NCBI GenBank assembly: GCA_020723305.1 | Contig: DYJC01000015.1 | Location: 1 to 64,000 of the forward strand | DNA length: 64,000 bases | Reading direction: 5' to 3' | DNA from: Desulfosudis oleivorans | GTDB taxonomy: Bacteria; Desulfobacterota; Desulfobacteria; Desulfobacterales; SURF-7 | In this document: one piece after another, positions 1 to 64,000 of the stretch | Layout: each line of letters begins with the position of its first letter | Numbering within the stretch: the stretch's first letter is position 1 | Made by a program: the position numbers and the translations under genes | The notes under the pieces: generated by a model | Databases searched by the model: none | What the model was told of the DNA's origin: nothing | What the model saw: only the letters and a program-made list of their open reading frames with translations

Positions 1-46
1 GACGATAGCACAAAATTAAAATAATTTCGAGTATTTTTTTGCCGGG

Positions 47-571
47 TTAATAAATCACTCTCATCCCAAAAGCCTGACACTTGTAGGCCATATCCTGACC
101 AATCCGGCCCATACCGAGAATCCCCACGGTTTTACCTTTTAATTCATCCCCGAGAAACAATAAGGGGTCCCAGCCAATAAATTCACCATTCCGGGTAAAC
201 CGGTCTGCCTCGACTATTCTCCGGGTCAAGGTAATCATCAGTGCAAAAGCGATTTCACCGGTTGCATTGGTCAGGACGCCCGGCGTATTGGTAACCATAA
301 TCTTCTTCTGCTTGGCTGCATGGATATCGATGTTATTGTACCCAACAGCATAATTGGCAATGATTTTCAGATTCGCGGCTTTCCGGAGAAGTTCCCCATC
401 TATTTTATCGGACAGAAGCGTTACAACTGCATCACAGTTCTGGATTTTCCGAACTAGAGAATCCATGTCCGCATTGCCGGGCCCGGGAAAAACTTCTACC
501 TCATATTTTCCCTGAAGCATTTTGATTCCGGTTTCCGGAATCCTGCGTGTAAAATAAACTTTTTTCTTCAT
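47..571 (-). pseudogene. Truncated D-isomer-specific 2-hydroxyacid dehydrogenase
   Basis: This reads as a 174-residue N-terminal half of a glyoxylate/hydroxypyruvate-reductase-type dehydrogenase. The N-terminal substrate lobe is present, including NYAVGYNNIDI and the NTPGVLTNATGEIAF segment. The NAD-binding Rossmann motif GILGMGRIGQ follows at about residues 148-157. The frame then stops (TAA) directly after GMRVIY, where family members of about 320 residues continue into the second half of the nucleotide domain with the catalytic Arg, Glu and His. The 46 bases past the stop are AT-rich and do not encode the missing part in any frame I can see, so a simple frameshift is unlikely. It is the last gene of a four-gene minus-strand operon, 43 bp after the kinase. 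Family assignment is firm; non-function is inferred. Confidence 0.78.
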
Positions 572-614
572 GGTAACACCCCTTCCGGATCAGGCATCTT
601 TTAAATGATTTTAC

Positions 615-1112
615 TTACACCCTTGCAGCGATCATTTCCGCAATCTGCTCCTGGTCAAGGTTCTTGCAGTCGATGGTCAGATCCGAATATCGCTCATACA
701 GTATTTTTCGCTCTTCAAACAACTCCCGGAAGGTCTGATCCTTTCGTTTTGCAATCCCCCGCTGATCAAAATTATGTATCCTTCTTCTGATCTCCTCATA
801 TTCCACATGAAGAAATATGATCTTTGAGATCCCCTTCAGATGCTGCATGGCCTTAATGCTGTAAACAGCGCTTCCACCTGTTGAGATCACGTGCTTCCGG
901 ATATTAATCTTCAGAATTTCATGCTCTTCAATTCTCCGTAGATTCAGATAATCACTTTCATCCATAATCTCCTGAAGGGATTTCTGCTGATTGATCTGGA
1001 TCAATACATCGGTGTCGATAAATCCAAAGGTCAGATATTTGGCCAGAATAATACCGATGGTACTCTTTCCGGCTCCCGGCATTCCGATGAGTGTGATATT
1101 GGATTCCGTCAT
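615..1112 (-). CDS. aroK: Shikimate kinase-like P-loop kinase
   Basis: A 165-residue protein of shikimate kinase size. The Walker A motif GMPGAGKST lies near residues 9-17. FIDTDVLI supplies the paired aspartates that bind shikimate and metal. STGGSAVY stands where the family has its GGG loop, and RGIAKRKDQTFRELFEER looks like the lid segment with its arginines. The ATG at 1112 overlaps the stop of the upstream amidohydrolase as ATGA, so it was preferred over an in-frame start farther upstream; translation is probably coupled. Its neighbours (DHH phosphoesterase, amidohydrolase, hydroxyacid dehydrogenase) are not other shikimate-pathway genes. It is either the housekeeping enzyme in an unusual place or a homologue acting on another small molecule. 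Confidence 0.8.
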   Translation of the reverse strand: MTESNITLIGMPGAGKSTIGIILAKYLTFGFIDTDVLIQINQQKSLQEIMDESDYLNLRRIEEHEILKINIRKHVISTGGSAVYSIKAMQHLKGISKIIFLHVEYEEIRRRIHNFDQRGIAKRKDQTFRELFEERKILYERYSDLTIDCKNLDQEQIAEMIAARV

Positions 1113-1993
1113 ATCGAAAACAGCTCCTTTGCATTCTGTCCCAGAATCAGTTTCAGCTTTTCGCCTTTCTGAAAACAAGCACCCAATTCTTTTACTTCGC
1201 GATCCCAGGCATACGGGATATTCGGGAAATCAGACCCATACAGAATACGATCGGAACGCATGTCATGAAGAGAGACAGGATTTTGACCTGGAAGATAATC
1301 GGTAACGGCCATTGCCGTATCCAGCCACAGATTATCATATTTTTCAATCAGGCGTTTGTAGGCGAAAAACTCATCCGCACCCAGATGGGGTACACACACC
1401 TTCAGCTCTGGAAAGTTTTTAAGTACGATCTCCAGTTTTTCCGCTTTGCAGATCTGGTAAGGATCACATGCATATCCCGGACTTTTGGGTTCCCGTCCGA
1501 CATGCATGACCAACGGCTTTTGAAACGAGCTGCAACTCTCATAAACGATATCCATCTCCCGGCTGTTCATGTCAAAGCACTGCACATGGGAATGGAGTTT
1601 TACTCCGGATAGCCCATCACTAAACGCTTTTTGAAGAATCTCTTCCACACCTTCCTCACCTGGAAAAATCGTTGCCATTCCGGTTATTTTCCCTGGGAAT
1701 TTCCTGCACAGTTCCACCATGAAATGGTTCAGATCAACTGAAATTCCCTTTTTATGGGCATATTGAAGGGCAACAACATGCACGACTCCCTTTTCCAGAA
1801 GGAAACGAACGATCTTTTCACTGCTGATCCGGTATCTCACCGGCCAGCCGTATTCATCAAACCACTTCCATACTGCCTTAAAAATATAATCGGGAAAAAC
1901 ATGAACGTGCGCATCCACTACTTCCGGAAAGGATTCCGGAACATGACTCCCCTCAGGGTCGTTTATGGCGGGAAGAGGAGTCTTGAGCATCAT
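1109..1993 (-). CDS. Amidohydrolase family protein (amidohydro_2 type)
   Basis: A 294-residue TIM-barrel metal-dependent hydrolase or decarboxylase of the amidohydrolase-2 group (ACMSD / gamma-resorcylate decarboxylase relatives). The N-terminal metal motif is VVDAHVHVFPDY. A central GVKLHSHVQCFDMN segment and VMHVGREP supply further histidines, VPHLGADEFFAY follows, and the C-terminal catalytic aspartate lies in YGSDFPNIPY. No signal peptide is seen, so it should be cytoplasmic. The substrate cannot be read from sequence. It sits 15 bp downstream of the DHH gene and its stop overlaps the start of the kinase, so these are one transcription unit. Confidence 0.82.
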   Translation of the reverse strand: MMLKTPLPAINDPEGSHVPESFPEVVDAHVHVFPDYIFKAVWKWFDEYGWPVRYRISSEKIVRFLLEKGVVHVVALQYAHKKGISVDLNHFMVELCRKFPGKITGMATIFPGEEGVEEILQKAFSDGLSGVKLHSHVQCFDMNSREMDIVYESCSSFQKPLVMHVGREPKSPGYACDPYQICKAEKLEIVLKNFPELKVCVPHLGADEFFAYKRLIEKYDNLWLDTAMAVTDYLPGQNPVSLHDMRSDRILYGSDFPNIPYAWDREVKELGACFQKGEKLKLILGQNAKELFSI

Positions 1994-2008
1994 AAAATCA
2001 AACCGTCC

Positions 2009-2998
2009 TCATCGGATCTTTTTTATGACCCAGTTTAGCAGATTGTCGGAATTGTAAGGCTTGATCTCATGTTGAATGGCAGCTAACGGGATTTCTGCTC
2101 GTGCTGCACTCTTGTGTCCTCCTGCGCTGCTGATATTCCCGAAACGGTTGGATGCCAGTGCCCCGGCGTTTTTCCGGACTCCGTCATTCCGGAAAATGAT
2201 AATCAGAAGGTCATTGTATATTCCGGAAACAATACTCCATTGTATGGACTCTATTTTCATGAAAAAATCAGCGATATTCACACAGATATCCGGATTTTCT
2301 ACGGTTCCGAGATGACAGAAGAGTCTTCCCTTTTTGATGACTTTCCCTTCCAGAGCCCTTTCATAGTACTTCAGTTGATTTAACCGGATTTCAGATTGTT
2401 CAATTTTTTGAGAGAGCTGGATGTTGACGTATTTGAACAGGAATTGAAACGCTTCCATATCCTCGACAATCGCTTTTCTCTCAAAATTACATGTATCGGT
2501 CTTGATGGCATGAAACAGGGCCGTTGCCAGTCTCACAGATGGCTTGATCCTGGCGGCCATGAGATATTCGGTCAAAATGCTGGCTGTTGCTCCATAAAGA
2601 GGCCGGATATCTGAAAATGTATTCTCAATTCTGGCATCCGGGTGATGATCAATTACAACATCGAACTGAAACCCGGAAAAGCGCTCATGATGGTTTGGCT
2701 GAGAGTCCAGAATGACAAACCGGTTATAATTCTCTATCTTGATGTCATCGATATGGATCATCCGGATCTTCAGAAGACGGATCATGGCGATGTTATCCGG
2801 GCGATCCAAAATATTGATATTGGAAATTGCAATAGAGGAAACCCGTCTCCACATGATCCTTTTGAAAGCCAGAGCGCTTCCCATGGAATCCGGGTCTGCA
2901 TTGATTACAATGAGGACATTGTCCCCTTCCTGGAATGTCTTGTAAAGCTCTTCCAACCTTTTTGCAGTTGTTTTTTTCTTCATATTTGTCTTTAACAT
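2009..2998 (-). CDS. DHH/DHHA1 family phosphoesterase (NrnA-like)
   Basis: A member of the DHH superfamily of bacterial oligoribonuclease/pAp phosphatases and RecJ relatives. The first metal motif is NADPDSMGSALA near residue 33. The signature VVIDHHPD sits in the middle. The C-terminal DHHA1 substrate motif is seen as GNISSAGGHKSAARAEIP. About 330 residues is normal for NrnA-type enzymes, which degrade nanoRNA and 3'-phosphoadenosine 5'-phosphate in the cytoplasm. I chose the ATG at 2998, which has AGGAAAG just upstream, over an in-frame TTG at 3025. It is the first gene of the left-edge operon. The exact substrate (nanoRNA, pAp or a cyclic dinucleotide product) is not determined. Confidence 0.85.
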   Translation of the reverse strand: MLKTNMKKKTTAKRLEELYKTFQEGDNVLIVINADPDSMGSALAFKRIMWRRVSSIAISNINILDRPDNIAMIRLLKIRMIHIDDIKIENYNRFVILDSQPNHHERFSGFQFDVVIDHHPDARIENTFSDIRPLYGATASILTEYLMAARIKPSVRLATALFHAIKTDTCNFERKAIVEDMEAFQFLFKYVNIQLSQKIEQSEIRLNQLKYYERALEGKVIKKGRLFCHLGTVENPDICVNIADFFMKIESIQWSIVSGIYNDLLIIIFRNDGVRKNAGALASNRFGNISSAGGHKSAARAEIPLAAIQHEIKPYNSDNLLNWVIKKIR

Positions 2999-3189
2999 GT
3001 ATCTTTCCTGATCTGAAATTTTCAATTCTACGGCAACGAGTATACGTTTTTTTCATGAAAACTTCAAGGTGATGAAAAAAAACAGCGGTTATTCTTTGTA
3101 AGGGGTTTGAATTATTATGTGGAATGAAAAGCAGCTCTCAGCGCCGATCAGAAATGCCGAAATCGCATGCCGGACTCGTGGGCGCAGTT

Positions 3190-4260
3190 TCATTTCAAAT
3201 ACTTGTTCTTCTTGACCGACTTGATGAATTTGCCGAAATCCCGATCCTTCTTCCTCTTTTCAGCATAGGACATCCGGTTGAACCTGGATTCTTCCCGGAG
3301 TTTCAGATAGTTCTCAAAATGGTCCCGGCTGATTTCGCCGGATTGAACCGCCTCATGCACAGCGCATCCTGGTTCGTCTGTATGGCTGCAATCCCGGTAA
3401 CGGCAGCCGAATGAGAGGGCTGTGATGTCGGAATAACTTATTCCAATAACGCCTTCCTCGGCAAAAATACCAAATTCACGCATTCCCGGATTGTCGATCA
3501 CCAGTGCGCCGCCTTCGAGACGAATCAGCTCGCGGCGGACAGTCGTGTGCCGTCCTTCGCCTGTCCCGCTGACCGTTTTTGTTTCCAGCTTTTCACGGCC
3601 GATCAGATGATTGATCAGGGTACTCTTACCGACCCCTGACGACCCGACAAAGCAGTAGGTCTTTCCCGGCAGCAGCAGCCGCTTGAAATCATCCATGCCT
3701 TCCCGCGTCACGTTGCTCAGCGTTACGACCGGTGCGATGATGCCTGCAGAACGTATTTCCGCCAACTGTTCAGCCAGAACCTCTGAATTCACCAGGTCCG
3801 TCTTAGTAAGCAAAATGCAAGGTTCAGCCCCTCCATCCATCACCATTACCAGATAGCGTTCCAGCCGCTTGAGATTGAAATCAAAATGGCATGACTGAAC
3901 AATGACCACGTAATCCACATTCGCCGCGATCATCTGATAACCGATGACACTCCCTGCCGACTTTCGGCGCAGCGCAGTCCTTCGCTCCAACATCAGATGG
4001 ACTACCCCGAGATCATCGCCCGGCTTCTTCTCCAGGCAAACCCAGTCACCGACACATGGCAGTTCATGAGGCTGTCGATGCCGGTGCAGATAACTTCCGG
4101 CCAGCTTTGCCCTGAACGTACCTGTCTGATCCACGAGCAATAACTGTTCCCGATCAACCGCCGCAACGCGGGCGATACTTTCCGACGGTTTGCATTTCTT
4201 TTTTTTCTCGAACCAGTCGTTCCAGCCTAATTCATTCAATTCAAGATTCTGGTTTTCCAT
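3190..4260 (-). CDS. rsgA: Ribosome small subunit-dependent GTPase A
   Basis: A 356-residue circularly permuted GTPase that helps late maturation of the 30S subunit. The N-terminal OB-fold region contains CVGDWVCLE. The GTPase motifs appear in permuted order: TKTD (G4), then GSSGVGKSTLINHL (G1), TGEGRHTT (G2) and DNPGMREFG (G3). The C-terminal zinc module follows as GCRYRDCSHTDEPGCAV, with Cys and His spaced as in RsgA. All family landmarks are present and length is normal. It is monocistronic, on the same strand as the left-edge operon. Confidence 0.96.
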   Translation of the reverse strand: MENQNLELNELGWNDWFEKKKKCKPSESIARVAAVDREQLLLVDQTGTFRAKLAGSYLHRHRQPHELPCVGDWVCLEKKPGDDLGVVHLMLERRTALRRKSAGSVIGYQMIAANVDYVVIVQSCHFDFNLKRLERYLVMVMDGGAEPCILLTKTDLVNSEVLAEQLAEIRSAGIIAPVVTLSNVTREGMDDFKRLLLPGKTYCFVGSSGVGKSTLINHLIGREKLETKTVSGTGEGRHTTVRRELIRLEGGALVIDNPGMREFGIFAEEGVIGISYSDITALSFGCRYRDCSHTDEPGCAVHEAVQSGEISRDHFENYLKLREESRFNRMSYAEKRKKDRDFGKFIKSVKKNKYLK

Positions 4261-4488
4261 TTATCTCCTCTTGTCAGGTCTCATAATCCTGCTGCGGCAT
4301 TTGATGAGCCGGTCAACCTCGCAGCAGAAAGCCGGAAGGTGCCGACACCGGCCAGGGCCCCAAATTTCCCATTTCACTGGTAGTCAAATAAATACAGCCC
4401 TATGAAATATCCGGCTGCCTGTGCAGGAAAGTATTCATATTATGTCAATCGCTTTTTATGAATTGGTTATCAAGTCCTCTGAATTCGC

Positions 4489-4554
4489 TTACTCGATAAT
4501 CACATTTGGGATGCGTACACCTTGAAAGTTCCCTATTCTGATTAAAGTTGTCAT
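4489..4554 (-). pseudogene. MazE-like antitoxin remnant
   Basis: A 21-codon fragment reading MTTLIRIGNFQGVRIPNVII and one more residue, then TAA. It matches the first 21 residues of the intact antitoxin at 6407-6661 with substitutions only at S10F and K17N. It keeps the same GGAGG ribosome site. The rest of the AbrB-fold domain and the toxin gene have been deleted, and the stop lies exactly at the deletion junction. It cannot form a functional toxin-binding domain. Confidence 0.85.
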
Positions 4555-4563
4555 TACTGCCTC

Positions 4564-4601
4564 CATTTGTGTAAAATGTAATTACATTATAGTCACAAAT
4601 G
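4564..4601. promoter_or_regulatory. Nested palindromic operator of the decayed antitoxin copy
   Basis: The outer inverted repeat is CATTTGTG (4564-4571) with CACAAATG (4594-4601). Inside it is the perfect 12-bp palindrome ATGTAATTACAT at 4576-4587. The same structure is preserved at 6671-6708 in front of the intact mazE. MazE-type antitoxins bind such palindromes to autorepress; binding here is inferred from symmetry and position. Confidence 0.6.
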
Positions 4602-4631
4602 AATTGTTAAAAATTTATTCAACAGACTCAT

Positions 4632-4880
4632 TTACTGAGCAACTTGATGAATAATCTCTGAAATATATGATTGGTATTTTATTCCCAATTTATTTGCTTT
4701 GTCTTTTATTTTTTCTATATCTTCGCTATTAACCCTGATGGTCATTGTGATGTCTTTTTTTCTTGATTTAAGAGCATTTTCTATTTTTAATAATTCCCTA
4801 CCCTTCAATGGCTTGAATTCGCCTCTTAACAAAGCATTTTCAACTTCTTTTTCTTCTTTTGTTAATCGAATCTTTTTCAT
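4632..4880 (-). CDS. CopG-family antitoxin of a BrnT-type toxin
   Basis: An 82-residue protein with a charged N-terminal part (LTKEEKEVENALLRGEFKPL), probably the toxin-wrapping segment. A C-terminal ribbon-helix-helix follows (TMTIRVNSEDIEKIKDKANK, then LGIKYQSYISEIIHQ). This is the layout of the CopG-like antitoxins that accompany BrnT/COG2929 toxins. Its ATG overlaps the toxin stop as ATGA, so the order is toxin first, antitoxin second, with coupled translation, as in brnTA. It should neutralise the toxin and repress the shared promoter. Base composition is much more AT-rich than the core genes nearby. Confidence 0.82.
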   Translation of the reverse strand: MKKIRLTKEEKEVENALLRGEFKPLKGRELLKIENALKSRKKDITMTIRVNSEDIEKIKDKANKLGIKYQSYISEIIHQVAQ

Positions 4881-5140
4881 ACTTCACCTTTTTTACTTTT
4901 AAACATTTTGGTATATTTCCGGCTTGGAAACATTGTTTTTAAGAAAATGTATTTATCCTCAACAACACAAGGCACTACCCAGACATATTTCTTGTATTCA
5001 TATAGCAAAACCATCTGATTAGCTCTTGACCGATGCTTTTCAGCACCCAAAAATGTTGAATCTAAGATTTCCTCGAACGACACACCTCTTTCCTTCTTGA
5101 GAATTCTATTCTTTTCTTCATCCCATTTAATTATTTTCAT
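4877..5140 (-). CDS. BrnT-family ribonuclease toxin
   Basis: An 87-residue basic protein of the BrnT/COG2929 family. The hallmark N-terminus is IIKWDEEKNRILKKERGVSF, followed by FEEILDSTFLG. A beta-rich core (VLLYEYKKYVWVVPCVVED) and the C-terminal FLKTMFPSRKYTKMF complete the fold, including the conserved arginine of the RelE-like active region. Such toxins cleave RNA. It is followed with a 4-bp overlap by its CopG antitoxin. No Shine-Dalgarno is visible, and the predicted promoter puts the transcript start at or next to the ATG, suggesting a leaderless message. Confidence 0.82.
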   Translation of the reverse strand: MKIIKWDEEKNRILKKERGVSFEEILDSTFLGAEKHRSRANQMVLLYEYKKYVWVVPCVVEDKYIFLKTMFPSRKYTKMFKSKKGEV

Positions 5141-5146
5141 GGCTTA

Positions 5147-5187
5147 ATAATATCACATCAATAAAGTAATTACAAATGTATTTACAT
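5147..5187 (-). promoter_or_regulatory. Promoter and operator of the BrnT/CopG operon
   Basis: On the minus strand TTGTAA (complement of 5170-5175) and TATTAT (complement of 5147-5152) are separated by exactly 17 bp, a good sigma-70 match. Overlapping and just upstream are GTAATTAC (5166-5173) and the near-palindrome ATGTATTTACAT (5176-5187). The latter closely resembles the ATGTAATTACAT operator of the neighbouring MazEF module. The start codon at 5140 lies about 7 bp past the -10. Confidence 0.6.
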
Positions 5188-5289
5188 TCACTTTTTTAAT
5201 CGAGATAGGAAGGGGTCTCATGCAGAATGAACACCATCCAATTCATCCACTCTTCTATTTCTCTTCGAGATTGTATTTGTCTGACTGCT

Positions 5290-6023
5290 TTATTTTAAAA
5301 CCTCCCAGTGGCCGCCTTTTGAAGGACCAACCCGTTTCAGTCTTCCGGCCTCCTGCAATTTCCGCATGTTTTTTTCCACCGCCCGGGTCGAAATCCGAAG
5401 TTTCTCAACAAGCTCAGGAATCGTCATGTAAGGCTGATTGGTCAAAAATTCTATGATTTTCCCCGAACTTTTCCCCGAACTTTTCCCCGAACTTTTTTCT
5501 TTATTGTCCAAGGCCATCTCACCTTTAAGCATAGCCAGATATTCACCGGAATATGGAAACTCCACCCAGAGATCATGGCCGTCCAGTTGAATCCGCGGAA
5601 GCGGCGAATCCGCTGTTCGGCATGCGTCGAAGATTCTTTCAATACCCCGGCCCCAGGATTCGATTTCCCCGGAGCGGAAAAAGGCGTTGGCCACGTCCGG
5701 ATTATAGGGATGTGAAGCGTGCGCACCCAGTAATTTTTCAAGATCCCAGTTGTCCGGCAGCACGGCCGGATTCCAGATTTTCAATTTATGCTCATATACG
5801 CGAATCTGTATCGGTGCAGGAACTGCATAATCACGATGCACAATCGCATTCAGTACGGCCTCGCGCAACGCCTCGTAAGGAACGGGAAACCGTTCGATTC
5901 GCTGAATACCTTTATAGCTGATCGCTGCTTTCATGTATTTGGTTCGAAGCAGATCGATCACAGCGTGTGCCTGGGAGAACAGGGAACCATGGATTTCATC
6001 ATGATTGGCAAGCTCTGATATCG
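5290..6023 (-). pseudogene. 5'-truncated ATP-binding transcriptional regulator (Schlafen/AlbA_2-type, COG2865)
   Basis: The reading frame encodes the C-terminal two thirds of a COG2865 protein. It contains a GHKL-like ATPase segment (FPVPYEALREAVLNAIVHRD, then EIESWGRGIERIFDAC), a Ser-Gly-Lys linker repeat, and a winged-helix end (YMTIPELVEKLRISTRAVEK). Family-like sequence (DEIHGSLFSQAHAVIDLLRT) continues upstream of the only possible start, a GTG at 5961, as far as 6023. There it ends abruptly at the first base of the 47-bp repeat. The N-terminal AlbA_2 DNA-binding domain is missing and was not found on the far side of the toxin-antitoxin insert. It is most likely a gene broken by that insertion, though a short product from the GTG cannot be excluded. 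Confidence 0.75.
5457..5492. repeat. Three tandem 12-bp units encoding a Ser-Gly-Lys linker
   Basis: The 12-mer TTTTCCCCGAAC is repeated three times without change. On the coding strand it gives SSGKSSGKSSGK between the ATPase and winged-helix parts of the truncated regulator. Comparable repeat linkers are common in this family, so this is probably slippage-prone linker DNA rather than a separate element. Confidence 0.85.
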
Positions 6024-6083
6024 TATGTCAATAACTCTTTATGAATTGGTTATCATGTCCTCTGAATTCGAAATGTTAGGCCA

Positions 6084-6413
6084 TTAATACGCAAAAAGCT
6101 CTTGCAGACAGTTGATTGTTTTGATCTGAGTATTTTTCGTAATCACACCTAGTTTTTGAATGAATCCGGATTTATCAACAGCTCTCATTTGATCCAATAG
6201 AATCAATCCTTTTTTTCCTTGGGAAGTACAAGGTATTCTCGTTGGGAAGGCAAATCCTTTGGACGTCATTGGAGCAACAATCACCGTTCCCAATCCAGAC
6301 ATTTCATCCGGGGAAATTATCACACAAGGTCTTGTTTTTTTTATCTCAGAACCTTGTGTTGGATCCAATTGGATTAGCCAGATATCAAATCTATTGATGT
6401 TTTGATTTACCAT
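6084..6413 (-). CDS. mazF: MazF/PemK-family mRNA interferase toxin
   Basis: A toxin of 109 residues with the family landmarks in order: FDIWLIQLDPTQGSEIKKTR near the start (the DPT.G.E..K.R.. motif), PCVIISPDEMSG, TVIVAPMTS, and LLDQMRAVDKSGFI near the end. These toxins cleave single-stranded RNA at short specific sequences. I chose the ATG at 6413, preceded by GAGG at suitable distance, over the in-frame TTG at 6419. The start overlaps the antitoxin stop by 7 bp, the usual antitoxin-first arrangement. The paralogous copy at 4441-4605 has lost this gene. Confidence 0.9.
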   Translation of the reverse strand: MVNQNINRFDIWLIQLDPTQGSEIKKTRPCVIISPDEMSGLGTVIVAPMTSKGFAFPTRIPCTSQGKKGLILLDQMRAVDKSGFIQKLGVITKNTQIKTINCLQELFAY

Positions 6414-6661
6414 TCCCAATCCTCTTCATCCACCAACGGTGCTTCGAGCCATTCCTGATCTGCCTTGCTTGCTTTTTGAGATGAAAGGGCTTTATCAAAT
6501 TGTTCCTTCCAGCCTTCTCTTTGTTTTTTAACCGGCTGGATTAATAATCCATCATCCGTAACTTTAAACTCCAGCTCTTTATCTTCCAATTGAGCTTGCT
6601 CGATAATCACTTTTGGGATACGAACACCTTGAGAGTTCCCTATTCTGATTAAAGTGGTCAT
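6407..6661 (-). CDS. mazE: MazE-family antitoxin (AbrB-type DNA-binding)
   Basis: An 84-residue antitoxin. The N-terminal swapped-hairpin AbrB domain reads TLIRIGNSQGVRIPKVIIEQ. The C-terminal acidic tail (EWLEAPLVDEEDWEW) should wrap around MazF. The start at 6661 is preferred because the in-frame ATG at 6673 is part of the Shine-Dalgarno stretch ATGGAGGCAGAA. It should neutralise MazF and repress its own promoter through the palindromes upstream. Confidence 0.9.
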   Translation of the reverse strand: MTTLIRIGNSQGVRIPKVIIEQAQLEDKELEFKVTDDGLLIQPVKKQREGWKEQFDKALSSQKASKADQEWLEAPLVDEEDWEW

Positions 6662-6670
6662 TTCTGCCTC

Positions 6671-6721
6671 CATTTGTGTGTAATGTAATTACATTATAGT
6701 CACAAATGAATTCATTGTCAA
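6671..6721 (-). promoter_or_regulatory. Consensus sigma-70 promoter and operator of mazEF
   Basis: On the minus strand TTGACA (complement of 6716-6721) is followed after exactly 17 bp by TATAAT (complement of 6693-6698). Both hexamers are perfect consensus. Overlapping the start region are the nested palindromes CATTTGTG...CACAAATG (6671-6708) and ATGTAATTACAT (6683-6694). A perfect promoter under a palindromic operator is what an autorepressed antitoxin operon needs. Confidence 0.8.
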
Positions 6722-6959
6722 ACTGATCTTATTGCGCTGATTGCTTTATTCCCAACGGCTCTATTTTTTAACAATCTCATTAGGTTGGACCAACATCTTC
6801 CATAGCAGCACACAAGCATATCTGTGAGGAGGCTAAAAGTTGAAAAAGCGTATCAATCGACCTGGTATATTGAAATGCATCAAATCATAGACATTCCTAT
6901 TATTTTCCCCGCTGCTGCTCAAGCTTCCGGTTGCTGAACGCATATTTATTCCAGCGATT

Positions 6960-7553
6960 TTAATTTTGGCGAGTCGGCACATGAAAATCCACAGCGCTCG
7001 TATCGATAAAACTCGATATGAAGTACTGAACCAAAGCAAAAAAAGACAAGATCGCGTCAGCGATGATAAGCTTGCAACGGTAGTTTTCAAATACAGTACC
7101 ATGTTCGTGATAAAAAATGAACAACCAGGCCGCCTCGCAGATAATGAACAAGAAAATGACGTATGAGGAACGGGTCCAAATGTGATCGGCAAGTTTCCTG
7201 GACACTGAACGCAGTCGAACTCCTCTATCGACAAACTCGGACAGCCATTTGAGGTAGCTCAAAAAACCATAAGACTTCTTTTCCTTATCAGACGTCTTTT
7301 CCCTTATTATTAGGCAGACGTAATCTAACACATTGTGCAAAGTGAGGCGGTGCACCACGTACCAAACGTTCCCGACGATAATTGAAATCGTAGCGATAAT
7401 AACAAGGTGCCATTTATCAGAGGGGTTGAACGTATCAAACCACCTCGGATGAGCTACCGCCGCAAGCATTATGATCGTCAGGCCTGGGAGCATATGTCGA
7501 AAGAGTTTACTCAGGCTTCTCCAGATTGCATCGATTGTTTTATCCATGGTCAT
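6960..7553 (-). CDS. Hypothetical integral membrane protein
   Basis: A 197-residue protein I do not recognise. The sequence suggests four membrane segments, two in the first third (LPGLTIIMLAAVA and LVIIATISIIVGNVWYVV) and two near the C-terminus (SYVIFLFIICEAAWLFIFY and LIIADAILSFFALVQYFIS). A basic cytoplasmic loop (REKTSDKEKKSYGFLSYLKW) lies between the pairs. It stands alone between the toxin-antitoxin island and a mobile-element-like repeat, with no operon partner, and may be accessory. An overlapping frame (6833-7234) on the same strand lacks membrane or domain character and was dismissed. Confidence 0.6.
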   Translation of the reverse strand: MTMDKTIDAIWRSLSKLFRHMLPGLTIIMLAAVAHPRWFDTFNPSDKWHLVIIATISIIVGNVWYVVHRLTLHNVLDYVCLIIREKTSDKEKKSYGFLSYLKWLSEFVDRGVRLRSVSRKLADHIWTRSSYVIFLFIICEAAWLFIFYHEHGTVFENYRCKLIIADAILSFFALVQYFISSFIDTSAVDFHVPTRQN

Positions 7554-8140
7554 TAGCAGCCCTTACCTGCGTGTCCATTTATTCATAGGTCAATTTGCCC
7601 TGGGCTTTTCAGGCTCTTTTGCCCTGATAATAGCACCTGATATTTTCGCAATAAATCGTTTGAAAAATGGGTACTGTTTCACATACTATAATGCCCGATC
7701 ACCAAAAATCCAGACTCTGCTAAGGATAATAATTTACAACAAAATCATTTTATGGAAGCAATGTCAACACAAAATGGCCGGAACCGGCTGAATGAAGTCC
7801 ATGGGCTGATATGGGACATATCAAACATGCAAACGTGAACGATTTCTGCGATGCCTGGATAGCAGTAACTGGAGGGAATCTCCTTCTTCTTGGTCTGAGT
7901 ATCCTGTTACTCGATGTTCAAGTTTTTTGAGTCATTCAGGCTAAAGCTGGACACGTAGTGAAGCTATGCGCTATCCAGTGGTTTTGACGATTCTCCTGGA
8001 TTCCGGGTCTTCGCTTCACTCCGCCCGGAATGACGGAGTTAATTTCATTTCAGCGATAAAAAAACTTAAACATCGAGTGTTATCCCATTTCTGCCAATTA
8101 TTATTTTACCGCTTTGCTGTGCTGTCTGTATGAAACCGTT
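7554..8140. other. Intergenic stretch without genes, holding a MITE-like element
   Basis: No supported reading frame is found in these 587 bp. Bases 7910-8077 are occupied by the inverted-repeat element described separately. Bases 7554-7904 contain nothing I recognise beyond scattered AT-rich tracts. Confidence 0.6.
7905..8082. mobile_element. MITE-like element with 19-bp inverted termini and TGTTA target duplication
   Basis: The element spans 7910-8077 (168 bp). Left terminus CTCGATGTTCAAGTTTTTT (7910-7928) and right terminus AAAAAACTTAAACATCGAG (8059-8077) are inverted repeats matching at 18 of 19 positions. The element is flanked on both sides by TGTTA (7905-7909 and 8078-8082), as expected of a 5-bp target duplication. 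Inside are a hairpin of ATTCCGGG (8000-8007) with CCCGGAAT (8024-8031) and a CTGGA/TCCAG pair. There is no reading frame, so it would need a transposase in trans. Family unknown. Confidence 0.7.
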
Positions 8141-9364
8141 TTACAGCGTTTCCGCAAGATATTGAAACCAGGCTTTCTCCACCTCGTTTGATTCCAGATC
8201 GATTGTCCAGTCCGGGTTGGCGGAAAGCTTCACAATGACAACATTCTTGACTGGATTGATATAAAGATATTGCCCATAGACGCCGAGCCCCATGAAATCC
8301 CCTTTGGGATGCTCCGGTATCCACCACTGATAGCCGTACCCCATTTTGTAGCTGGATAATAATGGTCTCTCGCCAGGCATCAGATGGGGCGCATCCGGCG
8401 TGATCGATTCCAGCACCCATTCCTTGGGGACAATCTGTTCTCCTTCCCAGTTTCCCAGATGGGCGTAGAGTTTCCCGAACCGGGCATAATCCCGGAGGGT
8501 GATGTTCAGCGTGCCGAAAACCAGCTCCATGTCCATGTCATCCACCAGCCATTTTGCATCGGCCTGCATGCCGATTTTTTTCCAGATCTTCTCTTCAAGA
8601 TAGTGGGAAGTCGTTTTCTTTGTCGCGGCCTTCAGCACCATTCCCAGCACCTGGGTATCCATGCTCACGTAGTGATTGTAGGTTCCGGGCTTTCGTTCCC
8701 GCTCCAGGCCGGCCGCAAACTCGTTGATGGAGTTTCCCATGGCGATTGTCCGGCCCATCCGGTTTATATCGGAGAAGAAGGCGCTATAATCTTCATCAAA
8801 ACCCACTCCGGAAGACATCTGAAGGACATCCTTCAATCTCACGCCTTCATATCCGCTTCCCTTCAGCTCCGGTACATAGTCGGACACGATCACGTCCACT
8901 CCTTTGATATATCCTTCATGGATGGCTATCCCAATTAAGGCTGACACAAACGACTTCCCGACCGACCAGGAGATATTCAGGTTGTCTTTTGTATTGCCCA
9001 GATAGTACTCCTCAAAACAGATCTTGTCGTCCTTGAGTACAATCAGGCCGGTCGTCCATGTGGACGCAAGCAGTTCTTTGACAGAATAGGTTTTATTGTT
9101 GAATACAAACTTCTCCGGCAACTGTCTGTACGCTTCAGCAAACCGATACTCCTTCTCCCCCTTTTTTACCAGATGATACGGGCAGTACTCGGGGAGACTC
9201 CGGAAATTTTCCACGATCTCCGTTTCGTCAAAGAGTGAACTGAACATCCAGATCCGGTTTAATTTCCGGGAGATTCCGCAGCCGGTTACAAATGTCATGA
9301 AAACGATTAGGGCAATCGCCACGCCTGCCTTGACCAGCCTCTCTGATTTTTGATTGGTATTCAT
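8141..9364 (-). CDS. Serine hydrolase lipoprotein (beta-lactamase/class C fold)
   Basis: A 407-residue protein starting at the ATG at 9364, which follows AAGGGAG; an upstream in-frame ATG (9430) lies in repeat DNA. The N-terminus is a lipoprotein signal (VAIALIVFMTFVTGC), so it should be membrane-anchored in the periplasm. The catalytic SxxK motif is SVGKSF near residue 110. The Tyr motif appears as YVSMD in YNHYVSMDTQVLG, and RDYARFGKLYAHLG and MGYGYQWWI are typical of the class C beta-lactamase-like esterase/peptidase family. The family covers esterases, DD-peptidases and amide hydrolases. The substrate is unknown and beta-lactam resistance should not be assumed. Confidence 0.85.
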   Translation of the reverse strand: MNTNQKSERLVKAGVAIALIVFMTFVTGCGISRKLNRIWMFSSLFDETEIVENFRSLPEYCPYHLVKKGEKEYRFAEAYRQLPEKFVFNNKTYSVKELLASTWTTGLIVLKDDKICFEEYYLGNTKDNLNISWSVGKSFVSALIGIAIHEGYIKGVDVIVSDYVPELKGSGYEGVRLKDVLQMSSGVGFDEDYSAFFSDINRMGRTIAMGNSINEFAAGLERERKPGTYNHYVSMDTQVLGMVLKAATKKTTSHYLEEKIWKKIGMQADAKWLVDDMDMELVFGTLNITLRDYARFGKLYAHLGNWEGEQIVPKEWVLESITPDAPHLMPGERPLLSSYKMGYGYQWWIPEHPKGDFMGLGVYGQYLYINPVKNVVIVKLSANPDWTIDLESNEVEKAWFQYLAETL

Positions 9365-9443
9365 CTGTTTTTCTCCCTTGAGATAGTATCCTTTTAGATT
9401 GTCATGAACAGACTGCAATCCGGTCTCCATGGCAATCCCATTA

Positions 9444-9496
9444 GGGTGTAATCAAAACTATTGGGTTTCGATTGCCTAATAGTTTTGATTACACCC
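9444..9496. repeat. Perfect 19-bp inverted repeat
   Basis: GGGTGTAATCAAAACTATT (9444-9462) is exactly inverted at 9478-9496 around a 15-nt loop. A degenerate third copy of one arm (CAGTTTTGACTGCACCCAT) lies at 9600-9618, inside the end of truC. Together with the palindrome at 9499-9583 this is a composite intergenic repeat. It could also terminate the truC transcript, but no T-run follows. Confidence 0.8.
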
Positions 9497-9498
9497 AT

Positions 9499-9583
9499 TG
9501 TGGGAGCGGCATCTTGCCGCGACAGTACTGTCTTGCGTGATATCTTGAAAAATGCCGTATCGCGGCTGGAAGCCGCTCCCACA
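9499..9583. repeat. REP-like palindrome between direct repeats
   Basis: TGTGGGAGCGGC (9499-9510) is perfectly inverted at 9572-9583, with an inner pair GCCGCGA (9516-9522) and TCGCGGC (9560-9566). The GTGGGAGCGGC...GCCGCG pattern resembles REP sequences mobilised by RAYT (TnpA-REP) transposases in other proteobacteria. It is bounded by two similar direct segments (9480-9499 and 9600-9619). No RAYT gene is in the window. Confidence 0.65.
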
Positions 9584-9595
9584 TAATTCGGTTAT

Positions 9596-10390
9596 TCAAC
9601 AGTTTTGACTGCACCCATCCCATTGAAACGCTTCTAATATTTTATGAAACACAGGTGAAAACGGCGCGACAATCCTGACTTCCTCGCCAGTTACCGGATG
9701 AGGCAGAATCAATTCTTTTGCACATAACAGCAATTGATTGCACTGGAACTGTTTCCGGAAAAATTGATTGTGGGGCGTCTGGCCGTACCGTGTATCCCCG
9801 ATTATCGGATGGGAGATATGCTTCATGTGATACCGGAGCTGATGCCGCCTTCCGGTTTGGGGAATCAGTTCCACCAGGGAATACCGGGTGGATGGATATC
9901 GATCCACTTCAACAGGAATCTCGATTGCTGCCAGACGGTTATACATTGTTACAGCAGGATAGCTGTTCCGGGTATCCTGATCCTGAAACGGAATATACCG
10001 GTCTTTCACTTCTTTTACCGGGTAATCGATCATCCCGGATTCGGGAATATGTCCGCGAACCACGGCAATATATCTTTTTTTCGTACTCCCGGACTGAAAC
10101 AGGATAGATGCTTTTCGTGCGGTTTCCGGAGAGAGGGCAAACAGCAGGACGCCGGATGTGGGGCGATCCAGCCGATGAACCGGATACACACGCTTCTGGA
10201 TCTGATTGCGGAGGATCTGGACAACAACCTTCTTTTCTCTCCGGTCAACCGGACTGCGATGCACCAGGAGTCCGGCTGGTTTGTTAACGGCAACCAGATG
10301 CTCATCCTGGTATAGTATTTCCAGGAATGGACCGCTCTCTTTTTCCGTGCCGACAGTATTCATATATTGTTGGAGTATCGGCTGATCCAT
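9596..10390 (-). CDS. truC: RluA-family pseudouridine synthase, TruC-like (tRNA U65)
   Basis: A pseudouridine synthase. The catalytic motif HRLDRPTSGVLLFAL carries the active-site Asp. The leading strand YQDEHLVAVNKPAGLLVHRS, the SLVELIPQTGRRHQLRYHM segment and HPIIGDTRYG follow in RluA order. The RSPVDRREKKVVVQILRNQI stretch fits TruC better than RluD or RluC, and no S4 domain is present. TruC makes pseudouridine 65 in some tRNAs. The start is uncertain: the ATG at 10390 overlaps the GNAT gene by 31 bp and later in-frame starts exist. The last seven codons (DGCSQNC) are encoded by a copy of the neighbouring intergenic repeat, so the C-terminus seems to have been replaced. Confidence 0.88.
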   Translation of the reverse strand: MDQPILQQYMNTVGTEKESGPFLEILYQDEHLVAVNKPAGLLVHRSPVDRREKKVVVQILRNQIQKRVYPVHRLDRPTSGVLLFALSPETARKASILFQSGSTKKRYIAVVRGHIPESGMIDYPVKEVKDRYIPFQDQDTRNSYPAVTMYNRLAAIEIPVEVDRYPSTRYSLVELIPQTGRRHQLRYHMKHISHPIIGDTRYGQTPHNQFFRKQFQCNQLLLCAKELILPHPVTGEEVRIVAPFSPVFHKILEAFQWDGCSQNC

Positions 10391-10869
10391 TTCTGATCTG
10401 CCAGCACAACAGAGGTTTCTACCTGCCGCTCCGGGATGTTCCAGTATTTTTTCAGCAGCCGGTTCTTTTCCTCACGGGTCACCAGTTGATATCCGTTTCT
10501 CCGGTAGAAGGAGATGGCCCAGACTGCATCGGCCCAGGTACCGATCAATATCGGATTGTTTGTCAGAATTTCCAGATGACGCAGCAGTCTGGTTCCGACC
10601 CCCTGGTTCCGGATTTTGGTTCGAACATAGGCATGCCGGATCAGGGTAACCTCTCCCTTATCCTGAATTCCCATGACTCCGATGAGACGGCTGTCATGCT
10701 CCTCTCCCCAGAAAAGAATACCGTCCTGGATCTCCAGAGACAGTTTTTCCCGGCTCATGTATGGATCATGCCAGCGGTCTTCGGGAATCACGCCGCGGTA
10801 TGCCTGAGCTGAATCATTGATAATTTCATAGATTTCCGGAATATCGCTTTCCGTACATTGTCGAATCAT
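10360..10869 (-). CDS. GNAT-family N-acetyltransferase
   Basis: A 169-residue acetyltransferase. The acetyl-CoA-binding motif A is VRTKIRNQGVGTRLLRHLE, containing the R/Q-x-x-G-x-G/A loop. The preceding beta strand reads SRLIGVMGIQDKGEVTLIRH, and VWAISFYRRNGYQLV is the typical C-terminal motif B. The ATG at 10869 follows AAGGAAACAG. It probably shares a transcript with truC, whose start overlaps its end. The acceptor substrate is unknown. Confidence 0.88.
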   Translation of the reverse strand: MIRQCTESDIPEIYEIINDSAQAYRGVIPEDRWHDPYMSREKLSLEIQDGILFWGEEHDSRLIGVMGIQDKGEVTLIRHAYVRTKIRNQGVGTRLLRHLEILTNNPILIGTWADAVWAISFYRRNGYQLVTREEKNRLLKKYWNIPERQVETSVVLADQKWISRYSNNI

Positions 10870-10991
10870 ACTCTGTTTCCTTTTGTAACAATACGAATAT
10901 TCAGAGATAGATTAGGATAGACAAGAATTCAGACAAAAAGCAATATGAAATTGTACGAGGCGAGGATTACCGCATCTGGAGAGCTGTCCAC

Positions 10992-12809
10992 TTAAATTCC
11001 CACCCTTGTATGCCTTGACATTTTACGGATTTGTCCGAGCATCCGTTTTGCCTCCGCATGATATGGCCTGTCCGCATCGCCACGCTGCCTGATTCGGAGT
11101 ACGGTTTCAAGCTCGTTTCGGGCCTGTGAAAACTCTCCCTGTTCCAGATACATCCGGCCAAGTTCGATATGGGGTGTGAACAGACCAGGATAGTCCGTTG
11201 CCATGCGTTTCCATTCGTATAACGTTTCCGATGTTTTCCCCATCTGCGAGAGAATCTTCTGCCGGAGAAACAGATCATCGAAACTGAATCCAGCCGTCAG
11301 GGCCCGGTTTATTGTTTCTAGGGCCTGGTAGGGATCTTTGTCCCTAAGGAAAACCTTGGCTGCTTCGGATAAAAGGATCGCATTTTCAGGATGGAATGCA
11401 GCGGCTTTTTTTACATGAAGAGCTGCCTCATGGGTTTGCTTTTCTGCCAGGGATTTTGCCCCCAAGGTCCAGAAAAATTCGGCTGCGCTGAACCGCACGG
11501 CCTGAAACAGGCCCAGCAGGATTAAACACGCTGAAAAAAAGAGCCTTACCCACGGGCGCAGTTTAGTTGTTTTTTCCGGCGAGGCATGCTCTTTGGGCCG
11601 TCCTGCCATCATCCATCCCACCAGATACCACCACAGGGCCAGGGTTCCCGGGAGTTGAAGGGGCGAATCAAAACATCCATACACGGCCATGGCAGCCACC
11701 GCCGCACCCACACCTCGGGTAAGTCCGCAGCCCGCCTGGCTCGCGTGGCGCAGCAGAAAAAAAGTAAGCGCAAGATAAAGAAGGGCCGACGGAACACCTG
11801 ATTCCACAGCGAACTGAAGCATGTCGTTGTAGGCGAATTCGACGCGGTGAAGGGGCATGTACGCCTGGGGATTGCCGCTGACGAGCATCGGCAGGGCCTG
11901 GGGATATCCGGCTGGAAAGCCTCCAAGCCCGATACCGGTCACCGGATTTTGGGCTATCAGCGTTAGGCCGGTTTTCCAAAGAAACAGGCGGCCCCGTATC
12001 CAGGACAGGGAGTGAAGAAGGCCGCTGGAAATGAGCCCTGTTCCGGCAACGGTAAGGGCAAAAAATATTCCGGCAACGGTCAGCTGTCTGTTCCGACCTT
12101 TCATCCGGGTGTCGAGAAGGATATACGCGACGAACCCCGCTGCCAGGGCGATGGCCCCGGCCTTTGATCCTGTGGCCACGGTGGCGCATACAATGAGCAC
12201 CGCCATAATGGCGCATGCGGTCTGAAGATGGCGGGATTCATCCTTCTCTGAAAGCCATGATCTGACGCCCAAAAGCAACAGCGGCAAGGAAAGCAGAAAC
12301 CCGGCGGTCCAGTTTGGATTTCCCAGGGTTCCCAGGACCCGGAACTCACGGGACACTGCCGGAATGAAGCCGGGCAGCGTCAGGCCGGAAGCCTGAAGAA
12401 TAGCGATTATTGACACAAGGCTTCCGCCAAGACTGAGAATGAAAAGGCCGTGCCATTTTTCATGGTTTTCCGCACCCTGAAGATCAAGGGCCGAAAGCCA
12501 TGAAAACGCGAAGCCCATGGCCATCAGCAGCATCCCGGCAGTATGGGCCGTGGTGAATGGCGTCGTCACCCAGGGGGCAATCATGGACCAAACAACAAAC
12601 CCCATTGCAATAAAAAATATCCAACGGTTCCGGGGAATGAAGCGCACCGGCAAACCCGAATCTGCGGCAAGCCGGACAGCCATGATAGCCGGCACAGCAC
12701 CCCAGAGGGCCCATTTCACCAATCGGAAAGGCGCAGCCAGACCAGGAATAAAAAGAAGGGCGATGGCACAGACGCCCATCGCCCCTCCGGATGTTCGAAT
12801 CAATCCCAT
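10992..12809 (-). CDS. O-antigen ligase/polymerase-like membrane protein with C-terminal TPRs
   Basis: A 605-residue protein. The first 430 residues are about a dozen hydrophobic segments with the Wzy_C/WaaL-type motif region GTLGNPNWTAGFLLSLPLLL, a long periplasmic loop (NPVTGIGLGGFPAGYPQALP, with the family's typical aromatic/Arg surroundings) and AYNDMLQFAVESGVPSALLY. The last 150 residues are helical TPR-like repeats (EKQTHEAALHVKKAAAFHPE; DPYQALETINRALTAGF; PHIELGRMYLEQGEFSQARN). It should ligate or polymerise a polysaccharide or glycosylate a protein at the inner membrane; which of these is not readable. It follows the lipoprotein gene by 6 bp. GC content is clearly higher than its surroundings. 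Confidence 0.82.
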   Translation of the reverse strand: MGLIRTSGGAMGVCAIALLFIPGLAAPFRLVKWALWGAVPAIMAVRLAADSGLPVRFIPRNRWIFFIAMGFVVWSMIAPWVTTPFTTAHTAGMLLMAMGFAFSWLSALDLQGAENHEKWHGLFILSLGGSLVSIIAILQASGLTLPGFIPAVSREFRVLGTLGNPNWTAGFLLSLPLLLLGVRSWLSEKDESRHLQTACAIMAVLIVCATVATGSKAGAIALAAGFVAYILLDTRMKGRNRQLTVAGIFFALTVAGTGLISSGLLHSLSWIRGRLFLWKTGLTLIAQNPVTGIGLGGFPAGYPQALPMLVSGNPQAYMPLHRVEFAYNDMLQFAVESGVPSALLYLALTFFLLRHASQAGCGLTRGVGAAVAAMAVYGCFDSPLQLPGTLALWWYLVGWMMAGRPKEHASPEKTTKLRPWVRLFFSACLILLGLFQAVRFSAAEFFWTLGAKSLAEKQTHEAALHVKKAAAFHPENAILLSEAAKVFLRDKDPYQALETINRALTAGFSFDDLFLRQKILSQMGKTSETLYEWKRMATDYPGLFTPHIELGRMYLEQGEFSQARNELETVLRIRQRGDADRPYHAEAKRMLGQIRKMSRHTRVGI

Positions 12810-12815
12810 TCCGGT

Positions 12816-14768
12816 CTAATTGCTGTAATTGCCGCCGCCAGTGCTACCGCTGCATTCTGAGGTGGATTTTTTCCAGCGGACGTCCACATGGTGGGTCATG
12901 GAACGGGGCCAGATGGAATTCACGATACCGGGCTGCCAGGCTGTGGGGTCTGTGATGGGATTCACTTCCACCAGCAATTCAACCGGCTCCTCGTCCTCCT
13001 CATCGCAGGTGGTTGTTCCCTGTTCCTTGAGTGTAAAGTTGACGGAAACCTGTCCCTTATCGTCGGCAATAGCCCCGCCCGCAGCCAGACTTCTCAGCAC
13101 GTTAAGATTTCCATTGGAAAACACGCCATGGCGGGGAGCCAGAACCTCGTAGTTCGCCAGCGACACCTTGGCCCGTTTGATGGGACCTTTTTCCGGCAGG
13201 TCCACACCTGCGACCCAACCGTAATCCGTGGCAAATTTGTTGAGATCCACTTCGAAAACCACAGAAATGGTGATGGTATGTTCGCCGGACCCATAATATA
13301 GCGGCGTGTCGCAATCAATGGAAATCTGTGTGCCGTCCGCGGTAATCTCACCTGCCACCATGCCTCCTACGTCAAGTACCTTGCCAAGGGAGTCAACGGC
13401 TTCACCGGCAACGGCCTGCGCGATACTCCAGTAACCTTTGACGGTATCCATGCCCCCGTCCATTGAACTTTTGGTACTTTCCGCAATGGGGATAGTCACA
13501 CCGGCCTGCTGTGAAAGTGCATCGCGCTGGATAGGCAACCCACCTGTGTACGTCAAATAATTTATTGAATAATCAGGCGGATTCAGCGGCTTACTGAACC
13601 AGTCGAGCTTCATCAGAAATGCCTGAAGCGGATCAAGATAGAAATTGCCTGTGACTTTATGTTTCGGCGTTTTATCAGACAGGGCCGTGAACAGACTGGC
13701 GAGAAAATACTGCCGTTTGAAACCCATGGTCTGGCAGAGCTGATCGTAAAGGCCGGCCATGTAGAAAACCATTCCTTCATCAAATTCTTTTGTCTCTCCG
13801 CTCATCAGGAATTTGAGGCTCACAGGGCCATTGTCACCGCCCAGATTCTGCACTCCGTCGGCGAAGGTTTTGGCCTTGGTATGGTGGTTGGGATTTTTTA
13901 TATACCTTAATATGGAATCGGCCAGAATATAGACTTGATAATCCCGCAGCGCCATTCCCTGGGTCAGCGAACCTGAGCCGGCGACAATGGCAGTATTGTT
14001 GTGGTTGTAAACCGGCACACCAAGGATGGTCATGATTTCCTTGATCAGCGTCTCGATCTCGTCGGCAGACTTTGCCGCATAGATCCGGTCCACCAGATTA
14101 TAGGCCTTGACCTTATAATTGATGCCGTCTTCGTCATAAACCTGGGACGGATTATAATTATTGAGAAATTCTTCAAAATGCTCACGGGCATCTTCTTCTG
14201 AAACAACCTCGCGAAAACCGGTTAAAAATGCGTTCAACCCATTTAACTCAACGAGTAATGTGTCTATCTGACTGTTGAATTCCGTCATGTTGGAAAAACT
14301 AAACTGGATACCATTCAGTAAATTTTGAACTTTGTCTGTAATGGTTATTCCATTATCAGGGTTCCCATCATCATCAAGAGTCTGTAATAATCGGCAAATG
14401 TTTACTACGGCTGCATTAGAGGAGTCTGTTGCTCCTTCAACCAGGTCGACCGGTGTAATCGTTTCTTCGCCAGGCGCCTGTCCTAATTCCAATGTTCCAA
14501 GCCGGAATATTATGGTTTCTCCTTCAAGATATTGGAAAGTTCCCAGTTCATCTGTTGTGCCGGACTGGGTCGCTGTCTGGTAACGTAACCCCTGAACCGG
14601 ACTGTCAATGAACTGTCCGGTTGTTGGAGTAGCTTGATTGGGGGTATTGTCCGATGAATCACCGCCACTTCCACCACCACAACCAACAGCAAGAAACATG
14701 GTCAAAATTGAAAACAAAAAAAATTGTAAATACTTTGAGTACCTATTCCGAATTAAAATACGAATCAT
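12816..14768 (-). CDS. Large secreted lipoprotein of unknown function
   Basis: A protein of about 650 residues with a lipoprotein signal ending LTMFLAVGC followed by a Gly/Ser/Asp linker, so it is probably on the outer membrane. The first module (residues about 45-130) reads FIDSPVQGLRYQTATQSGTT, DELGTFQYLEGETIIFRLGT and TPVDLVEGATDSSNAAVVNI. This resembles a repeat module found in surface lipoproteins and adhesin-like proteins of marine proteobacteria. The remaining 500 residues are not recognised. It is co-transcribed with the O-antigen-ligase-like gene, which suggests either glycosylation of this protein or a joint envelope role. The ATG at 14768 was chosen over the adjacent GTG. Confidence 0.7.
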   Translation of the reverse strand: MIRILIRNRYSKYLQFFLFSILTMFLAVGCGGGSGGDSSDNTPNQATPTTGQFIDSPVQGLRYQTATQSGTTDELGTFQYLEGETIIFRLGTLELGQAPGEETITPVDLVEGATDSSNAAVVNICRLLQTLDDDGNPDNGITITDKVQNLLNGIQFSFSNMTEFNSQIDTLLVELNGLNAFLTGFREVVSEEDAREHFEEFLNNYNPSQVYDEDGINYKVKAYNLVDRIYAAKSADEIETLIKEIMTILGVPVYNHNNTAIVAGSGSLTQGMALRDYQVYILADSILRYIKNPNHHTKAKTFADGVQNLGGDNGPVSLKFLMSGETKEFDEGMVFYMAGLYDQLCQTMGFKRQYFLASLFTALSDKTPKHKVTGNFYLDPLQAFLMKLDWFSKPLNPPDYSINYLTYTGGLPIQRDALSQQAGVTIPIAESTKSSMDGGMDTVKGYWSIAQAVAGEAVDSLGKVLDVGGMVAGEITADGTQISIDCDTPLYYGSGEHTITISVVFEVDLNKFATDYGWVAGVDLPEKGPIKRAKVSLANYEVLAPRHGVFSNGNLNVLRSLAAGGAIADDKGQVSVNFTLKEQGTTTCDEEDEEPVELLVEVNPITDPTAWQPGIVNSIWPRSMTHHVDVRWKKSTSECSGSTGGGNYSN

Positions 14769-14838
14769 CACGCCCCCAGATTGAATTGATTAATAAAAAA
14801 TTCAGTTATTACTTCATGAAATCAAATCAAACAGAAAG

Positions 14839-15423
14839 TCATGCAGCAGAATCAATTTTGGATTGGAAAAAATCCAGATTCTTTTTCAGCATCGCCCCTT
14901 CCATCAGATCTTCCATAGACTCCCTGTAATGCGCTTCGGTCAGACCCGGAATCACTCCTTTTTCATGAATGGCTCTGAGCAGAGCGATATTCTGCATCCG
15001 GGCATCGGAAAGATGGTCATGAAACACCTTGATCTCTGTGATTTTCCGCTTACGGCACGCCTCCTGGATCATCTCCTCTCCGATTTCATCACTCAGACCC
15101 AAACGCACATCAAGCGGCTGCCAGACTGCATTGTAGTAAACAAGGGTGCCGCCGGCTTTCAGTGCCATATTCATTCCCCGGAGCGCTTCATGCCTTTCCA
15201 GCGCCACCAGGAGATCGGCTTCTCCTTCGGCGATCAGCGGCGAATGGGCCTTCTCTCCTATCCGGATCTGGGAGGTGACAATCCCTCCTCTCTGCGCCAG
15301 GCCATGGGTATCGACTCCTTTTACCGGGTATCCGGCCTTGTCCGCGGCTCTTAAAAGGATTTCACTCAGCAGACCAATCCCCTGTCCGCCGACTCCGATG
15401 AGATAGATATTGAAATTTTTCAT
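14839..15423 (-). CDS. iorB: Indolepyruvate:ferredoxin oxidoreductase beta subunit (copy 1)
   Basis: A 194-residue gamma-domain (POR/KOR-type) subunit. It has the nucleotide-binding start YLIGVGGQGIGLLSEILL, the motif GVDTHGLAQRGGIVTSQIRI and EGEADLLVALERHEALRGM. With IorA it forms the enzyme oxidising indolepyruvate and other aryl pyruvates to aryl-acetyl-CoA with ferredoxin as acceptor. The ATG at 15423 overlaps the iorA stop as ATGA, so translation is coupled. A paralogue lies at 29109-29705. Confidence 0.92.
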   Translation of the reverse strand: MKNFNIYLIGVGGQGIGLLSEILLRAADKAGYPVKGVDTHGLAQRGGIVTSQIRIGEKAHSPLIAEGEADLLVALERHEALRGMNMALKAGGTLVYYNAVWQPLDVRLGLSDEIGEEMIQEACRKRKITEIKVFHDHLSDARMQNIALLRAIHEKGVIPGLTEAHYRESMEDLMEGAMLKKNLDFFQSKIDSAA

Positions 15424-17303
15424 TTCCGATCCCTTTTCTGAATATGGATTGCCTTGGAAGGACACACCTGGATACAGGAACCATCACCAATACACAGATC
15501 CGGATTGATGGTGATCCTTCCGTCTTTGTTCCGGATGAAACTGGGACAGCCGAATTTCTCAACACACTCATAGGAACGGGTGCAGTCATCCTGCTGGATT
15601 TCCACCGGTGTGATCTGAAATCCGGATTGACTGCGTTTTCCCCGCATCTGTTTCAGCATGCAGGGATGCTTTGCTATCACAACGCTCAGGCCGGGTTCGT
15701 CCACGGCCTTTTTGACCAGATCTGTCAGCTTTTTCATCTGGTAGGTGTCGGTCTCATGAATCTGATGAATGCCTAAGCCCTCCAGCACCTTTCGAATTGG
15801 TATGGCGTCCACCGGCTCGTTGAAATTTTCCCCGGATGCGGCATGGCTCTGATGCCCTGTCATGGCGGTTGTCCCGTTTTCCATGATGATCAGGGTCAGA
15901 TTGTGCTTATTGAACATTGCATTGATGATACCGGGCAGCCCGGCATGAAAAAATGTGGAATCCCCCAGAAAGGCAATCACCTTTCTCGTATCGTTGAACA
16001 GAGACATCCCGGAGCCGATCCCCGTGGAAGCGCCCATGCACAGAAGCATATCCCCCATCCGGTAAGGAGGAAGAAACCCCAGAGTATGGCATCCAATGTC
16101 TGCAACCCGGATATCCTGTTCGGATATGGCCTTTTTGATTGCATGGAAGGCCGCGCGATGTCCACACCCCGGGCACATCTGGGCAGGCCGCGGCGGGGCT
16201 TCCTGTACCGGAAGCTTTTTCTCCGTCCTCTCCGGCAGCAATCCAGGCCAGACCTTTTTCATGATGTCAAAAACTTTATCCGGCGTATATTCTCCGATCC
16301 AGTCCTCGGCATCCACTTTTCCGAAGATTTTTGTGTTCACCTTTTCCTCATAGGCAATCTGCTTGATCTCCTTTTCCAGGATATTGTCCAGTTCTTCCAG
16401 AACCAAAACCTGTTTATGTGTCTCCAGAAACTCCTTTACCAGATTCCGGGAAAGGGGATGGACAACAGCCAGTTTCAAAATATCCGGCTGTTCACCGGCT
16501 TTTTCAAGAACATCTAAGAGAGACAGGAAAGGCAGTCCGGCAGTAATGATTCCATAACGATTGTTCTGATGATCCATCCGTTGGTGTAAAACAGAACCGT
16601 ATGAATACTGCATAATGGCCGAAAGGTTGGCAAGGGCTCTTCTCTTTTTGGGAAAAACCATGGACGTAATCGGTATGAACGGGCCTTCCGACCGATTGAA
16701 GCGCGGTGTTGCATCATATGCCGCCGGCTTCCATCCGCTGAACCTTACCCGCTCCTTTGCATGACAGACATGGGTTGTCAGCCGGACAATAATCGGCATC
16801 TGTTTTTCCCTGGATACCCTGGCAGCCTCCAGATAGAAAGAGTACACTTCCTCAGGGCTGGCTGGTTCAAATATCGGAGTATAGGACATATGGGCAAAAT
16901 GCCGGTTGTCCTGTTCATTCTGGGAGGAGTTCGCCCCAGGGTCATCCCCCAGAACAATCACCATTCCGCCTTTAATCGGCATCAGGCTCAACTGAACAAG
17001 AGAATCGGACGCAACATTCAGACCCACACTTTTAAAAAAAACCGTGGAAAGATGCCCGTTCATGGCTGCACCAAAGGCGACCTCGGTCGCCACTTTCTCA
17101 TTGGTGGAAAATTCAAAATAAAAAGGTCTTTTGGAGGAAGGAATCGAGCGGATCGCTGTGGCAATTTCCGGAGTGGGTGATCCTGGATAGGATGTTACCA
17201 CCTGGGTTCCCGCTTCCACCATTGCCCGGACCAGAGCGGTATTGCCCATCACGATTTCGGAAAACGGATTTTCCTGCAAAAGCATGTCTCCCATCTTTTT
17301 CAT
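15420..17303 (-). CDS. iorA: Indolepyruvate:ferredoxin oxidoreductase alpha subunit (copy 1)
   Basis: A 627-residue fused alpha/beta catalytic subunit. The N-terminal half has ALVRAMVEAGTQVVTSYPGS and FSTNEKVATEVAFGAAMNG. The thiamine-diphosphate half has CPGCGHRAAFHAIKKA, CMGASTGIGSGMS and FLGDSTFFHAGLPGIINAMF. A C-terminal ferredoxin-like region ends the protein. In its last cluster motif, CIGDGSCIQVCP, an aspartate replaces the second cysteine; the codon is GAT at this position. The other window copy has the all-cysteine CVGCAVCAQVCP. Start at 17303 after AGGAG. It is preceded by the CGGC-domain gene. Confidence 0.93.
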   Translation of the reverse strand: MKKMGDMLLQENPFSEIVMGNTALVRAMVEAGTQVVTSYPGSPTPEIATAIRSIPSSKRPFYFEFSTNEKVATEVAFGAAMNGHLSTVFFKSVGLNVASDSLVQLSLMPIKGGMVIVLGDDPGANSSQNEQDNRHFAHMSYTPIFEPASPEEVYSFYLEAARVSREKQMPIIVRLTTHVCHAKERVRFSGWKPAAYDATPRFNRSEGPFIPITSMVFPKKRRALANLSAIMQYSYGSVLHQRMDHQNNRYGIITAGLPFLSLLDVLEKAGEQPDILKLAVVHPLSRNLVKEFLETHKQVLVLEELDNILEKEIKQIAYEEKVNTKIFGKVDAEDWIGEYTPDKVFDIMKKVWPGLLPERTEKKLPVQEAPPRPAQMCPGCGHRAAFHAIKKAISEQDIRVADIGCHTLGFLPPYRMGDMLLCMGASTGIGSGMSLFNDTRKVIAFLGDSTFFHAGLPGIINAMFNKHNLTLIIMENGTTAMTGHQSHAASGENFNEPVDAIPIRKVLEGLGIHQIHETDTYQMKKLTDLVKKAVDEPGLSVVIAKHPCMLKQMRGKRSQSGFQITPVEIQQDDCTRSYECVEKFGCPSFIRNKDGRITINPDLCIGDGSCIQVCPSKAIHIQKRDRK

Positions 17304-17356
17304 CGCATGATTCTCCTGTTTTTATGACATCCTGTAAGAGGTAGATTCTCTGGTTT

Positions 17357-17776
17357 TTACTCTTTTTGATAAATCCCCTGTTCACGTCTTGACGATGACA
17401 GCTCACTGATTCTTGTCCCTTCAACAATATCCAGCTTGTGTTTTCCGGCGATCATCTCCTTCAGATAGTCCAGATGGGGACATTTTGGCCCGTGAAAATT
17501 ATCTTTCACAATACAGGAGGAAAGATGAACAACAATCTTCTCCCTAGTGATCTTTTCTTTTTTCTCGATGGAACGTAGAAAATCAGTCAGTTTCCGATGG
17601 ACAGCCCTTCCGCAGCATCCGCCGCAGGTCATGTTCAACATCCGGATGGATGGATTGGACGGATAAATGGAAAAACTTCCGCTTCGTTCAAAGTACGCTT
17701 TTTCACAAAAATAACCGGAACACCTCTCCTTGACGATATGACACTGAACAATAATGATATAGGATTTTTCACTCAT
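17357..17776 (-). CDS. CGGC-domain (cysteine-rich, possibly metal-binding) protein
   Basis: A 139-residue cytoplasmic protein with the CGGC-domain pattern: IIIVQCHIVKERCSGYFCEK at the start, MTCGGCCGRAVHRKLTDFL in the middle, and IVVHLSSCIVKDNFHGPKCP with a further Cys-rich segment. The many paired cysteines suggest metal or cluster binding. It lies 53 bp upstream of iorA copy 1 on the same strand, so an accessory role in cluster supply or redox is possible but only inferred. Confidence 0.8.
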   Translation of the reverse strand: MSEKSYIIIVQCHIVKERCSGYFCEKAYFERSGSFSIYPSNPSIRMLNMTCGGCCGRAVHRKLTDFLRSIEKKEKITREKIVVHLSSCIVKDNFHGPKCPHLDYLKEMIAGKHKLDIVEGTRISELSSSRREQGIYQKE

Positions 17777-17968
17777 ACGGAGTTTCCTTCTGTCCCTTCA
17801 GATAATGAATAAAATTTTCTCCCTGGAAAAAAGCCGTCTTCTGATTTCCTATAACCGAAAAACAGAGATCCGGCAAATCTTTCTTGATTCCGGCCATATC
17901 CTCATGATACTTTGAAACAGAAAAATCTTTGGATTTTTATTTCAGTATTTATAAAAAAAAGGAAAAAA

Positions 17969-18886
17969 ATGAGCATTGTCGATGCAATCGGAAATACGCC
18001 ACTGGTCGAAATCGTCCGAATGTGGGACGCCGGTAAAACCGGTGTGCGCATCATGGCCAAAATTGAAGGTTCAAACCCCGGAGGTTCCGTCAAAGACAGG
18101 CCCGCCTACTTCATGATCAAAAAAGCAATGGATTCCGGCAAGCTGAAACCCAATCAGATCATTCTGGAACCGACTTCCGGGAATACCGGTATTGGAATGG
18201 CCATGATCGCTGCTGCCATGGGATACCGGATCAAACTGACCATGCCGGCCTGTGTCAGCATTGAAAGAAGGTCTACCCTGCTTGCAATGGGCGCTGAGCT
18301 TGAACTGACTCCCGGCTGTGACAAAACCGATGGTGCCATTGCACGCGCACATGCGATCATGGAAAAATACGGTGATCAGTACTTCATGCCGAATCAATTC
18401 GACAATGACGCCAATTGGCAATCCCATTACCAAACCACTGCTCCTGAAATCATACGGGATACGGATGGCAATGTGGATCTTTTTGTTGCTGGAATGGGCA
18501 CCACGGGAACGCTTATGGGTTGCTCCCGATACTTCCGGGATCACAATCCAAGAACAAAGGTGCTTGGAATCGAGCCAGGCCTCAATCACAGGATTCAGGG
18601 GCTGAAAAACATGAAAGAGGCCATTGTTCCCAAAATTTACCGGCCGGAACTTCTGGACAGAAAAATCATATGTGATGATGACAAAGCCTTCAATACCGTC
18701 CGGGATCTTGCCCTGCGTGAGGGAATATTCTGCGGGATTAGCAGCGGTGCTGCCTTATGGGGTGCAATGGAAGCAGCCAAAGACTTGCCACGGGGTTCAA
18801 CAATTGTTGTAATTTTGCCTGACCGGGGAGACCGGTATCTTTCAACAGAGGTTTTTCGGTCAGTATGCGCAGAGTGCCCGCCCTGA
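17969..18886 (+). CDS. cysM: Cysteine synthase (PLP-dependent, CysM type)
   Basis: A 305-residue fold-type II PLP enzyme converting O-acetylserine and sulfide (or another sulfur donor) to cysteine. The N-terminal IGNTPLVEI, the PLP-lysine motif EGSNPGGSVKDRPA, the substrate loop EPTSGNTGIGMAM, the phosphate loop GMGTTGTLMG and GISSGAALWGAM are all in place. The shortness and the C-terminus DRYLSTEVF favour CysM-like enzymes. The ATG at 17969 follows AAGGA; an in-frame start at 17912 lies in untranslated-looking AT-rich DNA. It is a single gene, divergent from the CGGC-ior operon and convergent with the TetR pair. Confidence 0.9.
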   Translation: MSIVDAIGNTPLVEIVRMWDAGKTGVRIMAKIEGSNPGGSVKDRPAYFMIKKAMDSGKLKPNQIILEPTSGNTGIGMAMIAAAMGYRIKLTMPACVSIERRSTLLAMGAELELTPGCDKTDGAIARAHAIMEKYGDQYFMPNQFDNDANWQSHYQTTAPEIIRDTDGNVDLFVAGMGTTGTLMGCSRYFRDHNPRTKVLGIEPGLNHRIQGLKNMKEAIVPKIYRPELLDRKIICDDDKAFNTVRDLALREGIFCGISSGAALWGAMEAAKDLPRGSTIVVILPDRGDRYLSTEVFRSVCAECPP

Positions 18887-18935
18887 CAAAAACCCTGTTC
18901 TCAATCCATTCCGAAGCTGAGCTGCACCATCCTGT

Positions 18936-19574
18936 TCAGCTTCCTGCGGATGGCGAATCCGGATGATCCATTCCATTCCGGAAAACAGCAGCCATTAAAA
19001 GTGCAAGCTTGTGAATCTGCCTTCGTTTTTCTTCCCGGCTCCGTCCCGGGTAGTTTCGAAAAACCATGATGATTCCGGTCAAAGAAGAAAAAAACGCCTG
19101 AGAATAGATCTGTACCTTATCCTGGCTCGCTCCGGCTCGCAAAAGAACCTGATCCAAAAGATCCAGAAAATACCGGGAGACGGTGTTGAAACGGCTGACA
19201 ATCTGCGGTTCCATATCATTTTTGGTCATAAAATAACTCATCATCTGATAGGTCGGCTCATTATCAATAAGGTAGTCGCTTACCTCAACGGCAAACTCTT
19301 CGATGGATGCGCTCTGATCCTCCATTCTTTTTTCAAAACGCTGCTCCACAATGATGATATCCCGGATAAGCGCTTCCGCAAACAGGTCATCCCGGCTCGG
19401 GAAGTAACGATAAATGGATGCTGCCGAAACCCCTGCTTCAGCGGCAATATCCCGCATCCCAATATCATGAAAGGGCATCCGTTCAAAGAGAATCATCGCT
19501 GCGTTGATAATCAATGTTTTTCGGATCTCGCGCTCATCTTCCCTCATCCGCATAAATGTGGATTTATCTGTCAT
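18936..19574 (-). CDS. TetR/AcrR-family regulator (second of tandem pair)
   Basis: A 212-residue repressor. The N-terminal helix-turn-helix is IGMRDIAAEAGVSAASIYRY followed by FPSRDDLFAEALIRDI. The ligand-binding half is less conserved (PTYQMMSYFMTKNDMEP). Its ATG overlaps the stop of the upstream TetR gene as ATGA. The N-terminal 65 residues are nearly the same as those of that neighbour, so the two arose by tandem duplication. The effector and target genes are not indicated by sequence. Confidence 0.9.
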   Translation of the reverse strand: MTDKSTFMRMREDEREIRKTLIINAAMILFERMPFHDIGMRDIAAEAGVSAASIYRYFPSRDDLFAEALIRDIIIVEQRFEKRMEDQSASIEEFAVEVSDYLIDNEPTYQMMSYFMTKNDMEPQIVSRFNTVSRYFLDLLDQVLLRAGASQDKVQIYSQAFFSSLTGIIMVFRNYPGRSREEKRRQIHKLALLMAAVFRNGMDHPDSPSAGS

Positions 19575-20221
19575 GATTGCGCTCCCTTTGATTGTAAAGC
19601 GCCTTTTTGCAAGGAATCAAGCGTCAAGCCATCCTTCATGATCAATAAGGCGAGGGTATGCATATGTCTTCTCTTTTCCTCCTTGTCCTTGCTGGGAAAA
19701 TTTCGAAAGGTCATCACCACACCGGTCAATGAGGCGAAAAAGGCGTGCGTAAAGTATTTTGCATTATCCGTCAGACCTGCTTTCTTCAGGATCTCATCAT
19801 ACATGTTCAAAAAATAGATTTGTACTGCGCTGAATTTGTTCATGACACGGGGATTGATTCCTCCACGGATCATGAAATGACACATCATCTGAAAGGTTGC
19901 TTCATTATCAATCAGATAATCAACAACAGCAACCGCCAGTTCTTCAATCGTGGTGCGGCCTGCTGCTACATCCTGCTCCAGTTGTTTCTCGATATTGTTA
20001 ACATCCTGGATGAGTGCTTCGATAAAAAGGTCATCCCGGCTCGGGAAATACCGATAAATTGTGGCTGCAGAGACTCCTGCTTCTTTTGCAATGTCTCTCA
20101 TGCCGATTTCGTGGAACAGCTTTGTCTCAAAAAGCTTCAGGGCTGCTTCCATGATCAGTGTTTTTCTGATCTCCCGTTCATCTTCTCTTAATTTCATGAA
20201 TGCTGATGAAGAATCCGACAT
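19571..20221 (-). CDS. TetR/AcrR-family regulator (first of tandem pair)
   Basis: A 216-residue repressor starting after GGAGGG. The DNA-binding helix-turn-helix is IGMRDIAKEAGVSAATIYRY and FPSRDDLFIEALIQDV, shared with the following gene. The C-terminal ligand domain reads ATFQMMCHFMIRGGINP and ends with GALQSKGAQS. Both repressors are on one transcript and coupled, which allows heterodimer formation; that is inference. Confidence 0.9.
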   Translation of the reverse strand: MSDSSSAFMKLREDEREIRKTLIMEAALKLFETKLFHEIGMRDIAKEAGVSAATIYRYFPSRDDLFIEALIQDVNNIEKQLEQDVAAGRTTIEELAVAVVDYLIDNEATFQMMCHFMIRGGINPRVMNKFSAVQIYFLNMYDEILKKAGLTDNAKYFTHAFFASLTGVVMTFRNFPSKDKEEKRRHMHTLALLIMKDGLTLDSLQKGALQSKGAQS

Positions 20222-20443
20222 TCCTGATACCCTCCAACTTCAAATAGTATATACAAAGATGATTCTCTGTAATTTCAGTATGAATTTTTTAACTTTTTAC
20301 GCTTTTTTCCCAATTTGTTATGGAATAAAATAAACCGGGTTTCATAAAAGACAATAAAAGCTGATTCCTGTTTGCTTTCTGATAACACAGTTCACTCAGA
20401 TAAACAACTTAAAAACTAAGAATCCCCAAGAAAATCGAACCTA

Positions 20444-21103
20444 TTACCGATTTTTGATCCGCAACTTCTGTCCCAGGTAAACCGTCCCGCTTTCTGGAAG
20501 AGAAGGATTCAGTTGTTTCAATTCCTTATCACTCATATTGTATTTACGGACGATACTGTACAATGTATCTCCTGGTTGAACATGATGATAAACAGGTTCG
20601 TTTTCGGAAGAAACCTGCTTCTTCTCTTTTACGGCTGTTGCCTGGGTTGTTGATCCGCTTTTCTGTTCACTCTTTGCAACCTGTTGTTTCGGCACCTGAA
20701 CCGGATTGTTTATTTTCTGCATTCTGACCGCAAGATTGGACTCAAGGGTATTGAACTGTTTTTCCAATCGGTTGATCTTTTCAGCCTGATCTTCCAGACC
20801 AACAATTTTTTTTTCAAGTTCCCCCATATCAATAAAACGATCTTCCATCTGCTTGAGTCGATTATTCATTGCCTCCAGATCCTCAGGATCAAAAGATGGA
20901 TCTGATTTTACGGCAAAAAGGCCGACCAGAGCAATGAGAACAACCCCCACTGTCAGATATAACAGTACCGGCATGCCCTTTATGCTCGAAAGTTTAAAGC
21001 CGGACCGTTTTTTGATAAAAGATGAATGTTCGATGCCGTCAAAATAGTTTTCATCCTTGTTTTCATCCAATGAATCATCATCGATGGAGTCATTAAATCT
21101 CAT
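20444..21103 (-). CDS. Membrane-anchored coiled-coil LysM protein
   Basis: A 219-residue protein with an acidic cytoplasmic N-terminus, one membrane segment (MPVLLYLTVGVVLIALVGLF, about residues 44-63), a coiled coil (ALEAMNNRLKQMEDRFIDM-like heptads, about residues 75-130), a Gln/Lys/Ser linker, and a C-terminal LysM domain (YHHVQPGDTLYSIVRKYNMS). The LysM should bind peptidoglycan in the periplasm. It is the last gene of the pckG-ampG-DUF6178 cluster, 69 bp after the DUF6178 gene. The start follows GAGGTAACC. Confidence 0.85.
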   Translation of the reverse strand: MRFNDSIDDDSLDENKDENYFDGIEHSSFIKKRSGFKLSSIKGMPVLLYLTVGVVLIALVGLFAVKSDPSFDPEDLEAMNNRLKQMEDRFIDMGELEKKIVGLEDQAEKINRLEKQFNTLESNLAVRMQKINNPVQVPKQQVAKSEQKSGSTTQATAVKEKKQVSSENEPVYHHVQPGDTLYSIVRKYNMSDKELKQLNPSLPESGTVYLGQKLRIKNR

Positions 21104-21172
21104 GGTTACCTCTCATGGCAATGGTTAGCGGAATGATGCGCAATGCAAAAGCATGGAAAGCTGCTCTTGTTC

Positions 21173-22939
21173 TTATTTTTCCTGTTGCAGTAAAAACAGA
21201 CGAACATATCTCGGGTCAAGATCTTTTGCTGATACGCTGCCATATTCATTTTCAATTTCCTGGAATAATTTATCAAAAAACGAACCATACCGGTTGGTTA
21301 TTTCAGTATCCATCCATCCGGTTTTTGCTGAAATCCAATTGACGAATGTTGTTTTTGCATGGGTTGTTATCTGCTTTTTCAATGGCTCACCCATTTGCGT
21401 ACCTTTTTCCTGGTTTTCCGCAGATTCTTCAAAAATGGTTTGAAAAAAGACCCGGAACAGAGCCAGTTCGATTGGCAGCAGCCTGCTGTCCAGTCCGAGC
21501 TGAACCCTTGCCCATAAGGTTAACAACATATTTTTATATGTAATAAAATAGGAGGAAAGCGGTTCAAATGAAATATTCAAAACAGAGAGAAGTGTATCAA
21601 AACGAATCACACCGGACACAGCTTCCTCTGTTTTTTGTATATCGGTCATGGATGTATGCTCGCGATACATTTTTCCGGTCTCATAGTTATCAAAATAAAG
21701 AGGCTTTTTCAAAAGGAGGCCGCCAAGTATACCAAGCCATTCTTCGCCCCAGAACCCCAGAGACAATCCGTTCTTCTGAAACCAGCTTTTTTTCAGCCAT
21801 CGGTCCGTACGCCATTTCAGCTCAAGAACCAAACCATAGCCTGTTTTAAAAATATGGGAAAGAGGATATTCGGAAATCAATGATATCAAAGATTCCATGT
21901 GTGGTTTTTCCATATTGCCTGAAAGCTTTTGAAGTCCGATACTGATATATCCGCAGGCTTTTGTGACAATTCCAGCCAATTCCACCCTTTCCCGTATGGT
22001 TTTCTGGTCAGCGGCAATAATCGTGTTGCAGAGAACGGCAAATTCAGATTCAAGAGCTGAAAACAGCCCTCTTGCGTCAATCTGATTCATTGTTCTGGAA
22101 AACAGATCCTCTCCGGAAAGAACGGAAACAGGATATAGAGACAGAGGGATGGTGCTTTTCGGGGAAGCGCCAAGCCGGGTCATTCTTTTCTGCATGCTGA
22201 TTTCCGTCGCCTTTTGGAGCGGCTGATAGATCCCGATTGCCTCTTCAAAAGGAAGAAATCCATTCTCGGCCATTCTGACATTTCTCAGCCGGTAGATCTC
22301 TTCCTCTGTCTCGGCAGGCAGGATGTTTGCAAATTCAAAAAGAATTTTCTGATACACAACATGATCCGCATCCGCCAGCTTTTTCAACAAGGATAGAAGG
22401 ATCTCCTCCTTTTCCGGAAGCAAATCCGCTTCCGGCGAATCATCAAGGGATCGATCAATGAGCCGGAAATAAAAAATTCCATCCAATGAAACAAAATCAT
22501 CCCCAAAAACACCCGGATCTTCATCATGCTCCCGTACCCGGATTTCGATGGTTTTAAAAAGACAGAACTCAAACAATTCCAGTTTTTCTTTCTGCACCCA
22601 CTGGATAAATCGATCCGCATCTGCTTTCAGTAACAGATCAAACCACTTCAGGGTTGAATTCAGAACGATTTTATCCCTCTGCCATCCTTCCACATCCAGG
22701 ATATACTCCCACTGGGATGAGGATGCCATGGAAAGAAGGGGCAGTGCATCATCCAGACCGATGTCATGAATCAAAAAATAAAAATCTTCCCCGGAAAAAG
22801 AGTGTACCAGAGGCAAAGCATCCGGGGATTCCAGAATCGCATCCAAAGCCTTTTCTGCGGGCATGGAAAGCAATCTTCGTCTCTGTTCCAGGAGATCTAA
22901 CTTTTTTTGTTGATGTTTTTTATTGATCTCTTTTGTCAT
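21173..22939 (-). CDS. Conserved hypothetical protein, probably DUF6178 family
   Basis: A 588-residue soluble, mainly helical acidic protein without signal peptide or membrane segments. The opening (LDLLEQRRRLLSMPAEKALD and FLIHDIGLDDALPLLSMAS, then WEYILDVEGWQRDKIVLNST) matches what I recall of DUF6178 proteins from sulfate-reducing Desulfobacterota. No catalytic motif is evident. The gene ends are close to ampG (17 bp upstream) and the LysM gene downstream, suggesting a role with cell-wall turnover or energy status, but this is guesswork from position. Confidence 0.7.
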   Translation of the reverse strand: MTKEINKKHQQKKLDLLEQRRRLLSMPAEKALDAILESPDALPLVHSFSGEDFYFLIHDIGLDDALPLLSMASSSQWEYILDVEGWQRDKIVLNSTLKWFDLLLKADADRFIQWVQKEKLELFEFCLFKTIEIRVREHDEDPGVFGDDFVSLDGIFYFRLIDRSLDDSPEADLLPEKEEILLSLLKKLADADHVVYQKILFEFANILPAETEEEIYRLRNVRMAENGFLPFEEAIGIYQPLQKATEISMQKRMTRLGASPKSTIPLSLYPVSVLSGEDLFSRTMNQIDARGLFSALESEFAVLCNTIIAADQKTIRERVELAGIVTKACGYISIGLQKLSGNMEKPHMESLISLISEYPLSHIFKTGYGLVLELKWRTDRWLKKSWFQKNGLSLGFWGEEWLGILGGLLLKKPLYFDNYETGKMYREHTSMTDIQKTEEAVSGVIRFDTLLSVLNISFEPLSSYFITYKNMLLTLWARVQLGLDSRLLPIELALFRVFFQTIFEESAENQEKGTQMGEPLKKQITTHAKTTFVNWISAKTGWMDTEITNRYGSFFDKLFQEIENEYGSVSAKDLDPRYVRLFLLQQEK

Positions 22940-22956
22940 TATTTAAACTCAAACCA

Positions 22957-24198
22957 TTATTTCGAAGAACTGATTTTCTGTTTTGAAAATGTGAGAATCA
23001 GCAATAACCCTGGTATGGCAGCAAGGGAACAGAAAATGAAAAACAGTTCCCATCCCATCTGTTTTGCAAAAAAACCCGTGGGGGTGGATGCAATCACCCG
23101 TGGTATTCCCATAAGGCTAGTCAGCAATGCATATTGGGTTGCCGTGAATCGTTTATTGGTAATGCTGGCCATAAATGCCATATAGGCTACCGTCCCCATT
23201 CCGCTGCTGAGGTTTTCAAAGGCAATCACGGCAGAGAGAACCGGAACACTTGGTCCGGTATGGGCAAGAAATGCAAAACAGGCAGTTGAAACAGCCTGTA
23301 GAAAACCAAAAATCCACAGACTTTTGTAAATACCGATTTTCAACATAATAACACCACCAACAAGACTGCCGGCAATGATTGCCCAGAATCCAAACAGCTT
23401 CACTACAGTACCAATCTGAGTTTTTGTAAAACCGATATCCAGGTAAAATGGCGTGGTCATGTTACTTGCCATAGTATCCCCTATTTTATAGAACAGTACA
23501 AACGCCAGAATCCATATTGCCCCTGTACGGCTAAAATAATCCAGCAGGGGATCAAGAACCGCTTCTTTCAACGATCCTGGTGTCCCGGAATGATTTTCCG
23601 GCTCCGGTGTCAGAATTGTCGTAATCACACCAGGAATCATGCAGAGAGCCATGATCAGATACACTGCCCGAAACGAGACATAGTCGGCCATGATCAGGCC
23701 ACCACCTGAAGCAAAAAGCATCCCCACACGATATCCAGTTACATTCAAAGATGATCCTAATCCCAGTTCTGCATCTGAAAAATCTTCCCGCCGATATGCG
23801 TCAATACTAATATCCTGAGATGCGCTGAAAAAAGTAACCCAGAAAGCGGCAAGGGCCATTACCCAGAGTTGTTTTCCAGGATTTGTAAAGGCAAGAAGAC
23901 AGATCGAAAAAATCAGAAAAAGTTGTGCGAGCAGCAACCAGCCCAGCCTTCGCCCCAGAAACGGAAGTGTATATCGATCACAAACAGGAGCCCACAGAAA
24001 TTTCAGTGTATAAGGAAGACCGACAAGCGTCATCAGACCAATCACCGTCAGGTCAACCCCTTCCTCTTTCATCCAGGCCTGTAAAACGCTCCCTGTCAGA
24101 AGAAGGGGCAATCCACTGGCGAACCCCATGATCAACGCTACGATCATACGGCGGCTGAATATCACCTTTAAAACCGTCGGTCTGGTTTCAGACTGCAA
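22957..24198 (-). CDS. ampG: AmpG-like muropeptide MFS permease
   Basis: A 413-residue major facilitator protein with about 12 membrane segments. Family hallmarks include GFASGLPLLLTGSVLQAWMK, GLPYTLKFLWAPVCDRY, FFSASQDISIDAYRRE and KIGDTMASNMTTPFYLDIGF. AmpG imports anhydro-muropeptides from the periplasm for cell-wall recycling. The start is a TTG at 24198 with GAGG five bases upstream. It lies 26 bp after pckG and 17 bp before the DUF6178 gene. Confidence 0.88.
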   Translation of the reverse strand: MQSETRPTVLKVIFSRRMIVALIMGFASGLPLLLTGSVLQAWMKEEGVDLTVIGLMTLVGLPYTLKFLWAPVCDRYTLPFLGRRLGWLLLAQLFLIFSICLLAFTNPGKQLWVMALAAFWVTFFSASQDISIDAYRREDFSDAELGLGSSLNVTGYRVGMLFASGGGLIMADYVSFRAVYLIMALCMIPGVITTILTPEPENHSGTPGSLKEAVLDPLLDYFSRTGAIWILAFVLFYKIGDTMASNMTTPFYLDIGFTKTQIGTVVKLFGFWAIIAGSLVGGVIMLKIGIYKSLWIFGFLQAVSTACFAFLAHTGPSVPVLSAVIAFENLSSGMGTVAYMAFMASITNKRFTATQYALLTSLMGIPRVIASTPTGFFAKQMGWELFFIFCSLAAIPGLLLILTFSKQKISSSK

Positions 24199-24224
24199 CT
24201 GAACCTCAATTTTTTAGGGCATCA

Positions 24225-26183
24225 TCAGATCTGGAGTTGATCCGGTGTTACAACTGCTCCAAATTTTTCTTTCAGAGTAATAAGTTCTTCCCGCTGTTTT
24301 TTCAAAATCTCGAAAAGCCTTTGCGGAACATTCTCTTCTTTTCCATATGCCTGGCTCTGCAAGTCAATCCTGGCAACGATGTTGTCGATATACAGTGAAA
24401 ACTGCTTGTTATAAAGCTCTTTTGGATACTCTTTTTGAATAATGGTCTGAAATAACCGCTTCAAATCTTCGTATCTGGGAAGGTATCCGATCGGCGTTTT
24501 AATAACCTCGACCTCTTGATGTGCATGAAGCTCCAGCCAGGAAAGCCATACCTTCACATCCTTTTTCTCACCCAGGAGTTTTTTGGTCGTCCCTCCTCTG
24601 GCTGCATCGGTCAGGAAGTAGTTGAGCCCTGCCATGACCGGTTTTTTATCTTCTGCAATTTTTTTATTACCAAAAAACTGAAACTGGACATTCATATAAT
24701 CCGCCAGAGAACCTGGAATAAAAGGGGCATTGGCCCAGGGGGCTCTTTTCACGCCAGATGCCCCGACCTCCGTGGCTGTGGCTGCAGAAACGATCGAAGC
24801 GCCGATCACCACCCCCTGATCCGAATTGATGGCAGCCCATACCGGCGGCATGGTATCACTGTCACGTCCGCTGTAAGTGATGACACGGGTTTCCGCACCT
24901 TCCGCACTTTCAGAGATTTCGGAATAACTACTCAGCGCTTTGGCGGAAAGCGTACAGCGTGAATTGGGATGCGAGCATGGGATTTCCTTTCCGTTTTTAT
25001 CTTTCATCCCCTGAACCCACTCTCCCTGAAAATTTTTCCCTTTTTCCGGCGGTTTTTCTCCATTCCCGACCCATTGCGGCACGCCATCTTCATCGATCAA
25101 GACATTAGACCAGATCACCTCGGTACCGGGCTTTCTGAGAAGCTCCATCAGCATTGGATCGCCTTCCCGGTTTACGTCTTCGACGATCCCGAAAATCCCG
25201 GCTTCCGGATTAATGGATCGGATGCTGCCGTTTTTATCAATCCACATCTGTGCCAGATCATCTCCGATAAAATGATTGCCGGCCATTGCGGTTGTGGTTT
25301 TCCCGCATCCACTGGGTGCAGCGCCCGTAAACCAGGTGATTCTGCCTTTGGGGCCATCGATGCCGGTAATGAACATATGCTCGGCAAGCTCCATCCCTTT
25401 GCCCTCATAAACGGATTTATCCACCGCAAACCGGTGATTCCCTTTTTTCAACAACAGGGTGTTGCCGGCATAGGTACAGTTCATGCTGTAGGTTGTCCAG
25501 TGACTCCTGTCCATATAGACACGCGCATTGGGCAAATCCTCGGTCCGGTTCAGACCTTCACTGTGAACATTGGTGAAAAAATGCCCAAGACGCTCAACTT
25601 CTTTATCAAACGCATCAAAAATGTTTCGATAAAGCAGTTCAGCACTGTGGGTTACATAGGCAGAGCTTGTGATCTCAATTGCAGGATTTGAAACCGGCGC
25701 TCCTAAGGGGCCTCTCATATAAAACCCCACCATCATGACCTTTCCCTTCATGATCCCGACCATGATCCTTTGGATATCCTTGATGGCCTCGTCCCGCAAT
25801 TTCTTATTCGCCAAAGAGCTGATCACTTCGCCTTGGTTTGCAATATAGAATGTCCGGTCTAAAATTCTTCCCTGCTCATCCTTCAGATCAAAATGGATGG
25901 TATGGTTCTTCATGGGAAGTTTGGCTTCTTCGCCTTTTTTCAGAGCTATGGCCTTGACCTCATTTACGTCCTCAACAGATCCGCTGTTGATCATCACGGA
26001 ATCCGGCTGACACATTGCAATGGAATTCGCAATTTTCAGAAGTGCGTCCGGGTTCTTAATTTTCCGGATCTTATCCAGGTTCTTCGAGTCCATCTTGGTT
26101 TGAAAAAGATCCATGGCCTGTTTTACGGTTTTGATGCCTCCGATGTGTGCGACAATATCAATCCCCTTATTTCTCTCTAACAT
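24225..26183 (-). CDS. pckG: Phosphoenolpyruvate carboxykinase (GTP-type)
   Basis: A 652-residue enzyme converting oxaloacetate to PEP. The P-loop (kinase-1a) is TGAAPSGCGKTTTAMAG near residues 285-300. FIGDDLAQMWIDKNGSIRSI gives kinase-2 and metal residues, and NPEAGIFGIVEDVN follows. The C-terminal part has RAPWANAPFIPGSLADYMNV. Length and order fit GTP-dependent PEPCKs of deltaproteobacteria rather than the 540-residue ATP enzyme; the nucleotide preference is inferred. Start at 26183 after GAGGAG. It is the first gene of a four-gene transcription unit with ampG, DUF6178 and LysM. Confidence 0.9.
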   Translation of the reverse strand: MLERNKGIDIVAHIGGIKTVKQAMDLFQTKMDSKNLDKIRKIKNPDALLKIANSIAMCQPDSVMINSGSVEDVNEVKAIALKKGEEAKLPMKNHTIHFDLKDEQGRILDRTFYIANQGEVISSLANKKLRDEAIKDIQRIMVGIMKGKVMMVGFYMRGPLGAPVSNPAIEITSSAYVTHSAELLYRNIFDAFDKEVERLGHFFTNVHSEGLNRTEDLPNARVYMDRSHWTTYSMNCTYAGNTLLLKKGNHRFAVDKSVYEGKGMELAEHMFITGIDGPKGRITWFTGAAPSGCGKTTTAMAGNHFIGDDLAQMWIDKNGSIRSINPEAGIFGIVEDVNREGDPMLMELLRKPGTEVIWSNVLIDEDGVPQWVGNGEKPPEKGKNFQGEWVQGMKDKNGKEIPCSHPNSRCTLSAKALSSYSEISESAEGAETRVITYSGRDSDTMPPVWAAINSDQGVVIGASIVSAATATEVGASGVKRAPWANAPFIPGSLADYMNVQFQFFGNKKIAEDKKPVMAGLNYFLTDAARGGTTKKLLGEKKDVKVWLSWLELHAHQEVEVIKTPIGYLPRYEDLKRLFQTIIQKEYPKELYNKQFSLYIDNIVARIDLQSQAYGKEENVPQRLFEILKKQREELITLKEKFGAVVTPDQLQI

Positions 26184-26297
26184 AGTCTTTTCTCCTCTTT
26201 AGACAATTATAAATTGTAACTATCAAAGAAAGGGTAATTTCTTTCAGATCCATAAAATGACTGACAAGCTATGGTACAAAATTCTTACGCATACCTT

Positions 26298-26945
26298 TTA
26301 CTTTTTACAGTCGATCCTTTCCTGGATCGGCATGTGCTGTCTGATCCAGATCAACACCTTGTCAAACTCTTTGATGACCTGTTTCAGGGCCTTTCCCCGA
26401 TGGCTGATCCGGCTCTTTTCTTCCATGGTCAGCTGAGCAAAGGTTTTCTGATATTCCAATGAATAAAAAATCGGATCATACCCGAATCCGCTTGTTCCTT
26501 CCGGCTTTATTGTGACGCGTCCTTCACACCGGCCTTCATAAGTCAATGCTGCGCCTGTAGGGACTGCAATGGAAATTATACATTCAAATGCAGCCTTCCG
26601 GTTGGTGCTTTCCCCCAATTCCTCAAGAAGCTTGCGGCAGCGATCCTCATCCGTTGCCTGTTCACCTCCGTATCGGGCAGAGTGAACCCCAGGTCTTCCT
26701 CCAAGGGCATCCACCACCAGGCCGGAATCATCGGCAAGTGCAGGGTAGCCCAGCACCCTGGCTGCAAAACTTGATTTTTGATATGCATTTTCATCAAAGG
26801 TATCCCCATCCTCCCGCATTTCCGGGATAGGGCCAAAGTCATCGAGATTTTTAATCAGAATTGGAAATCCTTTTAAGAGATCCCGGATTTCCGCTGTTTT
26901 CCCTTTGTTTCTTGTTGCAATAACCAGGGAAATTTTCTCCTGCAT
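26298..26945 (-). CDS. rdgB: XTP/dITP diphosphatase (RdgB/HAM1)
   Basis: A 215-residue house-cleaning nucleotide pyrophosphatase that removes non-canonical purine triphosphates. The family start LVIATRNKGKTAEIRDLL is followed by GDTFDENAYQKSSFAARVLG, ALADDSGLVVDALGGRPGVH and SARYGGEQATDEDR. The C-terminal GTSGFGYDPIFYSLEYQKTF and SHRGKALKQV complete it. The ATG at 26945 (after GAGGCGGCT) fits the family start; 15 extra upstream residues in the frame are not family-like. Confidence 0.94.
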   Translation of the reverse strand: MQEKISLVIATRNKGKTAEIRDLLKGFPILIKNLDDFGPIPEMREDGDTFDENAYQKSSFAARVLGYPALADDSGLVVDALGGRPGVHSARYGGEQATDEDRCRKLLEELGESTNRKAAFECIISIAVPTGAALTYEGRCEGRVTIKPEGTSGFGYDPIFYSLEYQKTFAQLTMEEKSRISHRGKALKQVIKEFDKVLIWIRQHMPIQERIDCKK

Positions 26946-27249
26946 AGCCGCCTCTTCTCGGGTGTTCAACCAGTTAGAACTATTTGACACAATTCAATAT
27001 TTTAGTATTTTTCTTTAAGTGTATTTTCATATAAGATCAAACGGATAAAGTAAAGGTTTTTCATGCACCAAACCATATCATATGCATTCATAAAACAGAA
27101 AATACTTTACACCGATTATTGGGCTGGTATATGAATCAATTTTATTTTGCTGGATGGTCTGAAAACCATCTATGAAAATCTTCTGATATGTTTCAGTGAT
27201 TTAATAAAAAATTTTCACCGGCAAGCAGCCAACAATTGAGGCGATCTGT
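26946..27249. other. Divergent intergenic region between rdgB and iorAB copy 2
   Basis: The region is AT-rich and without genes. It should hold promoters for both directions. On the plus strand TTGACA (26984-26989) with a TATTTT 16 bp later is a possible promoter, but would leave a leader of about 230 nt. TTTACA with TATATG 16 bp later, nearer to iorA, is an alternative. A short GATGGT-CTGAAA-ACCATC hairpin lies between them. None is convincing alone. Confidence 0.4.
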
Positions 27250-29106
27250 ATGCATAAATTACTGACAAATGAACCTGGAGCCGGCATGCTCCTACTGGGA
27301 AATGAATCGATTGCACGAGGCGCCATTGAAGCAGGGGTTGCTTTTGCATCCAGCTATCCCGGGACTCCATCCTCTGAAATATCTTTAAATTTTTTCCAGA
27401 TCTCAAAAGAAAGTGACCTGTACTTTGAATACAGCATCAATGAAAAGGTATCCCTTGAGGTTGCTGCTGCTGCTGCCAATTCCGGAGTACGAAGCATGTG
27501 CATCATGAAACATGTAGGGATGAACGTGGCTGCCGACACCCTGATGACCCTTGCCTATGTTGGGACAAAAGCAGGGCTCGTGATTCTTACGGCAGATGAC
27601 CCTTTCATGTTTTCGAGCCAAAATGAACAGGACAATCGCTATTACGGAAAACTGTCCGGACTTCCCATCCTGGAACCATCCTCGGTTGCCGAGGCAAAAG
27701 AGATGACGGCCGCGGCTTTTACATTATCCGAAGCACTACAGGAACCGGTCATCCTGAGAACCACAACCCGGATCAACCATTCCACGGCCGTTGTCCGTCT
27801 GGGTGAGATCAAAGAGAGAAAGACAAAAGGTGACTTCCAAAAAGACCCGTTCAACTATGTGACGGTCCCGGCTGTTTCCCGGAAACTGCATGTAAAACTC
27901 CTGAAAAATATCCGTAAGGCGGAAACTCTTTCCGACCAGTCCCCATACAATATTGTCCATGGCAGCGGAAATTTCGGAATCATCTGTAATGGGGTTAGCT
28001 ATAATTATGTGCTGGATGCAGTTTCCGAACTGAACCTGATGGAGCAGGTGAAGATTCTTCGAATCGGTTTTTCCCACCCCATGCCTGAAAAAACCATCAA
28101 AGCCTTTCTAAAAGACTGCACAAGAGTTCTTGTTGTCGAAGAAGGCGAACCCTATATGGAAGAGGCTGTCAAAGCTTTTTCCCAGGAAGCCGGACTGATT
28201 CTGCCCATTGCGGGCAAAAGCGATACCCTGTTTTCCAGGTTGTTTGAATATGATCCGGCCATGGTTCGAAAGAACATTGCCGCCTATTTTGATATTCCAT
28301 ACAAACCTACCCAGGCCGTGGATACATCCAACATCCCGGAGATCCCGCAGAGGCCGCCCAATTTATGTGCAGGCTGCTCTCACCGGGCCACGTTCTATGC
28401 CATCAAACAGGCCACAAAAGGCATGGAAACCATCTATCCGACCGATATCGGATGTTACACACTCGGATTCCTGCCGCCCCTGTCCATGGGAGACTTTCTG
28501 ATCTGCATGGGATCTTCCGCCGGAACTTCCTGCGGATTTTCGCAGGTAACCGACAAAAAAGTGATTGCCCTGATCGGCGATTCCACCTTTTTTCATTCCG
28601 GAATTCCCGGATTGATCAATGCGGTTTTCAACAATCATGACTTTACCCTGGTTATTCTGGACAACCGGACAACCGCCATGACCGGGCATCAACCCAATCC
28701 AGGCGTGGATATGAATGAGCTGAACTATGAAGGGTATAATCCGGTCTCGATTGAAAAACTGGTCAGAGCGCTGGGTGTGGGCCATGTTTCCGTCATCCGG
28801 CCGTATAACCTGAAAAAAAGCATATCCGCCATCAAAGAAGCGATTGAGTATAAGGGCGTATCCGTAATTATCGCCAAAGAAAAATGCACCCTTTATGCAA
28901 AAAGCCTGAAACAATTGAAAGGCAGATCCTTTTATGTAACGGACAAATGTAAAAATCACAGAGACTGCATCAACGAACTGGCTTGTCCTGCCTTTTTTAT
29001 CCAGGACGAAAAGGTCAAGATCAACCCGTCACTATGCGTCGGTTGCGCAGTATGTGCCCAGGTCTGCCCTGAAAACGCGATTCTGCCTGTAAAAAATAAG
29101 GATTAA
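27250..29106 (+). CDS. iorA: Indolepyruvate:ferredoxin oxidoreductase alpha subunit (copy 2)
   Basis: A 618-residue paralogue of the protein at 15420-17303 with the same order: AIEAGVAFASSYPGTPSSEI, YFEYSINEKVSLEVAAAAAN, the TPP-domain start CAGCSHRATFYAIKQA, CMGSSAGTSCGFSQV and LIGDSTFFHSGIPGLINAVF. The C-terminal ferredoxin domain has the full motif CVGCAVCAQVCPENAI. It oxidises aryl-pyruvates produced from aromatic amino acids. Start after GAGGCGATCTGT. Only 2 bp separate it from iorB copy 2. Confidence 0.93.
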   Translation: MHKLLTNEPGAGMLLLGNESIARGAIEAGVAFASSYPGTPSSEISLNFFQISKESDLYFEYSINEKVSLEVAAAAANSGVRSMCIMKHVGMNVAADTLMTLAYVGTKAGLVILTADDPFMFSSQNEQDNRYYGKLSGLPILEPSSVAEAKEMTAAAFTLSEALQEPVILRTTTRINHSTAVVRLGEIKERKTKGDFQKDPFNYVTVPAVSRKLHVKLLKNIRKAETLSDQSPYNIVHGSGNFGIICNGVSYNYVLDAVSELNLMEQVKILRIGFSHPMPEKTIKAFLKDCTRVLVVEEGEPYMEEAVKAFSQEAGLILPIAGKSDTLFSRLFEYDPAMVRKNIAAYFDIPYKPTQAVDTSNIPEIPQRPPNLCAGCSHRATFYAIKQATKGMETIYPTDIGCYTLGFLPPLSMGDFLICMGSSAGTSCGFSQVTDKKVIALIGDSTFFHSGIPGLINAVFNNHDFTLVILDNRTTAMTGHQPNPGVDMNELNYEGYNPVSIEKLVRALGVGHVSVIRPYNLKKSISAIKEAIEYKGVSVIIAKEKCTLYAKSLKQLKGRSFYVTDKCKNHRDCINELACPAFFIQDEKVKINPSLCVGCAVCAQVCPENAILPVKNKD

Positions 29107-29108
29107 TT

Positions 29109-29705
29109 ATGGATGTAACAAGACTGATCATTGTCGCTGTGGGTGGCCAGGGAAATCTTCTGGCATCAAAGGTTCTGGGTGAGGCTGCCCTGCTTTCCGG
29201 TGTCCCGGTTCGTATGAGTGAAATCCATGGAATGGCTCAGCGGGGCGGTGTTGTGGAGTCGGCAATTGTTTTTGGAAATGCGGAAAGCACGATTATCTCA
29301 GATGGTGAAGCAGATCTTCTGGTCAGCTTTGAACCATCCGAAACCCTTCGGGCCATGAACCGATGCAACTCAAATACCGTTGTCATCACCAATCTTTCTC
29401 CTCTTCCGCCGTTTACCGTAACCATTGGGAGGGGTAAATATCCGGATCTGGAACAGGCCCAGAAGCTGATCCGGGAAAAAACAGCCAGGCTGATTGCCTT
29501 TGATGCAGTCAAACTGGCAACCCAGGCCGGCGATGTCATGGCTGTCAACATGGTTCTTCTGGGAGCACTGGCACAGACCCGGATTATTCCTCTTTCAACG
29601 GAAAATGTAAAAACAGCGATTCAGACCCGGACCAAAAAATCCTTTGTGGATATCAATCTGAAAGCGTTTCAGCTTGGATATGAAGCTGCGGAAAAGGAAA
29701 AATAA
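29109..29705 (+). CDS. iorB: Indolepyruvate:ferredoxin oxidoreductase beta subunit (copy 2)
   Basis: A 198-residue gamma-domain subunit: LIIVAVGGQGNLLASKVLGE, MSEIHGMAQRGGVVESAIVF and DGEADLLVSFEPSETLRAMN follow the family pattern. It pairs with the upstream alpha subunit (2-bp gap). A K+ channel gene follows at 35 bp and may share the transcript. Confidence 0.92.
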   Translation: MDVTRLIIVAVGGQGNLLASKVLGEAALLSGVPVRMSEIHGMAQRGGVVESAIVFGNAESTIISDGEADLLVSFEPSETLRAMNRCNSNTVVITNLSPLPPFTVTIGRGKYPDLEQAQKLIREKTARLIAFDAVKLATQAGDVMAVNMVLLGALAQTRIIPLSTENVKTAIQTRTKKSFVDINLKAFQLGYEAAEKEK

Positions 29706-29740
29706 ACCCTTCAATATCATGACGGCATAACGATAGCCTT

Positions 29741-30745
29741 ATGGGAATTAAAAAGCGGCTCTTCCTATTGTGTATGACCATTTTTCTTGTTTTTCTGGCA
29801 GGAAGTGTCGGGTATTATATTCTGTTTAACGGGAAATATAAATTCATCGATTGCCTCTTTATGACGGTAATCTCTCTTACCAGCGTAGGATATGGAGAGA
29901 TTGTTCCCGTGACCGGCAATCCCCAGGCCCAGATTTTCACCATGGCACTTATTACACTGGGAATGGGTATTATTCTTTATGGTATCAGTACAACCACTGC
30001 ATTTCTTGTGGAAGGAGGGTTATCCGGTATTATACGGAAAAACAAAATGGAAAATCAGATACAGAAACTCAGAAAGCACTATATTATATGTGGCGGCGGT
30101 GAAACCGGGAGGCCTTTGATTGCAGAACTGATCAAAACCCGGGAGCAGGTAGTTCTGATTGAAGAAGATCCTTCAAAAATTGAAAGCTGCAAAGAAAATG
30201 CGCCTGACTTGTTGTATATAAAGGGTGATGCAACAGATGATAACAACCTGATCCGTGCCGGAATCGAACATGCTGCCGGCGTGATCATATCCCTTCCTTC
30301 AGACAAGGATACCCTTTATATCACCATGACCGCCAGAATGCTGAACAAAAACATCCGAATCGTCAGCCGTATAACCGATCAGAAACACGAAGCAAAACTG
30401 AAAAAAGCAGGTGCAGACAGTGTGGTATCCCCCAATACCATCGGTGCCCTGCGTATGGCATCGGAGATGATCCGTCCAACTGCTGTCGGTTTTCTGGATA
30501 CCATGCTCCGGAGTCAGAAAGGAGACATCCGGATCCATGATCTGCCTATTTTAGAAAAATCAAAATTCAATGGAAAAAAAATCAAGGAAGCCGGCATGGA
30601 TGAAATTGGACTTCTGATTCTAGGACTACGGCATGCCAATGGAGAAATGGAATTTAATCCCTCCCCGAACATTACACTGGAATCGGGGATGACACTGATT
30701 GTCATGGGAGAAGTTGCTAAAATTGCGGAAGCCGGAAAAAAATAA
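29741..30745 (+). CDS. Two-TM potassium channel with RCK (TrkA-N/C) domains
   Basis: A 334-residue channel subunit. TM1 covers about residues 8-28. The pore helix and selectivity filter read TVISLTSVGYGEIVP (residues about 43-57). TM2 is TMALITLGMGIILYGISTTT. The cytoplasmic RCK-N Rossmann domain begins KHYIICGGGETGRPLIAELI, with acidic VVLIEEDPSKIE at the second strand. An RCK-C domain ends the protein. This is the MthK/Kch-like architecture for ligand-gated K+ flux across the inner membrane. It lies 35 bp after iorB copy 2, with a weak ribosome site. Confidence 0.9.
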   Translation: MGIKKRLFLLCMTIFLVFLAGSVGYYILFNGKYKFIDCLFMTVISLTSVGYGEIVPVTGNPQAQIFTMALITLGMGIILYGISTTTAFLVEGGLSGIIRKNKMENQIQKLRKHYIICGGGETGRPLIAELIKTREQVVLIEEDPSKIESCKENAPDLLYIKGDATDDNNLIRAGIEHAAGVIISLPSDKDTLYITMTARMLNKNIRIVSRITDQKHEAKLKKAGADSVVSPNTIGALRMASEMIRPTAVGFLDTMLRSQKGDIRIHDLPILEKSKFNGKKIKEAGMDEIGLLILGLRHANGEMEFNPSPNITLESGMTLIVMGEVAKIAEAGKK

Positions 30746-30767
30746 TCCAGCACTTTGGTTGCTGAAC

Positions 30768-30950
30768 TTATAATCTGAACTTCCATTTTTTTGTTGAATG
30801 ATACAAGATGCGTTTTCGTTTGTTTACGCATGCAATGCAATTGCAGCCTTTTTCAAGTTCATGCCTGCCCTTCTGAATGGCAAGCTCACAGGAAACTTCC
30901 ATCATTTTAAAAATCCGGAGACGATCCAGCATTTGATTATCTTTACGCAT
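30768..30950 (-). CDS. Small Cys-containing hypothetical protein
   Basis: A possible 60-residue protein downstream of the SNF2 gene on the same strand. The ATG at 30950 has AAGGGA about nine bases upstream, and the gene follows the helicase stop by 15 bp. The sequence is helical and basic, with a CNCIACVNKRKR motif near the middle that could bind metal. No family was recognised. Position and ribosome site support it; lack of homology and short length count against it. Confidence 0.4.
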   Translation of the reverse strand: MRKDNQMLDRLRIFKMMEVSCELAIQKGRHELEKGCNCIACVNKRKRILYHSTKKWKFRL

Positions 30951-30964
30951 ACCTGTTTTTCCCT

Positions 30965-33619
<2,655 letters not shown>

Positions 33620-33806
33620 TAAAATTCAACCCTTTAATAAAATGCTATTATTTTCTACCCCAATAAATACATAACGGCTACATGAAGATTTCTATTTTGC
33701 ACAGGATATCAAATGAGTCAAGATGGATTGAATAAGCTTAGAATGGAAGTTGAAAGGATATTCGTATGCCTTCTTTTATGCCCAACCCAGTTCCCTGGTT
33801 GTCAAG

Positions 33807-33843
33807 TATTGAAAATTCGGAATGTCAATCCGAATTTTCAATA
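33807..33843 (-). terminator. Perfect 15-bp hairpin downstream of the hybrid kinase operon
   Basis: TATTGAAAATTCGGA (33807-33821) is inverted at 33829-33843 around a 7-nt loop. It lies 40 bp after the stop of the last gene of the binding-protein/kinase operon and before the SNF2 promoter region. The T-run expected of an intrinsic terminator is absent on the minus strand, so a processing or boundary hairpin is equally possible. Confidence 0.5.
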
Positions 33844-33883
33844 TTTTCTGCTTCAAGCTGGCTGATTTCCGATTGTTTTTTTC

Positions 33884-36625
33884 CTATCCTGATTCAGAAC
33901 CCTGGGATGCCACTTCATGATTCGGCATGTATTTCAGAATCGTATCGAAAAAAACAGCAGGTTTGATAGGTTTGGAAACATAGTCGTTCATACCTTTCTG
34001 CAGACAGCGCTCCCGATCATCCCGCATGGCGTAAGCAGTCATGGCGATAATGGGAATAGCATGATTAAGAACTTTCGAGTTTTGATCACGGATGATCCGG
34101 GTTGCCTCGAATCCATCCATTTCCGGCATATTCACATCCATTAGCACCAGATGGTAGGGTATTTTTTCAAGGGCCTGGATAGCCTCTCGGCCGGAGACGG
34201 CGAAATCAGCTTCATACCCTGCTTTTTTCAACATGTGCAGCGCCACCTTGCGGTTGATTTCATTATCCTCCACCAATAAAATTCGGGTCGCGGCTTCCTT
34301 TTTTTCCGAAAGAGTAAACTGGGTAATCAACTCGGGTTGAACCGTTTCTTTTGCATCGGAAAGCTTTATACCGCTCATAGCCTTGATAATGCATTCGAAA
34401 AGCTGCTTTTTACGAACCGGTTTGGTTAGGTAAGCGGTAAAGCCTATCTGCTTCATCTTGGCAGCATCACCCCGCATGCCACGGGAAGTCAACATGATCA
34501 GCACCGTCTCTTTCAGGGTCGGATCTGCTTTAATGATTCGTCCCAGCATCTCCCCGTCGATGTCCGGCATCATGTAATCGATGATGACCATATGATATGG
34601 AACACCCGTCAGCGCGGCCTTTGAAAGCATCTGAAAAGCTTCTTTGGCGTGAGAAACCACCTGATAGTCACATCCCCACACCTTAAAAAAACTACTGAGC
34701 ACCTCCAGATTGATGGCGCTGTCGTCCACAGCCAAAATTCGTTTTCCTTTAACATCCTGGGGAAGCTCGACGCTGACGACCTGTTCCTGAGCCAGCTTTT
34801 CAGAGACGAATGTAAACCAGAAGGTTGAGCCTTTGCCATCGCGACTTTCCACATTGATCTCGCCGCCCATTAATTCCACCAGCTTCTTTGAAACCGCCAA
34901 CCCCAACCCGGTGCCCCCGTATTTCCGTGTGGTGGATTCATCCACCTGAGAAAAAGATTTGAAAAGACGATTCAACCGATCAGCCGGAATGCCGATGCCG
35001 GTATCACTTACAGCAAAACGAATGGTCACATTCTTTTCGGTTTCATGATGAAGGGATACCCGGACTACGACTTCTCCTTTTTCTGTGAATTTGATGGCAT
35101 TACCCGATAAATTGACCAGGATTTGTCTCAGCCGGCCGGCATCCCCACGAATTCTGGCCGGCACGTCGGGTTGAATCAAACAAGCGAATTCAAGCCCTTT
35201 TTCATAGGCTTTGAGGGCAATCATTTCAGACATATCTTCCACGGTCTGCCGCAGATCAAAGTCATAGGTTTCAAAATCCATCTTACCGGCTTCGATCTTG
35301 GAAAAATCCAGAATATCGTTGATGATCGACAGCAAACTGTCGGCACTGAACTGAACTGCCGAAGCAAAGCCCTGTTGTTCAGTAGTCAGCTCGGTGTCCA
35401 TAAGCAATCCGGTCATGCCGATGATTCCGTTCATGGGGGTACGGATTTCATGGCTCATGTTGGCCAGGAATTCGCTTTTTGCAGTATTGGCGGCTTCAGC
35501 CGCATCTTTTTCAATTTTGAGTTTTTCAGCTTGTTTTCTTTGGGTAATATCTTCCACCAGTCCTTCATAATATTGCACCTGTCCGCTTGCATCACAGACC
35601 GCATGCATATTAACGGAAAGGTCGATCAGACTGTCATCCTGCCGAAAGGCCTGAAATTCGAAGTTGTCTACCTTTTCCTTTCTTCGGATTCGCCGGTAAA
35701 GAGTTTTTGCCGCCTTACCATCAACGAATAGTTTACCGATATGATCAACTTTAGCGATTACTTCCTGAAAGGAGGCAAACCCCAGGATTTGCGCCAGAGC
35801 CGGATTTGCCGTTAAAAAATGTCGATGACTTGCCTGAAAAATGCCCTCGGAGGCGTTTTCAATGATGCTACGATATTTTTCCTCGGATTCACGCAGTGCC
35901 TTTTCCGCTTCTCTGCGGGTAGTCAGGCTTTTTTCAAACCCGATTAAAAGCTCATTAATGGTCTTTACCAGGAGCCCCATTTCATCCTGCGCATGACCGC
36001 GAGGCTCCTCCAGCATTTCCTCGGCTGGTTTGGCAGGGTCGGCAGAAGCGACTTTTTTAATCATTTTAAGAAGCGGAAGAGTAAGGGAGTAGTAAAAAAA
36101 CAAGGTAAGGATGAAAGCCAGAAGAATATTACGAACAATACCGCTGATCAGGATCAAAAGCGCCCGATTGATAAAATTTTTAGCAACGTGATAACTATCC
36201 ACCGTCACCCGCAGCGAACCGACTTTTTGTTGCCCCTCCACGGTTAACGGGAAATCATAGCTTTTGTGTCCCTCGAAAAGCAGTCCCATCCAATTACTCA
36301 TCTGTGGATCTGAAACCGATCGCTTATCAGTGGATAGGACTTTCCCGAAATCATCATAGATGGATACTTCGCAGATCGATTCGTATTTAAATAAACCTCT
36401 TATGACATTGGCGGCCTGGATCGTATCGATTTCATAGGTTGCGCGTGCGGCAGAATCCTGCTGCATGCTTACAACTTGAACGATGGTGGAATTCATCTGC
36501 TGCCGTTCCTCGATGAGATCCATCCCGATCTGAACGGTGCTGAGAATCAGGCCGAGGATAAAGGCCACCAAAACGGTCTGCTTGGCTTGCTGATAGGAAA
36601 GCCGATTCCGGAATTTGATTTGCAT
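33884..36625 (-). CDS. Hybrid sensor histidine kinase (periplasmic sensor, HAMP, PAS, HK, two receivers)
   Basis: A 913-residue membrane kinase. TM1 is [21 protein letters not shown] periplasmic domain of about 115 residues follows, then TM2 ([20 protein letters not shown]) and a HAMP-like linker. A PAS domain covers about 250-370. The HisKA box is [20 protein letters not shown], followed by a GHKL ATPase ([36 protein letters not shown]). Two receiver domains end the protein ([11 protein letters not shown] and [11 protein letters not shown], with phospho-Asp). No Hpt or output domain is fused; a separate Hpt gene lies in the same operon. The ATG at 36625 with GGAGG upstream is preferred to a GTG overlapping the previous stop. 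Confidence 0.93.
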
Positions 36626-36669
36626 TGATCTGAAGCCTCCATATGTTGGATGCCAAGCTGATGAATGAT

Positions 36670-37491
36670 TCACTGGGGATTTTTCACATCGGTCGTCAAA
36701 TTATATTTTTGATAGAGCTGGTTCAAAAAGTTCTCATCCTTGCGGATGGTGGCGATTTCATCCCAGATCCTTGCCATTTCATTAAGATTCACCTTGGGAT
36801 TTTTTTTCGAAAATCCCATGAAATAGGATTTGGAGGTAAAAGGCAGTTTGTTGATTCTGACATGGTTATTCACCTTGGGGTCATTCATCAAGGCATTGGC
36901 GTTCATAGGTGGTGTAACGATGGAGCCTTTTCCCGTCCATACCAATTCCTGAACGAGTTCAATAATGCTTGGCCTTGTTTTTACCGCAACACCCATGGCT
37001 TCCAGATCATCGGCAATTGAATAACCAAGTGGCGCCATGACGGGTAGGGGCATGGTCGTCGGGTTACCGTCGAATTCATATGGATTTTGAGAGGACACCA
37101 GTACGATATATTCGACCTGCATGACCCGCCATTCCGATTCCTTGACACTCCCTGCATCCGGCGGATAATGCATATACTGCGCCCGGTCAGGCTTATAGGA
37201 AGCAGACACAACGGCATTGTATCTTCCATCTTCTATCGACTGCAAACAGCGCTTCCAGGGCAAGGGCGTAAAAACCGGATGATACCCCAGACGGGAAAGC
37301 GCTTTTTCTGCGATATCGATATGCATGCCTTTGGCAACATTTTTTTCCACATAACTATACGGATACCAGTAATTCAGATCTGTGCAGATGGTGATTTCTT
37401 CTGCGTAGGACGGCGCAAGTGCAATCCGGCAGGAAAAAACCGCAAAACAAAAAAGGTTCAAAAGCCATACCGTAGTTCGTGATACACTCAT
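36670..37491 (-). CDS. Periplasmic amino-acid-type binding protein (SBP family 3), paralogue B
   Basis: A 273-residue secreted protein with signal peptide TTVWLLNLFCFAVFSCRIAL. The mature start is EITICTDLNYWYPYSYVEKN, typical of family-3 binding proteins, followed by GMHIDIAEKALSRLGYHPVF and PLPWKRCLQSIEDGRYNAVV. It is clearly related to the next gene upstream. The ATG at 37491 follows AAGGAG. No transporter permease is near; the gene immediately downstream is the hybrid kinase, so it is probably a sensor subunit presenting ligand to the kinase periplasmic domain. Confidence 0.87.
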   Translation of the reverse strand: MSVSRTTVWLLNLFCFAVFSCRIALAPSYAEEITICTDLNYWYPYSYVEKNVAKGMHIDIAEKALSRLGYHPVFTPLPWKRCLQSIEDGRYNAVVSASYKPDRAQYMHYPPDAGSVKESEWRVMQVEYIVLVSSQNPYEFDGNPTTMPLPVMAPLGYSIADDLEAMGVAVKTRPSIIELVQELVWTGKGSIVTPPMNANALMNDPKVNNHVRINKLPFTSKSYFMGFSKKNPKVNLNEMARIWDEIATIRKDENFLNQLYQKYNLTTDVKNPQ

Positions 37492-37568
37492 GGTCGACTC
37501 CTTACATTGAACTATTTGAGAATCGTGACTTCCGCAGCTTCCGGCAAAGGGTACTACTTCCGAAATCG

Positions 37569-38354
37569 TCAATATCGTGAATATACCTGCTGCATAAAAA
37601 TATAATCATTTCGCCACTTTTCAATCTCGCGCCAAATACGGGCCTTTTCAGCTGCCGTCAGGCTTGTTTTGGCTGAAAAGGCCAAGTGGTATGATTCTGA
37701 AACAAGGGGTGTTGAATTGATTTTAAACTTGCCCTTAAACGCCGGATCCAGATCCATGTTCTCCGCGATCATGGAACTCGTAATCACTACTCCGATTTTA
37801 TCCCGGATCAATTTGCCGAAATTTTGTTTGTCGGAATTTGCTTCCTCTACCTTTAAACCGTTTTTTTCCAAATCCGCAATAAGACTCTCACCTCTGGGGA
37901 TTCTTACCGGAATGGGTAGTGATCGGATATCGCCCTCAAATTCATACGGGTTATCTATGTATGTGACCACCACATGGTCGATCTGCATGATACGCCCACT
38001 CGACTCCTTGGTTTGGGTCACATCCTGAGGGAATTCAAGAAATTTGGCCAGATCCGGATGAAAGGCGATGGAAATGATTCCATCGATCTCACCATTCTGT
38101 GCGCTGAAGATGCAGCGCTTACGGGGAAGTGATACGATTTCGATTTGATAGCCCAAGGTCTCCAATGCCTTTTGAACAATGTCCACATGCATGCCCTTGG
38201 CTTTTTCCTTTTCTTCATAAGTAAAGGGATACCAATATCGGATGTCACAGCCGAGTTTTATGGGCTCGGCGTGACTGAGGATCGGAAAGACGAAGAGGGA
38301 TATGCCCAAAAAAAAATATAATGTGATTGCTTTTATATAGCCGGTTTTTTTCAT
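37569..38354 (-). CDS. Periplasmic amino-acid-type binding protein (SBP family 3), paralogue A
   Basis: A 261-residue protein with signal peptide ITLYFFLGISLFVFPILSHA. The mature sequence PIKLGCDIRYWYPFTYEEKE is followed by GMHVDIVQKALETLGYQIEI and SLPRKRCIFSAQNGEIDGII, closely matching paralogue B. The two probably arose by duplication. The ATG at 38354 was preferred to a GTG at 38366. It lies 27 bp after the Hpt gene and 77 bp before paralogue B. Confidence 0.87.
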   Translation of the reverse strand: MKKTGYIKAITLYFFLGISLFVFPILSHAEPIKLGCDIRYWYPFTYEEKEKAKGMHVDIVQKALETLGYQIEIVSLPRKRCIFSAQNGEIDGIISIAFHPDLAKFLEFPQDVTQTKESSGRIMQIDHVVVTYIDNPYEFEGDIRSLPIPVRIPRGESLIADLEKNGLKVEEANSDKQNFGKLIRDKIGVVITSSMIAENMDLDPAFKGKFKINSTPLVSESYHLAFSAKTSLTAAEKARIWREIEKWRNDYIFMQQVYSRY

Positions 38355-38381
38355 TGTAAATGACACCCTATTGGTTTCAAC

Positions 38382-38753
38382 TTAACGGAAAGCAGACCAA
38401 TCGATCTGAGCAATATGGATTTTTGTATTTTGAACTGCCTTGTCCAATTTCAGGAGGAGCGCCTCGCAGGTGCTCAACTCCGCTTTTTCAGCCGCATCTT
38501 CCAGATGCATCGCCACCTGAAAGACGCTTGTACAGCCCAGATTGGCAGACATCCCTTTCAGGGAGTGAGCTATGTTTCTCAGTTTATCCGTTTCCTGGGT
38601 TTGAAGCGCTGCTTTTAAGGAGTCGAGCATGTCAGGCATTTGTTCCATATACTCGGTTAAAAGCATTTCCAAAAAAGAGGCATCCCCCATGGCCCGTTCC
38701 AGTGCTTCGGTTAAATCCAGGCAAGCAACGCCGGCTTCATTATTTTCGTCCAT
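38382..38753 (-). CDS. Histidine phosphotransfer (Hpt) protein
   Basis: A 123-residue helical-bundle protein with the phosphorylatable histidine in IAHSLKGMSANLGCTSVFQV (the HxLKG signature). The helices LTEALERAMGDASFLEMLLT and MPDMLDSLKAALQTQETDKL precede it. It should relay phosphate from the receiver of the hybrid kinase in the same operon. The final response regulator is not in the operon. Confidence 0.92.
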   Translation of the reverse strand: MDENNEAGVACLDLTEALERAMGDASFLEMLLTEYMEQMPDMLDSLKAALQTQETDKLRNIAHSLKGMSANLGCTSVFQVAMHLEDAAEKAELSTCEALLLKLDKAVQNTKIHIAQIDWSAFR

Positions 38754-38768
38754 TTTGATATGAACTCC

Positions 38769-40496
38769 TTATTTTTTCCATTGTTTGATGAGATCATCGT
38801 ATTGAATGGTTACGGGTTTTTGTCGTGGCTTCGGCCCTTTGGGGCCATCGGGTTGAAGATACCACTCTTCCTTGGTTTTGAGCGGATTCAGTTTGGGTGA
38901 ATATTTGGCCAGTTTTAATTTTTCCATCATATCATCCTGGGCTTTGGCCAGTGCATTCATGGCCTGCTCCGGTGTCATTTCAAGGTTGACGGCTTTGGCA
39001 ATATAGGTCCACCATAGGGCGGACAAACCAGGATAATGGGGAACGTTAGGGCCCGTATCCGTCCACTTTTTTTCGTCCGGTGAGCGATAGAATTCAATCA
39101 GGCCGCCATATTGATAGGCATTTTTGGTAAGATAATCGGAGAATATGGTGGATTTTCGGATCGGCGTGCCCCCCACCAGAAATTTTTTCAAATTAACGGC
39201 TTTACTGACGCAGAACTGAGCCCACAGCCAGGCCATGGCCCTTTTGTCCCCACGGACATTTGACGGGATCGTCCAGCTGCCGGCATCCTGATATCCGACT
39301 TTCATTCCTTCCTCCCAGTAATCACCATGGGGGCTCGGTGCCACCCGCCAGACAGGGCGTCCCTCCTTATCCACGACCGGACTGCCGGGACGATGGAATT
39401 CATCGGCGGAAAGCCATGTGATATAGCAAAAAACATCCTGAGCAATATTCCCCTTGGAGGCCTGGGGACCATGATTCACCCAGTCCCATTTGCGGGCCTC
39501 GGGCGGAGCGTACTTCAACCACTCAATGAATTTGGTAAGGGCATAAATACCGGCCGGACCGTTTAATTCACCGCCTCTTTCCGCCATGGACCCGACCGGA
39601 ATTTTGTTTTCCACCCGGATGCCCCAATCATCAATAGGAAGTCCATATGGAATTCCTTTGCTGCCGACGCCGGCCATTCCCAACCATGAATCGGTAAAGC
39701 GCCATTGCAGCGACGGAGACGGTAGTGCATAATCCAGATGGCCAAAGGCCTCGACTTCCGAACCATCGGGATTTTTCATTTTTCGGCCGGTGAAGAATTT
39801 GGCGATATCTTCGTAAGCAGACCAGTTGAGCGGAACCCCCAATTCATAGCCGTATTGTTTTTTAAAAGCCTCCTTGGTTTTGGGATCCGTAAACCAGTCG
39901 TATCGAAACCAGTAAAGGTTGGCGAATTGCTGGTCCGGAAGCTGCTGGAGATTACCTTCATAATCCTTGCCGAATTCAATATTCAAAAAATCATCCAAAT
40001 CCAGATAGGGATTGGTATAATTTTTACCTTCACCTTTCATATAATCGCTCAGCACAACGACCTTGTTCAACCGCAAATGAGTGCCTTTGAGATCAGAATC
40101 ATTGACATAGGCGTCATAAAGCCGGCGGCCGGTTATCATTTGTTCCATGATGTTCTTGACAACATCCCCTTCACCAATGATGACATGCTCCACATGAATA
40201 CCCGTGATCTCCTCAAAGGCTTTTGAAAGAACATCCCTTTCCCAAAAATGGGTTTTGATATCTTCCGCCGTGGTTTTGATTTTCATCCCACGAAAGGGCT
40301 TGGCTGCTTCCTGGAACCATTTGAATTCTTTGATCTGGTCTGCTTTTGAGACCACGCTTGGCTGAAATTCGCCGGCCCATTTCCGGATGGCATGTTCCGC
40401 AGTGCCCGCTATTGCAAAATCTTGTAAAAGAAATCCAACTGCAATAACGGCAACAAGCTGTTTGAATAGAGATCCTTGGATTTGAAACATTTGCAT
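38769..40496 (-). CDS. Periplasmic substrate-binding protein related to glycerol ABC-transporter GlpV
   Basis: A 575-residue protein with signal peptide LVAVIAVGFLLQDFAIAG. The mature start AIRKWAGEFQPSVVSKADQI and the segments EITGIHVEHVIIGEGDVVKN, LPDQQFANLYWFRYDWF, GYELGVPLNWSAYEDIAKFF, PVGSMAERGGELNGPAGIYA and PSPHGDYWEEGMKVGYQDAG agree closely, from memory, with the large binding protein of the GlpSTPQUV glycerol uptake systems. It lacks the permeases and ATPases that normally accompany it. It heads an operon with an Hpt protein, two family-3 binding proteins and a hybrid kinase. Strong ribosome site AAGGAGG. Confidence 0.88.
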   Translation of the reverse strand: MQMFQIQGSLFKQLVAVIAVGFLLQDFAIAGTAEHAIRKWAGEFQPSVVSKADQIKEFKWFQEAAKPFRGMKIKTTAEDIKTHFWERDVLSKAFEEITGIHVEHVIIGEGDVVKNIMEQMITGRRLYDAYVNDSDLKGTHLRLNKVVVLSDYMKGEGKNYTNPYLDLDDFLNIEFGKDYEGNLQQLPDQQFANLYWFRYDWFTDPKTKEAFKKQYGYELGVPLNWSAYEDIAKFFTGRKMKNPDGSEVEAFGHLDYALPSPSLQWRFTDSWLGMAGVGSKGIPYGLPIDDWGIRVENKIPVGSMAERGGELNGPAGIYALTKFIEWLKYAPPEARKWDWVNHGPQASKGNIAQDVFCYITWLSADEFHRPGSPVVDKEGRPVWRVAPSPHGDYWEEGMKVGYQDAGSWTIPSNVRGDKRAMAWLWAQFCVSKAVNLKKFLVGGTPIRKSTIFSDYLTKNAYQYGGLIEFYRSPDEKKWTDTGPNVPHYPGLSALWWTYIAKAVNLEMTPEQAMNALAKAQDDMMEKLKLAKYSPKLNPLKTKEEWYLQPDGPKGPKPRQKPVTIQYDDLIKQWKK

Positions 40497-40805
40497 GTGC
40501 CCTCCTTGCGTTATGTAATGTTTATTGGAATCCAGTTGATTTTTTAAGAAAAACCATGAGTTCTTGCCTTTTATAACTCAGTCGGATTTGGATTTCTTTT
40601 CGAAATATTGAAGCGAAAAAAGAAGCACACCGGAACAAACCATTGTTACTGAAAGACAAAAAGTTTTCTGTAACTCTTTGATCCGGAATAAAAATTAAAT
40701 TTTATTATTTATTTTTTAGAATGAGAAGATATGAATGCAGAGAGAATACCATATTTCCATCTGTTATTCCATAAAAATTTTAACAGGGGGGGTAAATTAT
40801 TCTTG
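40497..40805. other. AT-rich intergenic region upstream of the binding-protein operon
   Basis: No gene is supported in these 309 bp. It must contain the promoter of the operon running leftward. On the minus strand a GG (complement of 40749-40750) and a GC (complement of 40737-40738) are spaced 10 bp apart as in sigma-54 promoters (TGGTAT...CTGCA), but this would leave a 230-nt leader and the match is weak. Confidence 0.35.
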
Positions 40806-41942
40806 TTACAGAAAAGAATAAGACACCCGGAAATGAAGAGTAAAATCCGGCACACCGCTGGCGGCAAGATCTTCACCAAACGCAAATTCAAAATCAGCTT
40901 GCGGGGATAACGGGTACACAAAGCCAAAATCAAGTTCAATCCCTCCTTCTTCAAACTGACTGAATTCAGCATCCTGGAACGGTGAGGAAAAATAATTGAT
41001 TTGAACCAAAAAAGACAGATCCGGATTATACAGATACTCCAGACCGACAAACAGACTGATGGTATCTTCCACCTGTATGTCTGCTCCGCTGGTTTTTGGA
41101 TCAGATACTATATTATACCCGCCGTTCAGATAGATCATGACCGGATCCAGTTGAATCCGAGACAGAAAATGCAGGCCATGATCCGCATGGCCGCTGCCAA
41201 ATCCATATTCCGGGTCACCAAAGGGAATTTTAAGAATATAGGCCAACGAAAGTTCCAGTGGAAAAGCTTTACTGTTTCTAAGCATGGAATACTTTGCCGA
41301 TACCAGGCTGTCCGCCGGATAAAGACCGCCTTCCTTTCCCATAACCCAGGGATGCCCTTTATAAGAAATAAAATATCCGAACTCATTTTTTGGACGATTT
41401 TCACGGCCATAATTGGCGACTCCCAATTGATCATGGTATGATTCCAGAAAATTATCCAGAAAACCATCACTCATTTGAACAAAAACAGGTTGAAAGGACA
41501 GGGTCAGGTTTTTTGTGATTCCATACTCCATCATCAGATCAATCACCACCAGCTCCATATCGACCAGCACTTCCCAGTTACCGGAATCCTGATCCACAAA
41601 AATACTGCTGTAATCGATTGCCGGAGAAATCCTGGCTTCCCCTTGGGCTAAAGTGATTGGTGAAACCGGCAAGGGGTTGATGAACATGAAAAAAGGCGGG
41701 AACTGATTTCTCGATTTCAGCGGCCCTTTATTTTTTTCCCCGAACGAAAGAGATACCGATGATCCGATGACCAGACAGGGCATAAGAATAAAAATAAAAA
41801 GCCAACAGACCAACGGGAAAATATCTGTACGGTCAGGTAATTCCGGAGCTGGGTTTCGGTGTCTGTTCCAATGCATTATATCAGAAGATCCAGTTGATTT
41901 CATTTTGCCCATTATTTCATGACCCGATAAAACCTGTTGCAC
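40806..41942 (-). CDS. Outer-membrane beta-barrel protein, probably DUF3187
   Basis: A 378-residue exported protein. A hydrophobic stretch (PLVCWLFIFILMPCLVIGSS) near residue 45 acts as signal, and the mature part begins GPLKSRNQFPPFFMFINPLP, which is the DUF3187-like opening. Alternating strands follow (FGYFISYKG, LELSLAYILKIPFG, ISLFVGLEYLYNPD) and the chain ends in aromatic FRVSYSFL, typical of an outer-membrane barrel. The GTG at 41942 is chosen because GGAGGG stands at ideal distance. It diverges from the TetR/glycyl-radical operon across about 130 bp containing the TetR-type palindromes, so it may be co-regulated. Confidence 0.75.
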   Translation of the reverse strand: MQQVLSGHEIMGKMKSTGSSDIMHWNRHRNPAPELPDRTDIFPLVCWLFIFILMPCLVIGSSVSLSFGEKNKGPLKSRNQFPPFFMFINPLPVSPITLAQGEARISPAIDYSSIFVDQDSGNWEVLVDMELVVIDLMMEYGITKNLTLSFQPVFVQMSDGFLDNFLESYHDQLGVANYGRENRPKNEFGYFISYKGHPWVMGKEGGLYPADSLVSAKYSMLRNSKAFPLELSLAYILKIPFGDPEYGFGSGHADHGLHFLSRIQLDPVMIYLNGGYNIVSDPKTSGADIQVEDTISLFVGLEYLYNPDLSFLVQINYFSSPFQDAEFSQFEEGGIELDFGFVYPLSPQADFEFAFGEDLAASGVPDFTLHFRVSYSFL

Positions 41943-42000
41943 TCTTCCCTCCTACCACACCAAAAACAAATAGGAAAGTAAATCAAGAAGATCAACATGC

Positions 42001-42040
42001 TTGACAGCTTTATTTAACAGTGTTAAGTTAACGATGTTAA
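42001..42040 (+). promoter_or_regulatory. Promoter overlapped by two TetR-type palindromes
   Basis: TTGACA (42001-42006) and TAAGTT (42024-42029), 17 bp apart, form a plausible promoter. Within and after it are TTAACA-G-TGTTAA (42014-42026) and TTAAC-GAT-GTTAA (42028-42040), both perfect inverted repeats. Placement over the spacer and -10 suits autorepression by the TetR protein encoded 33 bp downstream. The divergent DUF3187 gene may share the site. Confidence 0.6.
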
Positions 42041-42072
42041 GTAAAGATGCTTCTAAACATGAGGAGAAAAAA

Positions 42073-42726
42073 GTGCCAAAAGCACCTCGAAATTCCAATG
42101 AGATATTGATCGTAAAAGAGAAGATACTGGATGCTGCCCTTGATATTCTGTTTGAGGAGGGTTTCCATTTCTTAAGCATGCGCAAGATCGCCGTAAAAAT
42201 GAAAATGACCGCGGCCAACCTGTATAACTATTTTTCAAACAAGGATGAAATCTATCTGGCGATTCAAACCAGGGGGTTTGCATTGCTGAACAAACATTTT
42301 GAAGAGATCAATCAATCCACAAAAGCCCCTCTGGATAAAATCCGGCAGATGGTCCGTACCTATGTAGACTTTGGAATCCATCACCCTGATCAGTACGAGA
42401 TCATGTTTACCCGGAATACTCCAAAATACAGCGATTATATCGGGACAAGTCTTGAACCTGTTGCAACAATCGAAAAACAGACCGCGCTGAAGGTTGCGGA
42501 GGTTGCGACAAATGCCTTCCTGGAACTGGCAGAAAAAAAACCGTTTATTACCATTCAGGAGGCGGGGTATCGGACGATTCAGATGTGGACAGCCCTTCAT
42601 GGAATCGTCTCTTTGATCAACAGCCGTGTCCTTCAAGAGGTTGATCCGGATACAGATGCAATGGTTGAAAAACTTACAGAAGAGCTGTTACTGCCGTTCA
42701 TGGATATCAAAGGAGATTTTACATGA
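42073..42726 (+). CDS. TetR-family regulator of the glycyl-radical operon
   Basis: A 217-residue repressor. The start is the GTG at 42073, preceded by GAGGAG; upstream in-frame TTG and ATG codons lie in the operator region. The helix-turn-helix reads LSMRKIAVKMKMTAANLYNY followed by FSNKDEIYLAIQTRGFA. The C-terminal domain contains HPDQYEIMFTRNTPKYSDYI, seen in the TetR_C_13-like (WHG) group. Its stop overlaps the ATG of the glycyl-radical enzyme as ATGA, making it the local regulator of that enzyme. The inducer is unknown. Confidence 0.9.
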   Translation: MPKAPRNSNEILIVKEKILDAALDILFEEGFHFLSMRKIAVKMKMTAANLYNYFSNKDEIYLAIQTRGFALLNKHFEEINQSTKAPLDKIRQMVRTYVDFGIHHPDQYEIMFTRNTPKYSDYIGTSLEPVATIEKQTALKVAEVATNAFLELAEKKPFITIQEAGYRTIQMWTALHGIVSLINSRVLQEVDPDTDAMVEKLTEELLLPFMDIKGDFT

Positions 42727-45700
42727 GAATCAACAAACAACTTCATCAATACCTCAACCTGTTGCTGCTGACATCTCCAAAGCAGCTCATTCCGGAAATG
42801 GGAACTGCAAGGATGCTGAACCGCCTGACACATGTCGCACTTCAACTGATGGCCATTCAGTTCAATCTCCGGCCATCCCTGAAAAAATATATGAAAGGCA
42901 GGGACGGATGGATCAACTTTTCCGTCGGGTTCCGATCTGCGTCCCAAGGTGTTGAACAGGCCATCATTTTCCGGAACGGCCGGGTTCGGGTTCAGGGAAC
43001 CATTCCGGAAGATGTGGATGTGACCCTGAAATTCCTGGATGACCATGCATTGAAAGAAATGGCCTTGAGCACACCCAATGAGATGCTCAACCTGATCCTG
43101 AAAAACCGGATGGTTCTGGATGGAAACCTCTCCTGTCTTCAGGTATTCAACTACTTTATTTCACTTGTCATGGGAAAACTTCATCGGCAGATGCTGAAAC
43201 GTTCCTTCAGAAAAGATATCCAACACCGGAAAATGACGTTTGGCGGCTGCAATCCGGAACTCTCCAAAACCCTGGCGGAACGGAAACAATACCGGATGCG
43301 GAGTGAAAAGGAAAAAGATCCGAATGTTCTGTATCTTTCCGACCCATATCTTTCCGATTACAGCATTGAAGACTTCCCGAGGCTGAAAAAATTCTTTGCC
43401 TTTCATTTTGATACCCTCCCGGAAATATGTGCTGAACGCCCGAATATTCTGACAAACTGGTATCGGGAAAACGGCTTTGAAAAGGATTCAGAGGGTGCGC
43501 CCTGGTTCCCTGAATTACGCCAGGCCCTGGCATTTCAACATCTGATGACATTTAAAAAACCGGTGATCCGGGAAGACGACTTACTTGCCGGGACAACCAC
43601 TTCCAAAGAAGTGGGTGTGACTGTTTTCCCGGATGGGCAGGGCAACATGATCTGGGGGGAACTCAATTCCCTGGAGGAAAGGATTCTCATTCCCTTTTCC
43701 TGTTCCAGAGAAACCGCCGATATCCTCCATCATGATGTATTTCCGTTCTGGTTGAACCGGAATTTCAAGGAATATGTACGAATCCAATTCCATTATCCAG
43801 TCTGCCAGAAGCTGGATGAACGGTTTGTCGCCTATTTTGTATGGAAATCGGTAGGCATCAGTCACACCATCCCGAATCTGAAAAGAGTCCTTGAGAAAGG
43901 GATATCCGGTATCCTTGAAGATATCCGGTTTCGATTGCAGGACTGCTCCATTGACAAAGTTCAACAATTTTCGTTGGAAGCAATGATCCATGCCCTGCAA
44001 GGGGTGGAGCGATATGCAGTAAACCTTGCAGAGGAAGCTTTCCGTCTGGGAAAAAAGGAAACAAGGCCGGATCGCAGAAAAGAGCTGATCCATCTTTCGG
44101 AAATCTGCCGGAATGTCCCGGGAAAACCTGCCCAAACGCTGGATGAGGCCGTCAACTCCATCTGGATTGTCTGGATCAGCCTCCATATGGAAAATGCCAA
44201 CACCGGACTGTCACTGGGCCGCCTGGATCAGTGGCTTCAGCCTTATTTTAAAAAGGATATGGAAAAACAGACCTCTGATGCGGAAAAACGAAATTTTATC
44301 CAACATGCCATCGAGCTGGCGGGCTGCCTGATCATGAGGCTTACCGACCATGTCCCTCTTCTGCCGGATATTGCCAACTACCTTTTTGGAGGTGCTGCCT
44401 CCACTCAGGCCATCACCTTAGGAGGGGTCACATGGGAAGGGGAAGATGGAGTCAATGACATGACATATATCTTTCTCAAGGCAGTCGAACTGCTGCCGGT
44501 CCGGGATACCAACATCAATGCCCGGTATCATACGGAAAAAAACAGTGACAACTATCTGAAACGTCTCTGTGAAGTCAATGTCATCACTTCAGCCACACCG
44601 ATCATGCAGAGCGATACAGCCATGATAAAAGCCTTGAAACCGCATGGATATTCAACAGAAGAAATCAATGACTGGGCTGCCACAGGCTGTGTGGAACCGA
44701 CAATACAAGGACGCCATTTCGGGCATACCGGATCAATCCTGTTAAACCTGGTTGCTGCGATGGAAATGGCATTGAACAACGGCACACATCCCCTGATGAA
44801 ATGGAATGTGGGTCCTGAAACCGGCAGTATTGAAAAGGGAGACTTTTCATGCTTTGAAGACTTTTTTCAGGCTTGGCGAATCCAGCAGCAGTTTATCATC
44901 GACCAGGCGGTTGAATTGAACAACATGCTGGGCCAGGCTCATCAGAAGCTCAGGCCCACGCCTCTATTGAGCGCACTCATTGACGGATGTATTGAATCCG
45001 GGAAAGACCTGGTTCATGGCGGAGCCCGGCACAACAGTTCCGGAACATCCAACATCGGACTGGCTGATGTCACGGATTCCATGATGGTCATAAAAAAGCT
45101 GGTGTTTGATGAAAAAAGGGTATCCTTCATGAAACTCAAAGCAGCCATGGATTCGGATTTTACAAATGACCCGGCCCTGCATGCCATGGTTCGGAACAGG
45201 GTAGCGCTGTTCGGTTCCGGTAACCAGGAAGCACTGGAGATGTGCCGACGGATCACGGAAACGATTCATGACTGCTGGCGGAAACATACAAACGGGAGAG
45301 GCGGAAAATATACGGTCGGTTTCTGGTCCATGTCCCAGCATGTGGCCTATGGCTCTCTATCCGGAACACTGCCTTCAGGAAGATTGGCTGGAAAGGCATT
45401 TACTCCCGGGCTTACGCCGAGCCCAAAAGCATCCAGAAATTTTCTGGACAATCTCTCCTCCGTTGCCCGGCTCAATCCGGAACATATGGACAACAATATT
45501 GCATTCAACGTTAAACTGACGCCGAATCCTAATGATAGCCGTGAGAAAACAGTCGAAAATATGCATGCATATGTAAAATCCTATTTTCAGCAGGGGGGAA
45601 TGCAGATGCAGTTCAATGTCGTGACCTCGGAGATGCTGAGGGATGCCATGGCAAACCCGGACAGTTATCGGAATCTCATGGTACGGATATCCGGCTACAA

Positions 45701-45770
45701 TGCCTACTTTGTTGCCTTGAATAAGGATATTCAGATTGAATTAATTGAAAGAACAGAGTATGGATTGTAA
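42723..45770 (+). CDS. Glycyl-radical enzyme with N-terminal SCP2-like extension
   Basis: A 1015-residue pyruvate-formate-lyase-superfamily enzyme. The catalytic thiyl cysteine is Cys656 in ATGCVEPTIQG, with Glu658 as in the CutC/glycerol-dehydratase-type lyases. The radical glycine is Gly991 in VRISGYNAYF. The core begins near residue 200 (LSDPYLSDYSIEDF). About 150 residues before it are not PFL-like and resemble an SCP2/sterol-carrier domain (VEQAIIFRNGRVRVQGTIPE; LKEMALSTPNEMLNLILKNR). The two-residue CVE pattern argues against classical PFL. The reaction (C-C, C-N or C-O cleavage, dehydration or fumarate addition) is not readable. No radical-SAM activase is within the operon or window. 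Confidence 0.9.
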   Translation: MRINKQLHQYLNLLLLTSPKQLIPEMGTARMLNRLTHVALQLMAIQFNLRPSLKKYMKGRDGWINFSVGFRSASQGVEQAIIFRNGRVRVQGTIPEDVDVTLKFLDDHALKEMALSTPNEMLNLILKNRMVLDGNLSCLQVFNYFISLVMGKLHRQMLKRSFRKDIQHRKMTFGGCNPELSKTLAERKQYRMRSEKEKDPNVLYLSDPYLSDYSIEDFPRLKKFFAFHFDTLPEICAERPNILTNWYRENGFEKDSEGAPWFPELRQALAFQHLMTFKKPVIREDDLLAGTTTSKEVGVTVFPDGQGNMIWGELNSLEERILIPFSCSRETADILHHDVFPFWLNRNFKEYVRIQFHYPVCQKLDERFVAYFVWKSVGISHTIPNLKRVLEKGISGILEDIRFRLQDCSIDKVQQFSLEAMIHALQGVERYAVNLAEEAFRLGKKETRPDRRKELIHLSEICRNVPGKPAQTLDEAVNSIWIVWISLHMENANTGLSLGRLDQWLQPYFKKDMEKQTSDAEKRNFIQHAIELAGCLIMRLTDHVPLLPDIANYLFGGAASTQAITLGGVTWEGEDGVNDMTYIFLKAVELLPVRDTNINARYHTEKNSDNYLKRLCEVNVITSATPIMQSDTAMIKALKPHGYSTEEINDWAATGCVEPTIQGRHFGHTGSILLNLVAAMEMALNNGTHPLMKWNVGPETGSIEKGDFSCFEDFFQAWRIQQQFIIDQAVELNNMLGQAHQKLRPTPLLSALIDGCIESGKDLVHGGARHNSSGTSNIGLADVTDSMMVIKKLVFDEKRVSFMKLKAAMDSDFTNDPALHAMVRNRVALFGSGNQEALEMCRRITETIHDCWRKHTNGRGGKYTVGFWSMSQHVAYGSLSGTLPSGRLAGKAFTPGLTPSPKASRNFLDNLSSVARLNPEHMDNNIAFNVKLTPNPNDSREKTVENMHAYVKSYFQQGGMQMQFNVVTSEMLRDAMANPDSYRNLMVRISGYNAYFVALNKDIQIELIERTEYGL

Positions 45771-45814
45771 TTAAAATCACAATTGAAAACATTGCTTTGA
45801 TACGGAGAAAATTT

Positions 45815-46759
45815 ATGAAAAACAAAATCCTGGTTCTGATTCAGATTTTACTTCTGGCTTTATTATCCGGATGTGCCTCCATGCAGGAGAGCTTTTATCG
45901 TTTTGGAATCGACCGGGAAAGAAGCCAATCTGATCTGGTTTACAAAACAGTGAATGTTGAAGGCGAAACCGTTTCCTACCTGGAGAGGGAAGGAAAAGGA
46001 GAAGCTGTTGTTCTCCTGCACGGATTCACGGCAGACAAGAACAACTGGCTCCGGTTTGTCCGGTACCTTCCGGAAACATACCGGGTCCTCGCCATCGACA
46101 TGCCGGGACACGGAGATAATGTTCAGGATCCCACAAAAAAATATGACCCTGTTTCTCTGAGCCAGGGGATCGAAAAAACCATCCATTCCATCGGTCTGAA
46201 GCGATTCCATCTCGCGGGGAACTCTCTTGGAGGACTGGTATCCAAAATCTATGCATCAAACCATTCGGACAATGTGATCACACTGGGATTGTTTAACTCC
46301 GCCGGTGTTACATCCCCTACTCCAAGTGAATTCAGGGCGGCTCTGGAAAAAGGAGACAACCCTTTTGTGGTCAAAACAAGAGAGGAATATGACCGGCTGG
46401 GTGAATACGCCTTTTATGATGAACCGTTTCTGCCGTGGCCGATTCACACTGTCATGGCCCGAAAATATATCAGCAGAAATGATTTTAACCAGAAAATGTT
46501 CGGGGATATAAAATCCAGTCCGTTTTTCCATGATGAAAAATCACAGATGGATCTTCTATCTCATTTGAAAATGCCGGTTTTTGTGATCTGGGGAGATAAA
46601 GACAGACTGCTGCACGTATCCAGTGTTGAAATTTATCAAAAGGAATTACCTCAGGCTGAAACCGTGATCCTGAAAGATTGCGGGCATCTGCCCATGCTTG
46701 AACAGCCGGAAGAATCGGCAATGCATTATACTGAATTTCTTGTAAAGCATCCGGAATGA
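45815..46759 (+). CDS. Lipoprotein alpha/beta-hydrolase
   Basis: A 314-residue protein with lipobox LLALLSGC near residue 19, so membrane-anchored outside the cytoplasm. The alpha/beta-hydrolase motifs are VVLLHGFTADKNNW (oxyanion region), LAIDMPGHGD, the nucleophile elbow AGNSLGGLVS, the acid in IWGDKDRLLH and the histidine in DCGHLPMLEQPEE. It likely is an esterase or lipase. The ATG at 45815 follows GGAG; the gene is 44 bp after the glycyl-radical enzyme and is the last of that operon. Joint control with the radical enzyme suggests that it releases or traps a hydrophobic substrate. Confidence 0.88.
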   Translation: MKNKILVLIQILLLALLSGCASMQESFYRFGIDRERSQSDLVYKTVNVEGETVSYLEREGKGEAVVLLHGFTADKNNWLRFVRYLPETYRVLAIDMPGHGDNVQDPTKKYDPVSLSQGIEKTIHSIGLKRFHLAGNSLGGLVSKIYASNHSDNVITLGLFNSAGVTSPTPSEFRAALEKGDNPFVVKTREEYDRLGEYAFYDEPFLPWPIHTVMARKYISRNDFNQKMFGDIKSSPFFHDEKSQMDLLSHLKMPVFVIWGDKDRLLHVSSVEIYQKELPQAETVILKDCGHLPMLEQPEESAMHYTEFLVKHPE

Positions 46760-46762
46760 TCG

Positions 46763-46834
46763 GTTGGCCCGTTAGCCCGTTAGCCCGTTGGCCCGTTGGC
46801 CCGTTAGCCCGTTAACCCGTTGGCCCGTTGGCCT
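46763..46834. repeat. Nine-copy 8-bp tandem repeat (GTTGGCCC/GTTAGCCC)
   Basis: Nine consecutive 8-bp units, mostly GTTGGCCC or GTTAGCCC, one GTTAACCC, and a last GTTGGCCT. The array lies 3 bp past the stop of the hydrolase gene, between convergent genes. Units that differ only at positions 4-5 suggest expansion by slippage or unequal exchange. It has no open frame. Confidence 0.95.
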
Positions 46835-46852
46835 GAAAGCGCTTCATCAGTC

Positions 46853-46884
46853 AAACCGGTCAACCGGCAAACCGGCAAACCGGC
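46853..46884. repeat. Four-copy 8-bp tandem repeat, inverted relative to the first array
   Basis: AAACCGGT, CAACCGGC, AAACCGGC, AAACCGGC. The reverse complement of the unit (GCCGGTTT, rotated GTTTGCCG) agrees with GTTGGCCC at six of eight positions, so the two arrays are partial inverted repeats 18 bp apart and could fold together. Position between livF and the hydrolase gene fits a bidirectional transcription barrier. Confidence 0.85.
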
Positions 46885-46895
46885 AAACCTAAAAC

Positions 46896-47603
46896 TCAAA
46901 TCCCCAGATAGGCTTTTCGGACATCATCGTTTGCTAGAAGATTGCCGGCAGAATCGGTCATGGTGATCCGGCCGTTTTCCATTACATACCCACGGTCAGC
47001 CACTTTTAAGGCAAGATTGGCATTCTGTTCTACCAGAAAGATGGTTGTGTTGTTCTCCTGGTTTATTTTTTTGATGATATCAAAAATCTGCCTGACAATG
47101 ATCGGAGCAAGGCCTAAGGACGGCTCATCCAGCAGGAGCAGTTTTGGCTTGGCCATCAAGGCGCGTGAAATGGCCAGCATTTGCTGCTCGCCGCCGCTTA
47201 ACGTTCCGCCCTGCTGATGCTGTCTCTCTGCAAGGATCGGAAAAATCTCAAAAACATAATTCATGTCCTTACGGATCTGATCTGTGTCATCTCTCAGAAA
47301 AGCGCCCATATCCAGATTTTCCTTAACAGAAAGATACGGGAAGATGTGCCTGCCTTCCGGAACCTGTGAGATCCCCATGGCCACGATCCTGTTCGGATTC
47401 ATATGGACAATGGATTTTCCGTTGAAAAGGATATCTCCTGAACTCGGAGGAACAATTCCACAAGTGGTCATCAGGGTCGTTGATTTTCCGGCGCCGTTTG
47501 CACCGATCAGTGTGATGATCTCCCCCTGATGGATCTCAATATTGATATCCCGGAGCGCCTGAATTTTCCCATAGTGCGTTTGGACATCGATCAGCTTAAG
47601 CAT
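46896..47603 (-). CDS. livF: Branched-chain amino acid ABC transporter ATPase LivF
   Basis: A 235-residue ABC ATPase. Walker A is GANGAGKSTTLM, the signature LSGGEQQMLAISRAL, Walker B LLLDEPSLGLAP and the H-loop-like VEQNANLALKVADRGYVMEN. The sequence MLKLIDVQTHYGKIQALRDI is typical of LivF. Its start overlaps the end of livG by 8 bp. It powers uptake of leucine, isoleucine, valine or related ligands delivered by the binding protein at 50656-51789. Confidence 0.95.
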   Translation of the reverse strand: MLKLIDVQTHYGKIQALRDINIEIHQGEIITLIGANGAGKSTTLMTTCGIVPPSSGDILFNGKSIVHMNPNRIVAMGISQVPEGRHIFPYLSVKENLDMGAFLRDDTDQIRKDMNYVFEIFPILAERQHQQGGTLSGGEQQMLAISRALMAKPKLLLLDEPSLGLAPIIVRQIFDIIKKINQENNTTIFLVEQNANLALKVADRGYVMENGRITMTDSAGNLLANDDVRKAYLGI

Positions 47604-48384
47604 CCATCTCCTCCCCCAGGTAGGCCTTGATCACAATGGGATTGCATTTTATCTCATCCGGCGTTCCTTGGGCAATCTTCTTACCGTAATCCATCACAAA
47701 AATCCGATCCGAAAGACTCATGACCAGTTTCATATCATGCTCGATCAAAAGAATGGATATCTTTTCCGTATCTCGTATCCAGACAATCAGCTCATCCAGC
47801 TCCGAGGTTTCCTGAGGGTTCATCCCTGCGGCAGGTTCGTCCAGGAGCAATAAAAAAGGATTTGTCGCCATGGCCCTTGCGATTTCAAGACGGCGCTGGG
47901 CGCCATAGGGCAGATTCATGGCAAGTTCATCCACAAACTGGTTCAGATTGATTTTTTCCAGTATCGCATAGCTGTCTTCCACAACCTGTTGTTCCTCCCG
48001 AACTGTTGACTGCCCGCGGAAAATCGCACCCAGAATACCGGAATGTGTGCGGCAATGTCTTCCGATCATCACATTCTCAAGAACGGTCATGTTGGGAAAC
48101 AGCCGGATATTCTGAAAGGTCCGTGCCAGGCCTTTCTGTGTAACCTTATTGGGTTTCAATCCATTAATCCGTATGGATTCTTTTCCCGAACCACGAACGA
48201 GAATATCTCCTCCTGTGGGGTTGTAGATACCGGTAATACAATTGAAAAAGGTGGTTTTCCCTGCCCCGTTCGGGCCGATCAGGGCGACAATCTCGCCTTC
48301 TCTGACATCCAGATCCAGGTTGTCAAGCGCCGTCAGGCCACCAAATTTCATGGTCAAATTTTTTACATCCAGAATCGGTTTCAT
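47596..48384 (-). CDS. livG: Branched-chain amino acid ABC transporter ATPase LivG
   Basis: A 262-residue ABC ATPase. Walker A is GPNGAGKTTFFN, then RTFQNIRLFPNMTVLENVM, the signature YGAQRRLEIARAMA (a variant without the usual LSGGQ), Walker B LLLDEPAAGMNPQE and ILLIEHDMKLVM. These traits mark LivG. The ATG at 48384 starts 1 bp after the livM stop; upstream in-frame starts lie inside livM. Confidence 0.94.
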   Translation of the reverse strand: MKPILDVKNLTMKFGGLTALDNLDLDVREGEIVALIGPNGAGKTTFFNCITGIYNPTGGDILVRGSGKESIRINGLKPNKVTQKGLARTFQNIRLFPNMTVLENVMIGRHCRTHSGILGAIFRGQSTVREEQQVVEDSYAILEKINLNQFVDELAMNLPYGAQRRLEIARAMATNPFLLLLDEPAAGMNPQETSELDELIVWIRDTEKISILLIEHDMKLVMSLSDRIFVMDYGKKIAQGTPDEIKCNPIVIKAYLGEEMDA

Positions 48385-48385
48385 A

Positions 48386-49612
48386 TCAGTGTGTTTCTTT
48401 ACTTTTGTATTTATAAGCTCGTCTGATATCCGGAATGATTCCACCTGGGCGGAAAATCATCATCACGACCAGCACAACCCCGAAAATCAGCATCCGGTAT
48501 TCGGAAAACGCACGAAGATATTCCGGGAGCAGAATCAATATCATTGCCCCGGAAATTACCCCGAAAATGGACCCCATGCCTCCCAGCACAACAATACACA
48601 GAATAATAATCGATTCCCAGATGGTAAAACTCGCCGGATTGATAAAAGTGGTTTTTGCCGCAAAAATAACACCGCCCATTCCTGCCCAGGTAGCCCCGAG
48701 GGCAAATGCCGTGAGCTTGGTTTTTGCTTTGTCGATTCCCATGGCCTGGCAGGCGATCTCATCCTCTCTCAAGGCAATCCATGCCCGGCCGATTCTGGAA
48801 TTCTGAAGCCGGTTCACGACAAATATGGTAAAAAGAACCAGGAGAATCATCAGATAATAGAGGTAAATGGTATGTCCTTCCAGAGACATTTTGATTCCAA
48901 AAAAACCAGGCCGTGGAATATTGGCAATACCGCTGGGGCCAAATGAGAATTCATTCCAGTTTTCCAGAATCAGGCGGATAATCTCTCCAAATCCCAATGT
49001 GACGATGGCCAGATAATCCCCCCGGAGGCGGAGAACCGGATACCCGAGAAGAATTCCAAAAAAAGCGCTCAACAAACCGCCTAGCGGAAGGGCTATCCAG
49101 AAACCAATGCCGAAATGATAATGCAGAAGGGCATATGAATAGGCTCCCACTGCGTAAAATGCAACATACCCGAGATCCAGAAGTCCGGCCAGTCCCACCA
49201 CAATATTCAGCCCAAGCCCGAGCATGACATAAATTAAAGCCGTGATCATGATATTGATCTGGTAGAGAGAAAACAAGAGAGGAAAGCCGATTACAAAGAA
49301 GCAAAGAGCTACTGTACCCGGAAAATAGTATTTTTTCTCTTTCAACACTTTTTGAAAAATTGAAATTTTTTCCGTATTTTCATAAGGATCTTTTTGTTTT
49401 CCTTTTTTGATTTTTTGCCGGAACAGATTCCGCCAGAAAAAAGAAAGGATAAAACTTGCAATCCCGATAAGGATCATGTTCTTCCATCGCCATTCGATTT
49501 CATTCTGAACCGTATTGACCCGGATGACCATAATCGGGAAGGTCAAAAACATAAACCAGATGCACGCAAGGAAGGATTTTTTTATTTCTTCAAACGTCAC
49601 CATGATCAGCAT
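48386..49612 (-). CDS. livM: Branched-chain amino acid ABC transporter permease LivM
   Basis: A 408-residue permease, longer than livH because of an N-terminal extension. Family motifs are YVMLGLGLNIVVGLAGLLDL (the GLAG loop), GYPVLRLRGDYLAIVTLGFG and the cytoplasmic EAA-like loop RIGRAWIALREDEIACQAMG. About ten membrane segments are expected. It starts 5 bp after the livH stop, with GTAAGG upstream. Confidence 0.94.
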   Translation of the reverse strand: MLIMVTFEEIKKSFLACIWFMFLTFPIMVIRVNTVQNEIEWRWKNMILIGIASFILSFFWRNLFRQKIKKGKQKDPYENTEKISIFQKVLKEKKYYFPGTVALCFFVIGFPLLFSLYQINIMITALIYVMLGLGLNIVVGLAGLLDLGYVAFYAVGAYSYALLHYHFGIGFWIALPLGGLLSAFFGILLGYPVLRLRGDYLAIVTLGFGEIIRLILENWNEFSFGPSGIANIPRPGFFGIKMSLEGHTIYLYYLMILLVLFTIFVVNRLQNSRIGRAWIALREDEIACQAMGIDKAKTKLTAFALGATWAGMGGVIFAAKTTFINPASFTIWESIIILCIVVLGGMGSIFGVISGAMILILLPEYLRAFSEYRMLIFGVVLVVMMIFRPGGIIPDIRRAYKYKSKETH

Positions 49613-49617
49613 ACACC

Positions 49618-50526
49618 TTACACTTTTTGGGTTTCGGATCGCCCCAGAATCCCGGCAGGCCTGAAAATTAAAATAAAAACAAGGAACATGAAGGCAAAAA
49701 CATCTTCATAATCACTTGAAATATACCCTGTAAAAAAGCTCTCTGTCCATCCCAGAACAAAGCTGCCGAGAACCGCTCCGGGAATACTGCCGATACCTCC
49801 CAGCACCGCGGCAACAAATGCCTTGATACCGGCAATGAAGCCGATATAAAAATTGATCTGACCAATATGGGATGCGATCAGAACGCCTCCTATGGCAGCA
49901 GTAGCTGACCCTACAATAAATGTTACCGAGATCACACGATTCACATCAATACCAACCAGCGCTGCCATCACCTTGTCCTGTGCAGTGGCACGCATGGCTT
50001 TTCCGATTTTGGTAAACTTGATCAGCAGGGTGAGAAGAACCATAACAACAAAGCTTGTCATCAGGATGACAAGCTCCTGAGAACTGATAACGTGCGCGTA
50101 GGGTTCCCAGAATTCAAAATCCGGAATCAGACTTGGAAACGGCAGAAAATCAGATGTCTGTGCGAGAAGAACATAATTCTGAAGAAACAGAGACATGCCG
50201 ATGGCACTGATCAACGCAGAGAGACGCGGCGCCTTGCGCAATGGCTTGTAGGCCAGTTTTTCAACCGTAAACCCATAGGCGCAGGAGTAGACAACCGCGG
50301 CAACCATAGCACAGATCAGAATAGCAAACTGGTTCATTCCCAGCATGGAAAGAACAGTCGCGACAATCAATGCGGTAAATGCCCCGATCATATAGATCTC
50401 ACCATGGGCAAAGTTGATCAGTTCAATGATCCCGTAAACCATGGTGTATCCCAGGGCGATCAGGGCGTAGATACTTCCCCTGGTCAGTCCTCCCAAAAAC
50501 AGTTCAAGGAAATAGTTCCAGTCCAT
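49618..50526 (-). CDS. livH: Branched-chain amino acid ABC transporter permease LivH
   Basis: A 302-residue permease with the LivH traits: FLGGLTRGSIYALIALGYTM, VYGIIELINFAHGEIYMIG, KAMRATAQDKVMAALVGIDV (cytoplasmic loop touching the ATPase) and AAVLGGIGSIPGAVLGSFVL. About eight membrane segments. The ATG at 50526 follows AGGAAAAATTT; a nine-residue longer frame start has no better site. Confidence 0.94.
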   Translation of the reverse strand: MDWNYFLELFLGGLTRGSIYALIALGYTMVYGIIELINFAHGEIYMIGAFTALIVATVLSMLGMNQFAILICAMVAAVVYSCAYGFTVEKLAYKPLRKAPRLSALISAIGMSLFLQNYVLLAQTSDFLPFPSLIPDFEFWEPYAHVISSQELVILMTSFVVMVLLTLLIKFTKIGKAMRATAQDKVMAALVGIDVNRVISVTFIVGSATAAIGGVLIASHIGQINFYIGFIAGIKAFVAAVLGGIGSIPGAVLGSFVLGWTESFFTGYISSDYEDVFAFMFLVFILIFRPAGILGRSETQKV

Positions 50527-50596
50527 AAATTTTTCCTGAAATGGATCTCGCATCCGGGATCATCCGGCTGCATGGTGAAGTGCGATAGTGAAAGCA

Positions 50597-50624
50597 GGGA
50601 GCAGGAATGAGGATTCCTGCTCCC
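50597..50624 (-). terminator. Hairpin between livK and livH (attenuator)
   Basis: GGGAGCAGGAA (50597-50607) is perfectly inverted at 50614-50624 around a 6-nt loop. It lies about 30 bp after the binding-protein gene in an otherwise continuous operon. Such hairpins usually stabilise the binding-protein message or end part of the transcripts so that the binding protein is made in excess. No strong T-run follows. Confidence 0.55.
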
Positions 50625-50655
50625 ATAATTTTAATTGAAAATACCCTGGTTTACC

Positions 50656-51789
50656 CTATTTCAGTTCAATATATTTTCCATTTTGAACCTGGTATACGGA
50701 AAACCCGGCGCCGATTGCATCGCCCCGGTCGTCAAACCGGATCTTACCGATCGGGGTTTCAACCCATTCGGTTTTTAATGCCTTGGATACTGCATCATAA
50801 TCTGTTGAGCCTGCTTTTTGAATTGCATTCAAGAGAGCGAGTGTGGCTGTATAAGCATTTTCATAAAAAGCACCGTGGGCTTCGCCATATTTGTCTTTAT
50901 GGGCTTTCACAGCAGCAATATTGAGTGGATTTTGAGAACAATCTTTTGGACCGGAAGCATAAACACCTTCTGAATATTTTCCGGCGACCTTGATAAAGGT
51001 ATCATCTTTTACGCCATCATCTGAGATAAAAATGGTTTTCATTCTTTTTTTTCTCATCTGGGTCACAATCTTGGATGCTTCCGGATGATAGCCGCCATAA
51101 ATGACTGCCTCTGCTTTATTCTGTTTTACCTTTTGAACAACCGCTGAATAGTCAACAGCTCCCGGAGTCACGCCTTCGTACAACACCACTTCCGCTTTTC
51201 CGGATTCTTCCAGGAATTTTTTGGCAAATTCAGCAAACCCCTTACCATAATCCCCTTTGTCATGAATCACTGCAATCTTTTTCAGCTTTAATACATTCAA
51301 TGCAAAATCAACATCCAGTTTGGCCTGGGCATCATCCGATGCGATGGTCCTGTAAAAATTCGGATATTCCCCGCTCTGTGTCAAATCCGGATTGGTTGCA
51401 GACGGTGACATGACAATGATCTTGGAATCTTTGTAAATTCCAAGCGCAGCCTTGGTTGCCCCGCTGCAGATATGCCCGAGAACAACATCCACTTTTTTGG
51501 AAAGCAGCTTTGTTGCCGTATTGGTCGCAACTTCCGGTTTACAGACATCGTCCTCGGCCAGCAATTCCACCTGTTTTCCGAGAACTCCCCCTTTTGCATT
51601 GATCTCATCAACAACGATTTGGGCCGCTCTGACGGATGGAATGCCGTAAGATGCCAGATCGCCACTATGCGCTCCGGCAACTCCCAGCTTGATCGTATCC
51701 GCAGCAAACCCCAAACCCGGCACCAAAAGACACAACAACATCCCGACAACCACTGTAATCATCCATTTTTTAGACCTGTTTTTCATCAT
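50656..51789 (-). CDS. livK: Branched-chain amino acid ABC transporter periplasmic binding protein
   Basis: A 377-residue secreted protein with signal peptide MITVVVGMLLCLLVPGLGFA. The mature part starts DTIKLGVAGAHSGDLASYGI, characteristic of family-1 Liv/AmiC-type binding proteins. Next come QIVVDEINAKGGVLGKQVEL, PSATNPDLTQSGEYPNFYRT and AVIHDKGDYGKGFAEFAKKF. The start at 51789 follows GGGAG. It is the first gene of the livKHMGF operon. The preferred ligand could be a branched-chain amino acid or another amide. Confidence 0.94.
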   Translation of the reverse strand: MMKNRSKKWMITVVVGMLLCLLVPGLGFAADTIKLGVAGAHSGDLASYGIPSVRAAQIVVDEINAKGGVLGKQVELLAEDDVCKPEVATNTATKLLSKKVDVVLGHICSGATKAALGIYKDSKIIVMSPSATNPDLTQSGEYPNFYRTIASDDAQAKLDVDFALNVLKLKKIAVIHDKGDYGKGFAEFAKKFLEESGKAEVVLYEGVTPGAVDYSAVVQKVKQNKAEAVIYGGYHPEASKIVTQMRKKRMKTIFISDDGVKDDTFIKVAGKYSEGVYASGPKDCSQNPLNIAAVKAHKDKYGEAHGAFYENAYTATLALLNAIQKAGSTDYDAVSKALKTEWVETPIGKIRFDDRGDAIGAGFSVYQVQNGKYIELK

Positions 51790-51986
51790 TGTCGTCTCCC
51801 TTTTTGAAATATTGTAGTTTGTTATCCGATATCATCCGCCAAGGTTTTGGTATCATAGTGGTTCATCTTTCCGGAGTCAAGAGCGAAACCCAGCCAAAGT
51901 CAGCAACAAATATATCTTGTGATTTTACCAACAAACCAATATAATTTTATTCAGGAATCCGCAATATTTACTGTGAGAGGAAACAT

Positions 51987-52841
51987 ATGAAGCAAGTTGG
52001 CTTGGTAATAAAACCCGATTCCATGGCTGAAAAAAAGGCAGATGAACTTGAAAAATGGTTTACCAACCGAAATGTCAAGGTGATCCGCAAACAATATTCC
52101 AAGATCGATGGTAATCCCCCTCAATTTGATTCTGAAACCGCTCCTCCTGATTTATCCTGTGTATTGGTTCTGGGGGGTGACGGAACCTTCCTGAGTGCAG
52201 CAAGGTGGATCGGAGATCGGGATATCCCCATGCTTGGAATTAAATTCGGTGATGTTGGTTTTCTCGCAGAAATTGCAGAAGAGAGTCTTTTTGATGTTGC
52301 AGAGATTATTCTGAGCAACAATTTTGATACTAGAATGCGATCCCGCCTTGAGGTAAGGGTCATCCGTGAAAATCGGGAAATTGCCTGCGAAACGGTCTTA
52401 AATGACATTGTGATCAACAAAGGCGCCCTGGCTAGACTTGCCAATATTCAAACCTATATCAACGACCGCTATCTGACCACCTATAAAAGCGACGGACTGA
52501 TCGTTGCAACACCGACCGGATCAACCGCCTATTCCCTTGCAGCCGGCGGTCCCATTATTCACCCAGCCGTATCCGGAATCGTGATGACACCCATCTGCCC
52601 TTTCACACTTACGAATCGCCCCCTCATCGTTCCGGACACGGTAAAGATCGAAATCAGACTCGCCAAAATGTCCTCTGACATCATGTTGACGTTTGACGGG
52701 CAGAAGGGAATGGGGATCGATGACCGGGATACCATTGTCGTAAAGACCAGCCCGCACCCGATCCGGATCATCGTCATGCCTGACAGGCACTATTTTGATG
52801 TACTTAAAACCAAACTGCGATGGAGCGGCAGCCGGATCTGA
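51987..52841 (+). CDS. nadK: NAD kinase
   Basis: A 284-residue ATP-NAD kinase. The GGDG motif is [16 protein letters not shown], the NAD-binding motif [20 protein letters not shown], and ISNDI-type [17 protein letters not shown] is present. It makes NADP in the cytoplasm. Start after GAGAGGAAACAT. It is followed by the aldolase gene at 64 bp and could be co-transcribed with it. Confidence 0.95.
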
Positions 52842-52905
52842 TGCTCATTAGAAATCGTAAACCGGATGAAACCTTTATCCTGAATATAAAAAAAGGAGGA
52901 TGAAT

Positions 52906-53868
52906 ATGGTCAGTTACAAAGAACTTGGTCTAGTCAATTCAAAAGAGCTGTTTAAAAAAGCGATTCAAGGCGGCTATGCGATTCCAGCTTATAACTTCAA
53001 TAATATGGAACAGCTGCAAGCCATTATTCAGGCCTGCGTGGAGACAAAATCGCCTGTAATTATTCAGGTATCTTCCGGCGCCCGCAAGTATGCAAATCAA
53101 ACCCTGCTGCGCTATATGGCTGAGGGAGCGGTAGCGTATGCGAAAGAACTGGGTTATGGAATTCCGATTGTGTTGCATCTTGATCATGGGGATACCTTTG
53201 AACTTTGCAAGAGCTGTATTGACACTGGATTTTCTTCGGTCATGATCGACGGATCTCATCTATCCTATGATGAGAATGTTGCCGTAACTCAAAAAGTGGT
53301 TGAATATGCTCATGCTCATGACGTGACTGTGGAAGGTGAGCTGGGTGTGCTGGCCGGCGTGGAAGATGACGTTTCCGCTGAACATCATACCTACACGCGT
53401 CCGGAAGAAGTGGAAGATTTTGTCAAGAAAACCCGTGTGGATAGTCTGGCGATTTCAATCGGCACTTCCCATGGCGCTTTTAAATTCAAACCCGGCACAG
53501 ACCCAAAAATACGACTGGATATTCTGGCTGAAATTGAAAAGAAAATCCCCGGGTTCCCAATCGTATTGCATGGATCTTCATCTGTCCCTCAGGATATCGT
53601 GAAAATCATCAAACAATACGGCGGTAAAATGGATGCTGCAATCGGCATTCCGGAAGAACAGCTTCGCGCTGCTTCCAAGTCTGCTGTGTGCAAAATCAAT
53701 ATCGACTCGGATGGCCGCCTGGCCATGACTGCCGCAATCCGCAAAGTATTTGCTGAAAAACCAAGCGAATTTGATCCGCGCAAATACTTAGGACCAGCCA
53801 GAGATGCATTGAAAGAACTGTACAAACATAAAAATTGCAATGTATTGGGTTCAGCTGGAAAAGCTTGA
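52906..53868 (+). CDS. fba: Class II fructose-bisphosphate aldolase
   Basis: A 320-residue zinc aldolase of the FbaA/GatY superfamily. The opening YAIPAYNFNNMEQLQAIIQA, the zinc-site region IPIVLHLDHGDTFELCKSCI, EGELGVLAGVEDD and the C-terminal IVLHGSSSVPQDIVKII are all present. IDSDGRLAMTAAIRK follows. It interconverts fructose-1,6-bisphosphate and triose phosphates, which together with pckG suits gluconeogenesis. The ATG at 52906 lies 6 bp after AGGAGG; the ATG at 52900 is directly adjacent to the ribosome site and was rejected. Confidence 0.94.
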   Translation: MVSYKELGLVNSKELFKKAIQGGYAIPAYNFNNMEQLQAIIQACVETKSPVIIQVSSGARKYANQTLLRYMAEGAVAYAKELGYGIPIVLHLDHGDTFELCKSCIDTGFSSVMIDGSHLSYDENVAVTQKVVEYAHAHDVTVEGELGVLAGVEDDVSAEHHTYTRPEEVEDFVKKTRVDSLAISIGTSHGAFKFKPGTDPKIRLDILAEIEKKIPGFPIVLHGSSSVPQDIVKIIKQYGGKMDAAIGIPEEQLRAASKSAVCKINIDSDGRLAMTAAIRKVFAEKPSEFDPRKYLGPARDALKELYKHKNCNVLGSAGKA

Positions 53869-53901
53869 GGAAATCCAAACCAATATAAACGGTCAATGGA
53901 C

Positions 53902-55062
53902 TCACGGGGATAGGAGATCGGACACCCGCCTGAAATACTCTTCCCGGCATTGGTTCTCGATATGGAACAGATTGGAAAATGGCCTGTAAAAGTCTTCGCT
54001 GCCGATTGTAAACAGGCCATGACCAAATACAATGACGCCATCATGCTCTTGGATGGCCTTTGGAACCGTGTTGCACAGACCGTACACACCGGTTCCAACT
54101 TCTCCCGGAACAACCGGAATCCCGCAGATGTCCCGTTCTTCGCTGCATTGGATATGGCATTTTCCCTTTTGATCGCAACCTGCTTTGTCGCAATCCATGG
54201 AAAGAATGACGGAAAACTTTGGATGTCCATGCAAAATGGTATGGCATCCGGTTTCCCGGATGATCCCGAGATGGGCATCCAGTTCACTGGAAGCGGTGAT
54301 GCCGGTACAGGAAGTGCCATCCATGGGAACCGGATCAATACAGCCGGTCAGGTTATCCAGTGAACTTCCGGTCTGACTGATATAAAGAATATTCCCCAGC
54401 CGGCAGGAGATGTTGCCGAAGTAGGAATCCACCAGTCTGTTTTCAACCGTTAACCGGCCGGCTTCATCCATGGCTTCCAACACAAGCTGCTCTGAATCCA
54501 ATGGCCCTTTTATCAGAGAGCCGGTAAAAGAGGGATAAGGATCAAGCATCTTCACTACCTGGCTAAAGGTTTTTTGAAACAGATGATCCACACTCCCGTT
54601 TCGAAGAGCCCAAAGATAATCTGAAAAAAACTTGACAAAGCAGGCAAAACAGATGGAAGAGTAGGTGACATATGCCTGTTCCAGGCTGACCATGCCATAG
54701 GTAATCAAACCAAGATCCGGTATGATCACACCTTTTCTTTTTTTCAATATGGTGACAATTTCTCCAGTATCTAATGTTCGAGAGATGGGAAGATCATGAA
54801 GGAATGTCCGTGTCTCACAATCTTCCGGATAAATCACTCCCTTTGATGTCTCGGCAAGATAAGAAATAATCGTCTGATAGGGCTCAGCCGGTTTTGAGAA
54901 TAAAATGGAATTAATGCTCAACCCCTGTATAACCTTTTCCAGTAGGGGAATGGATGAATCGTTTCTGTTCCATTCCAGAGCAGCATCCAGAAATCCCATA
55001 AGCGGCGATGACCTTTCCGTCAGGCCACCGGCACACAGTTTTTTTTCAAATTCCAAAAACAT
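53902..55062 (-). CDS. Class II aldolase/adducin family protein
   Basis: A 386-residue protein. The C-terminal 200 residues are the zinc-dependent class II aldolase/adducin domain: SYFGNISCRLGNILYISQTG, ELDAHLGIIRETGCHTILHG followed by HPKFSVI (HxH metal motif) and a third histidine in VFGHGLF. The N-terminal 180 residues are not recognised. Relatives handle fuculose-, ribulose- or methylthioribulose-phosphates. The ATG at 55062 shares one base with the stop of the aldehyde oxidoreductase (TAATG), after GGAG, so they are coupled. It converges on fba, 33 bp away. Confidence 0.83.
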   Translation of the reverse strand: MFLEFEKKLCAGGLTERSSPLMGFLDAALEWNRNDSSIPLLEKVIQGLSINSILFSKPAEPYQTIISYLAETSKGVIYPEDCETRTFLHDLPISRTLDTGEIVTILKKRKGVIIPDLGLITYGMVSLEQAYVTYSSICFACFVKFFSDYLWALRNGSVDHLFQKTFSQVVKMLDPYPSFTGSLIKGPLDSEQLVLEAMDEAGRLTVENRLVDSYFGNISCRLGNILYISQTGSSLDNLTGCIDPVPMDGTSCTGITASSELDAHLGIIRETGCHTILHGHPKFSVILSMDCDKAGCDQKGKCHIQCSEERDICGIPVVPGEVGTGVYGLCNTVPKAIQEHDGVIVFGHGLFTIGSEDFYRPFSNLFHIENQCREEYFRRVSDLLSP

Positions 55063-56813
55063 TATATCCACTCCAGTCCCAGCTCGCTCGCCTTTTCCGG
55101 AACCGGCATGCCATCCTGATCCAGACCCCGGACCGTGTAATAATCGGAAAGTGACTTCTGAAATGCATTCCTGTCAATGGGCTTGAGGATAGAATCAGAC
55201 AAGTCTGCTTTTTTTTCCATAAAAAACCGGGGCGGCAGATCATCATCCTTTCTTGAAAATCCGTTTTTTGCATTCATCATCCGTTCCTGATAGCAGATCC
55301 GCTCACCGATTTTCAGCAGATCCTGGCCGGTAATACTCTGACCGGTAACAGCCGAAAATACGGATGCATACTCTTCCAGAGATGCAGCGAAAAAAGTGAA
55401 TTTACAGGCTGTCAAAGAGTCCACGACTGCATTGACATCCTCATTGATCTTAATGATCCTGGCTTTTCCGGCAAACTGGAATCGATCCGTAGCCACGGGT
55501 TTTCTTAAAATCTCATGACTGATGGGATAGGCTCTCAAATGACAGGCACCCCTCGTGGACACGGCAAAAGCCAAGGCCATACCCAACGCGCCACGCGGAT
55601 CATAGGCGGACAAATCCTGATTTTTTACCGCAACGGCTGCATCCGGTTTTCCGCAGGATTGCGCATACCTTGCTGATCCCATTCCCAGGTTTGCATATGA
55701 TCCTTTTCCATAAGCAATATCCAGAAGCACTTCCACAATCTTAGCGGAAGAAATCGGATGCCCGCTGATTTCCTGATAGCATGCCAGTGTCGAGGCAGCA
55801 GAGATTGTATCCATCCCCATTTCATTGCAGATCCGGTTTGCCTCCATGACCACCTCCCTGTCATGATTTCCGATCAGCGCGCTGAAATGGGACATGGTTT
55901 CAAACTCCGGTATGGATCTGCCGGTATCCGTTATCTTTTTACATTGCACATGACATCCCCTGCATCCGGTTTTCTTGGGCTGAAACTGTTTGTCATAGGC
56001 ATGGGCATTCATGGATGCTGCATCGGGAAATTTTGTTTTTTGAAAATTGTCCGTTGGCATCATATTCCGGGCATCCATCAGGTCATACAATGCCCCTGTT
56101 CCATACTTGGATATTCCAAACCTGCCGGAAATAACGGGGGATGCCGACATCAGGCGCATGATCTCTTCCCGGGCTTTCTTCAGATTCCCAGGATGGAAAA
56201 TACGGGTTTTCCCGGTTCCTCTGACGGTAATGTATTTCAGGTTTTTTGCGGCAAATATCAAACCCAGGCCATTTCTTCCTGCAGCATAATGTTTGTCTAT
56301 AATAATATTGGAAAACCGGACATTGTTTTCCGCCGCCGGCCCGATGGCAGCCACCGATCCATGACTTTTGAGACCGGCCCATGCTTGAGATGTTGTCATC
56401 CCTCTCATTGCATCCGCAGAAACGATCTGAATGGAAGCATCCTTAATCTCGATGCCCACTGTATTAGAGCTTCTGCCGGTGATGATCATGCCATCCAGCC
56501 CGGCCTTTTTCAATTCCGTACCAAAACGACCGCCAACCGAGCTGTCACCGATGGTTCCGGTAAGGGGTGACCGTGACATGAATGTGCTTCTGCCGGGAGT
56601 GGGAGAGATTGTATGGGTAAGTGGCCCGCAAAAAATCAACACCGGCATTTCCGGATCATCCCAGGCCAAATGGATATGGGGAGCCAGATAGTGACCGGCA
56701 AGGCCACGACCACCTATAAATTTATGGTAAACAGATTGCTCTGGTTCCTCTATTTCCCAGGATTGAGTGGTAAGATCGATTTTCGCTATCTTCCCGCACC
56801 AGCCATACATCAT
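55062..56813 (-). CDS. Aldehyde:ferredoxin oxidoreductase (tungsten, AOR family)
   Basis: A protein of about 583 residues. N-terminal YGWCGKIAKIDLTTQSWEIE and FIGGRGLAGHYLAPHIHLAW, then FCGPLTHTISPTPGRSTFMS, are AOR landmarks. Cluster cysteines are CRGCHVQC in the middle and a fourth in DSLTACKF near residue 470. GRNGLGLIFAAKNLKYITVR is the pterin-binding region. AORs oxidise aldehydes to acids, or reduce acids, with ferredoxin. Start near 56813: the first ATG at 56822 is only 1 bp from AAGGA. Transcribed with the activator upstream and the class II aldolase downstream. Confidence 0.9.
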   Translation of the reverse strand: MMYGWCGKIAKIDLTTQSWEIEEPEQSVYHKFIGGRGLAGHYLAPHIHLAWDDPEMPVLIFCGPLTHTISPTPGRSTFMSRSPLTGTIGDSSVGGRFGTELKKAGLDGMIITGRSSNTVGIEIKDASIQIVSADAMRGMTTSQAWAGLKSHGSVAAIGPAAENNVRFSNIIIDKHYAAGRNGLGLIFAAKNLKYITVRGTGKTRIFHPGNLKKAREEIMRLMSASPVISGRFGISKYGTGALYDLMDARNMMPTDNFQKTKFPDAASMNAHAYDKQFQPKKTGCRGCHVQCKKITDTGRSIPEFETMSHFSALIGNHDREVVMEANRICNEMGMDTISAASTLACYQEISGHPISSAKIVEVLLDIAYGKGSYANLGMGSARYAQSCGKPDAAVAVKNQDLSAYDPRGALGMALAFAVSTRGACHLRAYPISHEILRKPVATDRFQFAGKARIIKINEDVNAVVDSLTACKFTFFAASLEEYASVFSAVTGQSITGQDLLKIGERICYQERMMNAKNGFSRKDDDLPPRFFMEKKADLSDSILKPIDRNAFQKSLSDYYTVRGLDQDGMPVPEKASELGLEWI

Positions 56814-56840
56814 CAAGGACATTCCTTTTCCATTTGTTTC

Positions 56841-58433
56841 CTACTCTCCGACAGCAGACAGATGCATGCCCTGCTGATAAACCGGCTTATGGATACCCAG
56901 CCGTTTCATCCTGGAGGCAAATGTGGAACGGTTTACTCCGGCATCGCGGGCTGCCCATGTCACATTCCAGTGATGCTTCTGAAGAAGATAGAGTGCATAT
57001 CTTTGCTCTACCTCATCCCAGGTAACATTGCCAAAATCCATTCCAACCTTTATACACTCTGTTGGATGTGAATGGGAAGCGTCATTTTTAACAGAAGAAA
57101 ACAAATTTTTAATAACCCGTGGCTGTTTCCGGCTGGTAAACTGAATGGGAAGATCCTGTGGAGTGATATAATCATCATCCGTTGCCACCAGTAAATATCT
57201 CACCAGATTCTCCAGTTCCCGGATATTGCCCGGCCATGGATAGGTCATGAGGCATCTCATGGTTTCCATTGTTCTTTTCTTGGCCGGGATACTGGTTTTA
57301 ATCGATTCCCGGTTCATAAAATGGTTCATCAGAAATGGAATATCCTCCTGCCTCTCCCGTAATGAAGGGAGATCTATGGGCAGGACGGAAAGGCGATAAA
57401 ACAGATCCTCCCTGAACTCACCCATATCAACCAGTTTCTCAATATTTTTATTGGTTGCCGAGATAATCCGGATATCAATTTTTTTTACATGGATTTCACC
57501 CAGGGGTTTGATTTCAGAATTCTGAATCACCCGGAGGATTCGCGCCTGAAGGTTCATGGGCATATCCCCAATCTCATCCAGAAAAACCGTACCCCCTTCT
57601 GCTGCCTCAAAGAGCCCGATTTTATCTTTCACTGCACCGGTAAACGCTCCTTTTTTATACCCGAAAAGTTCACTCTCCAATAGATTTTCCGGTATGGCAC
57701 TGCAATTCTGCACCAGAAACGGTTGATTACTGCGATTGCTGAGACGATGGATTTCACGGGAAACCAGTTCCTTTCCGGTTCCACTTTCACCGGTTATCAA
57801 TACAGGATATTCGGTGCGTGCATAGCTTCGAATCTTTTCCATGCAGCTTTGAAAACAGGGGCTGTGGCCTACCAGCGCTTCATTTCCTCTGATCTCCTCC
57901 AGGGTGTTTTTCAATGCCTGTGTTTCTTCCATCTGTTTGTTGAACAGAATGGCGTTGCTTAATGCCAGAGATCCGATATTCACAAGATCCTGAATATGGC
58001 CAAGGTATCCTGAATCCAGATTGATTCGATCTTTTTCAGGGCTTGTATCAATCAACTGAACAGCCCCATACACTGTATTGTTTCGTAAAAAAAGCGGAAA
58101 ACAGAGAATCAGACGGCTCTTTACAGACAGATGCTCTTCAAACTCCTTATAATGCCGGGGGTCTTGATTGGGATTGGATACCGTCATTTTACCATTCTCG
58201 ATAACCCACCCCACAATGCTCTGCTGATCCTCATGGATTTCAGCACCAAAAAGATTCTCACATTGACGGCCGACCGCCTCAATGCAACGATATTTATTCT
58301 CCTTTTTGATCCAGATTGACCCTCTTTCAACATTCTGAAGTTTTAAAAGGGCGATCAAAAATTTTCGCTGCAACTCACCAGGATCAAGTTCCTCGGAAAA
58401 CGATTTAAATAATTTAAAAGGTTCATTCTCCAT
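56841..58433 (-). CDS. Sigma-54-dependent activator (GAF-AAA+-Fis HTH)
   Basis: A protein of about 530 residues. A GAF domain ([19 protein letters not shown], about residues 10-170) senses a small molecule. The central AAA+ domain has Walker [14 protein letters not shown], the GAFTGA loop in [14 protein letters not shown] and Walker [15 protein letters not shown]. The C-terminal Fis-like helix-turn-helix is [20 protein letters not shown]. There is no receiver domain. The ATG at 58433 after GAGG is preferred, though an ATG 27 bp upstream is possible. It should activate a sigma-54 promoter, probably its own (see 58535-58549). Confidence 0.92.
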
Positions 58434-58935
58434 TTTGGTATCCTCTTTGGATTCGCGCATATCCATAACCTCATCATAATGTTGAACACATTTATACTGT
58501 TCACCTTTTCGAAATGTTCTATTTGCAGGACTTTGCAAAATAGATACCATGATTCTATTCCAAATGGATTGATTCACCCGGATGATTGCGTAACAGGCAC
58601 GTTAAACCATTTTCAGATCAACACAAAATTGGTTTCTGATGATATCCAGATCATAATTGCCGAAATGCAGGCAAACTGGTGATATATAATCAATAGTGAT
58701 GAAATATAATTAAAGATTTTGAGTTCCTTTCGTCTGTCCGGACTCCTGATATTTTCATTATTATACGGATATCAGTTAATTATATAAAAATAATCCGCCA
58801 TGGCACAGATTATGATTACCTGAATATACACAAATCGTTTTCGTGAACAAAAATGTACATCTTTGTCTGATATCGTGCATGACGGTTCATCGTAAACGAA
58901 AAAAAATGAGTGCCGTCCCCCGAAAGGAGAATAAA
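58434..58935. other. Divergent intergenic region of the sigma-54 operon and the zinc-ribbon gene
   Basis: These 502 bp hold no supported gene; an open frame at 58479-58682 lacks a ribosome site or domain character. The candidate sigma-54 promoter described separately lies at the left end. The right end must hold the promoter of the gene at 58936. The middle is AT-rich with no clear inverted repeats. Confidence 0.5.
58535..58549 (-). promoter_or_regulatory. Candidate sigma-54 (-24/-12) promoter of the activator-AOR operon
   Basis: On the minus strand TGGTATCTATTTTGCA has GG and GC separated by exactly 10 bp, with TTGCA at -12 and TGG-A- at -24; only one core position of TGGCAY differs (C to T). 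It lies about 100 bp upstream of the activator start. This suggests that the operon is transcribed by the sigma-54 holoenzyme and that the activator regulates itself. Confidence 0.45.
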
Positions 58936-59451
58936 ATGAAAGAGATCAATCTGGAAGAATCCAAAATACAGATTCATGAAAAATGGTTTTCCGCCCAGGA
59001 ACTCGCTGAAGAGATTCAAAAAAGAATTCAGAGCGGGGATATGAAGATTGCAGCTTATGCCTCTGCCCTGGAAACCCTCATCATCGCGATGGAGAATGCA
59101 CATGTGATGGATGTTAAGCTGGCAATCTCAAAAGATGAGTATACTCTTCTGAAAAAATTTGGAAAAGGGGATGATGCCGAGTGTATCCGAAAAGCGATTC
59201 GGGTGTTTATCAACCGGAAAAAACAGACTGAAAAATCCGGTCTGGAAGAAAAATATGCAACCATCAGAAACGATGCCCCTGTGAAAAGTGAACCGGATAA
59301 AACCATTGGCAAGTGTATGAAATGCAAGTCATCCATTGAAATACCGCAAGGCACAAACCCGGAAAACATACTGTGTTCAGAATGTATGAATAGTGACAAA
59401 GACGACCTGAACGACAGTCAGGTTAAATTTAAAGATCACTTCCTGGGTTGA
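58936..59451 (+). CDS. Hypothetical protein with C-terminal zinc ribbon
   Basis: A 171-residue cytoplasmic protein I do not recognise. The N-terminal two thirds are helical and charged (EINLEESKIQIHEKWFSAQE, ETLIIAMENAHVMDVKLAIS). A C-terminal two-Cys pair module reads GKCMKCKSSIEIPQGTNPEN and ILCSECMNSD, a rubredoxin-like zinc ribbon. The ATG at 58936 follows AAGGAG; earlier starts in the frame are unlikely. A metal-binding, nucleic-acid or protein adaptor role is possible. It is a single gene. Confidence 0.65.
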   Translation: MKEINLEESKIQIHEKWFSAQELAEEIQKRIQSGDMKIAAYASALETLIIAMENAHVMDVKLAISKDEYTLLKKFGKGDDAECIRKAIRVFINRKKQTEKSGLEEKYATIRNDAPVKSEPDKTIGKCMKCKSSIEIPQGTNPENILCSECMNSDKDDLNDSQVKFKDHFLG

Positions 59452-59517
59452 TAACCGGGTTTTGCAGGGATTTTAGTCGCTAATGAACAGCAAACATAAA
59501 TTGTATAAAACAATTCA

Positions 59518-59546
59518 TTGACACACAGGTGCCCTCCATATATGGT
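59518..59546 (+). promoter_or_regulatory. Putative sigma-70 promoter of the PP-loop gene
   Basis: TTGACA (59518-59523) and TATGGT (59541-59546) are 17 bp apart, leaving a leader of about 75 nt before the GTG at 59627. The -35 is a perfect match and the -10 fair. Confidence 0.45.
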
Positions 59547-59626
59547 ATTATTCTAAAAAAGCAAGGTCTTATCTTAAAAATATTCCACATTTTGCTTGTC
59601 TTTCGGCCTGTCTCTATGGAGGTGTT

Positions 59627-61159
59627 GTGAACTTTGATTATCAGGAAGTAAAAGAGTGGCCATTTTTTTCATGGCTGGTGATTATAAATAAAAACTCTGA
59701 AATCAAAGTTCTGCATGGGTGTGAAGTAGAGACGACAAAAGAATTCTTCTGTGAAGCGGTCTGGGATGGGGAGTTTATAAAAGGAGATTTCGATCAGACG
59801 GAGATTGTTTTTGGATCCGGAGCAAGAATAAGAAACAGTGAAATCCATTTTGTGAGTTCCGGTTCTACCCTTGACAGGCTTCATCATTATATCACCCCGG
59901 CAAATACAATCATCGTATCCAATTCACTGGTTTGCCTGCTGTCTTATCTCGATGAAAAACTGGATCCGACATATGAAAACTATTATTCGGATTTTCTGAG
60001 CATTTCAAAGGGCATAAATCAGTACAAAAATTTTGTTCGGACATTGAGCGATCAAAAAATCAATTTGACCTATTATCAGAACCTGAAATGGGATGGAGAT
60101 AAAATCGTTGCCTGCGAAAAAAAAGAAAAAGAAAAAAATTTCCGCTCTTTTCAAGATTACGATCTTTTTTTACATGAATCCATCGAGAAGATATTCCGCA
60201 ATGCAGATGACCGGAACAGAAAGCTGCCGTTAAAAAAACTGGGAACCATCTCCAGAGGCTATGATTCTCCTACCATTACTGCTTTGGCAAAAAGGAGCGG
60301 ACTGAAGGAAGTCATTGCCTTTGATGAAGACAGAAGAGGAAATAATGACTGTGGAGATGATATTGCACGCTTATTGGGTGTGAGAGCCGTAAAAATTTCA
60401 AGAGAGGCCTGGAAAATGTCTGCATTATCCGAAATCCCCTTTATCGCTGCGGAAGGCCGAGGCGAAGATGTTCAATTTTTCGGAATACCGGATCATTTGA
60501 TCAGAAGCAGCATATTTCTGACAGGATACAATGGGGATAAAGTCTGGCAGAAAGATCCGGAAGAATTTGAGTATTCAGATGAATTGACTAGAACCAGCAT
60601 AGATGGACTGTCTCTTTCAGAATATCGATTATGGAAAGGTTTTATCCATATTCCTGTGCCTTTCATAGGCGCAAGGCAGATACGGCAGATCAAACATGTA
60701 AGCAATCTGGATGAAATGAAACAATGGAATGTTCCGGGCAAATATAACCGGCCGATCTGCCGGAGAATTGTTGAGGGAGCGGGTGTGCCCCGAAATGCTT
60801 TTGGCCGGACAAAACAGCGGACAACCGTAGAACTCTCCCACCGGGGGACGTTTATCACGGAAGATTCCCAAAAAGACTTATATTCATGGCTGAAAAACCA
60901 GAAATCTGTTTTCCGGCAAAAAGGGAAGATCTTCCCGGGAAAAACAGTCAGATTCCTGTCCAATACTTCTAAAAGAATAATGAAAAAAAGTATCGATATG
61001 ACGACAGACTATTTGCATTTTTTTTCTATCGATGCAGCCAGACTGAAACAAAGCGCTTTTTATCAAAAATTGAAATATGATTTCTGGTTTTACTATTTAT
61101 TTCCCTGGGCTGTTGAAAATGCAAAGGCAAAATATAAAGCAAAAGGTTTATCTCAATGA
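59627..61159 (+). CDS. PP-loop protein, asparagine-synthase-like
   Basis: A 510-residue protein starting at GTG after GGAGG. The C-terminal half is an N-type ATP-pyrophosphatase: the PP-loop appears as TISRGYDSPTITALAKRSGL (SGGxDS variant with Arg replacing Gly), followed by EVIAFDEDRRGNNDCGDDIA and LGVRAVKISREAW. The N-terminal half has beta-rich sequence of asparagine-synthase type but no N-terminal cysteine, so no glutaminase activity. It may adenylate a substrate for amidation or condensation, as beta-lactam synthetase does. It is solitary, GC-poor and not among biosynthesis genes. Confidence 0.7.
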   Translation: MNFDYQEVKEWPFFSWLVIINKNSEIKVLHGCEVETTKEFFCEAVWDGEFIKGDFDQTEIVFGSGARIRNSEIHFVSSGSTLDRLHHYITPANTIIVSNSLVCLLSYLDEKLDPTYENYYSDFLSISKGINQYKNFVRTLSDQKINLTYYQNLKWDGDKIVACEKKEKEKNFRSFQDYDLFLHESIEKIFRNADDRNRKLPLKKLGTISRGYDSPTITALAKRSGLKEVIAFDEDRRGNNDCGDDIARLLGVRAVKISREAWKMSALSEIPFIAAEGRGEDVQFFGIPDHLIRSSIFLTGYNGDKVWQKDPEEFEYSDELTRTSIDGLSLSEYRLWKGFIHIPVPFIGARQIRQIKHVSNLDEMKQWNVPGKYNRPICRRIVEGAGVPRNAFGRTKQRTTVELSHRGTFITEDSQKDLYSWLKNQKSVFRQKGKIFPGKTVRFLSNTSKRIMKKSIDMTTDYLHFFSIDAARLKQSAFYQKLKYDFWFYYLFPWAVENAKAKYKAKGLSQ

Positions 61160-61221
61160 TAATCCAGTGAAGAGCGCGGATTGCCTGAACAAGACCGGGA
61201 ATCCTGTTCATAAAAGGTTTT

Positions 61222-61638
61222 TCAAACAGATGCCTTGGATTTCAAGTAAGGCGCTTCTGAAAAAAAAGAACGCAGTATCTCATTAAAGCCAAGGGCTAAC
61301 TCAGTTCTCTCAACCTCATTCTGATCAAACCATTTCAAACACTGTCCTTCGTGAAGAGTAATTTGTTCAATATCCAGGTTGCTCTTTTTCCAGAAGGTGT
61401 ATTCGATCCGGTCCGGAAATTCCATGATGGAAAAAAGTGAAAAATCTTTCAGTTCCAGTTCCATCTCTTCCTTCATTTCCCGAATAATGCTTGCTTCCGG
61501 CGTTTCATCCGGTTCAACATGACCTCCCGGAACATCCCACATGTTTGGAAAAGGGATTGTGGGGATATTATCTCTCAGAAATAACAGAACCCGATGATCA
61601 TCATTAATAAAAATAATACTGCAACCTTTCCGCTTCAT
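61222..61638 (-). CDS. NUDIX hydrolase
   Basis: A 138-residue hydrolase of nucleoside-diphosphate-linked compounds. The NUDIX box is GGHVEPDETPEASIIREMKE followed by EMEL, with REU-x-EE residues present; the final Gly of the consensus is replaced by Glu. The fold continues with IEYTFWKKSNLDIEQITL. It converges on the PP-loop gene and is the gene downstream of the right-edge kinase. Substrate not predictable. Confidence 0.88.
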   Translation of the reverse strand: MKRKGCSIIFINDDHRVLLFLRDNIPTIPFPNMWDVPGGHVEPDETPEASIIREMKEEMELELKDFSLFSIMEFPDRIEYTFWKKSNLDIEQITLHEGQCLKWFDQNEVERTELALGFNEILRSFFSEAPYLKSKASV

Positions 61639-61689
61639 GACTTCCTTGTTATTTAAAAAGGTACTGGCAGGTCCTGACTTGTTTCCAGG

Positions 61690-64000
61690 TCATGACCGGT
61701 GTTTGTCCAGAACCTTGCGGATGGCTTCCGCGATTTCACTCCGTGAAAACGGTTTCATAACAAACTCTTGAATTCCAATGGCATTCGATTTTTCAGGTGT
61801 GATCAGCTGACTGTACCCGGTGCAAAGAATAATGGGAATATCCGGTCTGATTTTGATCAACTCTCTTGCCAGTTCAGCACCTGTCATGCTGGGCATGGTC
61901 ATGTCCGTAATAACCAGGTCAAATTTTTCCGGTTTTTTCCGGAAAACCGTCAGAGCCTTTTTACTGTCTGTTGAAACCGTTACATTATATCCAAGCCGTT
62001 GCAGGATACGTCTGTTCGCATCCACAACAACCTCTTCATCATCCACAAACAGGATGTTTTCATTCCCGGTTGGGGTTTGAACCGAAATACTGGGTTTCAG
62101 AGCGGAAATTGTGCCGTCATCGATTATGGGCAGATAGATTTCAAATATTGAACCTTTCCCCTCTTCACTTTCAACTGTAATGAATCCATCATGATGAATC
62201 ACAACACCATGCACAACCGATAACCCGAGACCTGTTCCCTCACCTGGTCTTTTGGTTGTAAAAAACGGATCAAAAATACGATCCTTTATTTCCGGTCTCA
62301 TTCCACATCCCATATCGCTGACCGATAACCGGACATACCGGCCCGGACGCATATCAGCTTGTGCCAGTGGCTCATCCAGATATACATCTTCGACCTTTAC
62401 CTTGAGTTTGCCTCCTTCTTCAATCATGGCGTGGGCAGCATTGTTGCAGAGATTGATGACCAGTTGCTGAATCTGGGTTGAATCGGCAAGAATCACACTC
62501 ACATCTTCAGCAATATCCTGCTGCATGACGATTGTTGCTGGAAGCATTGCCCGCAGCATTCTGAGCGTTTCTTTTACAATGGAGTTGATCCGGATGGGTT
62601 TTCGCTCAATCTCCGATTCCCTGCTGAATGTGAGGATCTGCTCAATAAGATCTTTTGCCCGGTGGCTACCCTTCAGTACCTGCTTCAGAGAATAGATGGA
62701 GTTGCTGTCTTTCGGCAGATCATCAATGGCAAGTTCCGTATTTAACAATATGGATCCCAGAATATTATTAAAATCATGGGCAATTCCACCGGCCAGGGTT
62801 CCGATGGCTTCCATCTTCTGCACATGGTGAAGCTTTTTCTCCAGCCGGATCTTCTCTTCTTCTGCATGAAGACGGTTTGTAATATCCGTAATAATGGAAA
62901 TAAAACCGATAATATTTCCATTTTTGTCTTTTTTATAATTCCAATCCGATTGCGTATTAATGATGCGACCGTCTTTGGTCAGACACCTGTTGAGAAAAGG
63001 AATGCGAGTCGGTTGTTCCCGGACAAGCGTGGCCAGAAATTCTTTCATTTCCTGCTTTTCCTTTTCCGATACCAGAAGATCAAAAAGAGGTTTTCCGATC
63101 AGTTCCCCGCTTTCATATCCAAAAATATCGTATAATGCTGAATTGGCGAATGTTATTATCCCTTTTGTGGTGATCTCCTGAATTCCATGGGGTATGGTTT
63201 CGACAAGTGTCCGATACCTTTTTTCACTTTCACGCAGCGCCTCTTCCACCCGTTTCCGGTAAGTGATATCAATAGAGGTAATAATCGCACCGCCGGGAAA
63301 GGGGGATATCCGGATATGAAGAAACCGTCCGAAATACGCCTGATCCGTGAACTCTTTTTGGACACCGGATTTCATACACTCCTTTAATTCGTGGAGCATG
63401 TCGATCTTATGCTTCCCGGCATAATCCTTATACATGATATCACCGATATTCGGAAGCCGGCTGTCGGATTGACCTTTTGCCAGATTGTAACCGGTGATCC
63501 GCAATTCTTTATCCACAATAACGGTCTCGATCGGATTATTTTCAAAAAGCGCACGGTATCGCTCTTCACTCTCCCGCAGCGCTTTCTCCATAAAGTTGCG
63601 CTCTTCTATCTCCTTTTTCAGTTTTTCATTAGCCTGAAGCAGTTCAATGGTTCTTTCATGCACATGCAGCTCCAATTTTGCATGCGCCTTCCGAAGCTCC
63701 TCTTCCGCCTTCTTCCTATCGGTCAGATCCCTTGCAAAACTGTTGATACCGGTCAGTTGACGATTCTTATCATACCGGAAATTAATGGCCCAAAGCATAT
63801 GATGTATTGAATTGGTGCTGAAATTGATCTGGCGTATCTCATAGTTCACATTGCGAACCTGATTGTTGATCCACCCTTGAAAATCACGGATCGCCGTATC
63901 CCGATCCTCTGAGTGAACAAATTCAAACATGGATCGGCCGACACACTGCTCCATGCCGACACCGAAAATCCTTTCCGCCACATGATTCACATAAATAAAA
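61690..64000 (-). CDS. PAS hybrid histidine kinase with receiver (5' end outside window)
   Basis: At least 766 residues of a sensor kinase whose frame continues past the right edge: the PAS sequence [13 protein letters not shown] runs through 63990 to the end, so the GTG there is not the start. At least three PAS domains are seen (PAC region [57 protein letters not shown]). HisKA follows ([20 protein letters not shown]), then ATPase motifs ([34 protein letters not shown]). A receiver ([12 protein letters not shown]) ends the protein. No membrane segment is in the visible part. Confidence 0.93.

Follow-up and report, generated by a model that had tools for sequence, protein, structure and literature searches.

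A candidate subfamily of glycyl radical enzymes linked to an SCP2-like domain

The window analysed here, a 64,000-nucleotide stretch of Desulfosudis oleivorans DNA, encodes an oxygen-sensitive glycyl radical enzyme (GRE) that belongs to a common and apparently undescribed GRE branch in sulfate-reducing-type bacteria. We lean towards the view that this branch is a widespread subfamily in which an SCP2-like lipid-binding module partners the catalytic barrel, in the five-step manner outlined below. The window GRE would then represent a new subfamily of lyases or dehydratases whose substrate is amphipathic and is bound by the SCP2 domain, the nature of the substrate being what we infer from this architecture. 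In open-licence PMC papers no glycyl radical enzyme with an SCP2 or sterol carrier domain was found; the single match, on wheat bunt fungi, is unrelated. The available parts of the benzene and limonene literature describe no similar GRE, and no literature was found that ties such GREs to membrane-spanning lipid synthesis.

The fused enzyme and its family

The GRE gene (42,723..45,770, + strand) encodes 1015 amino acids and has the hallmarks of the glycyl-radical superfamily, i.e., a PFL-like barrel, a glycyl-radical domain, an active Cys and a C-terminal Gly. In a Pfam profile search, PF02901 (541 bits) covered residues 231-877 and PF01228 (91 bits) residues 893-997. The first-pass annotation had described Cys656, Glu658 and Gly991 as intact, and in the alignment they indeed match the GCVE motif and the RVAG glycine of solved GREs. 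C656, V657 and E658 are kept in all 112 aligned sequences, and G991 in all 109 sequences that cover its position. Residues W311 and S380 are likewise present in 112 of 112 aligned sequences; the five other GREs of the genome lack both.

The annotation had also proposed that the N-terminus is extended and resembles SCP2. The extension is evident from the best-scoring solved GREs, which align only from residue 217-265, so about 215 residues are extra in the window GRE. This region (residues 1-215; 42,723..43,367, + strand) comprises the SCP2-like domain and a linker, with the SCP2 match at residues 56-142. The resemblance held up with family profiles and controls. When the N-terminal family was compared with 28 SCP2 domains, hhalign gave 83% (E 8.8e-6) over 82 columns, and six unrelated alignments and one reversed SCP2 alignment all gave 0.4% or less. 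The result was weaker for five stand-alone domains of the split form described below, which reached only 7.6% when compared directly with SCP2. In a PDB profile search with the N-terminal domain, SCP2 chains were the sole matches (E ~0.04). The Pfam model PF02036 scored 13.7-17.1 bits on the window protein alone, below the gathering cut-off of 21.3, and 24.0 bits on the paralogue from the same genome, above it; at E ≤0.01 it matched 18 of 88 family N-termini, the other 70 falling short. At the profile level the domain is homologous to SCP2, an assignment that depends on the family profiles and not on this copy. AlphaFold models of the window and related loci, built from only four alignment rows, had pLDDT values of 38 and 37. 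The SCP2-like helix and strand order in these models (pLDDT <40) was left out of the evidence, and Foldseek with the low-pLDDT N-terminal model gave no match at E ≤0.001. By eye, the far N-terminus of the window GRE resembles an amphipathic helix.

In all, 56 genomes yielded 90 fused GREs, a label that takes in a few enzymes truncated by contig edges. In a sister form, the SCP2-like domain is a stand-alone gene beside the GRE (24 of 29 fetched loci); the GREs of this split form are 36-42% identical to P0001. Flanks were fetched for many, not all, of the hits, together with 19 stretches from weaker hits and one stretch from the window's own genome. A tree with 31 fused and 14 split rows, partly chosen and partly random or first-listed, gave SH-aLRT values of 100 for the fused clade, 98 for the split clade and 100 for the branch joining them (90 in a first, simpler tree), with several long outgroup branches. 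Fused and split GREs are separate in it from labelled CutC, HpsG and the five other GREs of the genome. The final tree leaves out L240 (read in a wrong frame, 1385 aa vs. an 846-aa frame), L233 (probably likewise) and L248 (a duplicate of L236).

Repressor, activase and neighbouring genes

The gene upstream (42,073..42,726, + strand) encodes a TetR-family repressor (PF00440, 45.7 bits; PF13305, 44.5 bits). Its longest reading frame begins at 42,001; we prefer the GTG at 42,073, which is in frame and preceded by GAGGAG, consistent with the start annotated earlier. Translational coupling with the GRE, as first proposed, agrees with a 4-nt ATGA overlap between the TetR stop at 42,726 and the GRE ATG at 42,723. 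That the repressor is the GRE's own is further supported by a conserved tandem operator in front of both genes, predicted at 42,014..42,040 (no strand assigned) as TTAACAGTGTTAA-G-TTAACGATGTTAA, with 0 mismatches and no such match in 100 shuffles. It is the sole site in the genome with three or fewer mismatches, and a reversed-pattern control also gave one match per strand. Among related loci, 31 of 50 TetR regions carry a single palindrome close to the start of the repressor gene, against a mean of 6 and a maximum of 11 in block shuffles. A separate operator scan covered one strand with one block shuffle and included L103 twice, with no match there; its 34 matches include shifted repeats at the same site and correspond to 27 distinct places.

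The TetR-GRE-hydrolase operon contains no activase gene. The first-pass annotation had concluded that the activase is supplied in trans; a candidate was indeed found, but the lack of an activase in the operon proved not to be typical of the kind. Of the 60 well-flanked fused GREs, a set that includes the window copy, 35 have a same-strand activase no more than 3.5 kb away, so such absence is not a feature of these enzymes. Divergent activases (e.g., at L144) are missed by this same-strand rule. For 19 of the 25 fused GREs without a nearby activase, another fetched copy in the same genome has one. The window genome (97.9% complete, 47 contigs) encodes seven GREs and five activases above the TIGR02494 cut-off. 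One of these, on contig C4, is unpaired, intact (306 aa) and scores 286 bits. Over 305 aa it shares 92% identity with the G086 activase, which is situated between two fused GREs. Directly ahead of the C4 gene, overlapping its ATG, lies a short GRE-like C-terminal remnant, YLQIELIKSTQYGL followed by a stop (20 residues, 55% identity, E ~0.001). Because of the match to the G086 activase and the codons of a lost GRE in front, the C4 gene, left from a broken GRE-activase operon, is probably the activase for the window GRE. The full-length paralogue in the same genome (contig C31) comes with its own activase, an amidohydrolase and an aldehyde ferredoxin oxidoreductase. G080, of the same genus, has a fused GRE and, in an assembly that is 89% complete in 510 contigs, no activase more than 45% identical.

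Downstream of the GRE lies an alpha/beta-hydrolase gene (45,797..46,759, + strand; likely start ATG 45,815). The match to PF00561 (Abhydrolase_1, 87.3 bits) and, by eye, the lipobox LLSGC confirm the lipoprotein-type hydrolase annotated here. The suggestion that it frees the substrate fared less well. A close homologue (90% identity) stands right behind a GRE 96% identical to that of the window in L011, and another (83%) lies 5.3 kb downstream of the GRE in G143, of the same genus; three further loci have only distant hydrolases (74-92 bits). Because close copies are limited to these two near relatives, the substrate-freeing role is weakly supported, and we rejected the hydrolase as a general component of the system. 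The recurring partners elsewhere are TetR, activase and short-chain dehydrogenases (SDR), the last in 15 of the 60 well-flanked loci and absent from 45; beside the window copy there is no SDR and no activase. The neighbour counts take in genes up to 3.5 kb away on the same strand and use TetR, activase and SDR models built from those same loci. Of two SDRs compared with solved structures, one gave many general SDR/dehydrogenase matches and the other a single 'putative oxidoreductase'.

Proposed working and alternatives

The built-in SCP2-like domain points to a greasy substrate for the radical chemistry. The repressor gene and the dedicated tandem operator ahead of TetR-GRE, both seen in the sequence, would form the first step, and repression would be lifted by a hydrophobic ligand, either the substrate or its acyl-CoA-like product. 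The candidate C4 radical-SAM activase, or the C31 activase of the paralogue, would then radicalise Gly991 in trans. The SCP2-like domain would grip the greasy tail and present the polar head to Cys656/Glu658, which, as in the C-x-E class, would carry out a dehydratase- or lyase-type elimination. Finally, because of the genes that neighbour the GRE in relatives, the carbonyl product may pass to short-chain dehydrogenases, an aldehyde oxidoreductase or acyl-CoA enzymes.

More tentatively, the enzymes may form a new GRE class in which the lipid-carrier module presents membrane-type lipids or long-chain amphiphiles for radical elimination; alkylglycerols, sphingoid-like amino-alcohols and phospholipid head groups are conceivable substrates. 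If so, anaerobes could dismantle or remodel lipid heads without oxygen. A common clade that keeps an SCP2-like domain, fused or as a gene of its own, would widen the reach of anaerobic radical chemistry and point to an unnoticed route of lipid turnover in relatives of sulfate reducers. With a repressor operator of its own and related activases, the family lends itself to assays of ligand and activation that do not require the substrate to be known first.

Of the alternatives, the one that survives best, though we judge it rather unlikely, is that the domain serves just to position the enzyme or to assemble it, through a membrane tether, a dimer contact or contact with a partner, and that the substrate is small and soluble, for example a diol, amine or sulfonate. 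Instead of holding lipid, SCP2 folds may mediate tethering or contacts, and the look of the extreme N-terminus would suit this. The core scores similarly against several small-substrate GREs (CutC 362, glycerol dehydratase 355 and HypD 322 bits). A precedent is CutC of GRM2 loci, whose large N-terminal extension is thought to serve encapsulation or assembly (PMC6325248). However, the genome has no match to the microcompartment shell family PF00936, which was detected in 2 of 14 control genomes, and we rejected microcompartment targeting of the window GRE. The retention of the domain both as a fusion and as a separate gene fits a working partner, and different residues occupy what are pocket positions in diol dehydratases.

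It is less probable still that the GRE is an ordinary choline lyase, diol dehydratase or hydroxyproline dehydratase that the added domain alters little. It does share with these classes GCVEP and the Glu two positions past the active Cys, and, as read from the alignment, Thr494, Gly495 and Thr669 correspond to the T, G and T of CutC and His381 to the H of glycerol dehydratase. Yet Thr494 occurs in just 29 of 89 fused sequences, the clade is separate in the tree, and all NCBIfam GRE cut-offs are missed by far: 386 bits vs. 1050 for the CutC equivalog (TIGR04394), 398 vs. 1100 for HypD, 373 and 343 vs. 1000 for the sulfopropanediol dehydratases HpsG and HpfG, 130 vs. 994 for pyruvate formate-lyase (PFL), and 508 vs. 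678 for the broad TIGR01774. PFL has a Cys-Cys pair in its active site, and the window enzyme GCVE.

That the GRE is a degenerating copy being eliminated after losing its activase is very improbable: no activase lies nearby and the C4 locus shows that operons of this type do fall apart in the genome, but the gene is full length with intact catalytic residues and a perfect operator, the right kind of activase is still present in trans, and a same-genus orthologue, likewise without an adjacent activase, is 82% identical.

Comparison with known systems

To our knowledge, no characterised GRE has a lipid-binding module, and the substrates of these enzymes are small molecules or hydrocarbons. The first-pass annotation had allowed for an activase beside the GRE in relatives together with a known substrate; adjacent activases were found there, and no known substrate. 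With CutC the window GRE shares the GRE core, GCVEP and the Gly loop, and in the phmmer alignment Gly495 and Thr669 match CutC residues; it differs in its SCP2-like instead of GRE-like extension, the lack of shell genes in the genome and its separate clade. The B12-independent glycerol/diol dehydratases (1r8w, 5i2a) have the same C-x-E pair, and their His aligns with His381, but GWHD, which follows their CVE loop, is GHTG in the window GRE, and GHS, which precedes the loop, is NTG. Solved entries named alkyl- or benzylsuccinate synthases scored 166 (4pkc), 209 (9o8u) and 314 bits (8iof), the 8iof score being close to those of the dehydratases.

The top PDB match of the window GRE was 2f3o (364 bits), which shares the GCVE motif but, at 776 aa, is without the N-terminal domain; we take it to be the 'Pyruvate formate-lyase 2' of Archaeoglobus fulgidus, of unknown function. 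The N-terminal domain itself is closest to the SCP2 family (PF02036, e.g., 1c44) through the profile match given above, and differs from it in being fused to a GRE or, in the sister group, encoded beside one, and in the sub-cut-off score of the window copy.

SCP2-like domain in fused and split enzymes

The core of the glycyl-radical enzyme (GRE) begins at about residue 220, where its alignment with the best solved GREs starts, and the segment before it is probably an SCP2-like domain. The resemblance proposed in the first-pass annotation holds for family profiles but not for the single protein, which scored 13.7 bits against the Pfam SCP2 model (cut-off 21.3). Profile-profile comparison of the N-termini with 28 SCP2 domains gave 83% (E 8.8e-6), against 0.4% or less for the controls (six unrelated alignments and reversed SCP2), and still 84% when 27 stand-alone homologues were added. 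PF02036 was matched at E 0.01 or better by 18 of the 88 aligned N-termini (best 3e-6); when the N-termini were searched against PDB chain sequences, the three hits within an E limit of 10 were all SCP2, with E around 0.04. The paralogue in the same genome is above the Pfam cut-off at 24.0 bits. Counting against the assignment, five stand-alone sequences on their own reached only 7.6%, and AlphaFold models were unusable for it.

Fused or stand-alone matches to the N-terminus were found in 83/389 genomes of the class, and a profile search gave matches in 49/395 genomes of the phylum. We read 90 fused GREs, window copy included, across 56 genomes, of which 24 carry at least two (maximum four). 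Stand-alone proteins of 131-250 residues account for the weaker matches. In 24 of 29 fetched stand-alone loci, the gene adjoins a GRE of this type that lacks the N-terminal domain (36-42% identical to the window GRE), mostly in the order GRE, SCP2-like gene, activase; of the other five loci, two have only a short GRE-like fragment and three no GRE. The SCP2-like domain is thus tied to the GRE in both fused and split form.

The split module recurs (L117-L125, L208-L224) with DUF6765, found in 13/29 stand-alone loci, and with an unnamed family of 200-820 aa, found in 15/29; the two members of this family that were scanned had no Pfam match. Several genomes also carry strong SCP2 domains within ORFs of 700-930 aa (L169-L179), in some as neighbouring pairs (e.g., G296:C48, G062:C96).

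The three-gene set and its putative operator

The claimed gene set was confirmed. All three genes are on the + strand: the TetR regulator gene runs to 42726, that of the 1015-residue GRE begins at 42723, and the last, for an alpha/beta-hydrolase carrying a lipoprotein-type signal, ends at 46759. The set is bounded upstream by a divergent DUF3187 gene and, on the opposite flank, by a branched-chain-amino-acid-type ABC transporter that runs toward it (by eye and clustering), so the three genes form a unit. The relatives that carry names are MAGs of Desulfobacula, Desulfobacteraceae and Desulfobacterium, and on that basis we assign the genome to Desulfobacterota. In locus L011 the hydrolase comes directly after a GRE fragment of 96% identity, and the 6.3 kb of that locus gave no activase match.

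At 42014-42040, ahead of the likely TetR start, are two 13-bp palindromes in tandem, TTAAC-N3-GTTAA. Of 50 TetR regions, 31 have a single palindrome with at most one mismatch close to the TetR start; block shuffles gave a mean of 6 and a maximum of 11. For the tandem form at up to four mismatches, the fetched loci (about 1.44 Mb) gave 34 matches (27 distinct places), 33 of them at a TetR start, and one shuffled set gave 2 matches. At up to three mismatches the tandem site occurs once in the genome, at the window locus with 0 mismatches; a reversed-pattern control also gave one match per strand. The palindromes fit a conserved putative operator of the local repressor.

Supply of the activase

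Of the 60 fused copies with 3.5 kb of sequence on each side, 40 have TetR nearby, 35 an activase and 15 a short-chain dehydrogenase (SDR). An activase acting in trans had been proposed, and the genome search yielded a candidate, although 35 of the 60 copies have one nearby. Five activases of the genome are above cut-off; four adjoin GREs, and the one on contig C4 does not. Many activases that adjoin fused GREs have the C4 activase as their best match, and it shares 92% identity with the activase that separates two fused GREs in the related genome G086. The frame just upstream of its ATG ends in YLQIELIKSTQYGL before the stop, similar to the window GRE end, DIQIELIERTEYGL, and this stop overlaps the start of the activase, an arrangement also seen in intact operons. 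The C-terminal remnant of a lost SCP2-GRE is located here (L106:8440-8525), directly upstream of the intact activase and preceded by a PIN-type gene pair (by eye). In G080, of the same genus, a fused GRE truncated at the contig edge precedes the same downstream genes with no activase between; the closest activase in that assembly (89% complete) is only 45% identical. We take C4 as a putative broken-up GRE-activase operon from which the activase was retained.

No activase adjoins 25 of the well-flanked fused GREs, window copy included; for 19 of the 25, another fetched copy in the same genome has one. In G143, an activase of the C4 kind (55%) adjoins the second fused copy. Trans supply of the activase appears to be customary in this family. 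Some genomes have fused GREs in tandem or divergent pairs and triplets around one activase (L129, L134, L139, L140, L141), possibly as hetero-oligomers or for different substrates.

Neighbouring genes, phylogeny and active site

Downstream of the paralogue (G000:C31:178798-181836; L030, L103), which is full-length and 46% identical to the window GRE, are an activase, an amidohydrolase and an aldehyde ferredoxin oxidoreductase. Two genes lie about 9 kb from the window GRE (55062-56822 and 56841-58577, both on the - strand), one clustering with this oxidoreductase and the other belonging to a cluster that also adjoins SCP2-GREs in L103 and L104. Genes downstream of the G143 orthologue encode a crotonase-like protein (by eye), an ADP-forming acyl-CoA synthetase, a radical-SAM protein of the KamA type (L126:13371-15251; TIGR00238, 317 bits) and the lipoprotein hydrolase. 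The extended SDR tested has a distant likeness to lipid-type reductases (HpnA 129 of 368 bits, OleD 101 of 580). In L087 (5843-7687), extended and classical SDR types are apparently fused, about 620 aa, next to the GRE; ORFs of similar length in L071, L072, L081, L085, L092 and L095 were assigned by length and ends, only L087 being scanned. These neighbours are consistent with an amphipathic substrate being converted to a carbonyl product; this chemistry is inferred.

In the tree, fused and split GREs each form one group and together make up one side of a branch with support 100 (90 in a simpler tree), apart from the five other GREs of the genome and from labelled CutC and HpsG. The window GRE reached none of the NCBIfam GRE cut-offs compared, nor the TIGR01774 subfamily cut-off. 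A literature search covering open-licence papers found none on a GRE with SCP2. CutC of GRM2 loci also has a large N-terminal extension, proposed to serve encapsulation or assembly (PMC6325248). A GRE subfamily with a lipid-carrier-like module is real and apparently undescribed.

The catalytic residues reported as intact are kept throughout: Cys656 and Glu658, with Val657, are present in all 112 aligned sequences (89/89 fused, 23/23 split), and Gly991 in all 109 that cover it. Trp311 and Ser380 occur in 112/112 fused and split sequences and in 0/5 other GREs of the genome; His381 occurs in 108/112. By these residues the window GRE is of the C-x-E type, a predicted dehydratase or lyase with a pocket of its own. 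Whereas the solved B12-independent glycerol/diol dehydratase (1r8w) has His-Asp after the CVE loop, in GREs of the window type this pair is replaced.
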